A stretch of 44,926 nt of DNA from Desulfobacterales bacterium (GTDB taxonomy: Bacteria > Desulfobacterota > Desulfobacteria > Desulfobacterales > JAHEIW01). The notes beneath the pieces were generated by a model. It saw only the letters and a program-made list of their open reading frames with translations, did not search any database and had not been told where the DNA came from. The stretch spans positions 1-44,926 of the forward strand of contig JASJAN010000027.1 of NCBI GenBank assembly GCA_030066985.1, read 5' to 3'. Made by a program: the position numbers and the translations under genes. Below are positions 1-44,926 of the stretch, piece by piece. Numbering within the stretch: the first letter of the stretch is position 1; each line of letters begins with the position of its first letter.

Positions 1-1261
1 TATTGTTCATTGTTGCGAAGATTTCCCAAAACATATTGGTCTGCCGAGGGGGTGTCTTGAAGACACGACTGCTTTGCTCGATTCTTTGGGAATCCGCCCA
101 AAAATAGTTGACGAGAGGTTCGAAGGCGAGCGAGTAAAAGCTGAATTTAAGGGTAGGCTAAGGTCAGAACAGCAAAAAGCAGCTGGTGCTCTTCTGGAGT
201 ACGATACCGGTGTGTTGGCAGCATCGACCGCATTTGGGAAAACTGTAGTCGCAGCTTATTTAATTGCAAAGCGATATGTAAACACTTTGATCCTGGTTCA
301 TTTAAAAGAGCTTCTGCATCAGTGGATCGCACGATTGAATTCTTTTCTCGATGTCTCTGCGAGTGATATTGGGCAAATCGGCGGCGGAAAACGTAAGCCA
401 ACCGGCATAATAGATGTCGCAACAATTCAGAGCTTAGGACGAAAGGGAGTGGTAGATGATATTGTGGCTAAATACGGCTATCTAATTGTGGACGAATGCC
501 ATCATATTTCCGCCAGAAGCTTTGAAATCGTTGCCCGACAGTGCAAAGCGAAATACGTTACTGGACTTTCAGCGACAGTTACCAGAAAAGATGGTCACCA
601 TCCAATTATTTTTATGAATTGTGGACCGGTTAGGTACAAAGTAGATGATAAGAAACAGGCGTCAGAAAGACCTTTTGCCCATAAAGTTATTGTCAGAGAA
701 ACGAGCTTTAGGATGCCTGCTTCATTTGAGGCAGATCGGTATACTGCTATCCACGAAATTTATAGAGCCTTATTACAAAGCGATGAGCGCAATCAAGTCA
801 TCGTCTCCGATGTAATGAACGCCATTAAAAAAAATCGTTTCCCAGTTATCCTGACCGAACGTGTTGAGCATCTTGAAACTCTAAAAGGCCTACTTGAAAA
901 CAAAATTACAAATCTAATAGTCATGAAAGGTGGAATGGGTAAAAAGCAGCGGCAGAAAGCATTAAACGCACTTAATTCTCTTCCCGATGATGCTGAAAAA
1001 GCGGTCCTTGCTACAGGTCGGTACTTAGGGGAAGGATTCGATGACGAAAGGCTTGATACTTTATTTTTGACTCTGCCAATTTCCTGGAGAGGTACTCTAA
1101 ATCAATATGCCGGTCGATTGCACAGAATCCACGACACCAAAAAAAAAGTGGTGATTTACGATTACGCGGATCTGGAAGTACCGGTCTTGGTAAGGATGTA
1201 CGATAGGCGACTGAGAGGTTATCGATCAATAGGATATGAAATCGAAGACGATCTCGCTTGA
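1..1261 (+). CDS. TOTE-type conflict system primase-helicase, C-terminal helicase part (5' truncated by window edge)
   Basis: The frame is open from base 2, and the residues before the first internal start (TTG at 74) fit the family, so this is the 3' part of a longer gene. Counting from 74, SF2 helicase motifs appear in order: Walker A STAFGKT (51-57), DECHH (140-144), SAT (166-168), a motif V region ATGRYLGEGFDD (313-324) and motif VI QYAGRLHR (344-351). The segment just before the helicase (EDFPKHIGLPRGCLED) and the block GQIGGGKRKPTG match what I recall of proteins annotated as TOTE conflict system primase/helicase, which join an archaeo-eukaryotic primase to this helicase. The primase itself would lie outside the window. 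The family is thought to act in defence against invasive DNA. Its position beside a tRNA integration site suggests mobile-island cargo. Helicase identity is near certain; the TOTE assignment is from memory of family sequences. Confidence 0.82.
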   Translation, partial: IVHCCEDFPKHIGLPRGCLEDTTALLDSLGIRPKIVDERFEGERVKAEFKGRLRSEQQKAAGALLEYDTGVLAASTAFGKTVVAAYLIAKRYVNTLILVHLKELLHQWIARLNSFLDVSASDIGQIGGGKRKPTGIIDVATIQSLGRKGVVDDIVAKYGYLIVDECHHISARSFEIVARQCKAKYVTGLSATVTRKDGHHPIIFMNCGPVRYKVDDKKQASERPFAHKVIVRETSFRMPASFEADRYTAIHEIYRALLQSDERNQVIVSDVMNAIKKNRFPVILTERVEHLETLKGLLENKITNLIVMKGGMGKKQRQKALNALNSLPDDAEKAVLATGRYLGEGFDDERLDTLFLTLPISWRGTLNQYAGRLHRIHDTKKKVVIYDYADLEVPVLVRMYDRRLRGYRSIGYEIEDDLA

Positions 1262-1324
1262 TGCGGGTTGCTAATCCGTGTAGGTTGTACGAAAACAAAT
1301 GCCAGTTTGCATATTTTTGCATAT

Positions 1325-1372
1325 AAAAGAGAAACAGCTCCTGTAACTTACTGAAACCGTTTCTCTTTTTTT
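1325..1372 (+). terminator. Rho-independent terminator after the helicase gene
   Basis: AAAAGAGAAAC (1325-1335) pairs perfectly with GTTTCTCTTTT (1359-1369) across a 23-base loop, and the right arm runs into a T tract. It lies about 65 bases after the helicase stop codon. The A-rich left arm means it could also stop minus-strand transcription. Confidence 0.7.
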
Positions 1373-1380
1373 AATGGTAT

Positions 1381-1405
1381 GCCGAAGGCCGGACTTGAAC
1401 CTGCA
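1381..1405 (-). repeat. Partial tRNA-Leu 3' end, putative att site copy
   Basis: Bases 1381-1401 (21 nt) are identical to 1890-1910, the T-arm and 3' acceptor strand of the intact tRNA-Leu. After one mismatch the next bases (GCAC) match again. The rest of the tRNA is absent, so this is not a functional tRNA. Duplication of a tRNA 3' end is the usual trace of tyrosine-recombinase integration. Confidence 0.75.
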
Positions 1406-1438
1406 CCAACCCGCTATTGGCGCGGGTTTGCGGTCACT

Positions 1439-1456
1439 GTGGACGAGTAGTGGACG
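1439..1456. repeat. Direct repeat pair GTGGAC-N5-GTGGACG (left), possible integrase arm site
   Basis: GTGGAC at 1439-1444 and GTGGACG at 1450-1456 are in direct orientation with an 11-base period, about one helical turn. The same arrangement recurs at 1753-1770. Position 38 bases inside the att-like copy fits an arm-type binding site for a tyrosine recombinase. The function is inferred. Confidence 0.5.
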
Positions 1457-1461
1457 AATGT

Positions 1462-1722
1462 TCAATTTTCTGATTTAATTCCTTTTGACTTATCTTCTTC
1501 ATCAAAAATGATATCTAAAAGATACATTAAGGATTCACCGTTATCACCATCGCCACCTCGTTTCCAACAGAAATAATCGTCGTTCCAAACAAAATCAACG
1601 TTCATTATTTTCTCCATCAGAGCTTCGCTTTTAGGATGATGGTCGATTCCATTTTCCCAACGCTTCTCAATGTCATATTCAACACCTTCAACTTTTGGGT
1701 ATTTTTCTTTTTCTAAAATCAT
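1462..1722 (-). CDS. Small acidic hypothetical protein, 86 aa
   Basis: I do not recognise this protein. It is 86 residues, clearly acidic (roughly 22 Asp/Glu against 12 Lys/Arg), with no membrane segment or signal peptide, and with aromatic residues in its middle (FVWNDDYFCW). A purine-rich GGAGAAAGGAG directly upstream of the ATG supports translation. It is the only ORF of note between the two tRNA-Leu 3'-end copies and is bracketed by the GTGGAC repeats, so it is probably element cargo. Small acidic cargo proteins are sometimes DNA mimics or immunity-type proteins, but nothing here shows that specifically. Confidence 0.55.
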   Translation of the reverse strand: MILEKEKYPKVEGVEYDIEKRWENGIDHHPKSEALMEKIMNVDFVWNDDYFCWKRGGDGDNGESLMYLLDIIFDEEDKSKGIKSEN

Positions 1723-1752
1723 CTCCTTTCTCCGAAATAGTTAACTATTTAT

Positions 1753-1770
1753 GTGGACATAAAGTGGACG
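1753..1770. repeat. Direct repeat pair GTGGAC-N5-GTGGACG (right), possible integrase arm site
   Basis: GTGGAC at 1753-1758 and GTGGACG at 1764-1770 have the same orientation and 5-base spacer length as the pair at 1439-1456. It lies about 120 bases inside the tRNA-Leu att copy. The role as an integrase arm site is inferred. Confidence 0.5.
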
Positions 1771-1821
1771 TTTTTACCTCACCAAAAAAAATCCTCTAAC
1801 CACCTGAAATTTTTACCAAAT

Positions 1822-1872
1822 AAAAACAGGCACCCACGTCATTCCTGAACCTTGACGTAAGTACCTGTTTTT
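1822..1872 (-). terminator. Hairpin downstream of tRNA-Leu, probable terminator
   Basis: AAAAACAGG (1822-1830) and CCTGTTTTT (1864-1872) form a perfect outer stem, with a second inner pairing between ACGTCA (1836-1841) and TGACGT (1853-1858). On the minus strand the structure ends in a T run just after the tRNA 3' end. It lies inside the putative element, so it may have arrived with it. Confidence 0.6.
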
Positions 1873-1885
1873 GCGTGTAAAACTA

Positions 1886-1972
1886 TGGTGCCGAAGGCCG
1901 GACTTGAACCGGCACGGGCGTAGCCCACTACCCCCTCAAGATAGCGTGTCTACCAAGTTCCACCACTTCGGC
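1886..1972 (-). tRNA. tRNA-Leu(GAG)
   Basis: Read on the minus strand, an 87-nt tRNA starts GCCGAAGTGG and ends with an encoded CCA. The acceptor strands GCCGAAG and CTTCGGC pair. The anticodon stem is CTATC/GGTAG with loop TTGAGGG, giving anticodon GAG. The long variable arm and the T-arm sequence GGTTCAAGTCC are typical of class II tRNA-Leu. It lies 33 bases after secG, the same neighbourhood as E. coli secG-leuU, also a Leu(GAG) tRNA. Its 3' end is duplicated at 1381-1401, marking it as an integration target. Confidence 0.95.
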
Positions 1973-2005
1973 TCGTGAATCAACGAATGAAGTTTATAGC
2001 ACAGT

Positions 2006-2413
2006 TTATTCTGATTGCGCCGGTTTGGCCGGTGCCTCGCTCTGCTGCGGAGCGGTCTGCTCTTGAGCTGCCGGTGCAGACGGGGCCGGAGTCGAACTTT
2101 CCTGGGGTGCCGTCTCGCTCGGGGCCGCTGGTGCCGTCTGCTCTACCGGAGCGGGTATTTGGGGCATGATCGAGTCGGCCGTGCGATGGCTGGACATGTA
2201 TGCCAGTACCAGGGATGTCAGCATAAACACAATGGCCGCTACGGTGGTGGCCTTACTTAAAAAGGTTGAGGCCCCAGTACTGCCAAACAGGGTTTGACTT
2301 CCGCCGCCGCCAAAGGCAGCACCCATATCAGCGCCCTTTCCGGTTTGAAGCAACACAATCATAATCAGGGCAATACATACGGCTACATGAACGATGACGA
2401 GTATTATTGACAT
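2006..2413 (-). CDS. secG: Protein-export membrane protein SecG
   Basis: SecG is the small accessory subunit of the SecYEG translocon in the inner membrane. The first ~75 residues are classic: a first helix (IILVIVHVAVCIALIMIVLL), the cytoplasmic loop with QTGKGADMGAAFGGGGSQTLFGS, then a second helix ending LTSLVLAYM. After residue ~78 comes a tail of about 55 residues made almost wholly of Ala, Pro, Glu, Gln, Ser and Thr. This low-complexity extension makes the protein longer than the ~75-110 residues usual for the family. A GGGAC ribosome site precedes the ATG. It sits between tpiA and tRNA-Leu, a common arrangement in proteobacteria. Confidence 0.93.
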   Translation of the reverse strand: MSIILVIVHVAVCIALIMIVLLQTGKGADMGAAFGGGGSQTLFGSTGASTFLSKATTVAAIVFMLTSLVLAYMSSHRTADSIMPQIPAPVEQTAPAAPSETAPQESSTPAPSAPAAQEQTAPQQSEAPAKPAQSE

Positions 2414-2487
2414 TTTTTTATTTGTCCCTACAAAAAAATCTAACGCTGAATGGCATTAGTGTATATTAACCTAAAATACATATTTTT

Positions 2488-2586
2488 TAAAGGTTGAGCC
2501 CTTTACCCCGTTACCGGTAGATTTATTGCAATCGGATTTTTTTTCCAATTTTAACGGGCTCAACGGGCTTAACCGGCACAACCGGC
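2488..2586. repeat. Intergenic word repeats of the AACGGGCTcAACGGG type
   Basis: Between tpiA and secG, variants of AACGGGCT and AACCGGC repeat on the right side (2553-2586), and an inverted version (GGTTGAGCCC...CCCCGTTACCGG) lies to the left at 2491-2517. The same words recur at 37371-37401, upstream of guaB. Role unknown. Confidence 0.5.
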
Positions 2587-2596
2587 CAACCAAATA

Positions 2597-3355
2597 TTAT
2601 TTAAATTTGACAATCTGGCTGAACGATTCGGCGTCAAGACTGGCGCCGCCCACCAGGGCGCCGTCAATGTCCGGCATTTCCATCAGACCGGCAATGTTAT
2701 CCGGCTTGACACTGCCGCCATACAAAATCCGCATGGATTCAGACAGCCCATTGCCGTAAAGTTTTTCCACCAATGAGCGGATGAACTGATGCACATCCTG
2801 GGCCTGGTCATCGGTTGCTGTTTTGCCGGTTCCGATGGCCCAAACCGGTTCATAGGCAATGACCAGCGTATCCAGGTCTTCTGAAACCAACCCTTCTAAC
2901 CCTTTTTGAACCTGTTTGTCAAGCACGGAAAAGGTTTGTTCGGCCTCACGCTCTTTTTCGGTTTCTCCCACACAAAAGACCGGAATCAGCTCTGCCTCAA
3001 TAGCCGCCCGTATTTTTTTGTTAACGGTCTGATCAGTCTCAGCGAAATACTGCCTGCGCTCGGAATGGCCGATGATACAATAGGTGCATCCCACAGCTTT
3101 TAGCATGGAAGCTGATATTTCGCCGGTATAGGCGCCCTCGGTTTCCCAGAATAGATTTTGTGCACCGAGCGCCACCGGTCCCTTGTAGGTGACAGCACTC
3201 ACCGCGGCAAGGGCGGTGTAGGTTGGGGCAATCATGATGTCGACATCAGCCACTGAACCCACGCGCAGATCCAGTTCCTGCGCGGTTTCAGCGGCTTCTT
3301 TCGGCGTTTTATACATTTTCCAGTTTCCCGCTATCAGCGGTCTTCGTTTCGCCAT
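2597..3355 (-). CDS. tpiA: Triosephosphate isomerase
   Basis: This cytoplasmic glycolytic and gluconeogenic enzyme interconverts dihydroxyacetone phosphate and glyceraldehyde 3-phosphate. At 252 residues it has the normal length. Visible active-site elements are the substrate-binding lysine in GNWKMYK (K13), the electrophilic histidine in IIGHSERR, the catalytic glutamate in AYEPVWAIGTGK (which also begins loop 6), and the phosphate-binding GGSVKPDN and GALVGGASL near the C terminus. An AAAGG ribosome site precedes the ATG. It follows gap on the same strand after a ~310-base gap containing inverted repeats, so the two glycolytic genes are adjacent but may be separately transcribed. Confidence 0.97.
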   Translation of the reverse strand: MAKRRPLIAGNWKMYKTPKEAAETAQELDLRVGSVADVDIMIAPTYTALAAVSAVTYKGPVALGAQNLFWETEGAYTGEISASMLKAVGCTYCIIGHSERRQYFAETDQTVNKKIRAAIEAELIPVFCVGETEKEREAEQTFSVLDKQVQKGLEGLVSEDLDTLVIAYEPVWAIGTGKTATDDQAQDVHQFIRSLVEKLYGNGLSESMRILYGGSVKPDNIAGLMEMPDIDGALVGGASLDAESFSQIVKFK

Positions 3356-3665
3356 CTTTAGTTACCTTTCTTTATTCAAACTTTCCGGCTATATCAAATG
3401 AAGTTCCATATTTTAGCATTTATCGGATTCAGGTGTCAGGTGTCAGGTTTCAGGGCACATCAGACAGCAGGCAGAACGCCGTTGCTGAGAATAGTAAATG
3501 AAACGATTTTAATCTCTGCTTTCTATGAGCCACAGAGGGCAGTCCTATTTTAGGTTGCTTCTGGTAGATTCTCATTGTCTAACAATTTTTTGCTGACACC
3601 TGACACCTGAAACCTTTAATAGCAGTTAAACCCCTTGTGTGAATTCTATGTTAGGTTTAAAAATT
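3356..3665. other. gap-tpiA intergenic region with a 19-bp inverted repeat
   Basis: No gene is visible. TTCAGGTGTCAGGTGTCAG (3428-3446) is matched in perfect inverted orientation at 3593-3611, about 145 bases away. Each arm is itself a tandem of AGGTGTC units followed by variants (AGGTTTCAG). This is one of several intergenic word-repeat families in the window. No convincing terminator or promoter was found. Confidence 0.6.
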
Positions 3666-4670
3666 TTACAAATCGGTGCCTATCATAGCAGCCAGATCCA
3701 CCATCCGGTGAGAGTAGCCCGCCTCATTATCATACCAGGACAGCACTTTGATCATGTTGCCGACAACATAGGTTGTGGGGGCATCGACGACAGATGAAAA
3801 CGGGGAGCCGTTGTAATCAACTGAAACCAGCGGCTCTTCGCTGTATCCCAGGATTCCGGCCAAGGATCCTTCTGAAGCGCTTTTAAGGGCCGCATTTACC
3901 TCTGATTTTGTCGTATCCGGTTTTTCAACTGCGGCCACGAAATCCACCAGGGAGACATTGGGTGTTGGCACGCGGATGGCCAAACCGTTGAGTTTGCCGT
4001 CAAGTTCCGGCATCACCAGGGCGACCGCTTTGGCCGCTCCGGTGGTGGTGGGCACCATTGAAAGGGCAGCAGCCCGCGCACGGCGCAAATCCTTGTGCGG
4101 AAAATCCAGCAGTCGTTGATCACCGGTGTAAGCGTGAATGGTCGTCATCAGGCCGGATTTTAAACCAAAATTTTCCAGGATCACTTTTGCCACCGGCGCC
4201 AGACAATTGGTCGTGCATGACGCGTTTGAAATGATATGATGCCGGCGCGGATCATATTGATTTGAGTTGACACCCATAACAAGGGTGATATCCGGATCAC
4301 TGGCGGGCGCGGAAATGATGACTTTACGGGCCCCGGCCGTCAGATGCCCGGACGCGCCTTCACGATCGCGAAACAACCCGGTGCATTCAGCAACGATATC
4401 AACACCCAGCTTTTCCCAGCCAATTTTGGAGGGCTCTTTGATGGATCGGATCGCAATGGATTTGTCATCTATCTGCAGGCGGTCATCCTGGGCAGTGACA
4501 TCCACATCAAACCTGCCGTGAACGGAATCGTATTTTAGCAAATGGCCCATGGTGGCAGCATCTGCCAGATCATTAATGGCAACCACCTGTACTTCAGGAT
4601 GGTTCCAGACGGCGCGGAGCACGAGGCGTCCGATGCGACCGAACCCATTGATACCCATTTTTACGGTCAT
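3666..4670 (-). CDS. gap: Glyceraldehyde-3-phosphate dehydrogenase, type I, NAD-dependent
   Basis: It oxidises and phosphorylates glyceraldehyde 3-phosphate to 1,3-bisphosphoglycerate (reversibly), with NAD. At 334 residues it is full length. The N-terminal Rossmann motif is GINGFGRIGR (7-16), and Asp34 in AINDL favours NAD over NADP. The catalytic cysteine is C152 in SNASCTTNC, and the C terminus keeps SWYDNEAGYSHRMVDL. Its ATG overlaps the stop codon of rimI in an ATGA, so translation of gap is probably coupled to rimI. tpiA follows downstream. Confidence 0.97.
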   Translation of the reverse strand: MTVKMGINGFGRIGRLVLRAVWNHPEVQVVAINDLADAATMGHLLKYDSVHGRFDVDVTAQDDRLQIDDKSIAIRSIKEPSKIGWEKLGVDIVAECTGLFRDREGASGHLTAGARKVIISAPASDPDITLVMGVNSNQYDPRRHHIISNASCTTNCLAPVAKVILENFGLKSGLMTTIHAYTGDQRLLDFPHKDLRRARAAALSMVPTTTGAAKAVALVMPELDGKLNGLAIRVPTPNVSLVDFVAAVEKPDTTKSEVNAALKSASEGSLAGILGYSEEPLVSVDYNGSPFSSVVDAPTTYVVGNMIKVLSWYDNEAGYSHRMVDLAAMIGTDL

Positions 4671-5137
4671 GGTGTCACCTTTAAATGTTTTACCATTACC
4701 AGCGCATCTTCGCCGGTTTCAGGATAATAATTGGGTCTTGTGCCCAGCGACTGAAAACCTGCTCTGCGATACAGGGCAATCGCGGATGTATTGCTGGGGC
4801 GAACCTCAATATAAACTGCGTCAAGCCGTTTCTGTTGGGCAAGTGTAAAACATTGCCGTAGCATGCGGGTGGCCACCCCCTTGGTTTGAAAACTAACAGC
4901 GACTGCAATCCGCATGATATGCATTTCGTTCAAGATAACGCGTACAAACACATACGCGATGACATCACTGCTTTTTTGATTTACCTTTTTTCGGACGACA
5001 TAGCCAAATGCATCTTTATGGACTAATTCAGCTACAAATGATTTTCGCTGCCAGGGCCGCTTAAATGCCGCGCGGTCGATGGTCAGAATGGTATCTAGAT
5101 CCTGTGGCGTTACCGGATCCAGCTGCCAATCTGGCAT
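4667..5137 (-). CDS. rimI: Ribosomal-protein-alanine N-acetyltransferase RimI-like (GNAT)
   Basis: A GNAT-family acetyltransferase of 156 residues. RimI acetylates the N-terminal alanine of ribosomal protein S18, and many bacterial homologues have wider N-terminal targets. Family features are the N-terminal DLDTILTIDRAAF, central VRVILNEMHIMRIAV, the acetyl-CoA loop region SFQTKGVATRML (in place of the usual R-x-x-G-x-G), and the C-terminal IEVRPSNTSAIALYRRAGF followed by GTRPNYYPETGEDALVM, which is typical of RimI. It follows the EIIA gene by 3 bases and overlaps gap by 4, so all three are likely one transcript. The S18 target is inferred from family membership. Confidence 0.85.
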   Translation of the reverse strand: MPDWQLDPVTPQDLDTILTIDRAAFKRPWQRKSFVAELVHKDAFGYVVRKKVNQKSSDVIAYVFVRVILNEMHIMRIAVAVSFQTKGVATRMLRQCFTLAQQKRLDAVYIEVRPSNTSAIALYRRAGFQSLGTRPNYYPETGEDALVMVKHLKVTP

Positions 5138-5140
5138 ATC

Positions 5141-5554
5141 CTAACTCCGCTTGTTTCCTTTTAATATACCGCTTGCCAGGGAAATACTTTTCTTGCCGAA
5201 TTTTTCCAGTTTGACCGCCAGTTTGCCCAATTTCATTTTGTCACGGATATTGGCCGCTTGAATTAAAATTGGAAGATTAACACCGGATATCACTTCAATT
5301 TTTCCTTCTTCCAGGAAAGAATAACTCAAATTCGATGGGGTCCCGCCGAACATATCCGTTAGAATCAGGACACCATCTTTGGATTTGACCTTTTTGATGC
5401 CTTTGGCAATTTTATTCCGCAAGACCTCGGTGCTTTCGGTCAGATCAATTGATACCGACACCAGGGCTTCCGGTTTGCTGCCGATGATAAACTCGGCTGC
5501 CTCGATGAGCGCATCTCCTAATTGACTGTGCGTTACGATTACGATTCCGATCAT
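5141..5554 (-). CDS. PTS EIIA component, mannose family
   Basis: The 137-residue protein matches the EIIA-Man fold: IGIVIVTHSQLGDALIEAA, with the phosphorylated histidine at H9, then VLILTDMFGGTPSNLS and EVISGVNLPILIQA. EIIA proteins of this family accept phosphate from HPr and pass it to EIIB, or act purely as regulators. No EIIB, EIIC or EIID is nearby; the neighbours are rapZ and ptsN, so a regulatory role is more likely than sugar uptake (inference). It occupies the place held by the HPr-like ptsO in the E. coli rpoN cluster. A clear AAGGAG ribosome site precedes the ATG. Confidence 0.9.
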   Translation of the reverse strand: MIGIVIVTHSQLGDALIEAAEFIIGSKPEALVSVSIDLTESTEVLRNKIAKGIKKVKSKDGVLILTDMFGGTPSNLSYSFLEEGKIEVISGVNLPILIQAANIRDKMKLGKLAVKLEKFGKKSISLASGILKGNKRS

Positions 5555-5596
5555 GGTGCTCCTTCAGTAATGCATGGAATAAGCTAAAGATTCAGG

Positions 5597-5662
5597 CTCA
5601 CGCAAACCCGCCCGCCTCGCCTTGCGGCCTCGCATGGCGGGCGTGGGTGCAAAGACGCCAAG
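5597..5662 (+). repeat. Interspersed intergenic repeat family A, copy 1
   Basis: It starts CTCACGCAAACCCGCCCGCC, contains an internal GCCCGCC...GGCGGGC hairpin, and ends GCAAAGACGCCAAG. It is near-identical to 13135-13205 (same orientation) and 17888-17950 (inverted), with a looser relative at 42971-43053. All copies are intergenic. Confidence 0.75.
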
Positions 5663-5793
5663 TTTCTTATCGTTTAGATCACAAATCTTACTGGGCTTAG
5701 CTCGCTGTCGCTGCAGCTATAGCGCGGCAAGCAGTTCAGTGTGATGATACAATTTTTTTGCTTTTAGCTCATTCAATTTTAAAAAAGCTCAAA

Positions 5794-6666
5794 CTATGAT
5801 GTTTGATGAATATCGCGATGAACAATTTCTATTTGATCTTTAGTTTTTCGAATATGATCAAAAAGGGCGCCTGCGATGGTCACCGAGCGGTGGCGGCCGC
5901 CGGTGCAACCGACACCTAATGTCAGGTAGGATTTGCCCTCTTTTTCATACATGGGTATCAGATAATCAAGCAATTCCATATATTTATCTAAAAAGGCCTG
6001 GGTATCCGGATGGTTTAATACAAATTTTTTAATTTTAGAATGTGTGCCATCCAAAGGTTTTAACTCCGAATCGAAGTATGGGTTGACCAGAAAACGGACA
6101 TCTACAATCAGGTCAGCATCGTAGGGGATCCCATACTTAAAACCAAAAGAGACCACTTGAATCCGCATCGCTACTTTTGCTCTGCTCTTGCGGACGATTT
6201 CCATGATACTGGCTTTGAGTTCATGGACCGTATAATTGGAAGTGTCAATGATTTTATCGGACACAGTCCTTAAATTCCCCAGTTGCTGCTTTTCTGCCCG
6301 AATACCTTCCAGCAGGCTTTTGCCTTGCTGTGATAACGGATGTTGTCTGCGGGTAGCACTGTAACGCTGTACCAGGACATCTTCTTCAGCTTCGAGAAAA
6401 AGGAATTCAAAGACGTAGCCTTCCTTTTTTAAGGACTCAAAAACAGGACCGTATTCGGAGAGAAATCCCTTTTCCCGCAGATCCATCACAAAGGCGACAC
6501 CGGCGATTCCGGTATCACTTTCAATGGGTAATTCGAGAAACTTGGGAAGGAGAGCGACCGGCATGTTATCAACGCAGTAAAAGCCGGCATCCTCAAATGC
6601 TGCCATGGCCGTGCTTTTACCGGAACCCGATAGGCCGGTTATTATTATAATATTTAGCTGTTTCAC
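5794..6666 (-). CDS. rapZ: RNase adapter protein RapZ (YvcJ/YhbJ family nucleotide-binding protein)
   Basis: A full-length 290-residue protein with an N-terminal P-loop GLSGSGKS (11-18), VDNMPVALLP shortly after, and the conserved C-terminal core DVRFLVNPYFDSELKPLDG and TLGVGCTGGRHRSVTIA. In E. coli RapZ binds nucleotides and small RNAs and directs RNase E to the GlmZ sRNA, tuning glucosamine-6-phosphate synthesis. Elsewhere the family is a NTPase of less certain role, and whether GlmZ-like RNAs exist here is unknown. The start is GTG at 6666 in the family-expected position; no strong ribosome site is visible. It lies downstream of ptsN, as in most proteobacteria. Confidence 0.94.
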   Translation of the reverse strand: MKQLNIIIITGLSGSGKSTAMAAFEDAGFYCVDNMPVALLPKFLELPIESDTGIAGVAFVMDLREKGFLSEYGPVFESLKKEGYVFEFLFLEAEEDVLVQRYSATRRQHPLSQQGKSLLEGIRAEKQQLGNLRTVSDKIIDTSNYTVHELKASIMEIVRKSRAKVAMRIQVVSFGFKYGIPYDADLIVDVRFLVNPYFDSELKPLDGTHSKIKKFVLNHPDTQAFLDKYMELLDYLIPMYEKEGKSYLTLGVGCTGGRHRSVTIAGALFDHIRKTKDQIEIVHRDIHQTS

Positions 6667-6793
6667 ATTATAAACTTAGAAGCTGCGCTTCAATCGGAAT
6701 ATTGAAATACTGGAATGGCCAACTCCACCGAAGTAGGTGCTGCTACGGAGGCCGGGTTGGAATTACGGGTTCAGGAAACAAGATCGATGCAGC

Positions 6794-7252
6794 TTAAAAC
6801 TCTTCATCCTCTTGCTTGATGATGTCGAATATTTCATCCCGGTCGGCCGCATTCATCAAGCGCTCCTTGAAATGGTCATTTTTCAGAATTCTTGAAATTC
6901 GCGCCAAAAGTTTCAAGTGAAGTCCGGTAGAGTCCTCGGGCGTTATCAGGACGAAAAAGATGTGGGTCGGTTCTCCATCGATGGATTCAAAATCAATGCC
7001 CTTGCGGCTTAAACCAAACCCCAACACCAGTGACTCCAGATCTTTGATTTTACCATGCGGAATGCCTATCCCACCGCCAATGCCGGTGCTGCCAAGTCGT
7101 TCTCTTTCCATGAGGACGCGTACCAGGTCATCAGCGTTCAAACCGGTGCTGCCGGCCAGCGGAACGACCAGCTCTTCAAGAATTCCTTTTTTATTCTGCG
7201 ATTTAAGGTCATCTAAAATCGCTTCTTTTGACATGACATCAAGGATTTTCAT
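6794..7252 (-). CDS. ptsN: PTS IIA-like nitrogen regulatory protein PtsN
   Basis: A 152-residue EIIA-Ntr/fructose-type protein. The chosen start is the ATG at 7252 (MKILDVMSKEAILDDL), where homology to the family begins. The open frame runs 66 codons further upstream but that part is not family-like. The phosphorylated histidine is H66 in GIGGGIGIPHGKIKDLE; THIFFVLITPED and LKLLARISRILK are also typical. PtsN takes phosphate from NPr and regulates potassium transport, sigma-54 functions and cell-envelope stress in other proteobacteria. It sits in the rpoN cluster, downstream of hpf. Confidence 0.92.
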   Translation of the reverse strand: MKILDVMSKEAILDDLKSQNKKGILEELVVPLAGSTGLNADDLVRVLMERERLGSTGIGGGIGIPHGKIKDLESLVLGFGLSRKGIDFESIDGEPTHIFFVLITPEDSTGLHLKLLARISRILKNDHFKERLMNAADRDEIFDIIKQEDEEF

Positions 7253-7411
7253 ATAGCACTCGCTGTATCTATGGCAAGCAACATACCACTTACATCCGGT
7301 CCAGCGGTTTGCACGTTTTACTGCCGGATGAACCGAAAATGGTGTTCTGACAATTAAACCCGCAAGCTTGTTTTTACGCGTTATTGAATAGGATTTATCT
7401 AAAAAGAGAAT

Positions 7412-7467
7412 CGGGTAGCGCGTTATACCACCTTTGAGCCAATGCGGCAATCAAAACCCGCTACCCG
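7412..7467 (-). terminator. Hairpin between hpf and ptsN, possible terminator or attenuator
   Basis: CGGGTAGCG (7412-7420) and CGCTACCCG (7459-7467) form a perfect 9-bp stem with a 38-base loop. On the minus strand it is followed by ATTCTCTTTTT. It lies right after hpf and could reduce read-through into ptsN. The long loop lowers confidence. Confidence 0.4.
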
Positions 7468-7475
7468 TTATGAGG

Positions 7476-8009
7476 TCAGTTGCTTGGTTGAATTAACCCA
7501 TAATGGCCGTCTTTGCGTCGATACAGGACGTTGACCTGGTCTGAACGCGCATTGGTAAAGACCAAAAAGTTATCATCGAGCAAGTCCAGCTGCAAAGCAG
7601 CCTCTTCGACATCCATAGGTTTATATTCGATGTGTTTGATTCGGATGTGGCTTTCCGTTTCATCTTCGGAAGCACTCATTTCATCCTCTAACATTTCTTT
7701 GTTTCTAGATTTGGCGTTACTGCGACGCTCTCTTATTTTTTCTTTACTTTTCTTTATTTGTTTCTCCATTTTATCCAAGACCATATCAATGGCCGAGTAC
7801 ATATCAACGGTTTCTTCTTTGCCATTTATTGTTAGGCGATCTCCAATAATATTGATTTCAGCCATATGGCGAAATTTCTCAACCGAAAGCACCACATTGG
7901 CTTCGGCTGGATTATCGAGCAAGCGATCAAAACGATCGAGCTTATCCTGAACATATGATTTTAAGGTATCGGAAGAATCGAGGTTTTTAAATGTTACCGA
8001 AGTCTGCAT
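7476..8009 (-). CDS. hpf: Ribosome hibernation promoting factor, long form
   Basis: At 177 residues this is the long HPF type, which can dimerise ribosomes into inactive 100S particles by itself in stationary phase. The N-terminal ~100 residues are the HPF/YfiA domain (FKNLDSSDTLKSYVQDKLDRF; EKFRHMAEINIIGDRLTINGKEE within it). A charged linker rich in Lys, Arg and Glu follows. The C-terminal ~60 residues (HIRIKHIEYKPMDVEEAALQ through NVLYRRKDGHYGLIQP) are the dimerisation domain. A run of seven G bases just upstream of the ATG serves as ribosome site. It lies 12 bases downstream of rpoN, the conserved order. Confidence 0.96.
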   Translation of the reverse strand: MQTSVTFKNLDSSDTLKSYVQDKLDRFDRLLDNPAEANVVLSVEKFRHMAEINIIGDRLTINGKEETVDMYSAIDMVLDKMEKQIKKSKEKIRERRSNAKSRNKEMLEDEMSASEDETESHIRIKHIEYKPMDVEEAALQLDLLDDNFLVFTNARSDQVNVLYRRKDGHYGLIQPSN

Positions 8010-8021
8010 ACGAAACCCCCC

Positions 8022-9458
8022 CTAAATTTGTTTGCGTTTGTTGGATGGCAAAACTTTGAGCATTTCACGATATTTGGCTACGGTACGCCGTGCGATGTGA
8101 ATCTCATGGTCTTGTTTTAAAAGCTGTGAAATTTTATCATCACTGTAGGGCTTTTTGGGATCTTCACTTGCGATAATTTGTCTGATTTTCTCCTGAACAC
8201 TGGCGGAGGCAATGTCGCCTCCATTTGCCCGCCTGATGGAACTATTAAAAAAGTATTTTAGCTCAAAAATACCCTGCGGCGTGTAAGCGTATTTATTGGT
8301 GGTAACACGGCTGATTGTGGATTCGTGCATGCTGATATCCTGGGCCACATCTCTGAGCACCATTGGCTTCAGGTGAGCGATGCCTTTTTCAAAAAACGTT
8401 CGTTGAAATTTTAAGATGCTCTCCATAACTTTATAGATCGTTTTCTGACGCTGATGGATGCTCTTAATCAACCAGGCTGCCGACCGAATTTTGTCCTGGA
8501 TGTAATCTTCGGCCTCACCAGAGATTTTTTTACCGCGACTGATGGTTTTTTTATAGAATGAATTAACGCGTAATTTGGGCATCCCGTCATCATTGAGCAT
8601 AATCACAAAATCGTCATCCAGCTTATAGACGTAGATGTCCGGATTGATGTATTGAGGTGTTTCCTCGCTAAATTGGCGACCGGGTTTGGGTTCGAAGGCC
8701 TTAATAATGTTGACCGTCGAAACCACTTCATCCATGCTTATTTTGAGCGCTTTGCAAATACCTTTATAATTCTTTCTTTCCAGATCTTGCAGGTGGTTGC
8801 TGATAATATCGCACACAATGGTATTCTCGAACCCAAAATGCTTGGCCTGGATCAGCAGGCACTCTTTGAGATCCCGCGCGCACACACCAATAGGATCAAA
8901 TGATTGCATCTGGACAAGGGTGCGTTCAACCGCCTCAACAGTGGTGTTGCACATAATGGCCAATTCCTCGTCAGAGCAGTCTAAAAAGCCGTCTGCGTTC
9001 AGATTGCCCACGATTTGACTGGCGATGGCCTCTTCTTCGCGGTTGGGTTTGATCATCAGAAACTGCCATAACAAATGATCGCGCAAGGATTTTTTGGGAG
9101 CAATAAAGGCTTCAAAGCGCGGCGTGTCTCTATCTTCACCTTCATAGTTTACACGGCCTGGTGTGTTGTATTCCCCTAAATAGTTGCTCCAATCAATGTC
9201 GTCATGGATTTTTTCATCAATGGTGACTTCTTCTGTTTGTGAAGATTCATCGGATGCTTTTTCAGACTGTTCGGGCAGGTTGTCATCTGCGGCACTTTCC
9301 TGAATTTCTTCGAGGGCCGGATTTTCTTCCAGTTCCTGACGGATGGTGTCGAGCAGTTCCAGACGTGACAGCTGCAGCAGTTTGATGGCCATCTGCAGCT
9401 GAGGTGTCATGATCAGCTGCTGGGTTAATTTGAGTTGTTGTCGTAATTCAAGTGCCAT
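8022..9458 (-). CDS. rpoN: RNA polymerase sigma-54 factor RpoN
   Basis: Sigma-54 directs RNA polymerase to -24/-12 promoters that need an AAA+ activator. The chosen start is ATG 9458 (MALELRQQLKLTQQLIMTPQ), giving 478 residues; the frame extends upstream only into lptB. Region I is the Gln/Leu-rich N terminus that binds activators. An acidic region II (about residues 50-85) follows, then the core-binding domain, the helix-turn-helix (RDVAQDISMHESTISRVT) and the C-terminal RpoN box ARRTVAKYRE (about 456-465), which contacts the -24 element. One base separates the lptB stop from this start, so the two are co-translated. Confidence 0.97.
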   Translation of the reverse strand: MALELRQQLKLTQQLIMTPQLQMAIKLLQLSRLELLDTIRQELEENPALEEIQESAADDNLPEQSEKASDESSQTEEVTIDEKIHDDIDWSNYLGEYNTPGRVNYEGEDRDTPRFEAFIAPKKSLRDHLLWQFLMIKPNREEEAIASQIVGNLNADGFLDCSDEELAIMCNTTVEAVERTLVQMQSFDPIGVCARDLKECLLIQAKHFGFENTIVCDIISNHLQDLERKNYKGICKALKISMDEVVSTVNIIKAFEPKPGRQFSEETPQYINPDIYVYKLDDDFVIMLNDDGMPKLRVNSFYKKTISRGKKISGEAEDYIQDKIRSAAWLIKSIHQRQKTIYKVMESILKFQRTFFEKGIAHLKPMVLRDVAQDISMHESTISRVTTNKYAYTPQGIFELKYFFNSSIRRANGGDIASASVQEKIRQIIASEDPKKPYSDDKISQLLKQDHEIHIARRTVAKYREMLKVLPSNKRKQI

Positions 9459-9459
9459 T

Positions 9460-10182
9460 TTATAATTTAAACTCGTCTCCCAAGTATACGCGGCATGCGG
9501 CTTCACTGTTTGCAATTTTCTGGGGGTCGCCGGATTCGATGACCTGCCCGTCGCATAGTATGTAAGCCCTGTCGCAGACACCCAGTGTTTCTCTGACATT
9601 ATGGTCGGAGATGAGGATGCCGATACCGCGTCGTTTTAAGTGCTCGATAATACTCTTTATATCTTTGACTGCCAGGGGATCCACACCGGCAAATGGTTCG
9701 TCCAGAAGTATGAATGAAGGATTTATTGCAAGCGATCGCGTTATTTCGAGCCGCCTTTTCTCGCCACCTGACAGCAGGCTAGCCCTTTGATCGCTCAGAT
9801 GTTTGATGCCCAACTCTTCAAGAAGCATATCAGCCCGTTCAGCCCGCTCAGAATTAGAAATGGGTAGAATTTCAAGAATCGCCATTACATTTTGCTTTAC
9901 AGACAGCTTTCTGAAGATAGATGTTTCTTGAGGAAGATACCCGACACCCTTGCGTGATCGGATATGCATAGGGTAATCAGTTATATCTTCATCGTCAAGC
10001 AACACATTACCACCATCCGGTTTGACCAAACCCACGGTCATATAAAAAGTAGTGGTCTTGCCCGCTCCATTGGGACCTAGCAGGCCGACAACATCGCCGC
10101 TACCAATATCCATGCTGACGGAATTAACCACCTGACGCCCGCCATAGGTCTTAACCAGATTTTGAAGATACAATGTTGTCAT
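9460..10182 (-). CDS. lptB: LPS export ABC transporter ATP-binding protein LptB
   Basis: LptB is the cytoplasmic ATPase that, with LptFG, extracts lipopolysaccharide from the inner membrane and pushes it along LptC and LptA. From ATG 10182 it has 240 residues, the family length; a GTG 39 bases further upstream is less likely. Walker A is GPNGAGKT (36-43), with the Q-loop at YLPQETSIFRKL, signature LLSGGEKRRLEI, Walker B FILLDEPFAGVDP and the switch histidine in LISDHNVRETL. It lies downstream of lptA and directly upstream of rpoN, the classic proteobacterial arrangement. Confidence 0.97.
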   Translation of the reverse strand: MTTLYLQNLVKTYGGRQVVNSVSMDIGSGDVVGLLGPNGAGKTTTFYMTVGLVKPDGGNVLLDDEDITDYPMHIRSRKGVGYLPQETSIFRKLSVKQNVMAILEILPISNSERAERADMLLEELGIKHLSDQRASLLSGGEKRRLEITRSLAINPSFILLDEPFAGVDPLAVKDIKSIIEHLKRRGIGILISDHNVRETLGVCDRAYILCDGQVIESGDPQKIANSEAACRVYLGDEFKL

Positions 10183-10375
10183 TTTATTTGATACAAGCCC
10201 TGCATGCAGCCTTATCGCCACGAAACCTTTGTGTCAATACGCTGCCCGCGGCGCTGGATCAATTCAACTATCCCATTTTAGATGAGTTGCACGAAAATTG
10301 CAAGCATTACCACCGGTCCGAATAGTGCTGTTTTTGCGACGATTTGATTTTTGCTGGTTTTCGTTTTGTTTAGAA

Positions 10376-10942
10376 TTATTTAGGATAAAATATTGCTTTG
10401 ACCCTCTGTTCTCCCTTGCTTTCAACCTTTAGCGTGCCGTCGGAGCGCTGCAGCGTGATTTTCGATCCGGTAATGGTCTGACCGCCGCGGGTTAAACGTG
10501 ATGGCTGTCCGAATAAAACGAGAACCTTTGATTTTATTGTATATTCCGCTGAATCTGCCTCTGCAGTCATATCTTCATAAACAATTTTAACACGCCCGCT
10601 GGCCAGCATTTTGCGAATGGCTGTGGTTTTGGTGGTGCTGTCTTTGTGGCCAACAGCATCCTGCTCATAGACGATCTTGAGGCGCTCTGAAGTGACCATC
10701 GCCCCAGCCTGCAGCGCTTTAACGTTTCCGATAAAATCTATTTCAGCCGCTTCAATTTTCGCAATCAGCTTATCAGCGGTAATTCGAATGCTTTTTGCTG
10801 CTGAATGTTGGACTCCTTGATCGGTGTTTTGGCTGGCCGCCGGGATTGTTGGTATCAGGATAACTGCGGCCACGATGGCCAATATCGGCAAGGCGTTCAT
10901 CGAGCGGATTTTTGGACCGAAGCTAAAGCGCAAAATCTTCAT
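10376..10942 (-). CDS. lptA: LPS export periplasmic protein LptA
   Basis: An OstA/LptA-fold beta-jellyroll protein that forms the periplasmic bridge for lipopolysaccharide. Typical features are SIRITADKLIAKIEAAEIDFIG, AGAMVTSERLKIVYE, KMLASGRVKIVYEDMTAEADSAEY and a C-terminal GSKITLQRSDGTLKVES. The start is uncertain. ATG 10942 gives a basic n-region (KILRFSFGPKIRS) before the hydrophobic core ALPILAIVAAVILIPTIPAA and a 20-base overlap with lptC. ATG 10900 would also leave a signal peptide. The long open frame to 10996 overlaps lptC and is unlikely. The order lptC-lptA-lptB is conserved. Confidence 0.9.
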   Translation of the reverse strand: MKILRFSFGPKIRSMNALPILAIVAAVILIPTIPAASQNTDQGVQHSAAKSIRITADKLIAKIEAAEIDFIGNVKALQAGAMVTSERLKIVYEQDAVGHKDSTTKTTAIRKMLASGRVKIVYEDMTAEADSAEYTIKSKVLVLFGQPSRLTRGGQTITGSKITLQRSDGTLKVESKGEQRVKAIFYPK

Positions 10943-11504
10943 CAATTTGAGTGGCAACCCGTCCTTCCAGCGTAAGTTTTTTGGTGTCAATGTCAAAGCG
11001 TAATGATTCGGCAGCCAATTTGGCCGATGCGCCGGAAATCGTTACCGGGGTTTTCGAATACAGCAGGCGTTGGTTGTGGTCATAGCTTAATTTTTCAGTC
11101 AACAGCTTGTATTCCTTGTTGTCCAACACGACGTTGCCGGTAACTTCAATGTTGCTTGAGTCGGTTTCAAGTATACCTTGATCGGCTAACAGAAGTATTT
11201 CACTCTTATCTTTGAGGAAAAAGGTAACTTTTACATCCTTGAGTATTAATTGCCGGGTTTTATCGATAAAGTGGCCTGAGCTTGCTTCCAGGCTCCATTC
11301 TTTTTTTCCGTCACGTGTTGCCGTCTGGTGTATCTTATTTACCGACAAGGTTGCTTCGGGCTCAGCGGATTCTGCTACCGGCTCCATGACGTAAGGATCT
11401 GACTGAGAGATGATATAAATGGCAATAACCGTGCCCAGGATAATCACAATGGTGGCGGCTAGTATAATCTTAATAAGTGTGGGCTTTTTATATACGGATG
11501 CCAT
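10923..11504 (-). CDS. lptC: LPS export protein LptC
   Basis: A 193-residue bitopic inner-membrane protein with an N-terminal helix (IILAATIVIILGTVIAIYII) and a periplasmic OstA-like domain (SVNKIHQTATRDGKKEWSLE, FIDKTRQLILKDVKVTFF, LYSKTPVTISGASAKLAAES). It docks LptA onto the LptB2FG complex. It is the first gene of the long minus-strand run. The kdsC/kdsD genes often found upstream are absent; a divergent M23 peptidase lies there instead. The 202 bases between them must hold both promoters, but no convincing -35/-10 pair stands out. Confidence 0.93.
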   Translation of the reverse strand: MASVYKKPTLIKIILAATIVIILGTVIAIYIISQSDPYVMEPVAESAEPEATLSVNKIHQTATRDGKKEWSLEASSGHFIDKTRQLILKDVKVTFFLKDKSEILLLADQGILETDSSNIEVTGNVVLDNKEYKLLTEKLSYDHNQRLLYSKTPVTISGASAKLAAESLRFDIDTKKLTLEGRVATQIDEDFAL

Positions 11505-11706
11505 GAGTTAACCAAACAGCCGGGTATTGGCGCGCTGCGCAATGCGCCCTGTGCACAATTGCCATCTTAACGGCCTGAAAATACCTGTAATCAAAAAAGA
11601 TGGAGCCAAAATTATCTTGCACACCGACAAAAGTCAAGAAACGAAAAGAGGCCTTGATTCTACATGGTCGACCTGTTATTAAGACTAGTTCCTCTATCGT
11701 ATCATA

Positions 11707-13107
11707 ATGGAGTGTAACCTTTTGAAAGAAAAAACGAAAAACAAAAAACGCGGTATTCTGATCATTGCCGGCCTCATCATTTTGTTGCCGGTTATCTGGT
11801 TTGTGCTGGTTCTGTACGAAGGTCAACCCCCCGAAGTTGTTTTTGAGCTTGTCTCACCCTACATCGGTAAGTCTCAGGATTTTTCCATATCCGTTGCCGA
11901 TTCTAAAAGCGGTTTGAGGAAAGTTTGGCTCGCCATGATTAAAGACGGCAAAGAGGTGGTTCTGGTTGACACTAAGTTTCCCTCTGCCGGAATTCTGAGC
12001 GGCGGAACGCTGAAAACCAAAACGTTGCGCGTTCCTTTTGAGCCAGCAAAACATCAATTATCCGACGGCAAAGCCATCCTGCGTTTGGCGGTATGGGATT
12101 ATTCGTGGCGGGGATGGTGGAAAGGCAACCGGGTCTATACTGAAAAGAACTTGATCATTGATACGCAGCCGCCGGAAATTGAAGTCCTCAGCACAGTCCA
12201 TAATTTGACCCAGGGGGGCTCCGGACTTGTGATTTTCCGCACTTCGGAAGATTCTATTCGAAGCGGTGTTCAAGTGGGGGACAATTTTTTCCCTGCGCAT
12301 GCCGGTTATTATACAGATGACCGCATTCAAATGGCTTTTATTGGATTGGGCTATCAGCAGGGCCCGGAGACGCGCATCTTTGTCAAAGCCTTTGATGAGG
12401 CCGGCAATAGCGCCGAGGCCGGAATAAACACCTATATTCGCAAAAAAAAATTTAAAAAAGACAACATCCGCATCTCGGATCGTTTTCTAAACCGTAAAAT
12501 GCCCGAATTCAAGACCGGCGCAGCCCTGTCACCCACCGGCTCGCCGGTGGACAAATTTATCCAAATTAATCGTGAATTGCGCCAGGCCAACTACAAGCAA
12601 CTTACCGAATTGGTGCAAACGACTGCTGCGGTCAAGCACTGGCAAGGGGCGTTTAAACGCATGGCCGGATCAGCAAATCAAGCGGGGTTTGCCGACCATC
12701 GTGTCTATACGTACAATGGTAAAACGATTGACCGTCAGGTTCACCTGGGAATCGATTTGGCTTCGGTATCGCATGCACCGGTTCCGGCGGCCAATAGCGG
12801 CGTAGTCATATTTAGCGGTGATCTGGGTATTTACGGTAAAACCGTACTGATCGATCACGGCTTCGGTCTATTTAGTATGTATGCCCACCTGAATGCCAGC
12901 GATGTGCGCAAAGAGCAGCGGGTGTCCAAGGGCGATACGCTTGGCCGCACAGGCAGCACCGGGTTAGCCGGAGGAGATCATCTGCATTTCAGTATATTGG
13001 TCCACAACATATTTGTTAATCCGATCGAATGGTGGGATGGGGCCTGGATAAAAAACAATGTGATGTCCAAGATCGAGGCTGTGCCGTCGATTCCCAAAAA
13101 GCCATAA
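11707..13107 (+). CDS. Membrane-anchored M23 family metallopeptidase
   Basis: A 466-residue protein with a basic N terminus, one transmembrane helix (GILIIAGLIILLPVIWFVLVL), about 250 residues of beta-rich extracytoplasmic region (FSISVADSKSGLRKVWLAM, FDEAGNSAEAGINTYI) resembling Ig-like or bacterial surface folds, and a C-terminal LytM/M23 domain. The zinc ligands look intact: HLGIDLAS, then YAHL and GGDHLHFSI. M23 enzymes cut peptide cross-links in peptidoglycan. The ATG at 11707 lacks a ribosome site. A TTG at 11722 has GGAG eight bases upstream and may be the true start (5 residues shorter). It is divergent from lptC. Confidence 0.92.
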   Translation: MECNLLKEKTKNKKRGILIIAGLIILLPVIWFVLVLYEGQPPEVVFELVSPYIGKSQDFSISVADSKSGLRKVWLAMIKDGKEVVLVDTKFPSAGILSGGTLKTKTLRVPFEPAKHQLSDGKAILRLAVWDYSWRGWWKGNRVYTEKNLIIDTQPPEIEVLSTVHNLTQGGSGLVIFRTSEDSIRSGVQVGDNFFPAHAGYYTDDRIQMAFIGLGYQQGPETRIFVKAFDEAGNSAEAGINTYIRKKKFKKDNIRISDRFLNRKMPEFKTGAALSPTGSPVDKFIQINRELRQANYKQLTELVQTTAAVKHWQGAFKRMAGSANQAGFADHRVYTYNGKTIDRQVHLGIDLASVSHAPVPAANSGVVIFSGDLGIYGKTVLIDHGFGLFSMYAHLNASDVRKEQRVSKGDTLGRTGSTGLAGGDHLHFSILVHNIFVNPIEWWDGAWIKNNVMSKIEAVPSIPKKP

Positions 13108-13134
13108 TCAGCTTGGGATCGGGATTAAAAGAGC

Positions 13135-13205
13135 CTCACGCAAACCCGCCCGCCTCGCCTTGCGGCTTCGCATGGCGGGCGTGGGACGCAAAGGCGCAAA
13201 GAAAA
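13135..13205 (+). repeat. Interspersed intergenic repeat family A, copy 2
   Basis: Nearly identical to 5597-5662 over the CTCACGCAAACCCGCC start and the GCCCGCC...GGCGGGC hairpin, then GACGCAAAGGCGCAAAG. It lies between the M23 peptidase gene and thpR. Confidence 0.75.
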
Positions 13206-13280
13206 AAGATTATTTTATAGCGATATTTATTTTGCAAAATTGTTGATCTTTAAATCCAGCGTTCGATATTCATTTTTGAT

Positions 13281-13847
13281 ATGCCTGAAACGTTTCGTGC
13301 ATTTGTTGCGATTGATTTGCCTGAAAGCGTTCGTTCCACCCTGAGAACGGTTCAGCAAGAGCTTAAATCAGGCAAATTTCGCATTAAATGGGTACGGCCG
13401 GAAAGCATTCACCTAACACTGAAATTTTTGGGTGATATCGATGTGGCTCGGATCGATGCCATTGCTGACGCAATGACATTGGCGGTAAAGAATAGCACGC
13501 GTCTGGTTTTGGCGCCGCGCGGTTTGGGTGTGTTTCCAAATGCGCGACGACCGCGGGTTATTTGGGTTGGTCTTGGGGGACAACTGGATCTACTCAAGAA
13601 CCTGCAGCAAGCGCTTGAGGCGCAATTGGCCGAATTGGGTTTGCCAAAGGAATCGCGCCCGTTTAAAGGTCATTTGACGCTGGGCCGTGTTAAAGGAAAA
13701 ATTGCTGTCGCACGCTTGCAGGCAGCGCTGGCTGACTGCGAAAATTTTGAATTCGATAGTTTTGAGGTCAACCAGATCATTCTGTTCAAAAGCCAGTTGC
13801 AGTCGAGCGGAGCAGTCTATACGAAGGTCAAGCAGGTCAACTTTTAG
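13281..13847 (+). CDS. thpR: RNA 2',3'-cyclic phosphodiesterase (2H family, LigT/ThpR)
   Basis: A 188-residue 2H phosphoesterase that opens 2',3'-cyclic phosphate ends of RNA. Both catalytic H-x-T motifs are present: HLT at 44-46 (SIHLTLKFLG) and HLT at 131-133 (FKGHLTLGRVK). The N terminus RAFVAIDLPESVR and the block GVFPNARRPRVIWVGL are also diagnostic. It lies about 190 bases upstream of recA in the same direction; thpR (often with cinA) next to recA is a frequent bacterial arrangement, but cinA is absent here. The physiological substrate is not known. Confidence 0.94.
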   Translation: MPETFRAFVAIDLPESVRSTLRTVQQELKSGKFRIKWVRPESIHLTLKFLGDIDVARIDAIADAMTLAVKNSTRLVLAPRGLGVFPNARRPRVIWVGLGGQLDLLKNLQQALEAQLAELGLPKESRPFKGHLTLGRVKGKIAVARLQAALADCENFEFDSFEVNQIILFKSQLQSSGAVYTKVKQVNF

Positions 13848-13990
13848 CAATATGTGGCCAATCATTTATGCCACCAAGCCCCACATACCCATAGATCCAT
13901 ATAGACGGTTTTCGTTTTTTGTTCGGGTGCCTCAGTGGCAATATGATCCGGCTTGGCCGGGTTAAATATTTAGCGACATATTTTAAACCA

Positions 13991-14008
13991 ATTGTAATTG
14001 ATTGCAAT
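13991..14008. promoter_or_regulatory. Near-palindrome upstream of recA
   Basis: ATTGTAATTGATTGCAAT is an interrupted palindrome with ATTG/CAAT ends and AAT/ATT inner arms (14 of 18 positions symmetrical), located 26 bases before the recA start. Its position would suit an operator such as an SOS-type site, but it does not match a LexA box I know, so the role is a guess. Confidence 0.3.
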
Positions 14009-14034
14009 TTGCATCAAGCCAGGAGGAAAGCTTT

Positions 14035-15084
14035 ATGACGATTTCACCGGATAAGGAAAAAGCATTGGAAACAGCCATGTCCCAGGTTGAGCGGCAGTTT
14101 GGCAAGGGATCAATCATGAAACTGGGGAGCCGTCCGGTTATAGACGTGCCGGTTATCTCGACCAGTTCACTTGCCCTGGATAAAGCCCTGGGAATCGGCG
14201 GCTTGCCCCGGGGAAGGGTGATTGAAATTTATGGACCCGAAGCCTCCGGCAAAACCACTTTGGCGTTGCACGCCGTCGCAGAGGCGCAGAAAAACGACGG
14301 CATTGCCGCTTTTATCGACGCCGAACATGCGCTTGACACGGTCTATGCTAAAAAACTCGGCGTCAACTGCGATGATCTTCTTGTGGCCCAGCCGGATACT
14401 GGTGAGCAGGCACTTGAAATAGCCGATATGCTGGTCAGAAGCGGCGCCATCGATATCGTCGTGATTGACTCTGTGGCCGCTCTGGTGCCGCGCGCTGAAA
14501 TCGAGGGCGAAATGGGCGACTCCCATATGGGGTTGCAGGCTCGGTTGATGTCGCAGGCAATGCGCAAGTTGACGGGGACGATCAGCAAAACCATGACATC
14601 CATTATTTTTATTAACCAGATTCGGATGAAAATAGGCGTGATGTTTGGCAATCCAGAGACCACAACCGGCGGCAACGCCCTCAAATTCTATTCCTCTGTT
14701 CGGCTGGACATTCGGCGAATTGGAGCGATCAAGGACGGACAGGAAGTGATCGGGAACCGCACGCGGGTTCGAGTGGTTAAAAATAAGATGGCGCCGCCAT
14801 TTACGGATGCCGAATTTGATATTGTATACGGGGAGGGCATATCAAAATACGGTGATTTGATTGACGTCGGGGTTGAAGCCGGCATCATCGAAAAAAGCGG
14901 CTCCTGGTACTCGCATGGCGGTGAACGTATCGGGCAGGGCCGGGAAAACGTTAAACGATTTTTAAAGGAAAACCCTGATTTATTCGAGAGCATGTATTCC
15001 AAAGCCAGAGAAACGCTGGAGCTCTCAGAAGCTGAAAGTGGCGAAAAGCCAGAGGAAGAAACAAAGAAAGTCAAAAATAAGTAA
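14035..15084 (+). CDS. recA: Recombinase RecA
   Basis: RecA forms filaments on single-stranded DNA, drives strand exchange and triggers LexA self-cleavage in the SOS response. The start is ATG 14035, with a strong AGGAGG at 14021-14026; the upstream extension to 14002 is not family-like. This gives 349 residues. Walker A is GPEASGKT (67-74), followed by FIDAEHALD, the DNA-binding loop 1 region ([20 protein letters not shown]), [25 protein letters not shown] (loop 2) and a charged, Glu/Lys-rich C-terminal tail. alaS follows after 21 bases, so they may be co-transcribed. Confidence 0.99.
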
Positions 15085-15105
15085 AGACCACCATCGGAGA
15101 TATCC

Positions 15106-17733
15106 ATGACCGGCAACGAAATACGCGCTCAATTTTTAAGCTATTTTGAAAAGCACCATCATCGAATTGTACGCAGTTCTTCATTGGTGCCCCAGGATGA
15201 TCCCACCCTGCTGTTTATCAACGCAGGGATGGTGCAATTTAAACGTGTTTTTCTGGGCGAAGACAAAAGAGATTATGTACGGGCAACCACGTCTCAAAAA
15301 TGCGTTCGCGCTGGCGGAAAGCATAATGATCTGGAAAATGTCGGGTATACCGCCCGACATCACACCTTTTTTGAGATGCTGGGCAATTTTTCTTTTGGAG
15401 ACTATTTTAAAGAAGGCGCCATTGACTTTGCTTGGGATCTGTTAACCAATGGCTATGGCCTGCCGGCCGATAAGCTTTATGGCTCCATTTATCTGGATGA
15501 TGATGAGGCTTACGAGCTGTGGCGCAAAAACATCGGTCTGCCGGATGAACGAATTGTCAGATTTGGGGAAGAAGACAATTTTTGGTCAATGGGCGATACC
15601 GGTCCCTGCGGCCCCTGTTCTGAGATTTTGCTGGACCGCGGTGAGCAATACGGCTGCGACAAACCCGATTGTGCGGTGGGCTGTGAGTGCGATCGCTATC
15701 TTGAGATCTGGAATCTGGTGTTTATGCAATTTAATCGGGATGCGTCCGGCAAAATGACCCCGCTGCCCAAGCCCAGCATCGACACGGGAATGGGGCTTGA
15801 GCGGATCGTTTCGATTATCCAGGATGTGCCCACTAATTTTGACACCGACCTGATTCGACCCATTATTGCAGAAGCCGAACGTCTGTCTGAAAAACCATTC
15901 GGCGAATCCCGCGAAACGGATGTGGCCATGAAAGTTATCGCAGATCACAGCCGGGCGGCGGCCTTTCTGATCGGCGACGGTATTATGCCGGCCAATGAAG
16001 GACGCGGGTATGTGCTGCGACGTATTTTGCGCCGAGCCATTCGCTATGGTCGCAACATCGGTCTGAAACGACCGTTTTTGCATAAAACGGCTGGGGTGGT
16101 ATTTGATGTAATGAAACCGGCCTATCCAGAGCTGGCCGACGCAGCGGCTTTTATCACCAATATTATTGAAAATGAAGAGGTTCGGTTTTTAGAAACCTTG
16201 GACACCGGTTTGAGACTGTTAAACGACACCCTTTCGGAGATCAAGGCCAAAGGCAACACTCAGGTGCCCGGTGATGTTATTTTTAAACTCTATGACACGT
16301 ATGGCTTTCCGGTCGATATTGTGCGCGATGTGGTTCGCGATGAGAACATGAGCTTGGATATGGATGGGTTTGACAGCTTCATGGACGAGCAACGCGCGCG
16401 ATCCCGTTCGGTCGCGACTTTTACCTCCCTCGGTGAAGCTTATAAAAATCTATCGGCCAAAGGGTTCAAACCGCAATTCCACGGTTACGATACACTTAAT
16501 GCCGAATCCAAGGTCAAACTGTTGGTGCAAGACGGCCAGGATAAAAATGAAGCTGCTGCCGGCCAGGAAATTGAGTTGGTTAGTGAGGAAACGCCCTTTT
16601 ACGCAGAGGCCGGCGGTCAGGTTGGCGATACCGGCACGATCAGCGCCAAAAATTTTGAAATGTCAGTGACCGATACGGTCAAGGATCCCGCCGGAATCGT
16701 GATTCACAGGGGTAAGGTGCTATCCGGAAAAATAAAAACCGGCCAAAAAATTACCTTGCAGGTTGATGGGGCCAAACGCGCGGCAACCGCTTTGAACCAC
16801 ACGGCCACTCACATTCTGCATGCCGTTTTGCGCGAGGTTCTCGGTGAGCATGTCAAGCAGGCCGGTTCGCTGGTGGCACCGGATCGATTGCGATTTGATT
16901 TTACCCACTTTTCCCTGGTGGATCGCACCACCCTGGCTCAAATCGAAACGCTTGTGAATCGTCGTATCCGCGAAAATGTCCCCACGCATACCGATGAAAT
17001 GGAAGCTGAAGACGCTTTCAAATCCGGCGCCACCGCACTTTTTGAAGAAAAGTACGGCGATCGTGTGCGGGTGGTCTCTTTGTCAGATTTCAGCAAAGAA
17101 CTTTGCGGTGGTACCCATACTACCAAAACCGGCGATATCGGACTTTTTAAAATTGTCAGCGAATCCAGCATCGCCTCTGGGGTCAGGCGCATCGAAGCGC
17201 TCACCGGAGACGGCGCGCTTGAATACGTCCAAAAGACATCCGAGCTGTTGGAAGATAGCGCGCAGCTGGTCAAAGAAAAACCAGATGCCCTGCCATCAAA
17301 ACTCAAAAAGTTCCTGGCGGACCAAAAAGCGCTTGAAAAAGAGGTTGACCGGCTCAAAGCCCAAATCGCGTCTGACTCTGCTGATGTTGGCGGCGGGGCC
17401 GTTCAAAAGATCAACGATACAAATGTTTTAATTCAGCAGGTGTCTGCGGAAAATCCGGCTGCGCTCAGGGATTTAACTGACCGGCTCAAAGACAAGATTA
17501 AATCCGGTATTGTGGTGATGGGAAGCGCTAATGGTCCCAAAGCCTTTCTGATTGTGGGGGTCACGAAAGACCTTACCGATCGGTTTCATGCCGGTAACAT
17601 AATCAAGCAAATTGCACCGATTGTGGGGGGTGGCGGTGGCGGGCGTCCGGATCTGGCGCAGGCGGGCGGCACGCAACCCGCAAAACTGGATCAGGCGCTT
17701 AAGGAAGCCCACAATATCATTTCAAAAAGTTAG
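15106..17733 (+). CDS. alaS: Alanyl-tRNA synthetase
   Basis: It charges tRNA-Ala. At 875 residues it is full length and includes all domains. The catalytic core begins at the N terminus (SSSLVPQDDPTLLFINAGMVQFK, broken by no gap) and has the motif GMGLERI. The tRNA-recognition region follows, then the editing domain with zinc ligands H565 and H569 (HTATH) and C667 and H671 (CGGTH), and finally the C-Ala oligomerisation domain ending in GGGGGGRPDLAQAGG. A CGGAGA ribosome site precedes the ATG. It follows recA closely, a pairing seen in many proteobacteria. The stop codon lies within a long hairpin (17730-17810). Confidence 0.99.
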   Translation: MTGNEIRAQFLSYFEKHHHRIVRSSSLVPQDDPTLLFINAGMVQFKRVFLGEDKRDYVRATTSQKCVRAGGKHNDLENVGYTARHHTFFEMLGNFSFGDYFKEGAIDFAWDLLTNGYGLPADKLYGSIYLDDDEAYELWRKNIGLPDERIVRFGEEDNFWSMGDTGPCGPCSEILLDRGEQYGCDKPDCAVGCECDRYLEIWNLVFMQFNRDASGKMTPLPKPSIDTGMGLERIVSIIQDVPTNFDTDLIRPIIAEAERLSEKPFGESRETDVAMKVIADHSRAAAFLIGDGIMPANEGRGYVLRRILRRAIRYGRNIGLKRPFLHKTAGVVFDVMKPAYPELADAAAFITNIIENEEVRFLETLDTGLRLLNDTLSEIKAKGNTQVPGDVIFKLYDTYGFPVDIVRDVVRDENMSLDMDGFDSFMDEQRARSRSVATFTSLGEAYKNLSAKGFKPQFHGYDTLNAESKVKLLVQDGQDKNEAAAGQEIELVSEETPFYAEAGGQVGDTGTISAKNFEMSVTDTVKDPAGIVIHRGKVLSGKIKTGQKITLQVDGAKRAATALNHTATHILHAVLREVLGEHVKQAGSLVAPDRLRFDFTHFSLVDRTTLAQIETLVNRRIRENVPTHTDEMEAEDAFKSGATALFEEKYGDRVRVVSLSDFSKELCGGTHTTKTGDIGLFKIVSESSIASGVRRIEALTGDGALEYVQKTSELLEDSAQLVKEKPDALPSKLKKFLADQKALEKEVDRLKAQIASDSADVGGGAVQKINDTNVLIQQVSAENPAALRDLTDRLKDKIKSGIVVMGSANGPKAFLIVGVTKDLTDRFHAGNIIKQIAPIVGGGGGGRPDLAQAGGTQPAKLDQALKEAHNIISKS

Positions 17734-17810
17734 AAGCTATCTTAATAATGCATCCAATCCGCCGGAGGCGGACCCTTGGACGTGATCTACTATTTTAAGA
17801 TAGCTTCTAA
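17730..17810. repeat. Double-stem inverted repeat at the alaS 3' end
   Basis: TTAGAAGCTATCTTAA (17730-17745) pairs perfectly with TTAAGATAGCTTCTAA (17795-17810), and the loop contains a second hairpin TCCGCC-GGA-GGCGGA (17758-17772). The alaS stop codon lies in the left arm. Fragments of the outer word recur at 36550-36566 and 37262-37274. No T tract follows, so it is not a standard terminator; it may work as a 3' mRNA stabiliser or be a small palindromic repeat element. Confidence 0.6.
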
Positions 17811-17887
17811 ATTAAGCTGAATTTATTCTTTGACAGCATGCATGGACTGAAAGGCTCGCATAGTATTATTATGCAGACCTAAAAAAC

Positions 17888-17950
17888 TCTTGGCGTCTTT
17901 GCGGCCCACGCCCGCCATGCGAGCAAGGCGAGGCGGGCGGGTTTGCGTGA
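17888..17950 (-). repeat. Interspersed intergenic repeat family A, copy 3 (inverted)
   Basis: Reverse complement of the family at 5597-5662 and 13135-13205: it begins CTTGGCGTCTTTGCGG, keeps the GCCCGCC...GGCGGGC core, and ends GGGTTTGCGTGAG. It lies between the convergent alaS and the 757-residue gene. Confidence 0.75.
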
Positions 17951-17965
17951 GGCCATTCATTTAAT

Positions 17966-20239
17966 TTATTTACTTTTAACCGGACCCGCTTCTACACTAT
18001 CCTTTAACTCGTCGATCAGATTCATAACATGCCTCACGAGTGCATGATAGCGCAGATCATCGTGTAACGCCCTGAACTGATCCTGTCGTATTTTGACCTC
18101 AGCCAGCAGCGGAAAATCCGATTGGTCTGCCAAACGCGCAAAGCCCCGAATGATAACGGCCAGGTGCAGCAGCAGCGGCTCTAAATGACGGGTGCTTTCT
18201 TTCAGGTGATAAATTTGTGAGGCCGGATTGCCGTATACGTTAAGGGCGTTGCGCAGAACCTCGTATGGGATTTTACCGCCGACTAGCGCCAAAAAAATAT
18301 GGATCTCTCTTTCCAACGCAATCAAAAAGCGAGCGGGCAAAAGCGGCCCGGTGGCAAGATCAGGTGCCAGCGTCTCTATTAATTTTTTGCGAACGGAGAT
18401 CATTTTTTCTAAGACCGCTTGTTGTTCCGCATCAATTTTCCAGACGCCATAATTAACCGCGTTCGCATCCAACCCCCCTTTGACCCGCAGCACTTCTTCC
18501 GGTGTCATTTCAATGTCCATGTCGCTATCTTTGATATAACTGCGCAGAAACTGGTTGACGAGCATGATGGCATTTCGATCTGCGTATACCACATTGGCGG
18601 GATCCTGGATAAAATGTGCCAGAAGCAATTTGATGGCCTGAATCGGTTGCCGGGTTTCTCTGATCAACAGCTGGATAGAATAAAGCAGGGGCAGACGATT
18701 GCTGCGCCGCGAGGTTTCTTTTAAAAACTCCCACAGAATTTCAAATACCTTTTTTTTGTATACGGCAAACTTTGGCACTTTGTTCTCAAAAGCGGCTCTC
18801 AGAAAGTTACCTTGGCTATCAAAGCAGCTTTTGAACAAACGGATTATGTCAGCAGTATCCTTTGGCGAGATGCTAAAATCCGAAGCGATCTTCGCAAAAT
18901 CGGATTCGATATAGTCTTTTTCCGGGGCGAGTCGGATTCTGCTTTGTCTGCGTGCACCAGAGCCCCTTTTGGATTCATCGATGATTTTTAAAAGACCTTT
19001 ATCGATCCGGCTAACGGTTTTTTCTGCCCCTTCAGACCAGAATTTTAATTCCTCTTTTTTAACGACAAAATCTTCCAGGATCTCGTCGGGAACCTGATCC
19101 ATTCTGGCTTGAATTCTTCTCAATACCTCTGAGGTTACATTATGATTGCTCGGGGTATTTTGCATACTGTTTAGCAAATCGGTGACCAGAGTGAGCCGTC
19201 GGCCCAGCCCCTGAGAATTGATTCGCCTGTAATCCATGCCGTAGATGCTTTGCATCATCTGCGATGCGGTTTGGGGTGATTTGCCGAATTTTCCCTTCAC
19301 AAAACGGGCAACGCCATCTTTCAAGGCAGATGGGTCGGCTTTTGATTGAGCAGGTTTTTTTTGGTGGTGGCCGTCGCTGGCCGCTTCATTGATCTTCGCT
19401 TGCGGCCAAAAGACCAGATCGACGTGAACCTCAAGCGGCGGCCGCGTCAAACGTTGCCGCAGGCTTTTAATTTTGAAAATAGATTCAAAGATGGTTATCG
19501 GTGTCTGTGATGATCCGGTTTTGGCAATTGCCTGATCACACAGTTTGGTCATCGCATTTTGATCTAAATCGTTAACAGCCGCCAGCATGGTTAGGTTGGG
19601 ATCCGGCAGATGATGTTCATTGCATACGGGTAAGACAGAATAGGGATTATTGCTTTGCGTGATGACAATAGCTGATTTCTGTTCAACGGCGGTTTTGAAT
19701 CCACAGATTGCCTCAAGCGATACGTGCAGTGCTGCCATTGCTTCGGGAGATTCACCCGGAAGTTTTACCGTCAGTTTTTTGAAACCCTGATCCGCCAAGG
19801 TTTGAAAAGACGTCTTCAGACGCCCCTCCAAATGCTTAAGACGGATTCCCATGCGGCTTATTAAGGATACCACCGTAGCTCTATCGACGATAATTTGACC
19901 AAATTGAATCATGTAACTCGCTGTTTTGGCCAATCCGAGACCGCCGTTGCCTCGGTGGCTAATATATACAAAACCATCATGAATGGTCATTTGGTCGAGT
20001 TCATCCAGGATTCGGCTCAATTGCCTGAAGGTATCCTTATACCCTTTCGCATCTTTGCCCGTAGAGTTGATTTCAAAAGCGGTATGGATCAAATAGATCA
20101 GTTCCACCAGCAGAATCCGCCAGCGATCCAGTTTGCCATCTTCATGTTTTGGTTTTGGGGTTGATTTCAGCTCCGGTGGTCGGTTGCCAATCGTTCGCAG
20201 CTCTTGCAGCAGTTTTTGGGCAGATTTATCCATTGGCAT
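17966..20239 (-). CDS. Hypothetical protein, 757 aa, no recognised family
   Basis: I do not recognise this protein. It has no signal peptide and no transmembrane helix, so it is probably cytoplasmic. The N-terminal ~200 residues look mixed alpha/beta (DGFVYISHRGNGGLGLAKTA; GFKKLTVKLPGESPEAMAAL). A polar, low-complexity stretch with Gln, Lys and Ser follows at about 285-310. The remaining ~440 residues look almost wholly helical and rich in Leu, Arg and Glu, with helix-pair patterns such as LLYSIQLLIRETRQPIQAIKLLLAHF. No catalytic motif is evident. Codon use and composition resemble its neighbours. It starts 188 bases after dapB and could be the last gene of the plsB operon. The start (tandem ATGs) has no clear ribosome site. 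Confidence 0.85.
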   Translation of the reverse strand: MPMDKSAQKLLQELRTIGNRPPELKSTPKPKHEDGKLDRWRILLVELIYLIHTAFEINSTGKDAKGYKDTFRQLSRILDELDQMTIHDGFVYISHRGNGGLGLAKTASYMIQFGQIIVDRATVVSLISRMGIRLKHLEGRLKTSFQTLADQGFKKLTVKLPGESPEAMAALHVSLEAICGFKTAVEQKSAIVITQSNNPYSVLPVCNEHHLPDPNLTMLAAVNDLDQNAMTKLCDQAIAKTGSSQTPITIFESIFKIKSLRQRLTRPPLEVHVDLVFWPQAKINEAASDGHHQKKPAQSKADPSALKDGVARFVKGKFGKSPQTASQMMQSIYGMDYRRINSQGLGRRLTLVTDLLNSMQNTPSNHNVTSEVLRRIQARMDQVPDEILEDFVVKKEELKFWSEGAEKTVSRIDKGLLKIIDESKRGSGARRQSRIRLAPEKDYIESDFAKIASDFSISPKDTADIIRLFKSCFDSQGNFLRAAFENKVPKFAVYKKKVFEILWEFLKETSRRSNRLPLLYSIQLLIRETRQPIQAIKLLLAHFIQDPANVVYADRNAIMLVNQFLRSYIKDSDMDIEMTPEEVLRVKGGLDANAVNYGVWKIDAEQQAVLEKMISVRKKLIETLAPDLATGPLLPARFLIALEREIHIFLALVGGKIPYEVLRNALNVYGNPASQIYHLKESTRHLEPLLLHLAVIIRGFARLADQSDFPLLAEVKIRQDQFRALHDDLRYHALVRHVMNLIDELKDSVEAGPVKSK

Positions 20240-20427
20240 TCATAAGGTGGCAGTATGTGTTTTCTTTTTAATTTTGGTTACTTATATAAGCATAGGGTAA
20301 TATCGACCAGCTGTCAATCCTGATGAATACCAGAGAGAAGAACACAAACGCAGACTGAATGCAGAAAGGCGCTTTAAGATCGTAATGGACGAGCTCAGTT
20401 TGCCGATTCGCTGTTTGAAAACATATG

Positions 20428-21261
20428 TTAGGATCGATTCTGCAGTACATCGATCATTGTGTAAACGATTCCGGAGGCGCCGACACTTACCCGGGCCGCC
20501 AGGTATTGGACGGCGTCCAGGGTGCCGCGGGCGTAAACATCACGGCCATTGACATTGTGTTTAAATTCAAAGCGGACGGTTTGATCGGCGGATGTCAGGC
20601 GGTAAGTATGCCAGCCATGACCGCTCAGATAATCTTGCGGAATTCCCCATTGGGATGCTTGAATTTCGGGATTTCGCTCTTTGGCAATCTGGTCCTCTGT
20701 AAAGTCCAATCCCATTTGATTGAAATAACGAACCATGGCCTTGGCAGTGCCGCTGGTGTCTGCTTTTCCTTTTTGGTGGCTTTCTTTTACTTCCAGCGTA
20801 TAGCCGTCAAATAGACCTGGGAAATTTTGCGCGACATAATCCATCATGGCCTGAAACCCGATAATTTGTTTGGCCATATTTGGCGCAATCACAGCTGGGA
20901 TTGCCGATGACCGCACGATTTTTTCCAGCTGCTCGCGATCGCCACCGGTAGTGCCCATGACAAACGGCAGCTGATACTGGCAATAGAATTCGGCATTGGT
21001 ATTGACTGCTGATGGATGCGTGTAATCAACGCTGATGAAAGGGCCTTCGGCATCAACCATCGCCTCAATTTCGGCGGCGCGAATGTCTGGTTGCAGTAAA
21101 CGAATCGAAATCGATTCAACTGTGTGCTCAGTTGCTTGGATTTCAGGGCCTGTCAGAGAAAATGGCACCAAAGCGAAGCGCTCATCCGCTAAAATATGCC
21201 GGGCCACATTGACGGCCATGTTGCCGGGGATACCGTTGACCATTACTTTAATGCGACTCAT
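20428..21261 (-). CDS. dapB: 4-hydroxy-tetrahydrodipicolinate reductase, plant-type DapB-like
   Basis: A 277-residue reductase of lysine/diaminopimelate synthesis that uses NAD(P)H. The N terminus IKVMVNGIPGNMAVNVAR is a Rossmann glycine motif. SVDYTHPSAVNTNAEFYCQY and PFVMGTTGGDRE match the central part, IAPNMAKQIIGFQAMMDYV the domain junction, and EVKESHQKGKADTSGTAKAM the substrate-binding site. The sequence resembles the plant/cyanobacterial type of DapB more than the E. coli type (judged from memory). It supplies meso-diaminopimelate for peptidoglycan and lysine. A GGAGGATAAA ribosome site is present. It follows the MurU-AmgK gene by 26 bases, grouping two cell-wall precursor functions. 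Confidence 0.88.
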   Translation of the reverse strand: MSRIKVMVNGIPGNMAVNVARHILADERFALVPFSLTGPEIQATEHTVESISIRLLQPDIRAAEIEAMVDAEGPFISVDYTHPSAVNTNAEFYCQYQLPFVMGTTGGDREQLEKIVRSSAIPAVIAPNMAKQIIGFQAMMDYVAQNFPGLFDGYTLEVKESHQKGKADTSGTAKAMVRYFNQMGLDFTEDQIAKERNPEIQASQWGIPQDYLSGHGWHTYRLTSADQTVRFEFKHNVNGRDVYARGTLDAVQYLAARVSVGASGIVYTMIDVLQNRS

Positions 21262-21287
21262 TTTATCCTCCTTTTGATGCTCTTATC

Positions 21288-23009
21288 TCATCTATCTTTG
21301 CTTTTTTCAATACTGGCTATCGCGTCATTGATTGAATCCATCAGATCGCACAATTTGGGCAAGGTCTTGTAGTGGTCCTTTTTAAGGTTGATTGTTAGCG
21401 ACTGAACCGCTGCCGGGATGTAGGTTTCAAATTGAGGCTTTTGTTTGATGCGAGTCAAAAATCCAAATGCCCCCAACATTTGAAGGTTGCGCGTCAGGCA
21501 GCAAAACCGATAGCACTGGCGAAATTTGGCAGTCGTTACAGCCATCTTTCCGACCAGTTGGCCTTCACAGTGTGTGAGCAGCCGGGATTGAATATTCGGT
21601 GGCAGATCGACATAGGGATCGATCAGCAGCGATGCCAAATCATATTGCAGCGGCCCCAAGCGAGCGCCCTGAAAATCAATAAAATAGATGTTGGAATTTT
21701 TAATCATGATGTTTCGTGACTGGAAATCCCGATGCATCAGGCCTTGCACAGCGTGCTGCAACGCATTTTCAGCTATAAATTCAAATTCGTTTTCAAAATC
21801 AGCATAACGATATGCTAATCCCAGGTAGCTATTTAGAAATGCGTCCACGAAATAGCGACATTCAGCTTGCAGTATCAGCGATTTGTCATAGCGGGGTGTC
21901 TGGTAGCACCAGGTCGTGTCAAACTGGTCGACGCCACTTTGGGAAAATTTGACCAGCAGATCGATCACGGATTGATACAGGCGGGTAGTGCTCTGGAAAT
22001 TATTGGACTGCTGTACGACCGTCTGAAGATCGATATTTCCCAGATCCTCGATAAACACGTAACCGGAAAAAGTATCCGCGTCGTAAATTTGCGGCACCGG
22101 CAGGCCCTTGTTGAAAAGGTGCCGGCCGATGTAATAAAACGCATCTGCTGCATCCAGACCATTGTTTTGCTTGATGCCGTGATCGGCCAGAATCACTGGT
22201 TTTTGATCCATCTCCAAACGAAACCATTGCCGGTCAGATCCGTCCCCTTTAAGCCGCCGCCGATGAGGCGTTTTAAACGCTGCATCCGGATAGACGCGCT
22301 GATACACCCGGGGTGCCATACGGTCATAAACGGCCGCCTTATAGCGTTCAGCAGTGCCGATATCTTTCCAATACATGTCTTGGGCGATATAGGTTTTGAT
22401 TTTTTCTCCTGCAGCAATCATTTGGCTGTAGGCGTCAATACTGCTTGCCGGCATTGCATCGGATATATAGTCAAGCACATCCGGGTTTAGCACTTGAATG
22501 CCGGTAAACGTCAGGGCCTGTTTGTCCGGGTGATGGGATTTATCGGAGGTATGATGAAATCCGGTGATAAAACCGGCGGAATCGCTGGTCACGCTGTTAA
22601 ATTCAGGATCGTCGGCTAATACCAGAGTTGCCGGATAGGAATGCTGACAGTGGAATTCGTAGACAATCTTAAAATCAATGCTGCAGACGATATCGGCATT
22701 CACCACCATAAAGGGCTGTTCGTTCCAAAAGTCCCTTACATTTTTGATGGCCCCGCCCGTTCCTAAGATTTGCGGTTCATAACGGGTTTGAATTGGAATG
22801 CTGTAGAATTGACGGGCGACAAACCCTTCGATGTGCTCATGCAGATGATGGGTATTGATCATTATCGCTGTGCAACCCGCTTCGATCAGGTTGGCAATGG
22901 TGATATCCAGCAGTGTTCTGCCCGCAACTGTAAAAAGCGGTTTGGGCGTGTGCTCCGTGTAAGGGCGCAGCCGAGTTCCCAGTCCTGCTGCCAGGATCAG
23001 TGCTTTCAT
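21288..23009 (-). CDS. Fused MurNAc-1-phosphate uridylyltransferase (MurU) and sugar kinase (AmgK)
   Basis: The 573-residue protein joins two enzymes. Residues 1 to about 235 are a sugar-nucleotide pyrophosphorylase with LAAGLGTRLRPYTEHTPKPL (6-25), TIANLIEAGCTAIMINTHHL, FMVVNADI and a YWKDIGTAERY end, as in MurU. Residues ~255-560 are an aminoglycoside-phosphotransferase-fold kinase with the catalytic HRDFQSRNIMI (H426, D428) and the metal-binding IDFQGARLGPLQYDLASLL, as in AmgK. In Pseudomonas, separate AmgK and MurU turn MurNAc into MurNAc-1-P and then UDP-MurNAc, bypassing early peptidoglycan synthesis and fosfomycin. Here both steps would be in one chain. The stop of plsB is 4 bases before the ATG. 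Exact sugar specificity is inferred. Confidence 0.85.
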   Translation of the reverse strand: MKALILAAGLGTRLRPYTEHTPKPLFTVAGRTLLDITIANLIEAGCTAIMINTHHLHEHIEGFVARQFYSIPIQTRYEPQILGTGGAIKNVRDFWNEQPFMVVNADIVCSIDFKIVYEFHCQHSYPATLVLADDPEFNSVTSDSAGFITGFHHTSDKSHHPDKQALTFTGIQVLNPDVLDYISDAMPASSIDAYSQMIAAGEKIKTYIAQDMYWKDIGTAERYKAAVYDRMAPRVYQRVYPDAAFKTPHRRRLKGDGSDRQWFRLEMDQKPVILADHGIKQNNGLDAADAFYYIGRHLFNKGLPVPQIYDADTFSGYVFIEDLGNIDLQTVVQQSNNFQSTTRLYQSVIDLLVKFSQSGVDQFDTTWCYQTPRYDKSLILQAECRYFVDAFLNSYLGLAYRYADFENEFEFIAENALQHAVQGLMHRDFQSRNIMIKNSNIYFIDFQGARLGPLQYDLASLLIDPYVDLPPNIQSRLLTHCEGQLVGKMAVTTAKFRQCYRFCCLTRNLQMLGAFGFLTRIKQKPQFETYIPAAVQSLTINLKKDHYKTLPKLCDLMDSINDAIASIEKSKDR

Positions 23010-23013
23010 ATGC

Positions 23014-25632
23014 CTAATTTTGAAGTGCTTTTAAGGACTTTTGAATGATGTCGGTGTAGAATTCAATTTTTTCAGAATTGTCGGATCCCTTTATGCCTTT
23101 GCTGGTATAAAAATCGACGGCATTTTGGAAGCTGACCCTGGAGAGTGCTTCCGGAAGCGAAATTTCATGCCGTTTGTACATGCGGTTTCCATTGGTTAGA
23201 ATTTTCTTGAGACGATCCTTGGCTTTAATTGATTTCTGGGAATTGTTCTGCAGAAAAGATAAAACAATCCAGTATGATTCTAAATATGTTTTTAAAAAAA
23301 TAGAAAAAAGTCTGAGTTTGCGGAAGCCTGAAGAAGTCACATTATAGGTATCCGGTATGGTCTGATGGGGCATTAAGATGGCATCGTCGATAAAAGCTTT
23401 AATACTTTTACGCACCTTAAATTCAGGTGATTGGTCTAAATCGTAAGCAAATTCGAATTTAAAGAAATTTTGCAGCAAGCGGTAATCTGCGTGCAAATCG
23501 GCTGCTGAGAATTGAAACGCATCCTTTTCCAGTATGGTCAGGGCGGTAAAAGCCGCTGGAATAAAAAAGGCGATACAATTGTTTTTGTAATATTCCAAAG
23601 ATGGCCTTTTGGCAGCGTTGATCAAATAATTTCGTTCGGAATAGGGTATATTCTTGTCTTTTGAAACCGGTTCGATAAATTTACTTTGAACAAATGCATC
23701 TATGGCATGCTCAACGGCGTGCACCTGGTCAAGGATGAGTGTGTCCGCCAGTTTGGCGTCCTGGGTGGCCAGATGCTTTATGTAGGTTTCGACAATCGAC
23801 ATGATCTGATCGTATGAAAACCGTTCCCTGGAGCAATTTAAAATGGCACCCGCGACCAACCCGTAAGCTGTGACGACCGCAGACCGATTGATAGCATTGA
23901 TGATGCGGTAACCAAGATTGCGACAGAGGGCATTTTGTTCCTTTGGTTTCATTTCGATCAATGGTGTGCCCATCTTACCCAGCAGTTCATTCATGGACAG
24001 CGGATCACTAAATTGAATATAGATTTTACCGTATCGCTTTGCTAGAAATTTTCTGGCTTTGAGAACGCCTTTGAGCGTCTCCGGCTCCTTTTTCCCGCCT
24101 TCTAATTCCTGCAAATATGATTTTTCCTCCAGGACCCTGTCGTACCCGATATAAATCGGTACAATGATCATATCATCGCAGGCACCGTTTTTAAAAGCGT
24201 TGAGCAAGATTGACAGCAGGCCCAATTTCGGCATCAATAATTTGCCGGTCCGGCTGCGGCCGCCTTCAATGAATTGTTCGACGTTATGTCCTTCCTCGAG
24301 GAGCTTATGAATATATTCAGCAAAGACTTTTGAATACAATACGGCGCCACGAAAGCTGCGGCGAATGAAAAAAGCACCGCCGCTGCGAAACAACGTCCCC
24401 ATAGGCCAAAAAGACAGATTTTTACCCGCGGCAACCAAGGGGACCGGCATATTATTATGATACAGCAGGTAGGACAAGATCAGATAATCGATATGGCTTT
24501 TGTGACAGGGAACCAGAACCAACGGCCCTTTCAGGGCCAGCCGTTTAACTTTACTTAGGGCATTGTTGTTTACAGATACGCCGTCAAACATGGTCCGAAT
24601 AATCCATCCGACGATGGCTGAAAATAATTTGATGTAAGCCGGATTATAGCCGGCGGCAATTTCGTCGATGTAGGAATCCGCTTTTTTACGGACCTCATGA
24701 ATCGGAATATTGCGGTTTTTCGAATAGGTATCCATGAACGCCTGAAACCGCTGACCAGTCAATATACTTTCTTTTAACTCGAGACTGGTTTTGAGCATTG
24801 GTCCGGTAATGCTTTGACGGTGACGATTAAGCTGTACCAGCAAATTACGCCGCAGCATCAACGATTGATATTCTATCGGCTGGCTTCGAATTGACTCCTG
24901 TTGCAGGTAATGCTTAAGAATCACCGGTTCAGATATCTCAACGAATACCTTGCCGGGATTTTTAAACAACGCTAACAGGCGTCGGATTCGACCCGGCTTA
25001 TCTTCAGACCCGAAAAAAATATCGGTCAAGGTAGGTATCGATCGATGCGGGTTTTTACTGAAAAACATCAGCTGCGGAATGATGTATATGGGGCGCTCGG
25101 TTGTTTTCTGCAATTCGATCAAGTATTGAATCGGGTCGGTCTTGGCTTTGACAAAGCGTCGATAAAACCCTCTCTTGCCGACCAACGATAGCATGCCGGC
25201 TTTGTTTTTGAGCAGGGCCTGACCAATAAAACCGCTTTTATAGGGGCTTGGAAACTTACGCCGGTGAACAAAGAAATCCAGGTGGGCCATTGCGATCTTT
25301 AACAGGCGCGAAAGCGGCTGCCAAAAATAAACTTGATAATCAAAACCAATCTGCGGATACGGCAGTTTATTCTTCTGATAGCGGGTGTAATAAAAGAGGT
25401 ATTCAAAATAGCTTTTGAATTTGGTGACATATACGACAACCGCATCGTCTTCCAGTTGCTGCAACACAGCGGTCTGATCTTTATCGGTTTTAATGCCTGA
25501 ATAAAACAGTTTCAGAAGGAGTGAAGCCACCCTCCCAAGGGAATCGGGCAGATAGCAGCTGAAATGATTGTGCGTGCCATCGAGCACTCTGCTTTTCCAA
25601 TTGCTCGATTTTCGACCGTGCTTTGCTGCCAT
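23014..25632 (-). CDS. plsB: Glycerol-3-phosphate 1-O-acyltransferase PlsB
   Basis: A membrane-associated enzyme making lysophosphatidic acid, the first step in phospholipid synthesis. At 872 residues it has the length of E. coli-type PlsB (about 800). The four acyltransferase blocks are visible: I with H377 and D382 (VPCHKSHIDYLILSYLLY), II GGAFFIRRSFRGAVLY, III QFIEGGRSRTGKLLMPKLG, and IV IIVPIYIGYDRVLEEKSY. The long N-terminal extension and helical C-terminal region fit the family. A likely AAAGGGC ribosome site precedes the ATG. It is first in the plsB - murU/amgK - dapB series; a 503-base gap lies upstream. Confidence 0.96.
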   Translation of the reverse strand: MAAKHGRKSSNWKSRVLDGTHNHFSCYLPDSLGRVASLLLKLFYSGIKTDKDQTAVLQQLEDDAVVVYVTKFKSYFEYLFYYTRYQKNKLPYPQIGFDYQVYFWQPLSRLLKIAMAHLDFFVHRRKFPSPYKSGFIGQALLKNKAGMLSLVGKRGFYRRFVKAKTDPIQYLIELQKTTERPIYIIPQLMFFSKNPHRSIPTLTDIFFGSEDKPGRIRRLLALFKNPGKVFVEISEPVILKHYLQQESIRSQPIEYQSLMLRRNLLVQLNRHRQSITGPMLKTSLELKESILTGQRFQAFMDTYSKNRNIPIHEVRKKADSYIDEIAAGYNPAYIKLFSAIVGWIIRTMFDGVSVNNNALSKVKRLALKGPLVLVPCHKSHIDYLILSYLLYHNNMPVPLVAAGKNLSFWPMGTLFRSGGAFFIRRSFRGAVLYSKVFAEYIHKLLEEGHNVEQFIEGGRSRTGKLLMPKLGLLSILLNAFKNGACDDMIIVPIYIGYDRVLEEKSYLQELEGGKKEPETLKGVLKARKFLAKRYGKIYIQFSDPLSMNELLGKMGTPLIEMKPKEQNALCRNLGYRIINAINRSAVVTAYGLVAGAILNCSRERFSYDQIMSIVETYIKHLATQDAKLADTLILDQVHAVEHAIDAFVQSKFIEPVSKDKNIPYSERNYLINAAKRPSLEYYKNNCIAFFIPAAFTALTILEKDAFQFSAADLHADYRLLQNFFKFEFAYDLDQSPEFKVRKSIKAFIDDAILMPHQTIPDTYNVTSSGFRKLRLFSIFLKTYLESYWIVLSFLQNNSQKSIKAKDRLKKILTNGNRMYKRHEISLPEALSRVSFQNAVDFYTSKGIKGSDNSEKIEFYTDIIQKSLKALQN

Positions 25633-26135
25633 CGATTTGCCCTTTTTCCGTTGGTACCGGCTGCGGCACTTGGTTCTTGGTTGAAGGTAACGTTGAGCTA
25701 ATCGGGGTGAAGACCGATTTGTTTTACTTGGATATCGGAGGATTGAATGTTGGAGTTTTGTAAGTATTCACAATTTTTTGCTTTTACGCGGACAATAACA
25801 ATTAAAATTAACAAAATAAAGGACGGTTTGCAATATTTTATTGATGGGTGTGCCTATCCGAATCATAAAATAAGCTTGTGAAAATAAACGAGTTATGTTA
25901 CCTATAAAATACAAAATTCCTGTATTTTTCTCAAACATAATCACCCAATCGCTGCTGCTTTGCTTTTGAGAATGCGCGTTGTATACCTTCTCTGAAAGCA
26001 TTTTTTTGCAAGTACGGCTAATTTTTATTTGACGCTCTAAGCGAATCATATTAATAATATAATTTTATTCGTTAATAGGCCATTTCATTTTTGGAACCGA
26101 TTTTTAGTTTTATGTGAAAGGAGGGAAATTCGGAT
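25633..26135. other. AT-rich intergenic region upstream of plsB and of the 94-aa gene
   Basis: This 503-base stretch separates divergent genes and is clearly more AT-rich than its surroundings. A minus-strand frame of 93 codons (25768-26049) exists, but it lacks a ribosome site and looks like chance. Near 26029-26063 a TTGACG is followed by overlapping TATTAA and TATAAT elements, but the spacing is not ideal (14 or 23 bases), so any promoter call is weak. I see no RNA gene. Confidence 0.45.
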
Positions 26136-26420
26136 ATGAAAACTTTAATTGGTGGCGCAATCGCAGCGGCACTGGGCCTAGTTGGTCTTGTAGTTTGGTG
26201 GGGACAATTTTTGATGGTTCTGGCGGGGATCATCCCTGCGATGCTATTGCTGGGTGGCGCTCTGGCTATCTACCTTGGTTTTGATGAACTTAAAGATTCG
26301 TGGAACCCGGATGAAACAGCCGAATCTCCCCCCGAAAGTGGCGATGGTGAAGAAGTTGAAAAATACAAAAAAGAGATCGATGATCTCAAAGAAGAGATCA
26401 AAACCCTAAAGAAGGATTAG
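26136..26420 (+). CDS. Small membrane protein with a C-terminal coiled coil, 94 aa
   Basis: I do not know a function. The first ~50 residues are very hydrophobic and could form two membrane helices (LIGGAIAAALGLVGLVVWWG and FLMVLAGIIPAMLLLGGALAIYL). Then comes an acidic linker (DETAESPPESGDGEEVE) and a Lys/Glu heptad-like tail (KYKKEIDDLKEEIKTLKKD) typical of a coiled coil. A strong AAAGGAGGG ribosome site precedes the ATG, and a good terminator follows, so it is a single-gene unit. The layout suggests a membrane-bound scaffold or partner-binding protein (inference). Confidence 0.82.
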   Translation: MKTLIGGAIAAALGLVGLVVWWGQFLMVLAGIIPAMLLLGGALAIYLGFDELKDSWNPDETAESPPESGDGEEVEKYKKEIDDLKEEIKTLKKD

Positions 26421-26443
26421 GGACATTTGGGTTAAACTGTTAT

Positions 26444-26480
26444 CAGAGCCCGGCGTCTGAAGATACCGGGCTCTGTTTAT
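26444..26480 (+). terminator. Rho-independent terminator after the 94-aa gene
   Basis: CAGAGCCCGG (26444-26453) and CCGGGCTCTG (26466-26475) form a perfect 10-bp GC-rich stem with a 12-base loop followed by TTTAT. It lies in the 56-base gap between this gene and the convergent RNase H gene, and may serve both. Confidence 0.8.
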
Positions 26481-27121
26481 GTTGATTGATCGCTATTTTT
26501 GATTGCAGATGTTGCCAGAAAGTCTGCACGCTCATTTTCTGCATGGCCGGCGTGACCTTTAACCTTGATAATACTCACATCTTTGAACTTCTTTATTGTT
26601 TTTTTAATTGATTCTACCAATTCTCTGTTGGCTTTGACTTTCCAACCCAACGCCAAAACACCGTATGCGTAGCGGCTATCTGTAAAGATCCGTACAGGAA
26701 GCGCCGTGCGTTTCAACGCATTGAGACCCACCTGAATCGCCTTGAGTTCGGCAATATTATTGGTTGCTACGCCGATATATTCAGAAATTTCTTTTTCATG
26801 ATGCCCAAAGCGCAAGAGAACACCAATCCCTGAAGGACCCGGGTTGCCGGCGGATGCACCGTCGGTGAAAATTTGGATTCCTTCCGGATCAACTTTTTCT
26901 GTTGTCTGTGGTTTTTTCAAAGACGGTTGTGTTTCTATCGGTTTGCTGTCCAGCGGTTTAACATTGTCCTTGCGGACCCAGTATTCATGGGTCTGATTTA
27001 GCTGATATTTGATCAGGACTTTGCCGTTTTCCTCAAGAGGGTCTCCGGATGGATCTACGGCAAGCCATACCTTGTTTTTTTTAAAACGCATGCGCTTCCA
27101 TTCAGTCTTTTCTTCAACCAC
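26477..27121 (-). CDS. rnhA: Ribonuclease HI with N-terminal extension
   Basis: RNase HI cleaves the RNA strand of RNA-DNA hybrids. The catalytic acidic residues are all visible: Asp in FTDGASAGNPG, Glu in TNNIAELKAI, Asp in IFTDSRYAYGVL and Asp in NERADFLA; the preceding HAGHAENE holds the conserved His. Before the nuclease domain lie about 75 residues (MRFKKNKVWLAVDPSGDPL, then VLIKYQLNQTHEYWVRKDNV and a Pro/Lys/Thr linker) that form a small separate domain of unknown role. The chosen start is GTG 27121, which has AGGTGGAG at ideal spacing (214 residues); ATG 27091 is an alternative. It is downstream of namZ but separated by repeats. Confidence 0.92.
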   Translation of the reverse strand: MVEEKTEWKRMRFKKNKVWLAVDPSGDPLEENGKVLIKYQLNQTHEYWVRKDNVKPLDSKPIETQPSLKKPQTTEKVDPEGIQIFTDGASAGNPGPSGIGVLLRFGHHEKEISEYIGVATNNIAELKAIQVGLNALKRTALPVRIFTDSRYAYGVLALGWKVKANRELVESIKKTIKKFKDVSIIKVKGHAGHAENERADFLATSAIKNSDQST

Positions 27122-27178
27122 TTTCTTTCTCCACCTGATCGGTGCTTGCCTAATAAAGGTGCCGGCATTCCAGCACAA

Positions 27179-27293
27179 GGTTCAAGGTTCAACGTTCAAA
27201 GGTTTTGAGGTTAAATGCTGAGCCTCTGGCTGCACACCATCGGACGCGTGCAATGCCAACCCTGAACCCCGAACCTTTCAACCCAGAACCTCA
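27179..27293. repeat. Intergenic GGTTCAA word repeats in inverted arrangement
   Basis: AAGGTTCAAGGTTCAACG and GTTCAAAGG words (27177-27203) face complementary CCCTGAACCCCGAACC and CCCAGAACC words (27260-27290). The same family occurs at 33755-33870. Function unknown. Confidence 0.6.
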
Positions 27294-28469
27294 TCATCGA
27301 TAGAGGTGAAACCGCCGGCTGATTTCAGCAAACTCATTGAGCCCGTCCTGCCAGGAATCGACCAGGCTATCAATTGATTCCATGTTTTCAAGTCGTTGGC
27401 GGATTTGACGGTCGCCGATGATCAAATCGATGGGCAGCTGCCGGGTCTCATATTCATACGGCGGCTGCTTCCATTCGAAGGCGTTTTTATGATGACAGAT
27501 GATGGCTTGCAGCAAGCGCAAGCTGGTCACGTAAGGCTGATAGCGATCCGGACGGGTGACATGAATCTGAAAACCCTGACAAGGTTGGGACTGCCATTTG
27601 TTGGCTGTGGGTTCAAATACAACCGGCCTGAGAGCAATGCCCGGCATCGAATCGCCGCCAATGGCAGCAACGATTTTGATGGCATCTAAATACGGGGCAC
27701 CAAAAAGCTCAAAGGGTTGCGTGGTTCCACGGCCCTCTGACACATTGGTCCCCTCCCAGAGCACCTGCCCCGGGTAAACCATGGCCGAGACAGGGCTGGG
27801 CAAATTAGGGGAGGGTGCCACCCAGGGTAGACCCGTCTGATCAAAATACATCGATCGCCGCCAGCCCTTCATTGGTATAATCTCAAGGTCACAGCCGATC
27901 CCAAAGTGTCCATTGAAAAGCTTTGCCAACTCCCCAATGGTCAGTGCATGTCGCATGGGCAGTGCATAACGGCCTACAAATGAACGGACAGCCGGATCGA
28001 GGCAATTGCCTTCAACCGTTTGACCATTGATTGGATTGGGACGATCGAGAACCACCACCTTCAACTGCCGTGCTTTGGCGGTCTCAAGGCAATAGGAAAG
28101 GGTGTATATAAAAGTATAAACTCGGGTGCCGACATCCTGCAGATCAACCAGGAGCACATCGATGGGTTGCAACATTTCTTTAGTGGGGATGCGTGTTTTT
28201 CCGTAAAGGCTATAAACCGGCAGGTTCAAAACTGGATCGACGCCATCCGCCGATTCGATCATGTTATCCTGTTTTTCAGCATAAAATCCATGTTGGGGCG
28301 AATACAGCGCTTTGAGTTTATTCGGAAAGTGCTGCTCGATGAGCATGCGGGCGTGATTAAATTTGCGATCAACTGAAGCCGGATTGCACAAAAGCCCCAG
28401 TCGGGCGCTCGCCACCCACTTAGGCGCTGATTCTATAAACGTTTCCAGTCCAGTTTGTACGATTGCCAA
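27294..28469 (-). CDS. namZ: Exo-beta-N-acetylmuramidase NamZ-like (DUF1343)
   Basis: The 391-residue protein matches the DUF1343 family, founded by Bacillus NamZ, which removes MurNAc from the non-reducing ends of peptidoglycan fragments. Typical blocks are GLLCNPASVDRKFNHARMLI, ALYSPQHGFYAEKQDNM, DVLLVDLQDVGTRVYTFIY, VVLDRPNPINGQTVEGN, SPNLPSPVSAMVYPGQVLWE and GTNVSEGRGTTQPFELFGAP. There is no signal peptide, unlike many secreted family members, so the enzyme may act in the cytoplasm on imported muropeptides. With the MurU-AmgK fusion 4 kb away it would supply MurNAc for salvage (inference). Start at ATG 28469, preceded by GGGAGCGC. Confidence 0.9.
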   Translation of the reverse strand: MAIVQTGLETFIESAPKWVASARLGLLCNPASVDRKFNHARMLIEQHFPNKLKALYSPQHGFYAEKQDNMIESADGVDPVLNLPVYSLYGKTRIPTKEMLQPIDVLLVDLQDVGTRVYTFIYTLSYCLETAKARQLKVVVLDRPNPINGQTVEGNCLDPAVRSFVGRYALPMRHALTIGELAKLFNGHFGIGCDLEIIPMKGWRRSMYFDQTGLPWVAPSPNLPSPVSAMVYPGQVLWEGTNVSEGRGTTQPFELFGAPYLDAIKIVAAIGGDSMPGIALRPVVFEPTANKWQSQPCQGFQIHVTRPDRYQPYVTSLRLLQAIICHHKNAFEWKQPPYEYETRQLPIDLIIGDRQIRQRLENMESIDSLVDSWQDGLNEFAEISRRFHLYR

Positions 28470-28779
28470 AAAGCGCTCCCTTTTTGTTGTCTGTTATTTG
28501 TTAATAGATATTAGAAATGAAATCGATTGTCTATTATATATTGGGCGTTGAGTTGTATCAATAAACTAATAACAAATAACCAATAACCAATAACCAATCA
28601 AGTGAAAAAGCTTGACATTACAGGGAATAATTCTTACAAAGTCAGGCTATTTTCGATTTCGTTGTTTGGGCCGATGTGTTGATCTGTAGCGATAGTTATC
28701 GTTCTTAAGCAAAAGCTGGCCCGAATTTTAATTTACGTTTAACGAATATCTTCGAATCGGGTCTTTTGCGCTGGATTCG
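28470..28779. other. Divergent intergenic region between namZ and the ATPase gene
   Basis: No gene is visible. It holds a tandem of the 7-mer AATAACC (28565-28597; four near-perfect units) with inverted TTATTTGTTAATAG words at 28495-28508, and a good promoter on the plus strand (28612-28640). The remaining ~130 bases to the ATPase start would be its leader. Confidence 0.6.
28612..28640 (+). promoter_or_regulatory. Sigma-70 type promoter for the ATPase-kor operon
   Basis: TTGACA (28612-28617), a 17-base spacer, and TACAAA (28635-28640; 4 of 6 to consensus). It lies about 140 bases upstream of the ATPase start and is the best promoter match I found in the window. Confidence 0.55.
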
Positions 28780-29511
28780 GTGAGTGAGCGATTAACGGTG
28801 AAAATTGAACTTAACGGCGTCGTCATTATTGTCGGCAACTACGGCAGCGGTAAGACCGAAGTCGCGATAAATTTGGCGGTATATCATAAGCGCGCCGGGG
28901 TGGATGTTAGGATTGCAGATCTTGATGTGGTCAATCCCTATTTTCGAACGCGTGAGGCTATAGAGGCGCTCAGCAATATGGGCATCGATGTGGTTTTGCC
29001 ACCGGAACAATATCTGCAGGCGGATTTGCCGATTCTCAGCCCCGAGGTCGCCGGAAGAATTCGCCAACCCGGTCAACTGATGCTGCTGGATGTTGGCGGT
29101 GATGATGTGGGGGCTACCATTCTGGCGTCACTTGAGAATGAATTCAGAGGGAAATCGCCCCGGGTTTTGCAAGTGATCAATCCATTAAGGCCGTTTACCG
29201 AAACCCACGAAGGCTGTTTGAAAATCCGGGATGCGATTGAGACAGCTTCCAAGCTGACCGTCAATGGCCTTATTGGCAATGCGAATCTGATCGATGACAC
29301 TGCACCCGATGATATTTACGACGGCTACCATTTCGTTAATGATTTATCCAAGCGCAGCGGGCTGCCGCTGGAACTAATTACCGTCAACCGGGCGTTATGG
29401 GCGTCTATCGATATGCATCAATTTACATGTCCGGTTTTGCCGATTGACCGGCAACTGGTACCGCCCTGGCAAAAGCCGGTTGAATTCGGTCAGCCGGAAG
29501 CGCCCGGATGA
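28780..29511 (+). CDS. P-loop ATPase (CobQ/ParA-like) linked to the 2-oxoacid oxidoreductase operon
   Basis: A 243-residue nucleotide-binding protein. Walker A is GNYGSGKTE near residue 19, of the classical G-x4-GKT type rather than the deviant KGG type of MinD/ParA. ADLDVVNPYFRTRE and LLDVGGDDVGA follow, resembling CobQ/CobB/MinD-fold proteins. It has no membrane or iron-sulfur motif. It leads the kor genes in the same direction, with a 94-base gap before korD. The role is unknown; maturation or cofactor insertion for the oxidoreductase is a guess based on position. The start is uncertain between GTG 28780 and GTG 28798. Confidence 0.82.
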   Translation: MSERLTVKIELNGVVIIVGNYGSGKTEVAINLAVYHKRAGVDVRIADLDVVNPYFRTREAIEALSNMGIDVVLPPEQYLQADLPILSPEVAGRIRQPGQLMLLDVGGDDVGATILASLENEFRGKSPRVLQVINPLRPFTETHEGCLKIRDAIETASKLTVNGLIGNANLIDDTAPDDIYDGYHFVNDLSKRSGLPLELITVNRALWASIDMHQFTCPVLPIDRQLVPPWQKPVEFGQPEAPG

Positions 29512-29605
29512 AGGTTGCCAATTGTTAAAGGTAGCGCTATGATGCCTGCTGAAGTTTATGCGATGATGTCCTGAAGTTTTAAAATTCAGTGGAGGATTGG
29601 TTTTT

Positions 29606-29836
29606 ATGGCCTATGAACATTCTGTCAATAATGATCGATGCAAGGGCTGCGGATTGTGCGTAACCGTATGCCCTAAAAATGTGCTTGAGATTTCCGACAA
29701 GGTAAACGCCAAAGGCTATTTTCCGGCATTTCAGGCGCGGCCTGAAGATTGCATTTTTTGCGCTCTGTGCTGCACCATGTGTCCGGACGTCGCCATTACC
29801 ATCAGAGAAATAGAGGAGGCAGCTCTTAAAAAATAA
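29606..29836 (+). CDS. korD: 2-oxoacid:ferredoxin oxidoreductase, delta (ferredoxin-type) subunit
   Basis: A 76-residue protein with two four-cysteine motifs, CKGCGLCVTVCP and CIFCALCCTMCP, each binding one [4Fe-4S] cluster. It carries electrons from the catalytic subunits to external ferredoxin. The start is ATG 29606, ten bases after a GGAGG ribosome site; an in-frame TTG nine bases earlier is too close to that site. It is followed by korA after 27 bases. Confidence 0.93.
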   Translation: MAYEHSVNNDRCKGCGLCVTVCPKNVLEISDKVNAKGYFPAFQARPEDCIFCALCCTMCPDVAITIREIEEAALKK

Positions 29837-29863
29837 GGGCAAAAATGCGGAGGAACAAATATT

Positions 29864-30934
29864 ATGGGAAAAGTGTTAATGAAAGGCAATGAGGCCATTG
29901 GAGAGGCCGCTATCCGGGCCGGCTGTATGAATTACTTTGCCTATCCAATCACACCTCAATCTGAAGTTGCTGAATATCTTTCGCGCCGTTTGCCCGAGGA
30001 GGGCGGCACATTTTTGCAGGGTGAAAGCGAGGTGGCGGTATCCTACATGATTTTTGGAGCTGCTGCCTGCGGCGAGCGCGTTTTCACGACGTCTTCCAGC
30101 CCCGGTGTTAGCCTTATGAGTGAAGGCATCAGCTACATCACAGCTGCTCAGTGTCCGGCGGTCTTTGTCAATATCATGCGCGGTGGTCCGGGATTGGGCG
30201 GCATTTTGCCTTCCCAAGCCGATTACAACCAATCGGTTAAAGGCGGTGGGCATGGTGATTACAAACTGCTTGTCATGGCGCCGGCCAGCGTCCAGGAAGC
30301 AGTCGAAATGATGATGAGCGCATTTGCCCTGGCTGAAAAATATCGCAACCCGGTAATGATTCTGGGAGACGGCCTCATCGGCCAGATGATGGAACCGGTC
30401 GAATTTCCCGACGCGCTGAAAGCCAAACCGTCCAACAAAGATGATTGGGCCACCAACGGAATGGCTACTCGCAACAGCAATGAGCGCAACCTTGTAAAAA
30501 CCCTCTATCTGGATCCAGAGGAGCTCAATGCGCACAATTTGATGCTACGCGCAAAATACGAGCAAATGGAGCAGGAAGAAATACGCTATGAAGCGTACAA
30601 TGTCGATGAAGATTACCATCTGCTGGTTGTCAGTTACGGCACCATGAGTCGTGTTTGTCGTACCGCAATTGATAATTTGAAAGAACAGGGTATTGAAATC
30701 GGTATGATTCGACCCCAGACGCTTTTTCCATTTCCCAAAACTGCCATTTACGACGCAGCCGGTAAGAAAAGCTGCCGAGCGGTGCTGTGCGTTGAAATGT
30801 GCATGGGGCAAATGGTGGAAGATGTCGAGCGCAGTGTTTCCGGTCAGCGGCCGGTGCATTGGTACGGCAAATGTGGCGGTGAGGTTCCCACACCCGAGGA
30901 GGTAATGGAGGAGATTCGTAAATTGGCCGAGTAG
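29864..30934 (+). CDS. korA: 2-oxoacid:ferredoxin oxidoreductase, alpha subunit (KorA/VorB type)
   Basis: The 356-residue alpha subunit contains the pyrimidine-binding and C-terminal domains. MKGNEAIGEAAIRAGCMNYF, YPITPQSEVAEYLSRRLPEE, GESEVAVSYMIFGAAACGER and TTSSSPGVSLMSEGISY are family hallmarks. Such enzymes convert a 2-oxoacid plus CoA to acyl-CoA, CO2 and reduced ferredoxin, or run in reverse. Similar sequences are often named VorB (branched-chain 2-oxoacids) or KorA (2-oxoglutarate), and sequence reading alone does not settle the substrate. A GGAGG ribosome site is present. In a sulfate reducer the enzyme would serve the oxidative or reductive TCA branch or amino-acid use. Confidence 0.93.
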   Translation: MGKVLMKGNEAIGEAAIRAGCMNYFAYPITPQSEVAEYLSRRLPEEGGTFLQGESEVAVSYMIFGAAACGERVFTTSSSPGVSLMSEGISYITAAQCPAVFVNIMRGGPGLGGILPSQADYNQSVKGGGHGDYKLLVMAPASVQEAVEMMMSAFALAEKYRNPVMILGDGLIGQMMEPVEFPDALKAKPSNKDDWATNGMATRNSNERNLVKTLYLDPEELNAHNLMLRAKYEQMEQEEIRYEAYNVDEDYHLLVVSYGTMSRVCRTAIDNLKEQGIEIGMIRPQTLFPFPKTAIYDAAGKKSCRAVLCVEMCMGQMVEDVERSVSGQRPVHWYGKCGGEVPTPEEVMEEIRKLAE

Positions 30935-31045
30935 TTAAATGGTCAATTGGTTGAAAAAATCAAAGTTTAACCATCGGTCCTTTTTCGATAAAACTAATTA
31001 ACCAGTTCACCATACAGCCGATTGACTGAAAATAGGAGATAATCA

Positions 31046-31798
31046 ATGGGAAAAACATTTCAGAAACCCGAGGCCCTGGCCGAGACGATTACCCACTATT
31101 GCCCGGGGTGCACCCATGGAGTTGCTCACCGGCTTGTGGCAGAAGTCATCGACGAGCTCGGTGTTCGCGGCAAGACCGTTGGTATCGCTCCGGTGGGCTG
31201 CGCTGTGTTGATGTATAATTATTTCACCTTTGATTTTCAGGAAGCGGCTCATGGGCGCGCACCAGCGATGGCAACCGGTATCAAGCGCGTGCGACCGGAT
31301 CTGGTTGTTTTTACCTATCAGGGAGACGGTGATTTGGCGAGTATCGGAATGAGTGAGATTGTGCATGCCGCCAATCGCGGCGAAAAATTTACGGTGATCT
31401 TTATCAACAACGCAGTTTATGGGATGACCGGCGGTCAGATGGCCCCGACCACAATGCCTGATCAGCGGACAACGACCTCACCCTTTGGTCGCAAAGTTTT
31501 GGATACCGGCATGCCGGTAAAGATGGCCGAAATGCTGGCGGCGCTTCAAACGCCAGCCTTCATTACCCGCCAGACACTGTTGAATCCCAAATATATCAAC
31601 AAAGCCAAAAAAGCGATTAAACAGGCGTTTACATATCAAATTGAAAACACCTGTTTTAGTTTTGTCGAATTGGTGAGCACCTGCCCGACCAACTGGGGCA
31701 TGACCCCGCTGGATGCCATTAAATGGGCTGAAGAGATGATGCTTCCGTATTATGCGCTGGGTGTGTTTAAAACGCCTGAAGAAAGCGACGCGGCCTAA
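31046..31798 (+). CDS. korB: 2-oxoacid:ferredoxin oxidoreductase, beta (thiamine diphosphate) subunit
   Basis: A 250-residue subunit that binds thiamine diphosphate. The cofactor motif is present as YQGDGDLASIGMSEIVHAANR with the Mg-binding FINNAVYGMTGGQ. The N-terminal YCPGCTHGVAHRLVAEVI and GIAPVGCAVLMYNYFTFDF match KorB/VorA-type proteins. An AGGAGA ribosome site precedes the ATG. The 110-base gap after korA contains complementary word repeats (AATGGTCAATTGGTT and AATTAACCAGTTCACCAT). Confidence 0.94.
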   Translation: MGKTFQKPEALAETITHYCPGCTHGVAHRLVAEVIDELGVRGKTVGIAPVGCAVLMYNYFTFDFQEAAHGRAPAMATGIKRVRPDLVVFTYQGDGDLASIGMSEIVHAANRGEKFTVIFINNAVYGMTGGQMAPTTMPDQRTTTSPFGRKVLDTGMPVKMAEMLAALQTPAFITRQTLLNPKYINKAKKAIKQAFTYQIENTCFSFVELVSTCPTNWGMTPLDAIKWAEEMMLPYYALGVFKTPEESDAA

Positions 31799-31954
31799 AG
31801 GCGAAATCGTTGGCATCATATGAAAGCCGGGGGAAAAATAGCGAACCGTAAGCAGCTCGCAAGACATGAGATGTGTGGCACAGCAAAAAAGAGTGCTAGC
31901 GCGTGCCGATAATTTTCAACTTGCTCACGGCTGCTTGCTAAAAGTGGAGGTACC

Positions 31955-32494
31955 ATGCAAAATGAAGTTCAATTTGCCGGGTTCGGCGGCCAGGGCATTA
32001 TGCTAATGGGCCAGATTCTGGCTGAAGCCGCCATGCAGCAGGGCTATGAAGTCGTTTGGATTCCGTCCTATGGTCCCGAAATGCGAGGCGGCACTGCCTA
32101 TTGTACGGTAGTCACCAGTGATCGACCGATTGGATCACCGATCATTCGGTATCCCAAGCATCTGGTGGCGATGAATCGGCCTTCGCTTGAAAAGTTTGCT
32201 CCGGCTGTGAAAGCCGGTGGTACAATTTTCATTAACAGCTCCATGATATCCATTGAGGCCGGCAGGGATGATGTGAATGTTATCAAGGTTCCGATTATAG
32301 AAATCGCCAAAGAGCTGGGAAATGTCAAAACCGCCAATATCGTCGCCCTGGCGGCATTTGTCAGTCGCAGTCAGGTGGTCGATTTTGACCTGTTGCGGGA
32401 TTCGGTAAAAGCCAAATTTGCCAGAAAAGAAAAACTGATACCGCTTAACATGAAGGCGCTTGACGCGGGCAAAGAAGCTGCCATGGTAACTTAA
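31955..32494 (+). CDS. korC: 2-oxoacid:ferredoxin oxidoreductase, gamma subunit
   Basis: A 179-residue gamma subunit: VQFAGFGGQGIMLMGQILAEAA, WIPSYGPEMRGGTAYCTVV and NIVALAAFVSRSQVVDFDLL are family hallmarks. It contributes the CoA-binding part of the enzyme. A TGGAGG ribosome site precedes the ATG. The 156-base gap from korB carries a complementary pair of GCAAGCAGC-type words (about 31848-31863 and 31919-31937). It is the last gene of the kor operon. Confidence 0.94.
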   Translation: MQNEVQFAGFGGQGIMLMGQILAEAAMQQGYEVVWIPSYGPEMRGGTAYCTVVTSDRPIGSPIIRYPKHLVAMNRPSLEKFAPAVKAGGTIFINSSMISIEAGRDDVNVIKVPIIEIAKELGNVKTANIVALAAFVSRSQVVDFDLLRDSVKAKFARKEKLIPLNMKALDAGKEAAMVT

Positions 32495-32635
32495 TCATGC
32501 GCAAAAATTAAGAATTAATACGAAAGCGCGAAATGGCGAAAATACGAAAAATAAAAACATTTCGTGCTTTTTCATTTTCGTGATTTCGTGGTGATTCTTT
32601 AAATGATACTTTAAACTCCAAATTGTATAAGTTTC
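32495..32635. repeat. Intergenic CGAAA word repeats in inverted arrangement
   Basis: ACGAAAGCGCGAAATGGCG and AAATACGAAAA words on the left (32520-32552) face TTTCGTGCTTTTTCATTTTCG and GATTTCGTGG words on the right (32561-32592). The arms are imperfectly complementary. No terminator T tract follows. Confidence 0.5.
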
Positions 32636-32659
32636 TTGACTCTTGGATTAATCACTAAA

Positions 32660-33754
32660 ATGAAGCTTAACATTCCCGATTACATATATAAGATCAAACC
32701 TTACGTACCCGGTAAACCGATCGAGGCTGTACAGCGAGAATATGGCATTGAAAAATCGATTAAACTGGCCTCAAATGAAAACCCTCTGGGGCCTTCTCCT
32801 ATGGCTGTTGAGGCGATCCAGCGGGCCCTGAAAGATTTGAATCGCTATCCAGATGCCGGTGGTCTGGATTTGACGCGGGCGATCGCTGAAAAGCATCATA
32901 TCGATCCTGGACATATTGTACTGGGAAACGGATCTGATGATATTATCGCGTTGTTGGCGAGCGTGTTGTTACGACCCTCCGATGAGGTGATTTTACCGCA
33001 GCCGTCTTTCCTATTTTACGAAATTGCGCTTCGCAGCATGGGCGCACGGCCGGTGTGGGTACCGTTGCAGTCGTTTAACACCGATTTGGCGGGGATGCTG
33101 GAAAAAGTCAGTTCCAAAACCCGAATCATTTTTTTGAATGTTCCCCACAATCCCGCCGGTAGCATCATCACCCGATCCGATTTTGAAAATTTTATTGCTA
33201 AAATACCACCGCAGGTTGTTACCGTGCTGGATGAAGCCTATATTGAGTTTGTCAAAGATACCGACTGTGCCAACAGTTTTCACTATGTCAACAGCGACAA
33301 AGCCATTGTCGGCATGCGCACGTTTTCAAAGGCGTATGGGCTGGCAGGGCTTCGCGTGGGATATGGCGTCATGCCCCTGGATTTGGCCGAAATCCTCCAT
33401 CGGGTCAGACAGCCGTTTAACGTCAATATGCTCGCTCAGGCGGCCGCAACAGCAGCCTTGCGAGATGACGATTTCCTACATAAGACCCTTGAACTGGTGC
33501 ATACGGAACTCGACTTTATTTATAAGGCCCTTGACGATCTTAACGTGCCCTATATTCGGTCCCAAGCGAACTTTCTTATGATCAATGTCAGCGGCAGCGG
33601 CCAAACGGCGGATGAAGTCTTCAAAAAACTGCTGCCGCTGGGTGTTATCGTGCGACCGATGACATCCTACCAATACCCGCAGCACATACGGGTCAATGTT
33701 GGAAAGCACGAAGAAAATGTTCGATTTTTAGAGGCGCTCCAACAGGTGCTTTAA
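32660..33754 (+). CDS. hisC: Histidinol-phosphate aminotransferase family
   Basis: A PLP-dependent fold-type I aminotransferase. From ATG 32660 it has 364 residues; a TTG 24 bases upstream is less likely. Features are YVPGKPIEAVQREYGIEK, the substrate region KLASNENPLGPSP, the cofactor site GNGSDDIIALLA, DEAYIEF, and the lysine that binds PLP at K224 (TFSKAYGLAGLRVGYG). HisC makes histidinol phosphate, but copies lying upstream of cmk-rpsA in other proteobacteria often belong to aromatic amino-acid synthesis (HisC2-like). No other his gene is nearby, so either role is possible. Confidence 0.93.
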   Translation: MKLNIPDYIYKIKPYVPGKPIEAVQREYGIEKSIKLASNENPLGPSPMAVEAIQRALKDLNRYPDAGGLDLTRAIAEKHHIDPGHIVLGNGSDDIIALLASVLLRPSDEVILPQPSFLFYEIALRSMGARPVWVPLQSFNTDLAGMLEKVSSKTRIIFLNVPHNPAGSIITRSDFENFIAKIPPQVVTVLDEAYIEFVKDTDCANSFHYVNSDKAIVGMRTFSKAYGLAGLRVGYGVMPLDLAEILHRVRQPFNVNMLAQAAATAALRDDDFLHKTLELVHTELDFIYKALDDLNVPYIRSQANFLMINVSGSGQTADEVFKKLLPLGVIVRPMTSYQYPQHIRVNVGKHEENVRFLEALQQVL

Positions 33755-33870
33755 GGTTCAGAGGTTCAACGTTTATAGGTTCAGAGGTTGGATAACAGCA
33801 TTAAGGATAGGCAGTAATTCACCCTCATAACTCTGTAACCCTGAACCCAGAACTCTGAACGCAGAACCGG
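33755..33870. repeat. Intergenic GGTTCAGA word repeats in inverted arrangement
   Basis: GGTTCAGAGGTTCAACG and GGTTCAGAGGTTGG (33757-33790) face CTGTAACCCTGAACCCAG and CTGAACGCAGAACC (33834-33868). Same family as 27179-27293. It fills the gap between hisC and cmk. Confidence 0.6.
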
Positions 33871-33874
33871 TGTC

Positions 33875-34543
33875 ATGAAGAAGCTTTTAATTACAATAGA
33901 TGGCCCGGCTGGTGCCGGAAAAACAAGTGTTAGCCGCGCTTTGGCGGAACGGCTGGGATATCAGTATATTGATACCGGTGCGCTTTATCGGGGCGTTGCC
34001 TATGAAGTCAGAAATCAGGATATTGATCCTGAAAATGAATCTGAACTAGCGGCGCTCTGCAACCGGCTGCAGCTTGCTTTTAAAAAAAAGTCGAGTCAAC
34101 TGCGGCTTTATTCCGATGATGTTGATATTTCCGATCAGATTCGGACACCCGAGATCAGTATGCTGGCATCAGCCGTATCAGCAAAATCAGTGGTCCGGGA
34201 GTACCTTCTGGACGTTCAAAGGGCGATCGGCCGTCAGAAAGCGGCGGTTTTTGAAGGCCGCGACATGGGAACCGTTGTCTTTCCGGCCGCGGATGTGAAA
34301 TTTTTTCTGGATGCGTCTTCTCAGACACGCGCCCAGCGACGATATGACGAGCTTAAATCCGAAAGCAGCCAAACGCTAAAACAGGTTGAGAAAGACATGC
34401 AGCATCGGGATAACAATGATCGCTCACGCAGCTTAGCGCCGCTCAAGCCGGCTGATGATGCAATCTTAATTGATTCCACAGACTTAACCTTACGGGAAGT
34501 TGTGGACACAATGATGGCGCACATTGCCCGATTAACGGGATAG
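33875..34543 (+). CDS. cmk: Cytidylate kinase
   Basis: It phosphorylates CMP and dCMP with ATP. At 222 residues it is the normal length. The P-loop is GPAGAGKT (10-17), followed by GYQYIDTGALYRGVAYEV, FEGRDMGTVVFPAADVKFFL and the lid region with QHRDNNDRSRSLAPLKPADD, all diagnostic. cmk upstream of rpsA is one of the most conserved bacterial gene pairs. No strong ribosome site is visible before the ATG, which is preceded by word repeats. Confidence 0.97.
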   Translation: MKKLLITIDGPAGAGKTSVSRALAERLGYQYIDTGALYRGVAYEVRNQDIDPENESELAALCNRLQLAFKKKSSQLRLYSDDVDISDQIRTPEISMLASAVSAKSVVREYLLDVQRAIGRQKAAVFEGRDMGTVVFPAADVKFFLDASSQTRAQRRYDELKSESSQTLKQVEKDMQHRDNNDRSRSLAPLKPADDAILIDSTDLTLREVVDTMMAHIARLTG

Positions 34544-34654
34544 ATCATTTGCAAGATGCAATCGTCGGCCAACATGGGTGAAACGGTTGTCAATTCATTA
34601 AAAATTTAAATTAAGGATTGCTTTTTTTCTTTATTCTGTTAGACATATGGGGTT

Positions 34655-34675
34655 GTACCGTCGTTAGAGCGGTAC
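34655..34675 (+). promoter_or_regulatory. Small hairpin in the rpsA leader
   Basis: GTACCG (34655-34660) pairs with CGGTAC (34670-34675), 31 bases before the rpsA start. S1 synthesis is autoregulated through its leader in enterobacteria, so a leader hairpin is plausible here, but the stem is only six pairs. Confidence 0.3.
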
Positions 34676-34706
34676 CATAAAATAGGTTTAGGGGGATTAA
34701 TTTTTC

Positions 34707-36551
34707 ATGACTGACGAAACGAACAAGGATGAAACCCAAAATGAAGAGCAAGCTGAGTTAACCGCTGACGGCGCAGATGAACAACCGGATACCGGTGATC
34801 AACCACAAGCGCAAGCGCAAAATGAAGACGAATCATTGAAGGGCGCATCCGAAGACAACTCAACAGAGCCGGTGGAAAGCATGGCAAGCGTGATGGACAT
34901 GTACGAAGAAAGCTTCAAACGTTTTGCCGAAGGTGAAGTGGTCACCGGTCGCATTATCTCGATTGACAAAGATCATGTTCTGATCGATATCGGTTACAAA
35001 TCTGAAGGTCAGGTAAGGATCGAAGAATTTTTAGATGAGAAAGGCGAAGTCACCGCAAAGATCGGCGATTCCATCGAAGTTATGGTTGAATGGTGGGACG
35101 ATGAGGATGAGCGCGTCCTGCTGTCTAAAGATAAGGCCGCCAATATAAAAGTCTGGGAAGCAATCAAAACATCTTACGACGAAGAAGGCACCGTCAAAGG
35201 CACGATTACCAACCGTGTTAAAGGCGGATTTTCCGTCGACATTGGTGTTCCGGCCTTTTTGCCCGGTTCTCAGGCGGACCTGCGACCGATTCGAAATCTG
35301 GATGAGATGGTTGGCAAGGAATTTGATTTTAAAATTCTAAAATACAACCGTAAGCGCAGCAATATTGTTCTGTCGCGACGGGCCATATTGGAAAAAGAGC
35401 TGGAGAAAAAGCGCTCGGCAACACTGGCAACTATTGCCGAAGGCAAAGTCGTTGAGGGCACCGTTAAAAATATCACTGAATATGGCGTGTTTGTGGATCT
35501 GGGCGGCCTGGACGGCCTGCTTCACATAACCGATATTTCTTGGGGTCGGGTGAAACATCCCTCCGAGCTTTTTTCAATTGGTGACCCCATAACGGTTAAA
35601 ATTCTCAATCTCGACCTGGATAATGAAAGGGTCTCATTGGGGATGAAACAACTCAATGAAGACCCATGGATGACCGCTGCCGAAAAATATGCAGTCAGCT
35701 CGCGCGTGACCGGAAAAGTGGTAAGCCTCACAGATTACGGTGCATTTGTCGAACTTGAAGAAGGCATCGAAGGCCTGATTCATGTTTCCGAGATGTCATG
35801 GACCCGTAAAATCAGGCATCCGTCCAAAGTTGTTTCCGTCGGAGAATTGGTGGAAGCTGTTGTGTTGGATATTAAACCCGATAGCCGTCGGATTTCCTTG
35901 GGCATGAAACAGGTTGTACCCAATCCTTGGGATGTAATCAGTGAAAAATACCCGATCGGCACAACCATTGAAGGTAAAATTAAGAACATTACCGATTTCG
36001 GCTTGTTCATCGGTATCGATGAAGGTATTGATGGATTGGTTCATATCTCGGATATTTCCTGGACCAAAAGAATCAAGCATCCCTCGGAACTGTTTCAAAA
36101 AGGGGATGTTGTCCAGGCCATCGTGCTGGATATCGAAAAAGACAACGAGCGGTTTTCTCTGGGCATAAAACAGTTGCAGGCTGATCCCTGGGCGAGCGTT
36201 GCCGAAAGGTATGAGGTCGGTAAAGAGATCACCGGAACTATCACCAACCTGACGGATTTCGGTATATTTGTTGAGCTTGAAGAAGGCATCGAAGGGCTGG
36301 TTCATGTATCGGAAATCAGCAAGGAAAAGATAAAAACGCCTATGGAAAAGTTTAAAATTGGTGATGTCATCACTGCGCGGGTGATGAATATCAACAGCGA
36401 TGAGAGGCGCATCGGTCTGTCGATTAAACGGATGGAAATCGAAGACGAGCAAAACCTGCTCAGCGAATATGTTAACAATATGGGACCGGCCACTTCCAGC
36501 TTTGGCGAGATTTTGCGCGAAAATTTGCAGGAAAAGCTGAACGAAGACTAA
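34707..36551 (+). CDS. rpsA: 30S ribosomal protein S1
   Basis: The 614-residue protein has six S1 RNA-binding repeats, beginning near residues 72, 155, 245, 334, 420 and 508. The last four are most alike, each with a VKNITEYGVFVDLGGLDGLLHITDIS-like core in which the G-x-F/L-V and GL-H motifs are intact. The first ~65 residues are an acidic, Glu/Gln/Asp-rich extension without an S1 fold, longer than usual for the E. coli protein. S1 unwinds mRNA at initiation and is essential in gram-negative bacteria. An AGGGGG ribosome site precedes the ATG. It follows cmk and ends at a strong terminator. Confidence 0.98.
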   Translation: MTDETNKDETQNEEQAELTADGADEQPDTGDQPQAQAQNEDESLKGASEDNSTEPVESMASVMDMYEESFKRFAEGEVVTGRIISIDKDHVLIDIGYKSEGQVRIEEFLDEKGEVTAKIGDSIEVMVEWWDDEDERVLLSKDKAANIKVWEAIKTSYDEEGTVKGTITNRVKGGFSVDIGVPAFLPGSQADLRPIRNLDEMVGKEFDFKILKYNRKRSNIVLSRRAILEKELEKKRSATLATIAEGKVVEGTVKNITEYGVFVDLGGLDGLLHITDISWGRVKHPSELFSIGDPITVKILNLDLDNERVSLGMKQLNEDPWMTAAEKYAVSSRVTGKVVSLTDYGAFVELEEGIEGLIHVSEMSWTRKIRHPSKVVSVGELVEAVVLDIKPDSRRISLGMKQVVPNPWDVISEKYPIGTTIEGKIKNITDFGLFIGIDEGIDGLVHISDISWTKRIKHPSELFQKGDVVQAIVLDIEKDNERFSLGIKQLQADPWASVAERYEVGKEITGTITNLTDFGIFVELEEGIEGLVHVSEISKEKIKTPMEKFKIGDVITARVMNINSDERRIGLSIKRMEIEDEQNLLSEYVNNMGPATSSFGEILRENLQEKLNED

Positions 36552-36574
36552 GAAGCTATTTCTAAAATACATCT

Positions 36575-36611
36575 AAAAAACCTCTGCCCACGAATGGGCA
36601 GAGGTTTTTTT
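36575..36611 (+). terminator. Strong Rho-independent terminator after rpsA
   Basis: CCTCTGCCCA (36581-36590) and TGGGCAGAGG (36595-36604) form a perfect 10-bp stem with a CGAA tetraloop, flanked by A6 and T7 tracts. The symmetrical flanks make it bidirectional; it also lies at the end of the convergent tsaC gene. Confidence 0.93.
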
Positions 36612-37218
36612 ATTCAAAAATACTGGTATCACCCGCCCCCCTGCGAATCACCTCCGGATCGTCATCGATCAAAGAAATGACGCTGGATGGCAACCCCGGT
36701 GCGATATCACCATCGATGACCAAATCAATTCGATTTTTAAAAACATCATGAATCAGCGAGGCGTCATTTACAATGCTGCCGTCTGGCATCGTGGCGCTGG
36801 TGGTAATAATCGGATTGCCCAGCCCTTTAACCAGCTCGAGACATATTTTATGATCCGGCACCCGAATGCCGGCTGTTTTGCGTTTGGTCAGCATAATCTT
36901 GGGGACCAGCTTGGAGCCCTCAAGTATGAACGTATACGGGCCCGGTAGCAAGCGTCTCATGGTCTTGTAGGCATAGTTGGATACTTTGGCATAATGGCTG
37001 ATGTTTTTAAGATCCGAGCAAATAAAACTAAACGGCTTATTTTTATCTCTTTGTTTCAGCTGATAGATTCTTTCGATGGCCTTTTTGTTGAGGATGTCAC
37101 AGCCAATGCCGTAAATGGTGTCGGTTGGATATACGACAATACCGCCTTTTGTTAATATGTCGACCGCCTTTTCTACGAGTCGACTTTGGGGATTGAGGGG
37201 ATTGATTTTAATTAGCAT
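36610..37218 (-). CDS. L-threonylcarbamoyladenylate synthase (Sua5/YciO/YrdC family)
   Basis: The 202-residue protein has the YrdC fold: GGIVVYPTDTIYGIGCDILN, RIYQLKQRDKNKPFSFICSD, LLPGPYTFILEGSKLVPKIM, GIRVPDHKICLELVKGLGNP and ITTSATMPDGS. TsaC/Sua5 enzymes make threonylcarbamoyl-AMP for the t6A37 modification of ANN-decoding tRNAs. YciO-type paralogues have the same fold, and the KQRDKNKPFS block is close to both, so a YciO-like role is a real alternative. It has no C-terminal Sua5 domain. It is a single gene convergent with rpsA. Confidence 0.88.
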   Translation of the reverse strand: MLIKINPLNPQSRLVEKAVDILTKGGIVVYPTDTIYGIGCDILNKKAIERIYQLKQRDKNKPFSFICSDLKNISHYAKVSNYAYKTMRRLLPGPYTFILEGSKLVPKIMLTKRKTAGIRVPDHKICLELVKGLGNPIITTSATMPDGSIVNDASLIHDVFKNRIDLVIDGDIAPGLPSSVISLIDDDPEVIRRGAGDTSIFE

Positions 37219-37538
37219 GTATTTTCGGCTTGGTCTGTCTTTAGTTGTATTCGTTTTTGTAAAGCTATCTTAAGAATCAGGTGGTCACGTAATCAGGTTG
37301 TTCCCGCCAAAGGTGGGATTGAGGCGGTTGGGTCGGTAGTAAATGCGTATGTCACTTATCTTTTTAAGCGGCCAACGGGCTAACCGATAACGGGCTCAAC
37401 CTATTTATTTTGAATGCATACAGGAGATTGCTTTTATTATGCCATAGGGTGGATTGTCAAGGCAGCAAATAAAAGGATTGCTAAAGCCGATGGGTTTTGC
37501 TATTCGGATGCCTTAATTAAATATAACGGAGGAAACGC
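37219..37538. other. Intergenic region between tsaC-like gene and guaB
   Basis: No gene is supported. It holds a CCCGCC-AAA-GGTGGG hairpin (about 37303-37317), a fragment of the AAGCTATCTTAA word also seen at the alaS 3' end (37262-37274), and AACGGGCT word repeats (37371-37401) like those upstream of secG. A GGAGG ribosome site for guaB is at the right end. No purine riboswitch fold or convincing promoter was found. Confidence 0.5.
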
Positions 37539-39002
37539 ATGCCCAAAATACCGCCAGAAGAGGCCTATTCCTTTGATGACGTTTTGCTTATTCCAAATTA
37601 TTCCGACGTGTTACCCAAGGATGTCAATGTCAGCACACGCCTGACGCGAAACATTAATCTCAATATGCCCATTGTCAGTGCGGCCATGGACACTGTAACC
37701 GAAGCGGATACAGCCATTAGCATCGCCCGTGAAGGCGGCATGGGTTTCATTCACCGCAATATGAGCCTCCAGAGTCAGGCCATGGAGGTTGATAAAGTCA
37801 AAAAATCTGAAAGTGGGATGATTGTCGATCCCGTCACCATCAATCCCGAACAAAAAGTCGGGGAAGTGCTCAATTTGATGGAAACCTATCGTATCTCTGG
37901 GGTTCCGGTGACCAAGGGCGACCAGTTGATGGGGATTGTAACCAACCGGGATCTGCGGTTTGAGACCGATCTTGAAAAGCAAGTGTCTGATGTGATGACC
38001 AAAGATGACCTGGTCACCGTTTCAGAAGGCATTGGCCTGGAGGAATCCAAAAAGCTGCTGCACCAGCATCGTATCGAAAAGCTGCTGGTTGTTGACGCCA
38101 ATGGGCGCTTGACCGGCCTGATCACCACTAAGGATATCGAAAAATTAAAAAAATATCCCAATGCCTGCAAGGACAGAATGGGTCGACTGCGTGTCGGCGC
38201 TGCGGTGGGGGTGGGGCCGGACATGCAAGAGCGCACAGCTGCTCTTCTGGATGCCGGCGCTGATGTGATCCTCATAGACACGTCGCACGGACATACTGAA
38301 AATGTGCTGGGCGCCGTTAAAACAATCAAAAGCAACCATCCAGACATCGAACTGATTGCCGGAAATGTGGGTACGGGCAAAGGCGCAGAGGATTTGATCA
38401 AAGCAGGGGTAGATGGTGTCAAGATCGGTATCGGCCCGGGTTCGATCTGCACAACACGAATCGTGGCCGGTATCGGTGTGCCCCAATTCACCGCCATTCA
38501 GAATTGTCGGGCCATAGGCGCCAAAAGCGGCGTGCCCTTGATTGCTGATGGCGGTATCCGTTTTTCCGGTGATATTACCAAGGCAATTGGCGCTGGTGCG
38601 CATGCGATAATGATCGGTGGCCTTTTTGCCGGTACGGAGGAAACCCCAGGGGAGCAAATCTTTTTTCAGGGGCGCAGCTATAAAGTCTACCGCGGCATGG
38701 GCTCCATTGAAGCCATGAAAAAAGGGAGCAAGGATCGCTATTACCAATCTGAAAAAGAGGAAGATGATAAGCTGGTCCCGGAAGGTATTGTCGGCCGCGT
38801 ACCGTATCGGGGGTCACTGTCGGCCACCATTTTTCAACTGGTGGGTGGATTAAAGGCGGGCATGGGCTATGTTGGCTGCCGTACGCTTGATGAGCTGCGC
38901 GAAAAAGCCCGGTTTGTCAAAGTCAGCGCAGCGGGAATGCGTGAAAGTCATGTTCACGATGTGATCATAACCAAGGAGGCGCCCAACTACTCGCTAGATT
39001 AG
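37539..39002 (+). CDS. guaB: Inosine-5'-monophosphate dehydrogenase
   Basis: It oxidises IMP to XMP with NAD, the committed step of GMP synthesis. At 487 residues it is full length. The barrel begins [20 protein letters not shown]. Two CBS domains are inserted at about residues 90-205 ([32 protein letters not shown]). The catalytic cysteine is C304 in [15 protein letters not shown], with [20 protein letters not shown] and the flap [12 protein letters not shown] following. A strong GGAGGAAA ribosome site is present. No guaA follows; the next gene is dnaE after 426 bases. Confidence 0.99.
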
Positions 39003-39428
39003 AACCTTGATGCCGGACCTGCAATGGCATCCTAAATTTGATTCGGTCATGTCATTTTTTCCTGGCGATATGAATTTTAAGGTGCCGGTGCCCCGATATT
39101 TGGGATGCAACTGACTTTCTATACGAGCTCGAAAACAGGAGTGCCGGTTATCCCAAATATCGGGGCATTGTAATATTTTGGGGTACATCTTCTGCATATC
39201 GCCTTCAAAAAATAACATGACCTTTCAGTAACTTATGCGCATTACCATCTGATAGCAATTCATTTCGATTCAGACAGAGAAAGAGCTGAATTTGAACTAA
39301 ATAGAGCGTCGCAAAAAAATTTCAACTGTGATATATATAAGAACGTCTTGCCCATTCGCCCTCACAATATTTTGATCTATGTTGAGCTTGAGTTTTCAAT
39401 CCACAATCAATCTTGAAACGAGACCTTC
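39003..39428. other. guaB-dnaE intergenic region
   Basis: No gene is visible in these 426 bases. The left half is taken up by the inverted repeat at 39045-39222. The right ~200 bases are AT-rich and should contain the dnaE promoter (for instance the TATATATAAG near 39334), but no clear -35 partner was found. Confidence 0.5.
39045..39222. repeat. Long imperfect inverted repeat (~178 bp) between guaB and dnaE
   Basis: The outer arms (39045-39072 and 39195-39222, 28 nt each) match except for four positions; they share GGTCATGT, ATTTTTT and GGCGATATG. The inner arms TGCCCCGATATTTGGGAT (39089-39106) and 39150-39167 are perfectly complementary over 18 bp. The unpaired spacers differ in length by 11 bases, and the central loop is about 43 bases. 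The structure has no ORF and no T tract, so it resembles a MITE-like or palindromic repeat element rather than a terminator. Confidence 0.75.
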
Positions 39429-42400
39429 ATGACTGAGACCATACCCGATTTTGTTCATCTGCATGTCCATACCCAGTACAGCCTGTTGGACGGTGCCATT
39501 CGTATTGATGACCTTTTGCGGCGTGCGGCCGAATTTGAGATGCAAGCGGTCAGTGTCACCGATCATGGCACCATGTTCGGTGCCGTTGAATTTTTTCAAA
39601 AGGCCAGCGCGGCAGGCATAAAGCCGATTATCGGCTGTGAGATCTATGTGGCTCCCAGAACGCGTTTTGATAAAACACCGCTGGACAACAAAGATTTGTC
39701 ACATCTAATTTTATTGGCCAAGGATGAAGAGGGCTATCGCAACCTGTGTAAATTGGCGACCACAGCGCAACTTGATGGATTCTATTACAGACCGCGTATT
39801 GATAAGCAGATCCTCAAAGAATGCAGTCGGGGCTTGATCGGACTGACGGCTTGCTTGCATGGTGAGATCCCACGTCGAATCAAGCAGGGAAACATTGATC
39901 AGGCTGAAAAAGCGGCTCGTGAATATCTTCGCATTTTTGGGGAGAACAATTTTTATCTGGAAGTGCAAAACAACGGCATCATCGAGCAGGACCTGGTCAA
40001 TAAAACACTGCTGGATATTGGCCAGCGTCTGTCGATTCCCCTGGTGGCCAGCAATGATTGCCATTACCTTGATAAAACAGACGTCAGAGCCCATGATGTT
40101 TTGCTATGTATTCAAACCGGCAAAACGGTTGAAGATAACGAACGTTTCAAGTTTCGCACTGATCAGCTTTATTTCAAATCAAAGGCTGAAATGCATGCGG
40201 CCTTCAAAGATTATCCGGGGGCGCTGAGCAATACCGTCGATATTGCTGCACGCTGTAACATCGGCTTTGATTTTAAAACCTACCATTTCCCACGGTTTGC
40301 GGATGCATCGGGCAAAGACAGTGACACGCTGTTTACCCAACAGGTTCAGCAGGGCTTTGAACTGCGCATGCAACGCCTCAAAGAAAAGAACCCTCAGATT
40401 GATGAGAAGATCTATATCGAGCGGCTGGCATATGAAATGTCGGTCATCCAGGATATGGGATTTTCGGGATATTTTTTAATCGTGGCTGATTTTATTCGTC
40501 ATGCCAAAGAAAACAACATACCGGTAGGTCCTGGTCGGGGCTCGGCCGCCGGCAGTTTGGTTGCCTATAGCCTGGGAATTACCGACCTGGACCCCATCGC
40601 CCACGGTCTGATATTTGAGCGCTTTTTAAACCCGGCGCGCAAAAGCATGCCCGATATTGATGTCGATTTCTGCATCGATGGCAGAGAAGATGTGTATCGA
40701 TATGTTGTCGGCAAATATGGCGGCGGGGATTATGTTGCCCAGATCATTACCTTCGGTAAACTGAAAACCCGCGCCGTTATTCGGGATGTTGGGCGGGCAC
40801 TGAACATCCCTCTGGCTGAGGTGGATGCCATCGCTAAAATGGTGCCCGATATCCTAAATATTAGTCTAGACGAGGCCCTTGAACGCGAGCCGCGTTTGCT
40901 TGAATTGGCGCGCCAGAAGCCTGAAATCGATGAGCTCATCAATATCTGTCGCGTGCTTGAGGGGCTCCCGCGACATGCATCGACCCATGCGGCCGGCGTT
41001 GTGATTGCCGATCAGCCGCTAGTCAATTACATGCCGCTTTATCGCGGGAAAAAGGGTGAAGTGGTGACCCAGTACGACATGAAGATTGTTGAAAAAATCG
41101 GACTGGTAAAGTTTGATTTTTTGGGTCTGCGAAACCTGACGGTGATCGCCAACACCGTTGCGCTGATCGCCAGTCAGGGTCGTACGCCGCCGGATTTAGA
41201 GCAAATTGAATTAACCGATGCCGATACCTATCGCCTGCTTTCAGCCGGTGATACCACTGGCGTATTTCAGCTTGAGAGCTCGGGCATGAAGGATTTGCTG
41301 GTTCGCTTGAGACCCGAAACATTTGACGATGTCATCGCACTGGTGGCGCTTTACCGACCGGGCCCGATGGAAAGCGGTATGATAGATGACTATGTTGCCC
41401 GCAAACACGGCCGCAAGAAAGTGGAATATTTGTTGTCGCAGTTGGAACCGATCTTACAAGAAACTTACGGTGTGATCGTCTATCAGGAGCAGGTCATGAA
41501 AATTGCAAATGATCTTGCCAATTATTCCATGGCCGAAGCCGATGATTTGCGCAAGGCAATGGGAAAGAAAATCCCGGAAATCATGGCCGAGCACCGCGAA
41601 CGCTTTGTAAATGGCGCTAGCGATAACAAGATTGCCGCCGAGCAAGCGGCGCCGATATTTAGTTTGATGGAAAAATTTGGCGGGTATGGATTTAACAAAT
41701 CGCACAGTGCCGCCTATGCGCTGATTGCCTATCAAACGGCCTATCTTAAAACGCATTATCCGGTGGAATTCATGGCCTCCCTGCTGACCAGTGAGATGCA
41801 TTCCACTGATGGTGTGGTCAAATATATTGTCGAGTGCCGCAATCACGATATTACCGTATTGCCGCCGGATATCAATTACAGTCAGAAGGCTTTTACCGTC
41901 GATAACGATAAAATTCGCTTCGGTCTGGTGGCGGTCAAGAATGTGGGTGAAGCCGCCATCGAGGCAATCATCGAATCCCGTGAAGAAGGGGCCTTCGCGT
42001 CGCTTTTTGATTTTTGTGAGCGGGTGGACTTAAAAAAAGTAAACAAACGTGTCATCGAGTCCTTGATCAAATGCGGCGCTTTTGATTCCACCGGTGCCAA
42101 CCGCTCGCAAATGATGGCGGCTTTGGAGGATGCTCTGGATTATGGTCAGCGGGTGCAAAAGGAGCGGCTGGATCCACAGATCGGGCTGTTTGACGGTGCC
42201 GTCAATCCGCAGGTCATCAATGCACCGGGTCTGCCCGATATTGAAGAGTGGTCGGAAAATCAGCGTCTGGCATTTGAAAAGGAATCCCTCGGGTTTTACG
42301 TCAGCGGACATCCGTTAAAGCACTATTCAGATTTGCTCGATAAATTTACCAATGCCAATGCGATTTCGATCAAGGAATTAAAAAACGGCAACGCGGTTCG

Positions 42401-42953
42401 AATTGGCGGACTGATTCGCAGCATCAAGATTATCAAAACCAAAAGAGGTGATTTGATGGCCTTTGTCACCATTGAAGACCTGCATGGGGCAGTAGAGGCC
42501 ACGATTTTTTCACGCGTGTACACCCGCATCAGTGATCTGCTGGTTGAGGACAATGCCATCTTTATTCAGGGACAGATTCAAAAGGATGAGCAAGCCGTAA
42601 AAATACTGGCTGAAAAAGTAGTGGCCATGGAAAAAGCAGAAGAAACATGGACCGCCAGCGTCCATTTTAACCTGGAAATTGCGCGCACCGATCGCGAAGC
42701 ACTTATCAAACTGCATGACATTTTTACCAAGCACGCGGGCAACTGTAAGGCCTACCTGCATTTACGCAACACCGACAACTCCGACGCCATTATCGCGCTG
42801 CCCAACTCGATGAAGATAAGGGCCGGAAGCGCATTGGAGCGGGAAGTCAATGAATTGCTGGGGTACAATGCTGTCGAAACCCTGTGTATGGCAGCCAAAA
42901 CCGAACCCAGACCCAATAACTACCGCGCGGGCTGGTTCAATAAGCGCCAGTGA
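39429..42953 (+). CDS. dnaE: DNA polymerase III subunit alpha
   Basis: The replicative polymerase catalytic subunit, 1174 residues, DnaE1 type. The N-terminal PHP domain begins FVHLHVHTQYSLLDGAIR (8-25) with its histidines intact and VTDHGTMFG next. The polymerase core has GPGRGSAAGSLVAYSLGI and the catalytic aspartates in PDIDVDFCIDGRED (D409, D411, D413), then GVFQLESSGM, ALYRPGPMESGMID and FNKSHSAAYALIAYQ. The C-terminal OB domain (VRIGGLIRSIKIIKTKRGDL) and the tail follow. It is a plus-strand single gene or first gene. The ATG has only a weak GAGAC upstream. Confidence 0.99.
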   Translation: MTETIPDFVHLHVHTQYSLLDGAIRIDDLLRRAAEFEMQAVSVTDHGTMFGAVEFFQKASAAGIKPIIGCEIYVAPRTRFDKTPLDNKDLSHLILLAKDEEGYRNLCKLATTAQLDGFYYRPRIDKQILKECSRGLIGLTACLHGEIPRRIKQGNIDQAEKAAREYLRIFGENNFYLEVQNNGIIEQDLVNKTLLDIGQRLSIPLVASNDCHYLDKTDVRAHDVLLCIQTGKTVEDNERFKFRTDQLYFKSKAEMHAAFKDYPGALSNTVDIAARCNIGFDFKTYHFPRFADASGKDSDTLFTQQVQQGFELRMQRLKEKNPQIDEKIYIERLAYEMSVIQDMGFSGYFLIVADFIRHAKENNIPVGPGRGSAAGSLVAYSLGITDLDPIAHGLIFERFLNPARKSMPDIDVDFCIDGREDVYRYVVGKYGGGDYVAQIITFGKLKTRAVIRDVGRALNIPLAEVDAIAKMVPDILNISLDEALEREPRLLELARQKPEIDELINICRVLEGLPRHASTHAAGVVIADQPLVNYMPLYRGKKGEVVTQYDMKIVEKIGLVKFDFLGLRNLTVIANTVALIASQGRTPPDLEQIELTDADTYRLLSAGDTTGVFQLESSGMKDLLVRLRPETFDDVIALVALYRPGPMESGMIDDYVARKHGRKKVEYLLSQLEPILQETYGVIVYQEQVMKIANDLANYSMAEADDLRKAMGKKIPEIMAEHRERFVNGASDNKIAAEQAAPIFSLMEKFGGYGFNKSHSAAYALIAYQTAYLKTHYPVEFMASLLTSEMHSTDGVVKYIVECRNHDITVLPPDINYSQKAFTVDNDKIRFGLVAVKNVGEAAIEAIIESREEGAFASLFDFCERVDLKKVNKRVIESLIKCGAFDSTGANRSQMMAALEDALDYGQRVQKERLDPQIGLFDGAVNPQVINAPGLPDIEEWSENQRLAFEKESLGFYVSGHPLKHYSDLLDKFTNANAISIKELKNGNAVRIGGLIRSIKIIKTKRGDLMAFVTIEDLHGAVEATIFSRVYTRISDLLVEDNAIFIQGQIQKDEQAVKILAEKVVAMEKAEETWTASVHFNLEIARTDREALIKLHDIFTKHAGNCKAYLHLRNTDNSDAIIALPNSMKIRAGSALEREVNELLGYNAVETLCMAAKTEPRPNNYRAGWFNKRQ

Positions 42954-42970
42954 TGTCTCCTTAAATAATA

Positions 42971-43053
42971 CTCACGCAAAGCGGCAGAGCTCGCAAAGAA
43001 AAAGGATCTAAACAATTAAGAACTCTTGGCGTCTTTGCGCCTTTGCGAGAGAC
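42971..43053. repeat. Repeat related to family A, hairpin form, after dnaE
   Basis: CTCACGCAAAGCGGCAGAG and GCTCGCAAAGA on the left face TCTTGGCGTCTTTGCGCC and TTTGCGAGAG on the right. It has the outer words of family A without the GCCCGCC core. It occupies the space between dnaE and the guanylyltransferase gene. Confidence 0.55.
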
Positions 43054-43137
43054 TTAAGGTATTATTACATTGTAGATGCTTTTTTGTTTGATTATCCAAC
43101 GGTGATCACACCTTATAATTCAAAGATAGAGGAAACA

Positions 43138-44511
43138 ATGACAGACAATGACCTTCCTGTGTATCCAGTTTTGCTGGCCGGCGGCACCGGCACGCGGCTA
43201 TGGCCCATCTCCCGGGAACTATACCCCAAACAGCTGGTGAAGTTTGTCGGTGAAGATTCATTGCTGCAAAACACCATCAGGCGCCTGCCACCGCTGCTCG
43301 ACACCGAACATGTCAGAGTCGTCTGTGGGCAGCGACATTTTTATCACACGGCTCAGCAAATCGAGAAGCTGGGGCTCAAATCCGGAAACAAACTGATCGG
43401 CGAGCCCAGCGGCCGCAATACGGCCCCGGCGATCTTGCTGGCGTTGCTGCATATTTTGGCAACTGAAGAAGATGCGGTTTTATGTATCTTTCCAGCCGAT
43501 CATGTCATTCAAAATCAAGATGCATTCCATGACCGGCTAAAAGCTGCCATTGCACTGGCTGGTGATGGGTTTATCGTTACGTTTGGCATTCAGCCCCATT
43601 ATCCTGAAACCGGATATGGCTATGTCGAGGGAGGGGAAAAGGCATCCCACGGCGCCTATGTGCTCAAACGATTTGTTGAGAAACCCGATCTCGCCACTGC
43701 CAAAAAATACATCAAGACCGGCAAATTTTTCTGGAACAGCGGCATGTTCGCTTTCAGAGCTTCAATTATTCTGGCTGAGTTTAAAACCCATCAACCCGAA
43801 CTGCTTGAGCAGATGCAAGCGATTTTTGCGGTTGATAAAACCATCCCCCAAAAAGCGTATGATCAGCTGGCAGATATCTCCATTGATTATGCCATAATGG
43901 AAAAGACGGCCAAAGGTGTTGTGCTGCCTTCTGATTTTGGCTGGAGTGATATTGGTTCCTGGAAATCTCTGTATGATTTTCTGGAAAAAGATGCCGATAA
44001 CAATGTCATCGACGGGGATGTCATGGTGCAAAATACCCGCAACAGTTTGATTCTCAGCCACAACCGCCTGATCGCTGCCAATCACTTGCAAGATATGGCT
44101 GTGGTGGAGACGTCCGATTCGGTTTTTGTTTCCGATCTTGAAAACAGCCGGGAGGTGAAATCCTTTGTCGCTCGCTTAAAAGACCAGGAGCGAGATGAAT
44201 ATCAGCGCCATCGCAGCGTCAATCACCCGTGGGGCGTATTTAAACTGCTGGAGCAGCAGGAACGATACATGGTGGCTGAATTGACGGTTGATCGCGGGGC
44301 CTCACTTGAATTGCCGGTCGATCCCGGCGCGATTTGTCACCTGCTCGTTTTAAGCGGCCGTGCTATTATCAACACCGCCTCTGGCAAGAAAGAGCTGAGT
44401 TCTGGAGAAGCTTTCAGCACCAATGAAACCCAAAAGATCACCATTGAAAATATCACCAAAGCTGAACTTCAATTGCTTCACATCAAGCTGGCAACTGCGG
44501 CAGGCGACTAA
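43138..44511 (+). CDS. Mannose-1-phosphate guanylyltransferase (ManC/AlgA family) with degenerate isomerase-like domain
   Basis: From ATG 43138 (GAGG ribosome site; the upstream frame to 43084 is not family-like) it has 457 residues. Residues 1-~290 are a GDP-mannose pyrophosphorylase: LLAGGTGTRLWPISRELYPKQLV (split by the standard loop), GEPSGRNTAPAILLALL, FPADHVI, FVEKPDLATA and FFWNSGMFAFRA. It makes GDP-mannose for polysaccharide or glycoprotein synthesis. The C-terminal cupin (from PWG at ~364) corresponds to the type II phosphomannose isomerase of bifunctional enzymes, but the metal-binding QMHHHRAEHW block is replaced by ELPVDPGAICH (about 391-401) and the last ~20 residues are missing. 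It is probably guanylyltransferase only. Confidence 0.92.
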   Translation: MTDNDLPVYPVLLAGGTGTRLWPISRELYPKQLVKFVGEDSLLQNTIRRLPPLLDTEHVRVVCGQRHFYHTAQQIEKLGLKSGNKLIGEPSGRNTAPAILLALLHILATEEDAVLCIFPADHVIQNQDAFHDRLKAAIALAGDGFIVTFGIQPHYPETGYGYVEGGEKASHGAYVLKRFVEKPDLATAKKYIKTGKFFWNSGMFAFRASIILAEFKTHQPELLEQMQAIFAVDKTIPQKAYDQLADISIDYAIMEKTAKGVVLPSDFGWSDIGSWKSLYDFLEKDADNNVIDGDVMVQNTRNSLILSHNRLIAANHLQDMAVVETSDSVFVSDLENSREVKSFVARLKDQERDEYQRHRSVNHPWGVFKLLEQQERYMVAELTVDRGASLELPVDPGAICHLLVLSGRAIINTASGKKELSSGEAFSTNETQKITIENITKAELQLLHIKLATAAGD

Positions 44512-44514
44512 CGC

Positions 44515-44904
44515 TCAGGTCGCCACCGCTCCAATAAGTGCAAAAAGCGCGATTAAGACAAAAAAAAACCATTGGAACAATTTGAAAACGCCATTGGGAA
44601 TATCCGATTTGACGGCCAGCATGATTTGCCAGATGGCAAAGGCGACATAATTGAGCACGATGAAAATAACGACTGCTGCCGATCCATCACCCGTCCAGAT
44701 GCCCGAACCGATAATGAGCAATGCTGCTGTCGACAGGATCAAATAGGCAGATACATAATGGAAGACGCAATGCATTACTTTTTGGGAGATTGGATCAAAT
44801 GTCGCCGCCAGCATCGGTTTAAGAAATTGCTTGCTGCCCACCGCGAAATGTCCGATAACGGTGGCCAGCGCAAACACCCCGGCAATCAAAATATAACCGT
44901 TCAT
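44515..44904 (-). CDS. Small integral membrane protein, 129 aa, four predicted helices
   Basis: I do not know a function. The protein is almost wholly hydrophobic, with four likely membrane helices: ILIAGVFALATVIGHFAVG, CVFHYVSAYLILSTAALLII, AAVVIFIVLNYVAFAIWQIML and LFQWFFFVLIALFALIGAVA. Two conserved-looking His residues (in GHFAVG and HCVFHYV) lie in or near the first two helices. A GGAAGGGGGG ribosome site precedes the ATG. It is convergent with the guanylyltransferase gene, with only 3 bases between stops and no visible terminator. Similar small proteins are annotated as conserved hypothetical membrane proteins in proteobacteria. Confidence 0.85.
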   Translation of the reverse strand: MNGYILIAGVFALATVIGHFAVGSKQFLKPMLAATFDPISQKVMHCVFHYVSAYLILSTAALLIIGSGIWTGDGSAAVVIFIVLNYVAFAIWQIMLAVKSDIPNGVFKLFQWFFFVLIALFALIGAVAT

Positions 44905-44926
44905 GTCAATCCCCCCTTCCTCTTCT

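Follow-up and report, generated by a model that had tools for sequence, protein, structure and literature searches.

The window, by which the whole analysed stretch of 44,926 nucleotides is meant, comprises C27:1-44926, and its first base is base 1 of contig C27. A stop-free frame of 419 amino acids on the plus strand (2..1261) enters from the contig end, as the initial annotation had stated, and was assigned to the C-terminal part of an AEP-TOTE primase-helicase whose 5' end lies beyond the contig. The fragment matches the Pfam families ResIII (E = 1.2e-21), DEAD (1.5e-11) and Helicase_C (6.1e-6) well past chance, and the NCBIfam XPB and RadD models match it far under their cut-offs. All four SF2 motifs quoted in the initial annotation were recovered from the sequence: motif I (Walker A, ASTAFGKT, 221..244, with 7 of its 8 residues unchanged across 17 relatives), motif II (DECHH, 491..505, DECH invariant in the 17 relatives), motif III (SAT, 569..577) and motif VI (QYAGRLHR, 1103..1126, 7 of 8 residues invariant), all on the plus strand. 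The fragment carries an XPB/UvsW-like SF2 helicase, and this C-terminal half with motifs I, II, III and VI has the composition looked for in an AEP-TOTE primase-helicase. Judged against the complete relative L013, approximately 400 amino acids are absent from the window copy. The gene is cut by the contig end, no PF22548 match to its primase half was found in the own genome (81 contigs, 5.07 Mb, 97.8% complete), and the first 200 bases of the window have no other convincing match in that genome (next best E = 0.07). The fragment is identical to L012 in 86.8% of its residues and to L012 and L013 in 81-82% of its bases; since the protein is better conserved than the DNA, it fits a gene under selection.

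Relatives were collected in one scan of a species-level genome collection, which yielded 36 loci. Two of them within the Desulfobacterales (L012 and L013) are 87% identical to the fragment; L012 is cut at its contig end, and L013 is complete, with 400 of its 819 amino acids located ahead of the part shared with the window. Residue 1 of the fragment aligns at approximately residue 401 of L013, and the frame continues upstream in both relatives. The L013 protein contains the Pfam domain AEP-TOTE at residues 65-303 (E = 4.7e-98) with the helicase behind it, and PF22548 precedes the helicase in six out of eight proteins scanned (L013, L014, L016, L020, L038 and L041, E between 8e-89 and 2e-102). 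These six are the proteins that align along the fragment's own family. The two proteins that lack PF22548 (L044 and a protein encoded on contig C60 of the own genome) belong to a stand-alone helicase family that is 35% identical to the fragment. The C60 protein (L003 5473-6837, minus strand, 454 amino acids, XPB/RadD-like) is followed by a 244-amino-acid ORF, and L038 carries an additional NO VEIN C-terminal domain. Residues D167, D169, H203 and D241 of L013, which we take to be the AEP motifs, are invariant in all 17 aligned full-length relatives; helicase motifs I, II and VI are likewise invariant at most positions. A profile search of the PDB returned archaeal XPBII (6p4f, E = 1.1e-23) and 7nqd (E = 2.5e-21, listed as a TPR_REGION protein), the latter presumably the solved AEP of a CRISPR-associated Prim-Pol. 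A structure model of L013 (17 rows, mean pLDDT 71, pTM 0.48) ranked XPB and UvsW first in Foldseek; because the TM-scores were 0.2-0.4, structural kinship was based on the PDB sequence matches. In a phylum sample, 100 out of 395 genomes contain AEP-TOTE matches over the Pfam cut-off, and at least 43 of the matches listed are strong (E of 5e-81 or better). The full-length relatives carry AEP-TOTE before the helicase and the initial annotation had therefore named the family correctly. These data support the view that the fragment is the C-terminal, SF2 helicase half of an AEP-TOTE primase-helicase, the primase half of which would lie beyond the contig end.

Downstream of the gene lies a tRNA-Leu(gag) gene (1886..1972, minus strand) with its 3' end facing the TOTE gene, followed on the same strand by two conserved neighbors that presumably encode SecG (2006..2413) and triose-phosphate isomerase (2597..3355), with GAPDH presumably the next gene. 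A copy of the tRNA-Leu 3' end that is exact over 22 out of 22 nucleotides is present at 1380..1401 (26 out of 27 when extended to 1406) and represents the right att copy of the TOTE element, so that the tRNA integration site proposed in the initial annotation was right in substance. Two TTGCATAT direct repeats, 10 bp apart on the plus strand (1307..1324), mark the right end of the element as candidate arm sites for an integrase, and a terminator-like hairpin (AGAGAAAC/GTTTCTCT) with a T run, identified by eye, is located between the gene and the att copy (1328..1372) and is partly conserved with L013. A second small insertion with a period of 509 bp occupies the space between the two tRNA 3'-end copies (1402..1888); the tRNA is the target of both insertions. 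It contains an 86-amino-acid ORF without a Pfam match (1462..1722, minus strand) and, on the plus strand, two GTGGAC pairs with 11-bp spacing, one near its left end (1439..1455) and one near the tRNA end (1753..1769). No match to this insertion was found in the other 388 of the 389 genomes of the order sample. The window and L013 are homologous in their DNA past the end of the gene and across the hairpin and core as far as position 1406; homology then breaks off and resumes at position 1883 at the tRNA. The TOTE element, whose left end and cargo would lie off the contig, appears to have inserted first and the 509-bp insertion later into the same tRNA.

The TOTE gene is found beside tRNA-Leu(gag) with the same neighbors in the window and in L012, L013, L020 and L034 (G006). 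For comparison, the corresponding site was inspected in 20 relatives that were picked by the authors from 56 genomes with a tpiA match. The tRNA-Leu(gag) gene was found at 19 of these 20 sites and the TOTE gene at none of them, with 16 sites showing more than 3 kb on the gene side and four less than 3 kb on that informative side; one site (L087/L151) is occupied by a unit that lacks a TOTE gene. The gene is absent from all 20 sites and was therefore classified as an insertion and not as an ancestral neighbor. The TOTE protein of the window is 86.8% identical to that of L012, as against 68.6-80.3% for five flanking housekeeping proteins, an excess that is expected for horizontal transfer. There is no such excess relative to L034 (66.1% for the TOTE protein, 34.5-76.3% for ten other proteins). 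A tree built from 44 helicase parts groups the window with L013 (support 99/92) and L012 (100/100); L034 falls within the next starred set and L020 is placed elsewhere. The five tRNA-Leu copies need two changes on this tree, not one; they may nevertheless have a single origin, though L020 stands apart.

Copies of the tRNA 3' end flank the gene and its cargo as direct repeats in L013, L020 and L034 (17, 20 and 21 nucleotides, respectively), delimiting units of 3780, 4698 and 4417 bp, all within the 3' end of tRNA-Leu(gag); in the window the right copy alone (1380-1401) is on the contig and the left copy is off it. Bounded units also occur at tRNA-Ser in L035 and L036 (repeats of 18 and 19 nucleotides, units of 4773 and 3922 bp) and at tRNA-Asp in L033 (repeat of 50 nucleotides, unit of 6512 bp). 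Of 85 loci listed, five were dropped as duplicates and one, L079, because its gene is in two pieces, and L137 yielded no gene; the close group comprises 27 of the 78 loci under a cut-off set by the authors, and L012-L036 were all found with the window protein as bait. A tRNA gene is located within 2 kb in 7 out of 27 close, 5 out of 51 distant and 1 out of 20 control loci, an enrichment over the control loci that was too weak, and tRNA proximity alone was dropped as the main evidence. Among the seven close loci that have a tRNA this near, six are bounded units and the remaining one, L012, lacks any sequence on the left side of the gene. Across the 12 TOTE loci in which a tRNA is located within 2 kb, its 3' end always faces the gene, and the same is true of the single control locus. 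Two flagged cases were not counted, a repeat in L070 that lies away from the tRNA 3' end and a tRNA-Glu copy in L041 on the wrong side, and no flanking repeat was present in the stretches examined for the four distant loci L114, L118, L121 and L127, each with a tRNA within 2 kb.

The ends of the tRNA-Leu units share more than the core. Pairs similar to the TTGCATAT pair are located at element ends in L012, L013, L020 and L034, and L013, L020 and L034 have in common a left end of approximately 125 bp that aligns outside of genes with the arm block in a matching position; its layout is a tRNA core, approximately 100 bp, YGCATWATCGCATWT and, after another 10-11 bp, a further repeat. At the right ends, the repeat pair is present in the window, L012 and L020 (reverse strand) and a single copy in L013; the arm repeat was not seen at the right end of L034. 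Arm sites of tyrosine integrases have this appearance, with direct repeats that are spaced by one helical turn and adjoin a tRNA core. The exact arm block has five matches within 389 genomes of the order and its reversed control none; three matches (on the L013 contig and in L034 and L151) adjoin tRNA-Leu(gag) and two (L149 and L150) are on short contigs without a tRNA. A hairpin just outside the far core copy occurs in L013, L020, L150 and L151 (-13.6 to -18.3 kcal/mol) and in a weak form in L034 (-6.9 kcal/mol), and is read as the tRNA's own terminator that was shifted outward by the insertion. The match in L151 (G021, 1757-3293) belongs to a 1.5-kb unit at tRNA-Leu(gag) that has the same left end and a near copy of the core, and that encodes a Gp49-like toxin and lacks the TOTE gene. 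Since this unit has the same left end without the gene, the TOTE gene is not essential to such units. A search for the window element's own left end with that of L013 gave one clear match in the own genome, an isolated, degenerate copy at C73:10158-10291 (L157) which also has a hairpin outside it, as judged by eye; the 20 kb examined there contain neither a tRNA nor a TOTE gene. This copy was not taken as the partner end, given that its core is degenerate and that ordinary-looking chromosomal genes fill its inner side to the contig end; it may be a relic, or the other end of a larger island.

The integrase that the initial annotation suspected to the left of the window would lie beyond the contig end. 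No integrase was recognized inside the six bounded units (L013, L020 and L033-L036) in a scan that covered all but four ORFs of 66-108 amino acids. Integrase pieces were identified near three relatives: an N-terminal integrase domain approximately 0.5 kb behind the TOTE gene in L014 (8377-8730, minus strand) and a piece approximately 1.1 kb behind it in L027 (7042-7647, plus strand), both with no tRNA seen nearby, and a tyrosine-integrase C-terminal piece in L034 (4405-4737, PF00589 E = 7e-8) that abuts the outside of the left repeat. The own genome was searched for a helper integrase and contains eight PF00589 matches, the best five of which have neither arm repeats nor a GTGGAC pair within loci of 3.4-3.6 kb, and the arm-block search revealed no integrase-bearing carrier in the stretches fetched. 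Two relatives on annotated plasmids (L153 in Rhizobium and L154 in Sulfitobacter, approximately 54-56% identical) are located beside three tandem tyrosine recombinases; a third plasmid that was inspected carries no annotation. Given that no integrase was recognized in the six bounded relatives, the element was probably placed by an integrase that acts in trans.

The cargo changes from unit to unit. L013 carries HicA with a preceding small ORF (a weak DUF1902 match, HicB by position), L020 carries DUF4062 and HATPase_c_4, L034 AbiEi/AbiEii, L035 SLFN_AlbA_2, L036 ParE and Phd, and L033 AbiEi/AbiEii and a SWIM protein; L013, L020 and L034 thus each contain one toxin-antitoxin or defense-like operon. 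A set of 87 neighbors from 26 close loci was assembled from two HicAB ORFs and 85 of 135 listed ORFs; the 85 were chosen by eye, passing over ORFs that were small and doubtful, long or of the housekeeping type. With seven members each, AbiEii and AbiEi_4 outnumber all other Pfam families in this set. A profile search identified AbiEii in 6 out of 78 TOTE loci (including L033, L034 and L041, from which the profile was built and which match by construction) and AbiE in none of 20 control loci. The AbiEi, AbiEii and TOTE genes are arranged head to tail, overlapping or nearly so, in L033 (5289-9281), L041 (5181-9239), L131 (TOTE frame open for 314 amino acids only) and L072 (short AbiEii ORF), which span at least three phyla, and AbiE is divergent from the TOTE gene in L034 and L042.

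Two readings of the protein differ from the assignment made above. One holds that the fragment is a stand-alone repair helicase of the XPB/RadD type that never had a primase half, and draws on the presence of such a protein in the own genome (C60, 454 amino acids, 35% identical) and in most of 58 relatives. The 87% identity to L013 from approximately residue 401 onward, with the upstream frame continuing in L013 and L012, argues against this, as does the comparison of the two families: the stand-alone family is 35% identical and lacks an AEP domain, and all six of the fragment's own-family proteins scanned possess one. This reading is extremely improbable, and the outcome that would have contradicted the initial annotation, a protein without an AEP domain that groups with repair helicases, was not seen among the full-length relatives, the primase half of the window copy itself being absent from the contig. 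The other reading concerns the TOTE conflict systems, named for TPR, OB, TBP and Effector in a preprint that cites Aravind et al. 2022 (PMC12458937), and makes the fragment the effector of a full system, the TPR-OB and TBP genes of which would be located in the part missing on the left. In its favor, PF22548 takes its name from these systems and the left side lies beyond the contig. The assembled part of the own genome, 97.8% complete, nevertheless contains no match to TBP (PF00352), a profile that was positive in four archaeal controls; no TPR-OB (cold-shock) or TBP gene occurs among the Pfam matches of the scanned genes of L013, L020 and L033-L036; and the 25 most frequent of the 103 Pfam families in the 87 neighbors include neither TBP nor TPR, which could be present among the 78 unlisted families. 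A full TOTE conflict system is thus very unlikely at this locus. The initial annotation holds as to the protein family (PF22548 in six of six own-family proteins scanned) and not as to membership in a TOTE conflict system, and with TBP absent and the neighbors of the relatives differing, the protein was filed under its domain family and the locus not under the TOTE systems.

Most probably, therefore, a compact mobile element occupies the 3' end of tRNA-Leu(gag), and at its right end, retained in the window, lies the helicase half of an AEP-TOTE primase-helicase. The window itself shows to which protein family the gene belongs, which site was targeted and that the tRNA end is duplicated; the relatives show that the ends are common, that the cargo changes and that no integrase is recognized. 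The window copy would also have a primase half, a left end and cargo. The tRNA 3'-end core and the direct repeats spaced 10-11 bp would serve as the recombination sites, at which an integrase supplied in trans may place the element in tRNA-Leu(gag). A competing explanation of the missing integrases, plausible if somewhat on the improbable side, is that these elements are not a class mobilized in trans and represent ordinary islands in decay, each of which lost its integrase and persists as an accretion remnant such as a CIME, in which integration genes are lost and attL/attR kept as described in PMC5704250. The tyrosine-integrase fragment outside the left att copy of L034, the integrase pieces behind the gene in L014 and L027 and the three tyrosine recombinases that adjoin the two annotated plasmid relatives all agree with such decay. 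Against it, the six bounded units from three phyla contain no recognized integrase and yet retain an uninterrupted gene of 818-844 amino acids and intact-looking cargo, and decay is expected to be less tidy than that. With regard to function, the domain families suggest that the XPB/UvsW-like motor would open DNA and that the N-terminal archaeo-eukaryotic primase would lay or extend primers on the exposed strand. Action on invading DNA, and not in host replication, is favored because toxin-antitoxin, AbiE or Schlafen-like partners are present in the same small element, and is given a chance that approaches even. It is preferred over a less probable role in which the primase-helicase replicates the excised, satellite-like minimal element and the toxin-antitoxin cargo merely stabilizes it. 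Replication would agree with the combination of primase and helicase in one chain, which is typical of replicative AEP enzymes (PMC7693054), with AEPs of another supergroup, many of which reside in mobile elements and 14 out of 25 mapped ones in tRNA genes (PMC5862659), and with the presence of the gene in three out of four bounded tRNA-Leu units (L013, L020 and L034, not L151) and in three tRNA-Ser/Asp units, all of these except L151 having been found with the gene as bait. The L151 unit with the same left end and no TOTE gene speaks against it, as does the Thermus element ICETh2, in which loss of Ppol, another AEP, left element replication unchanged (PMC7693054).

A broader and more speculative reading is rather unlikely. 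It proposes that minimal integrase-less elements hijack host or phage integrases to enter tRNA-Leu(gag) of sulfate reducers, that the primase-helicase is their usual core and forms one defense unit with the toxin, and that the elements are characterized by the left end of approximately 125 bp, paired arm sites and the exchange of single toxin-antitoxin or abortive-infection operons, repeatedly AbiE and sometimes head to tail. The role of primase-helicases in mobile elements is unsettled between defense and replication. One of the units measures 3.8 kb, has defined ends and a single partner operon, and could thus be cloned whole, which makes excision, the need for a helper and an anti-phage effect directly testable.

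Several known systems resemble parts of this element. The protein type is known: the N-terminal half of L013 matches both the Pfam AEP-TOTE family (PF22548), which is combined with an SF2 helicase, and the PADLOC PrimPol model PDLC01465 (E = 4.7e-98 and 1.8e-88, respectively). The helicase half of the AEP-TOTE proteins is common to the window, in which the N-terminal half is off the contig and partners of the TOTE system were not recognized. The third type of CAPP_A, a PrimPol catalytic domain followed by a helicase, has the same domain order as the relatives, and PrimPol-helicase is described as the most prevalent non-CRISPR CAPP architecture, with homologs that are typically found in mobile elements (PMC8211822). 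In contrast to CAPP, no Cas gene was recognized beside the TOTE relatives examined, and no Cas family is among the 25 commonest of the 103 families in the 87 neighbors. The Thermus element ICETh2 is similar in combining a primase and a helicase in a small element within a tRNA-Val 3' end flanked by direct repeats, with HicAB in some strains, and differs in having two genes, a DnaG-like helicase and its own integrase and excisionase (PMC7693054, PMC9751324). Every isolated Thermus ppol mutant also lost addAB function (PMC9751324), and the evidence for a defense role of Ppol in ICETh2 is for this reason soft.

Integrase-less elements flanked by att sites are also known. CIMEs (PMC5704250) and ssrA islands without an integration module (PMC3146451) are described as att-flanked and integrase-less with tandem insertions, as here, whereas in the present elements a common non-coding left end and a large gene recur and the cargo changes. 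Satellite-like defense elements at tRNA genes have direct repeats of 16-20 nucleotides, one of which is located in the tRNA 3' end, and likewise show sequential insertions and integrase fragments left behind; those among them that are called active encode integrases and HUH endonucleases and carry larger defense systems (PMC12458937). A literature search, with most subscription papers outside its scope, found no description of such a family of primase-helicase elements at tRNA genes. Protein type and integrase-less att-flanked architecture each have precedents, and it is their combination with common ends and changing toxin-antitoxin cargo that looks new.
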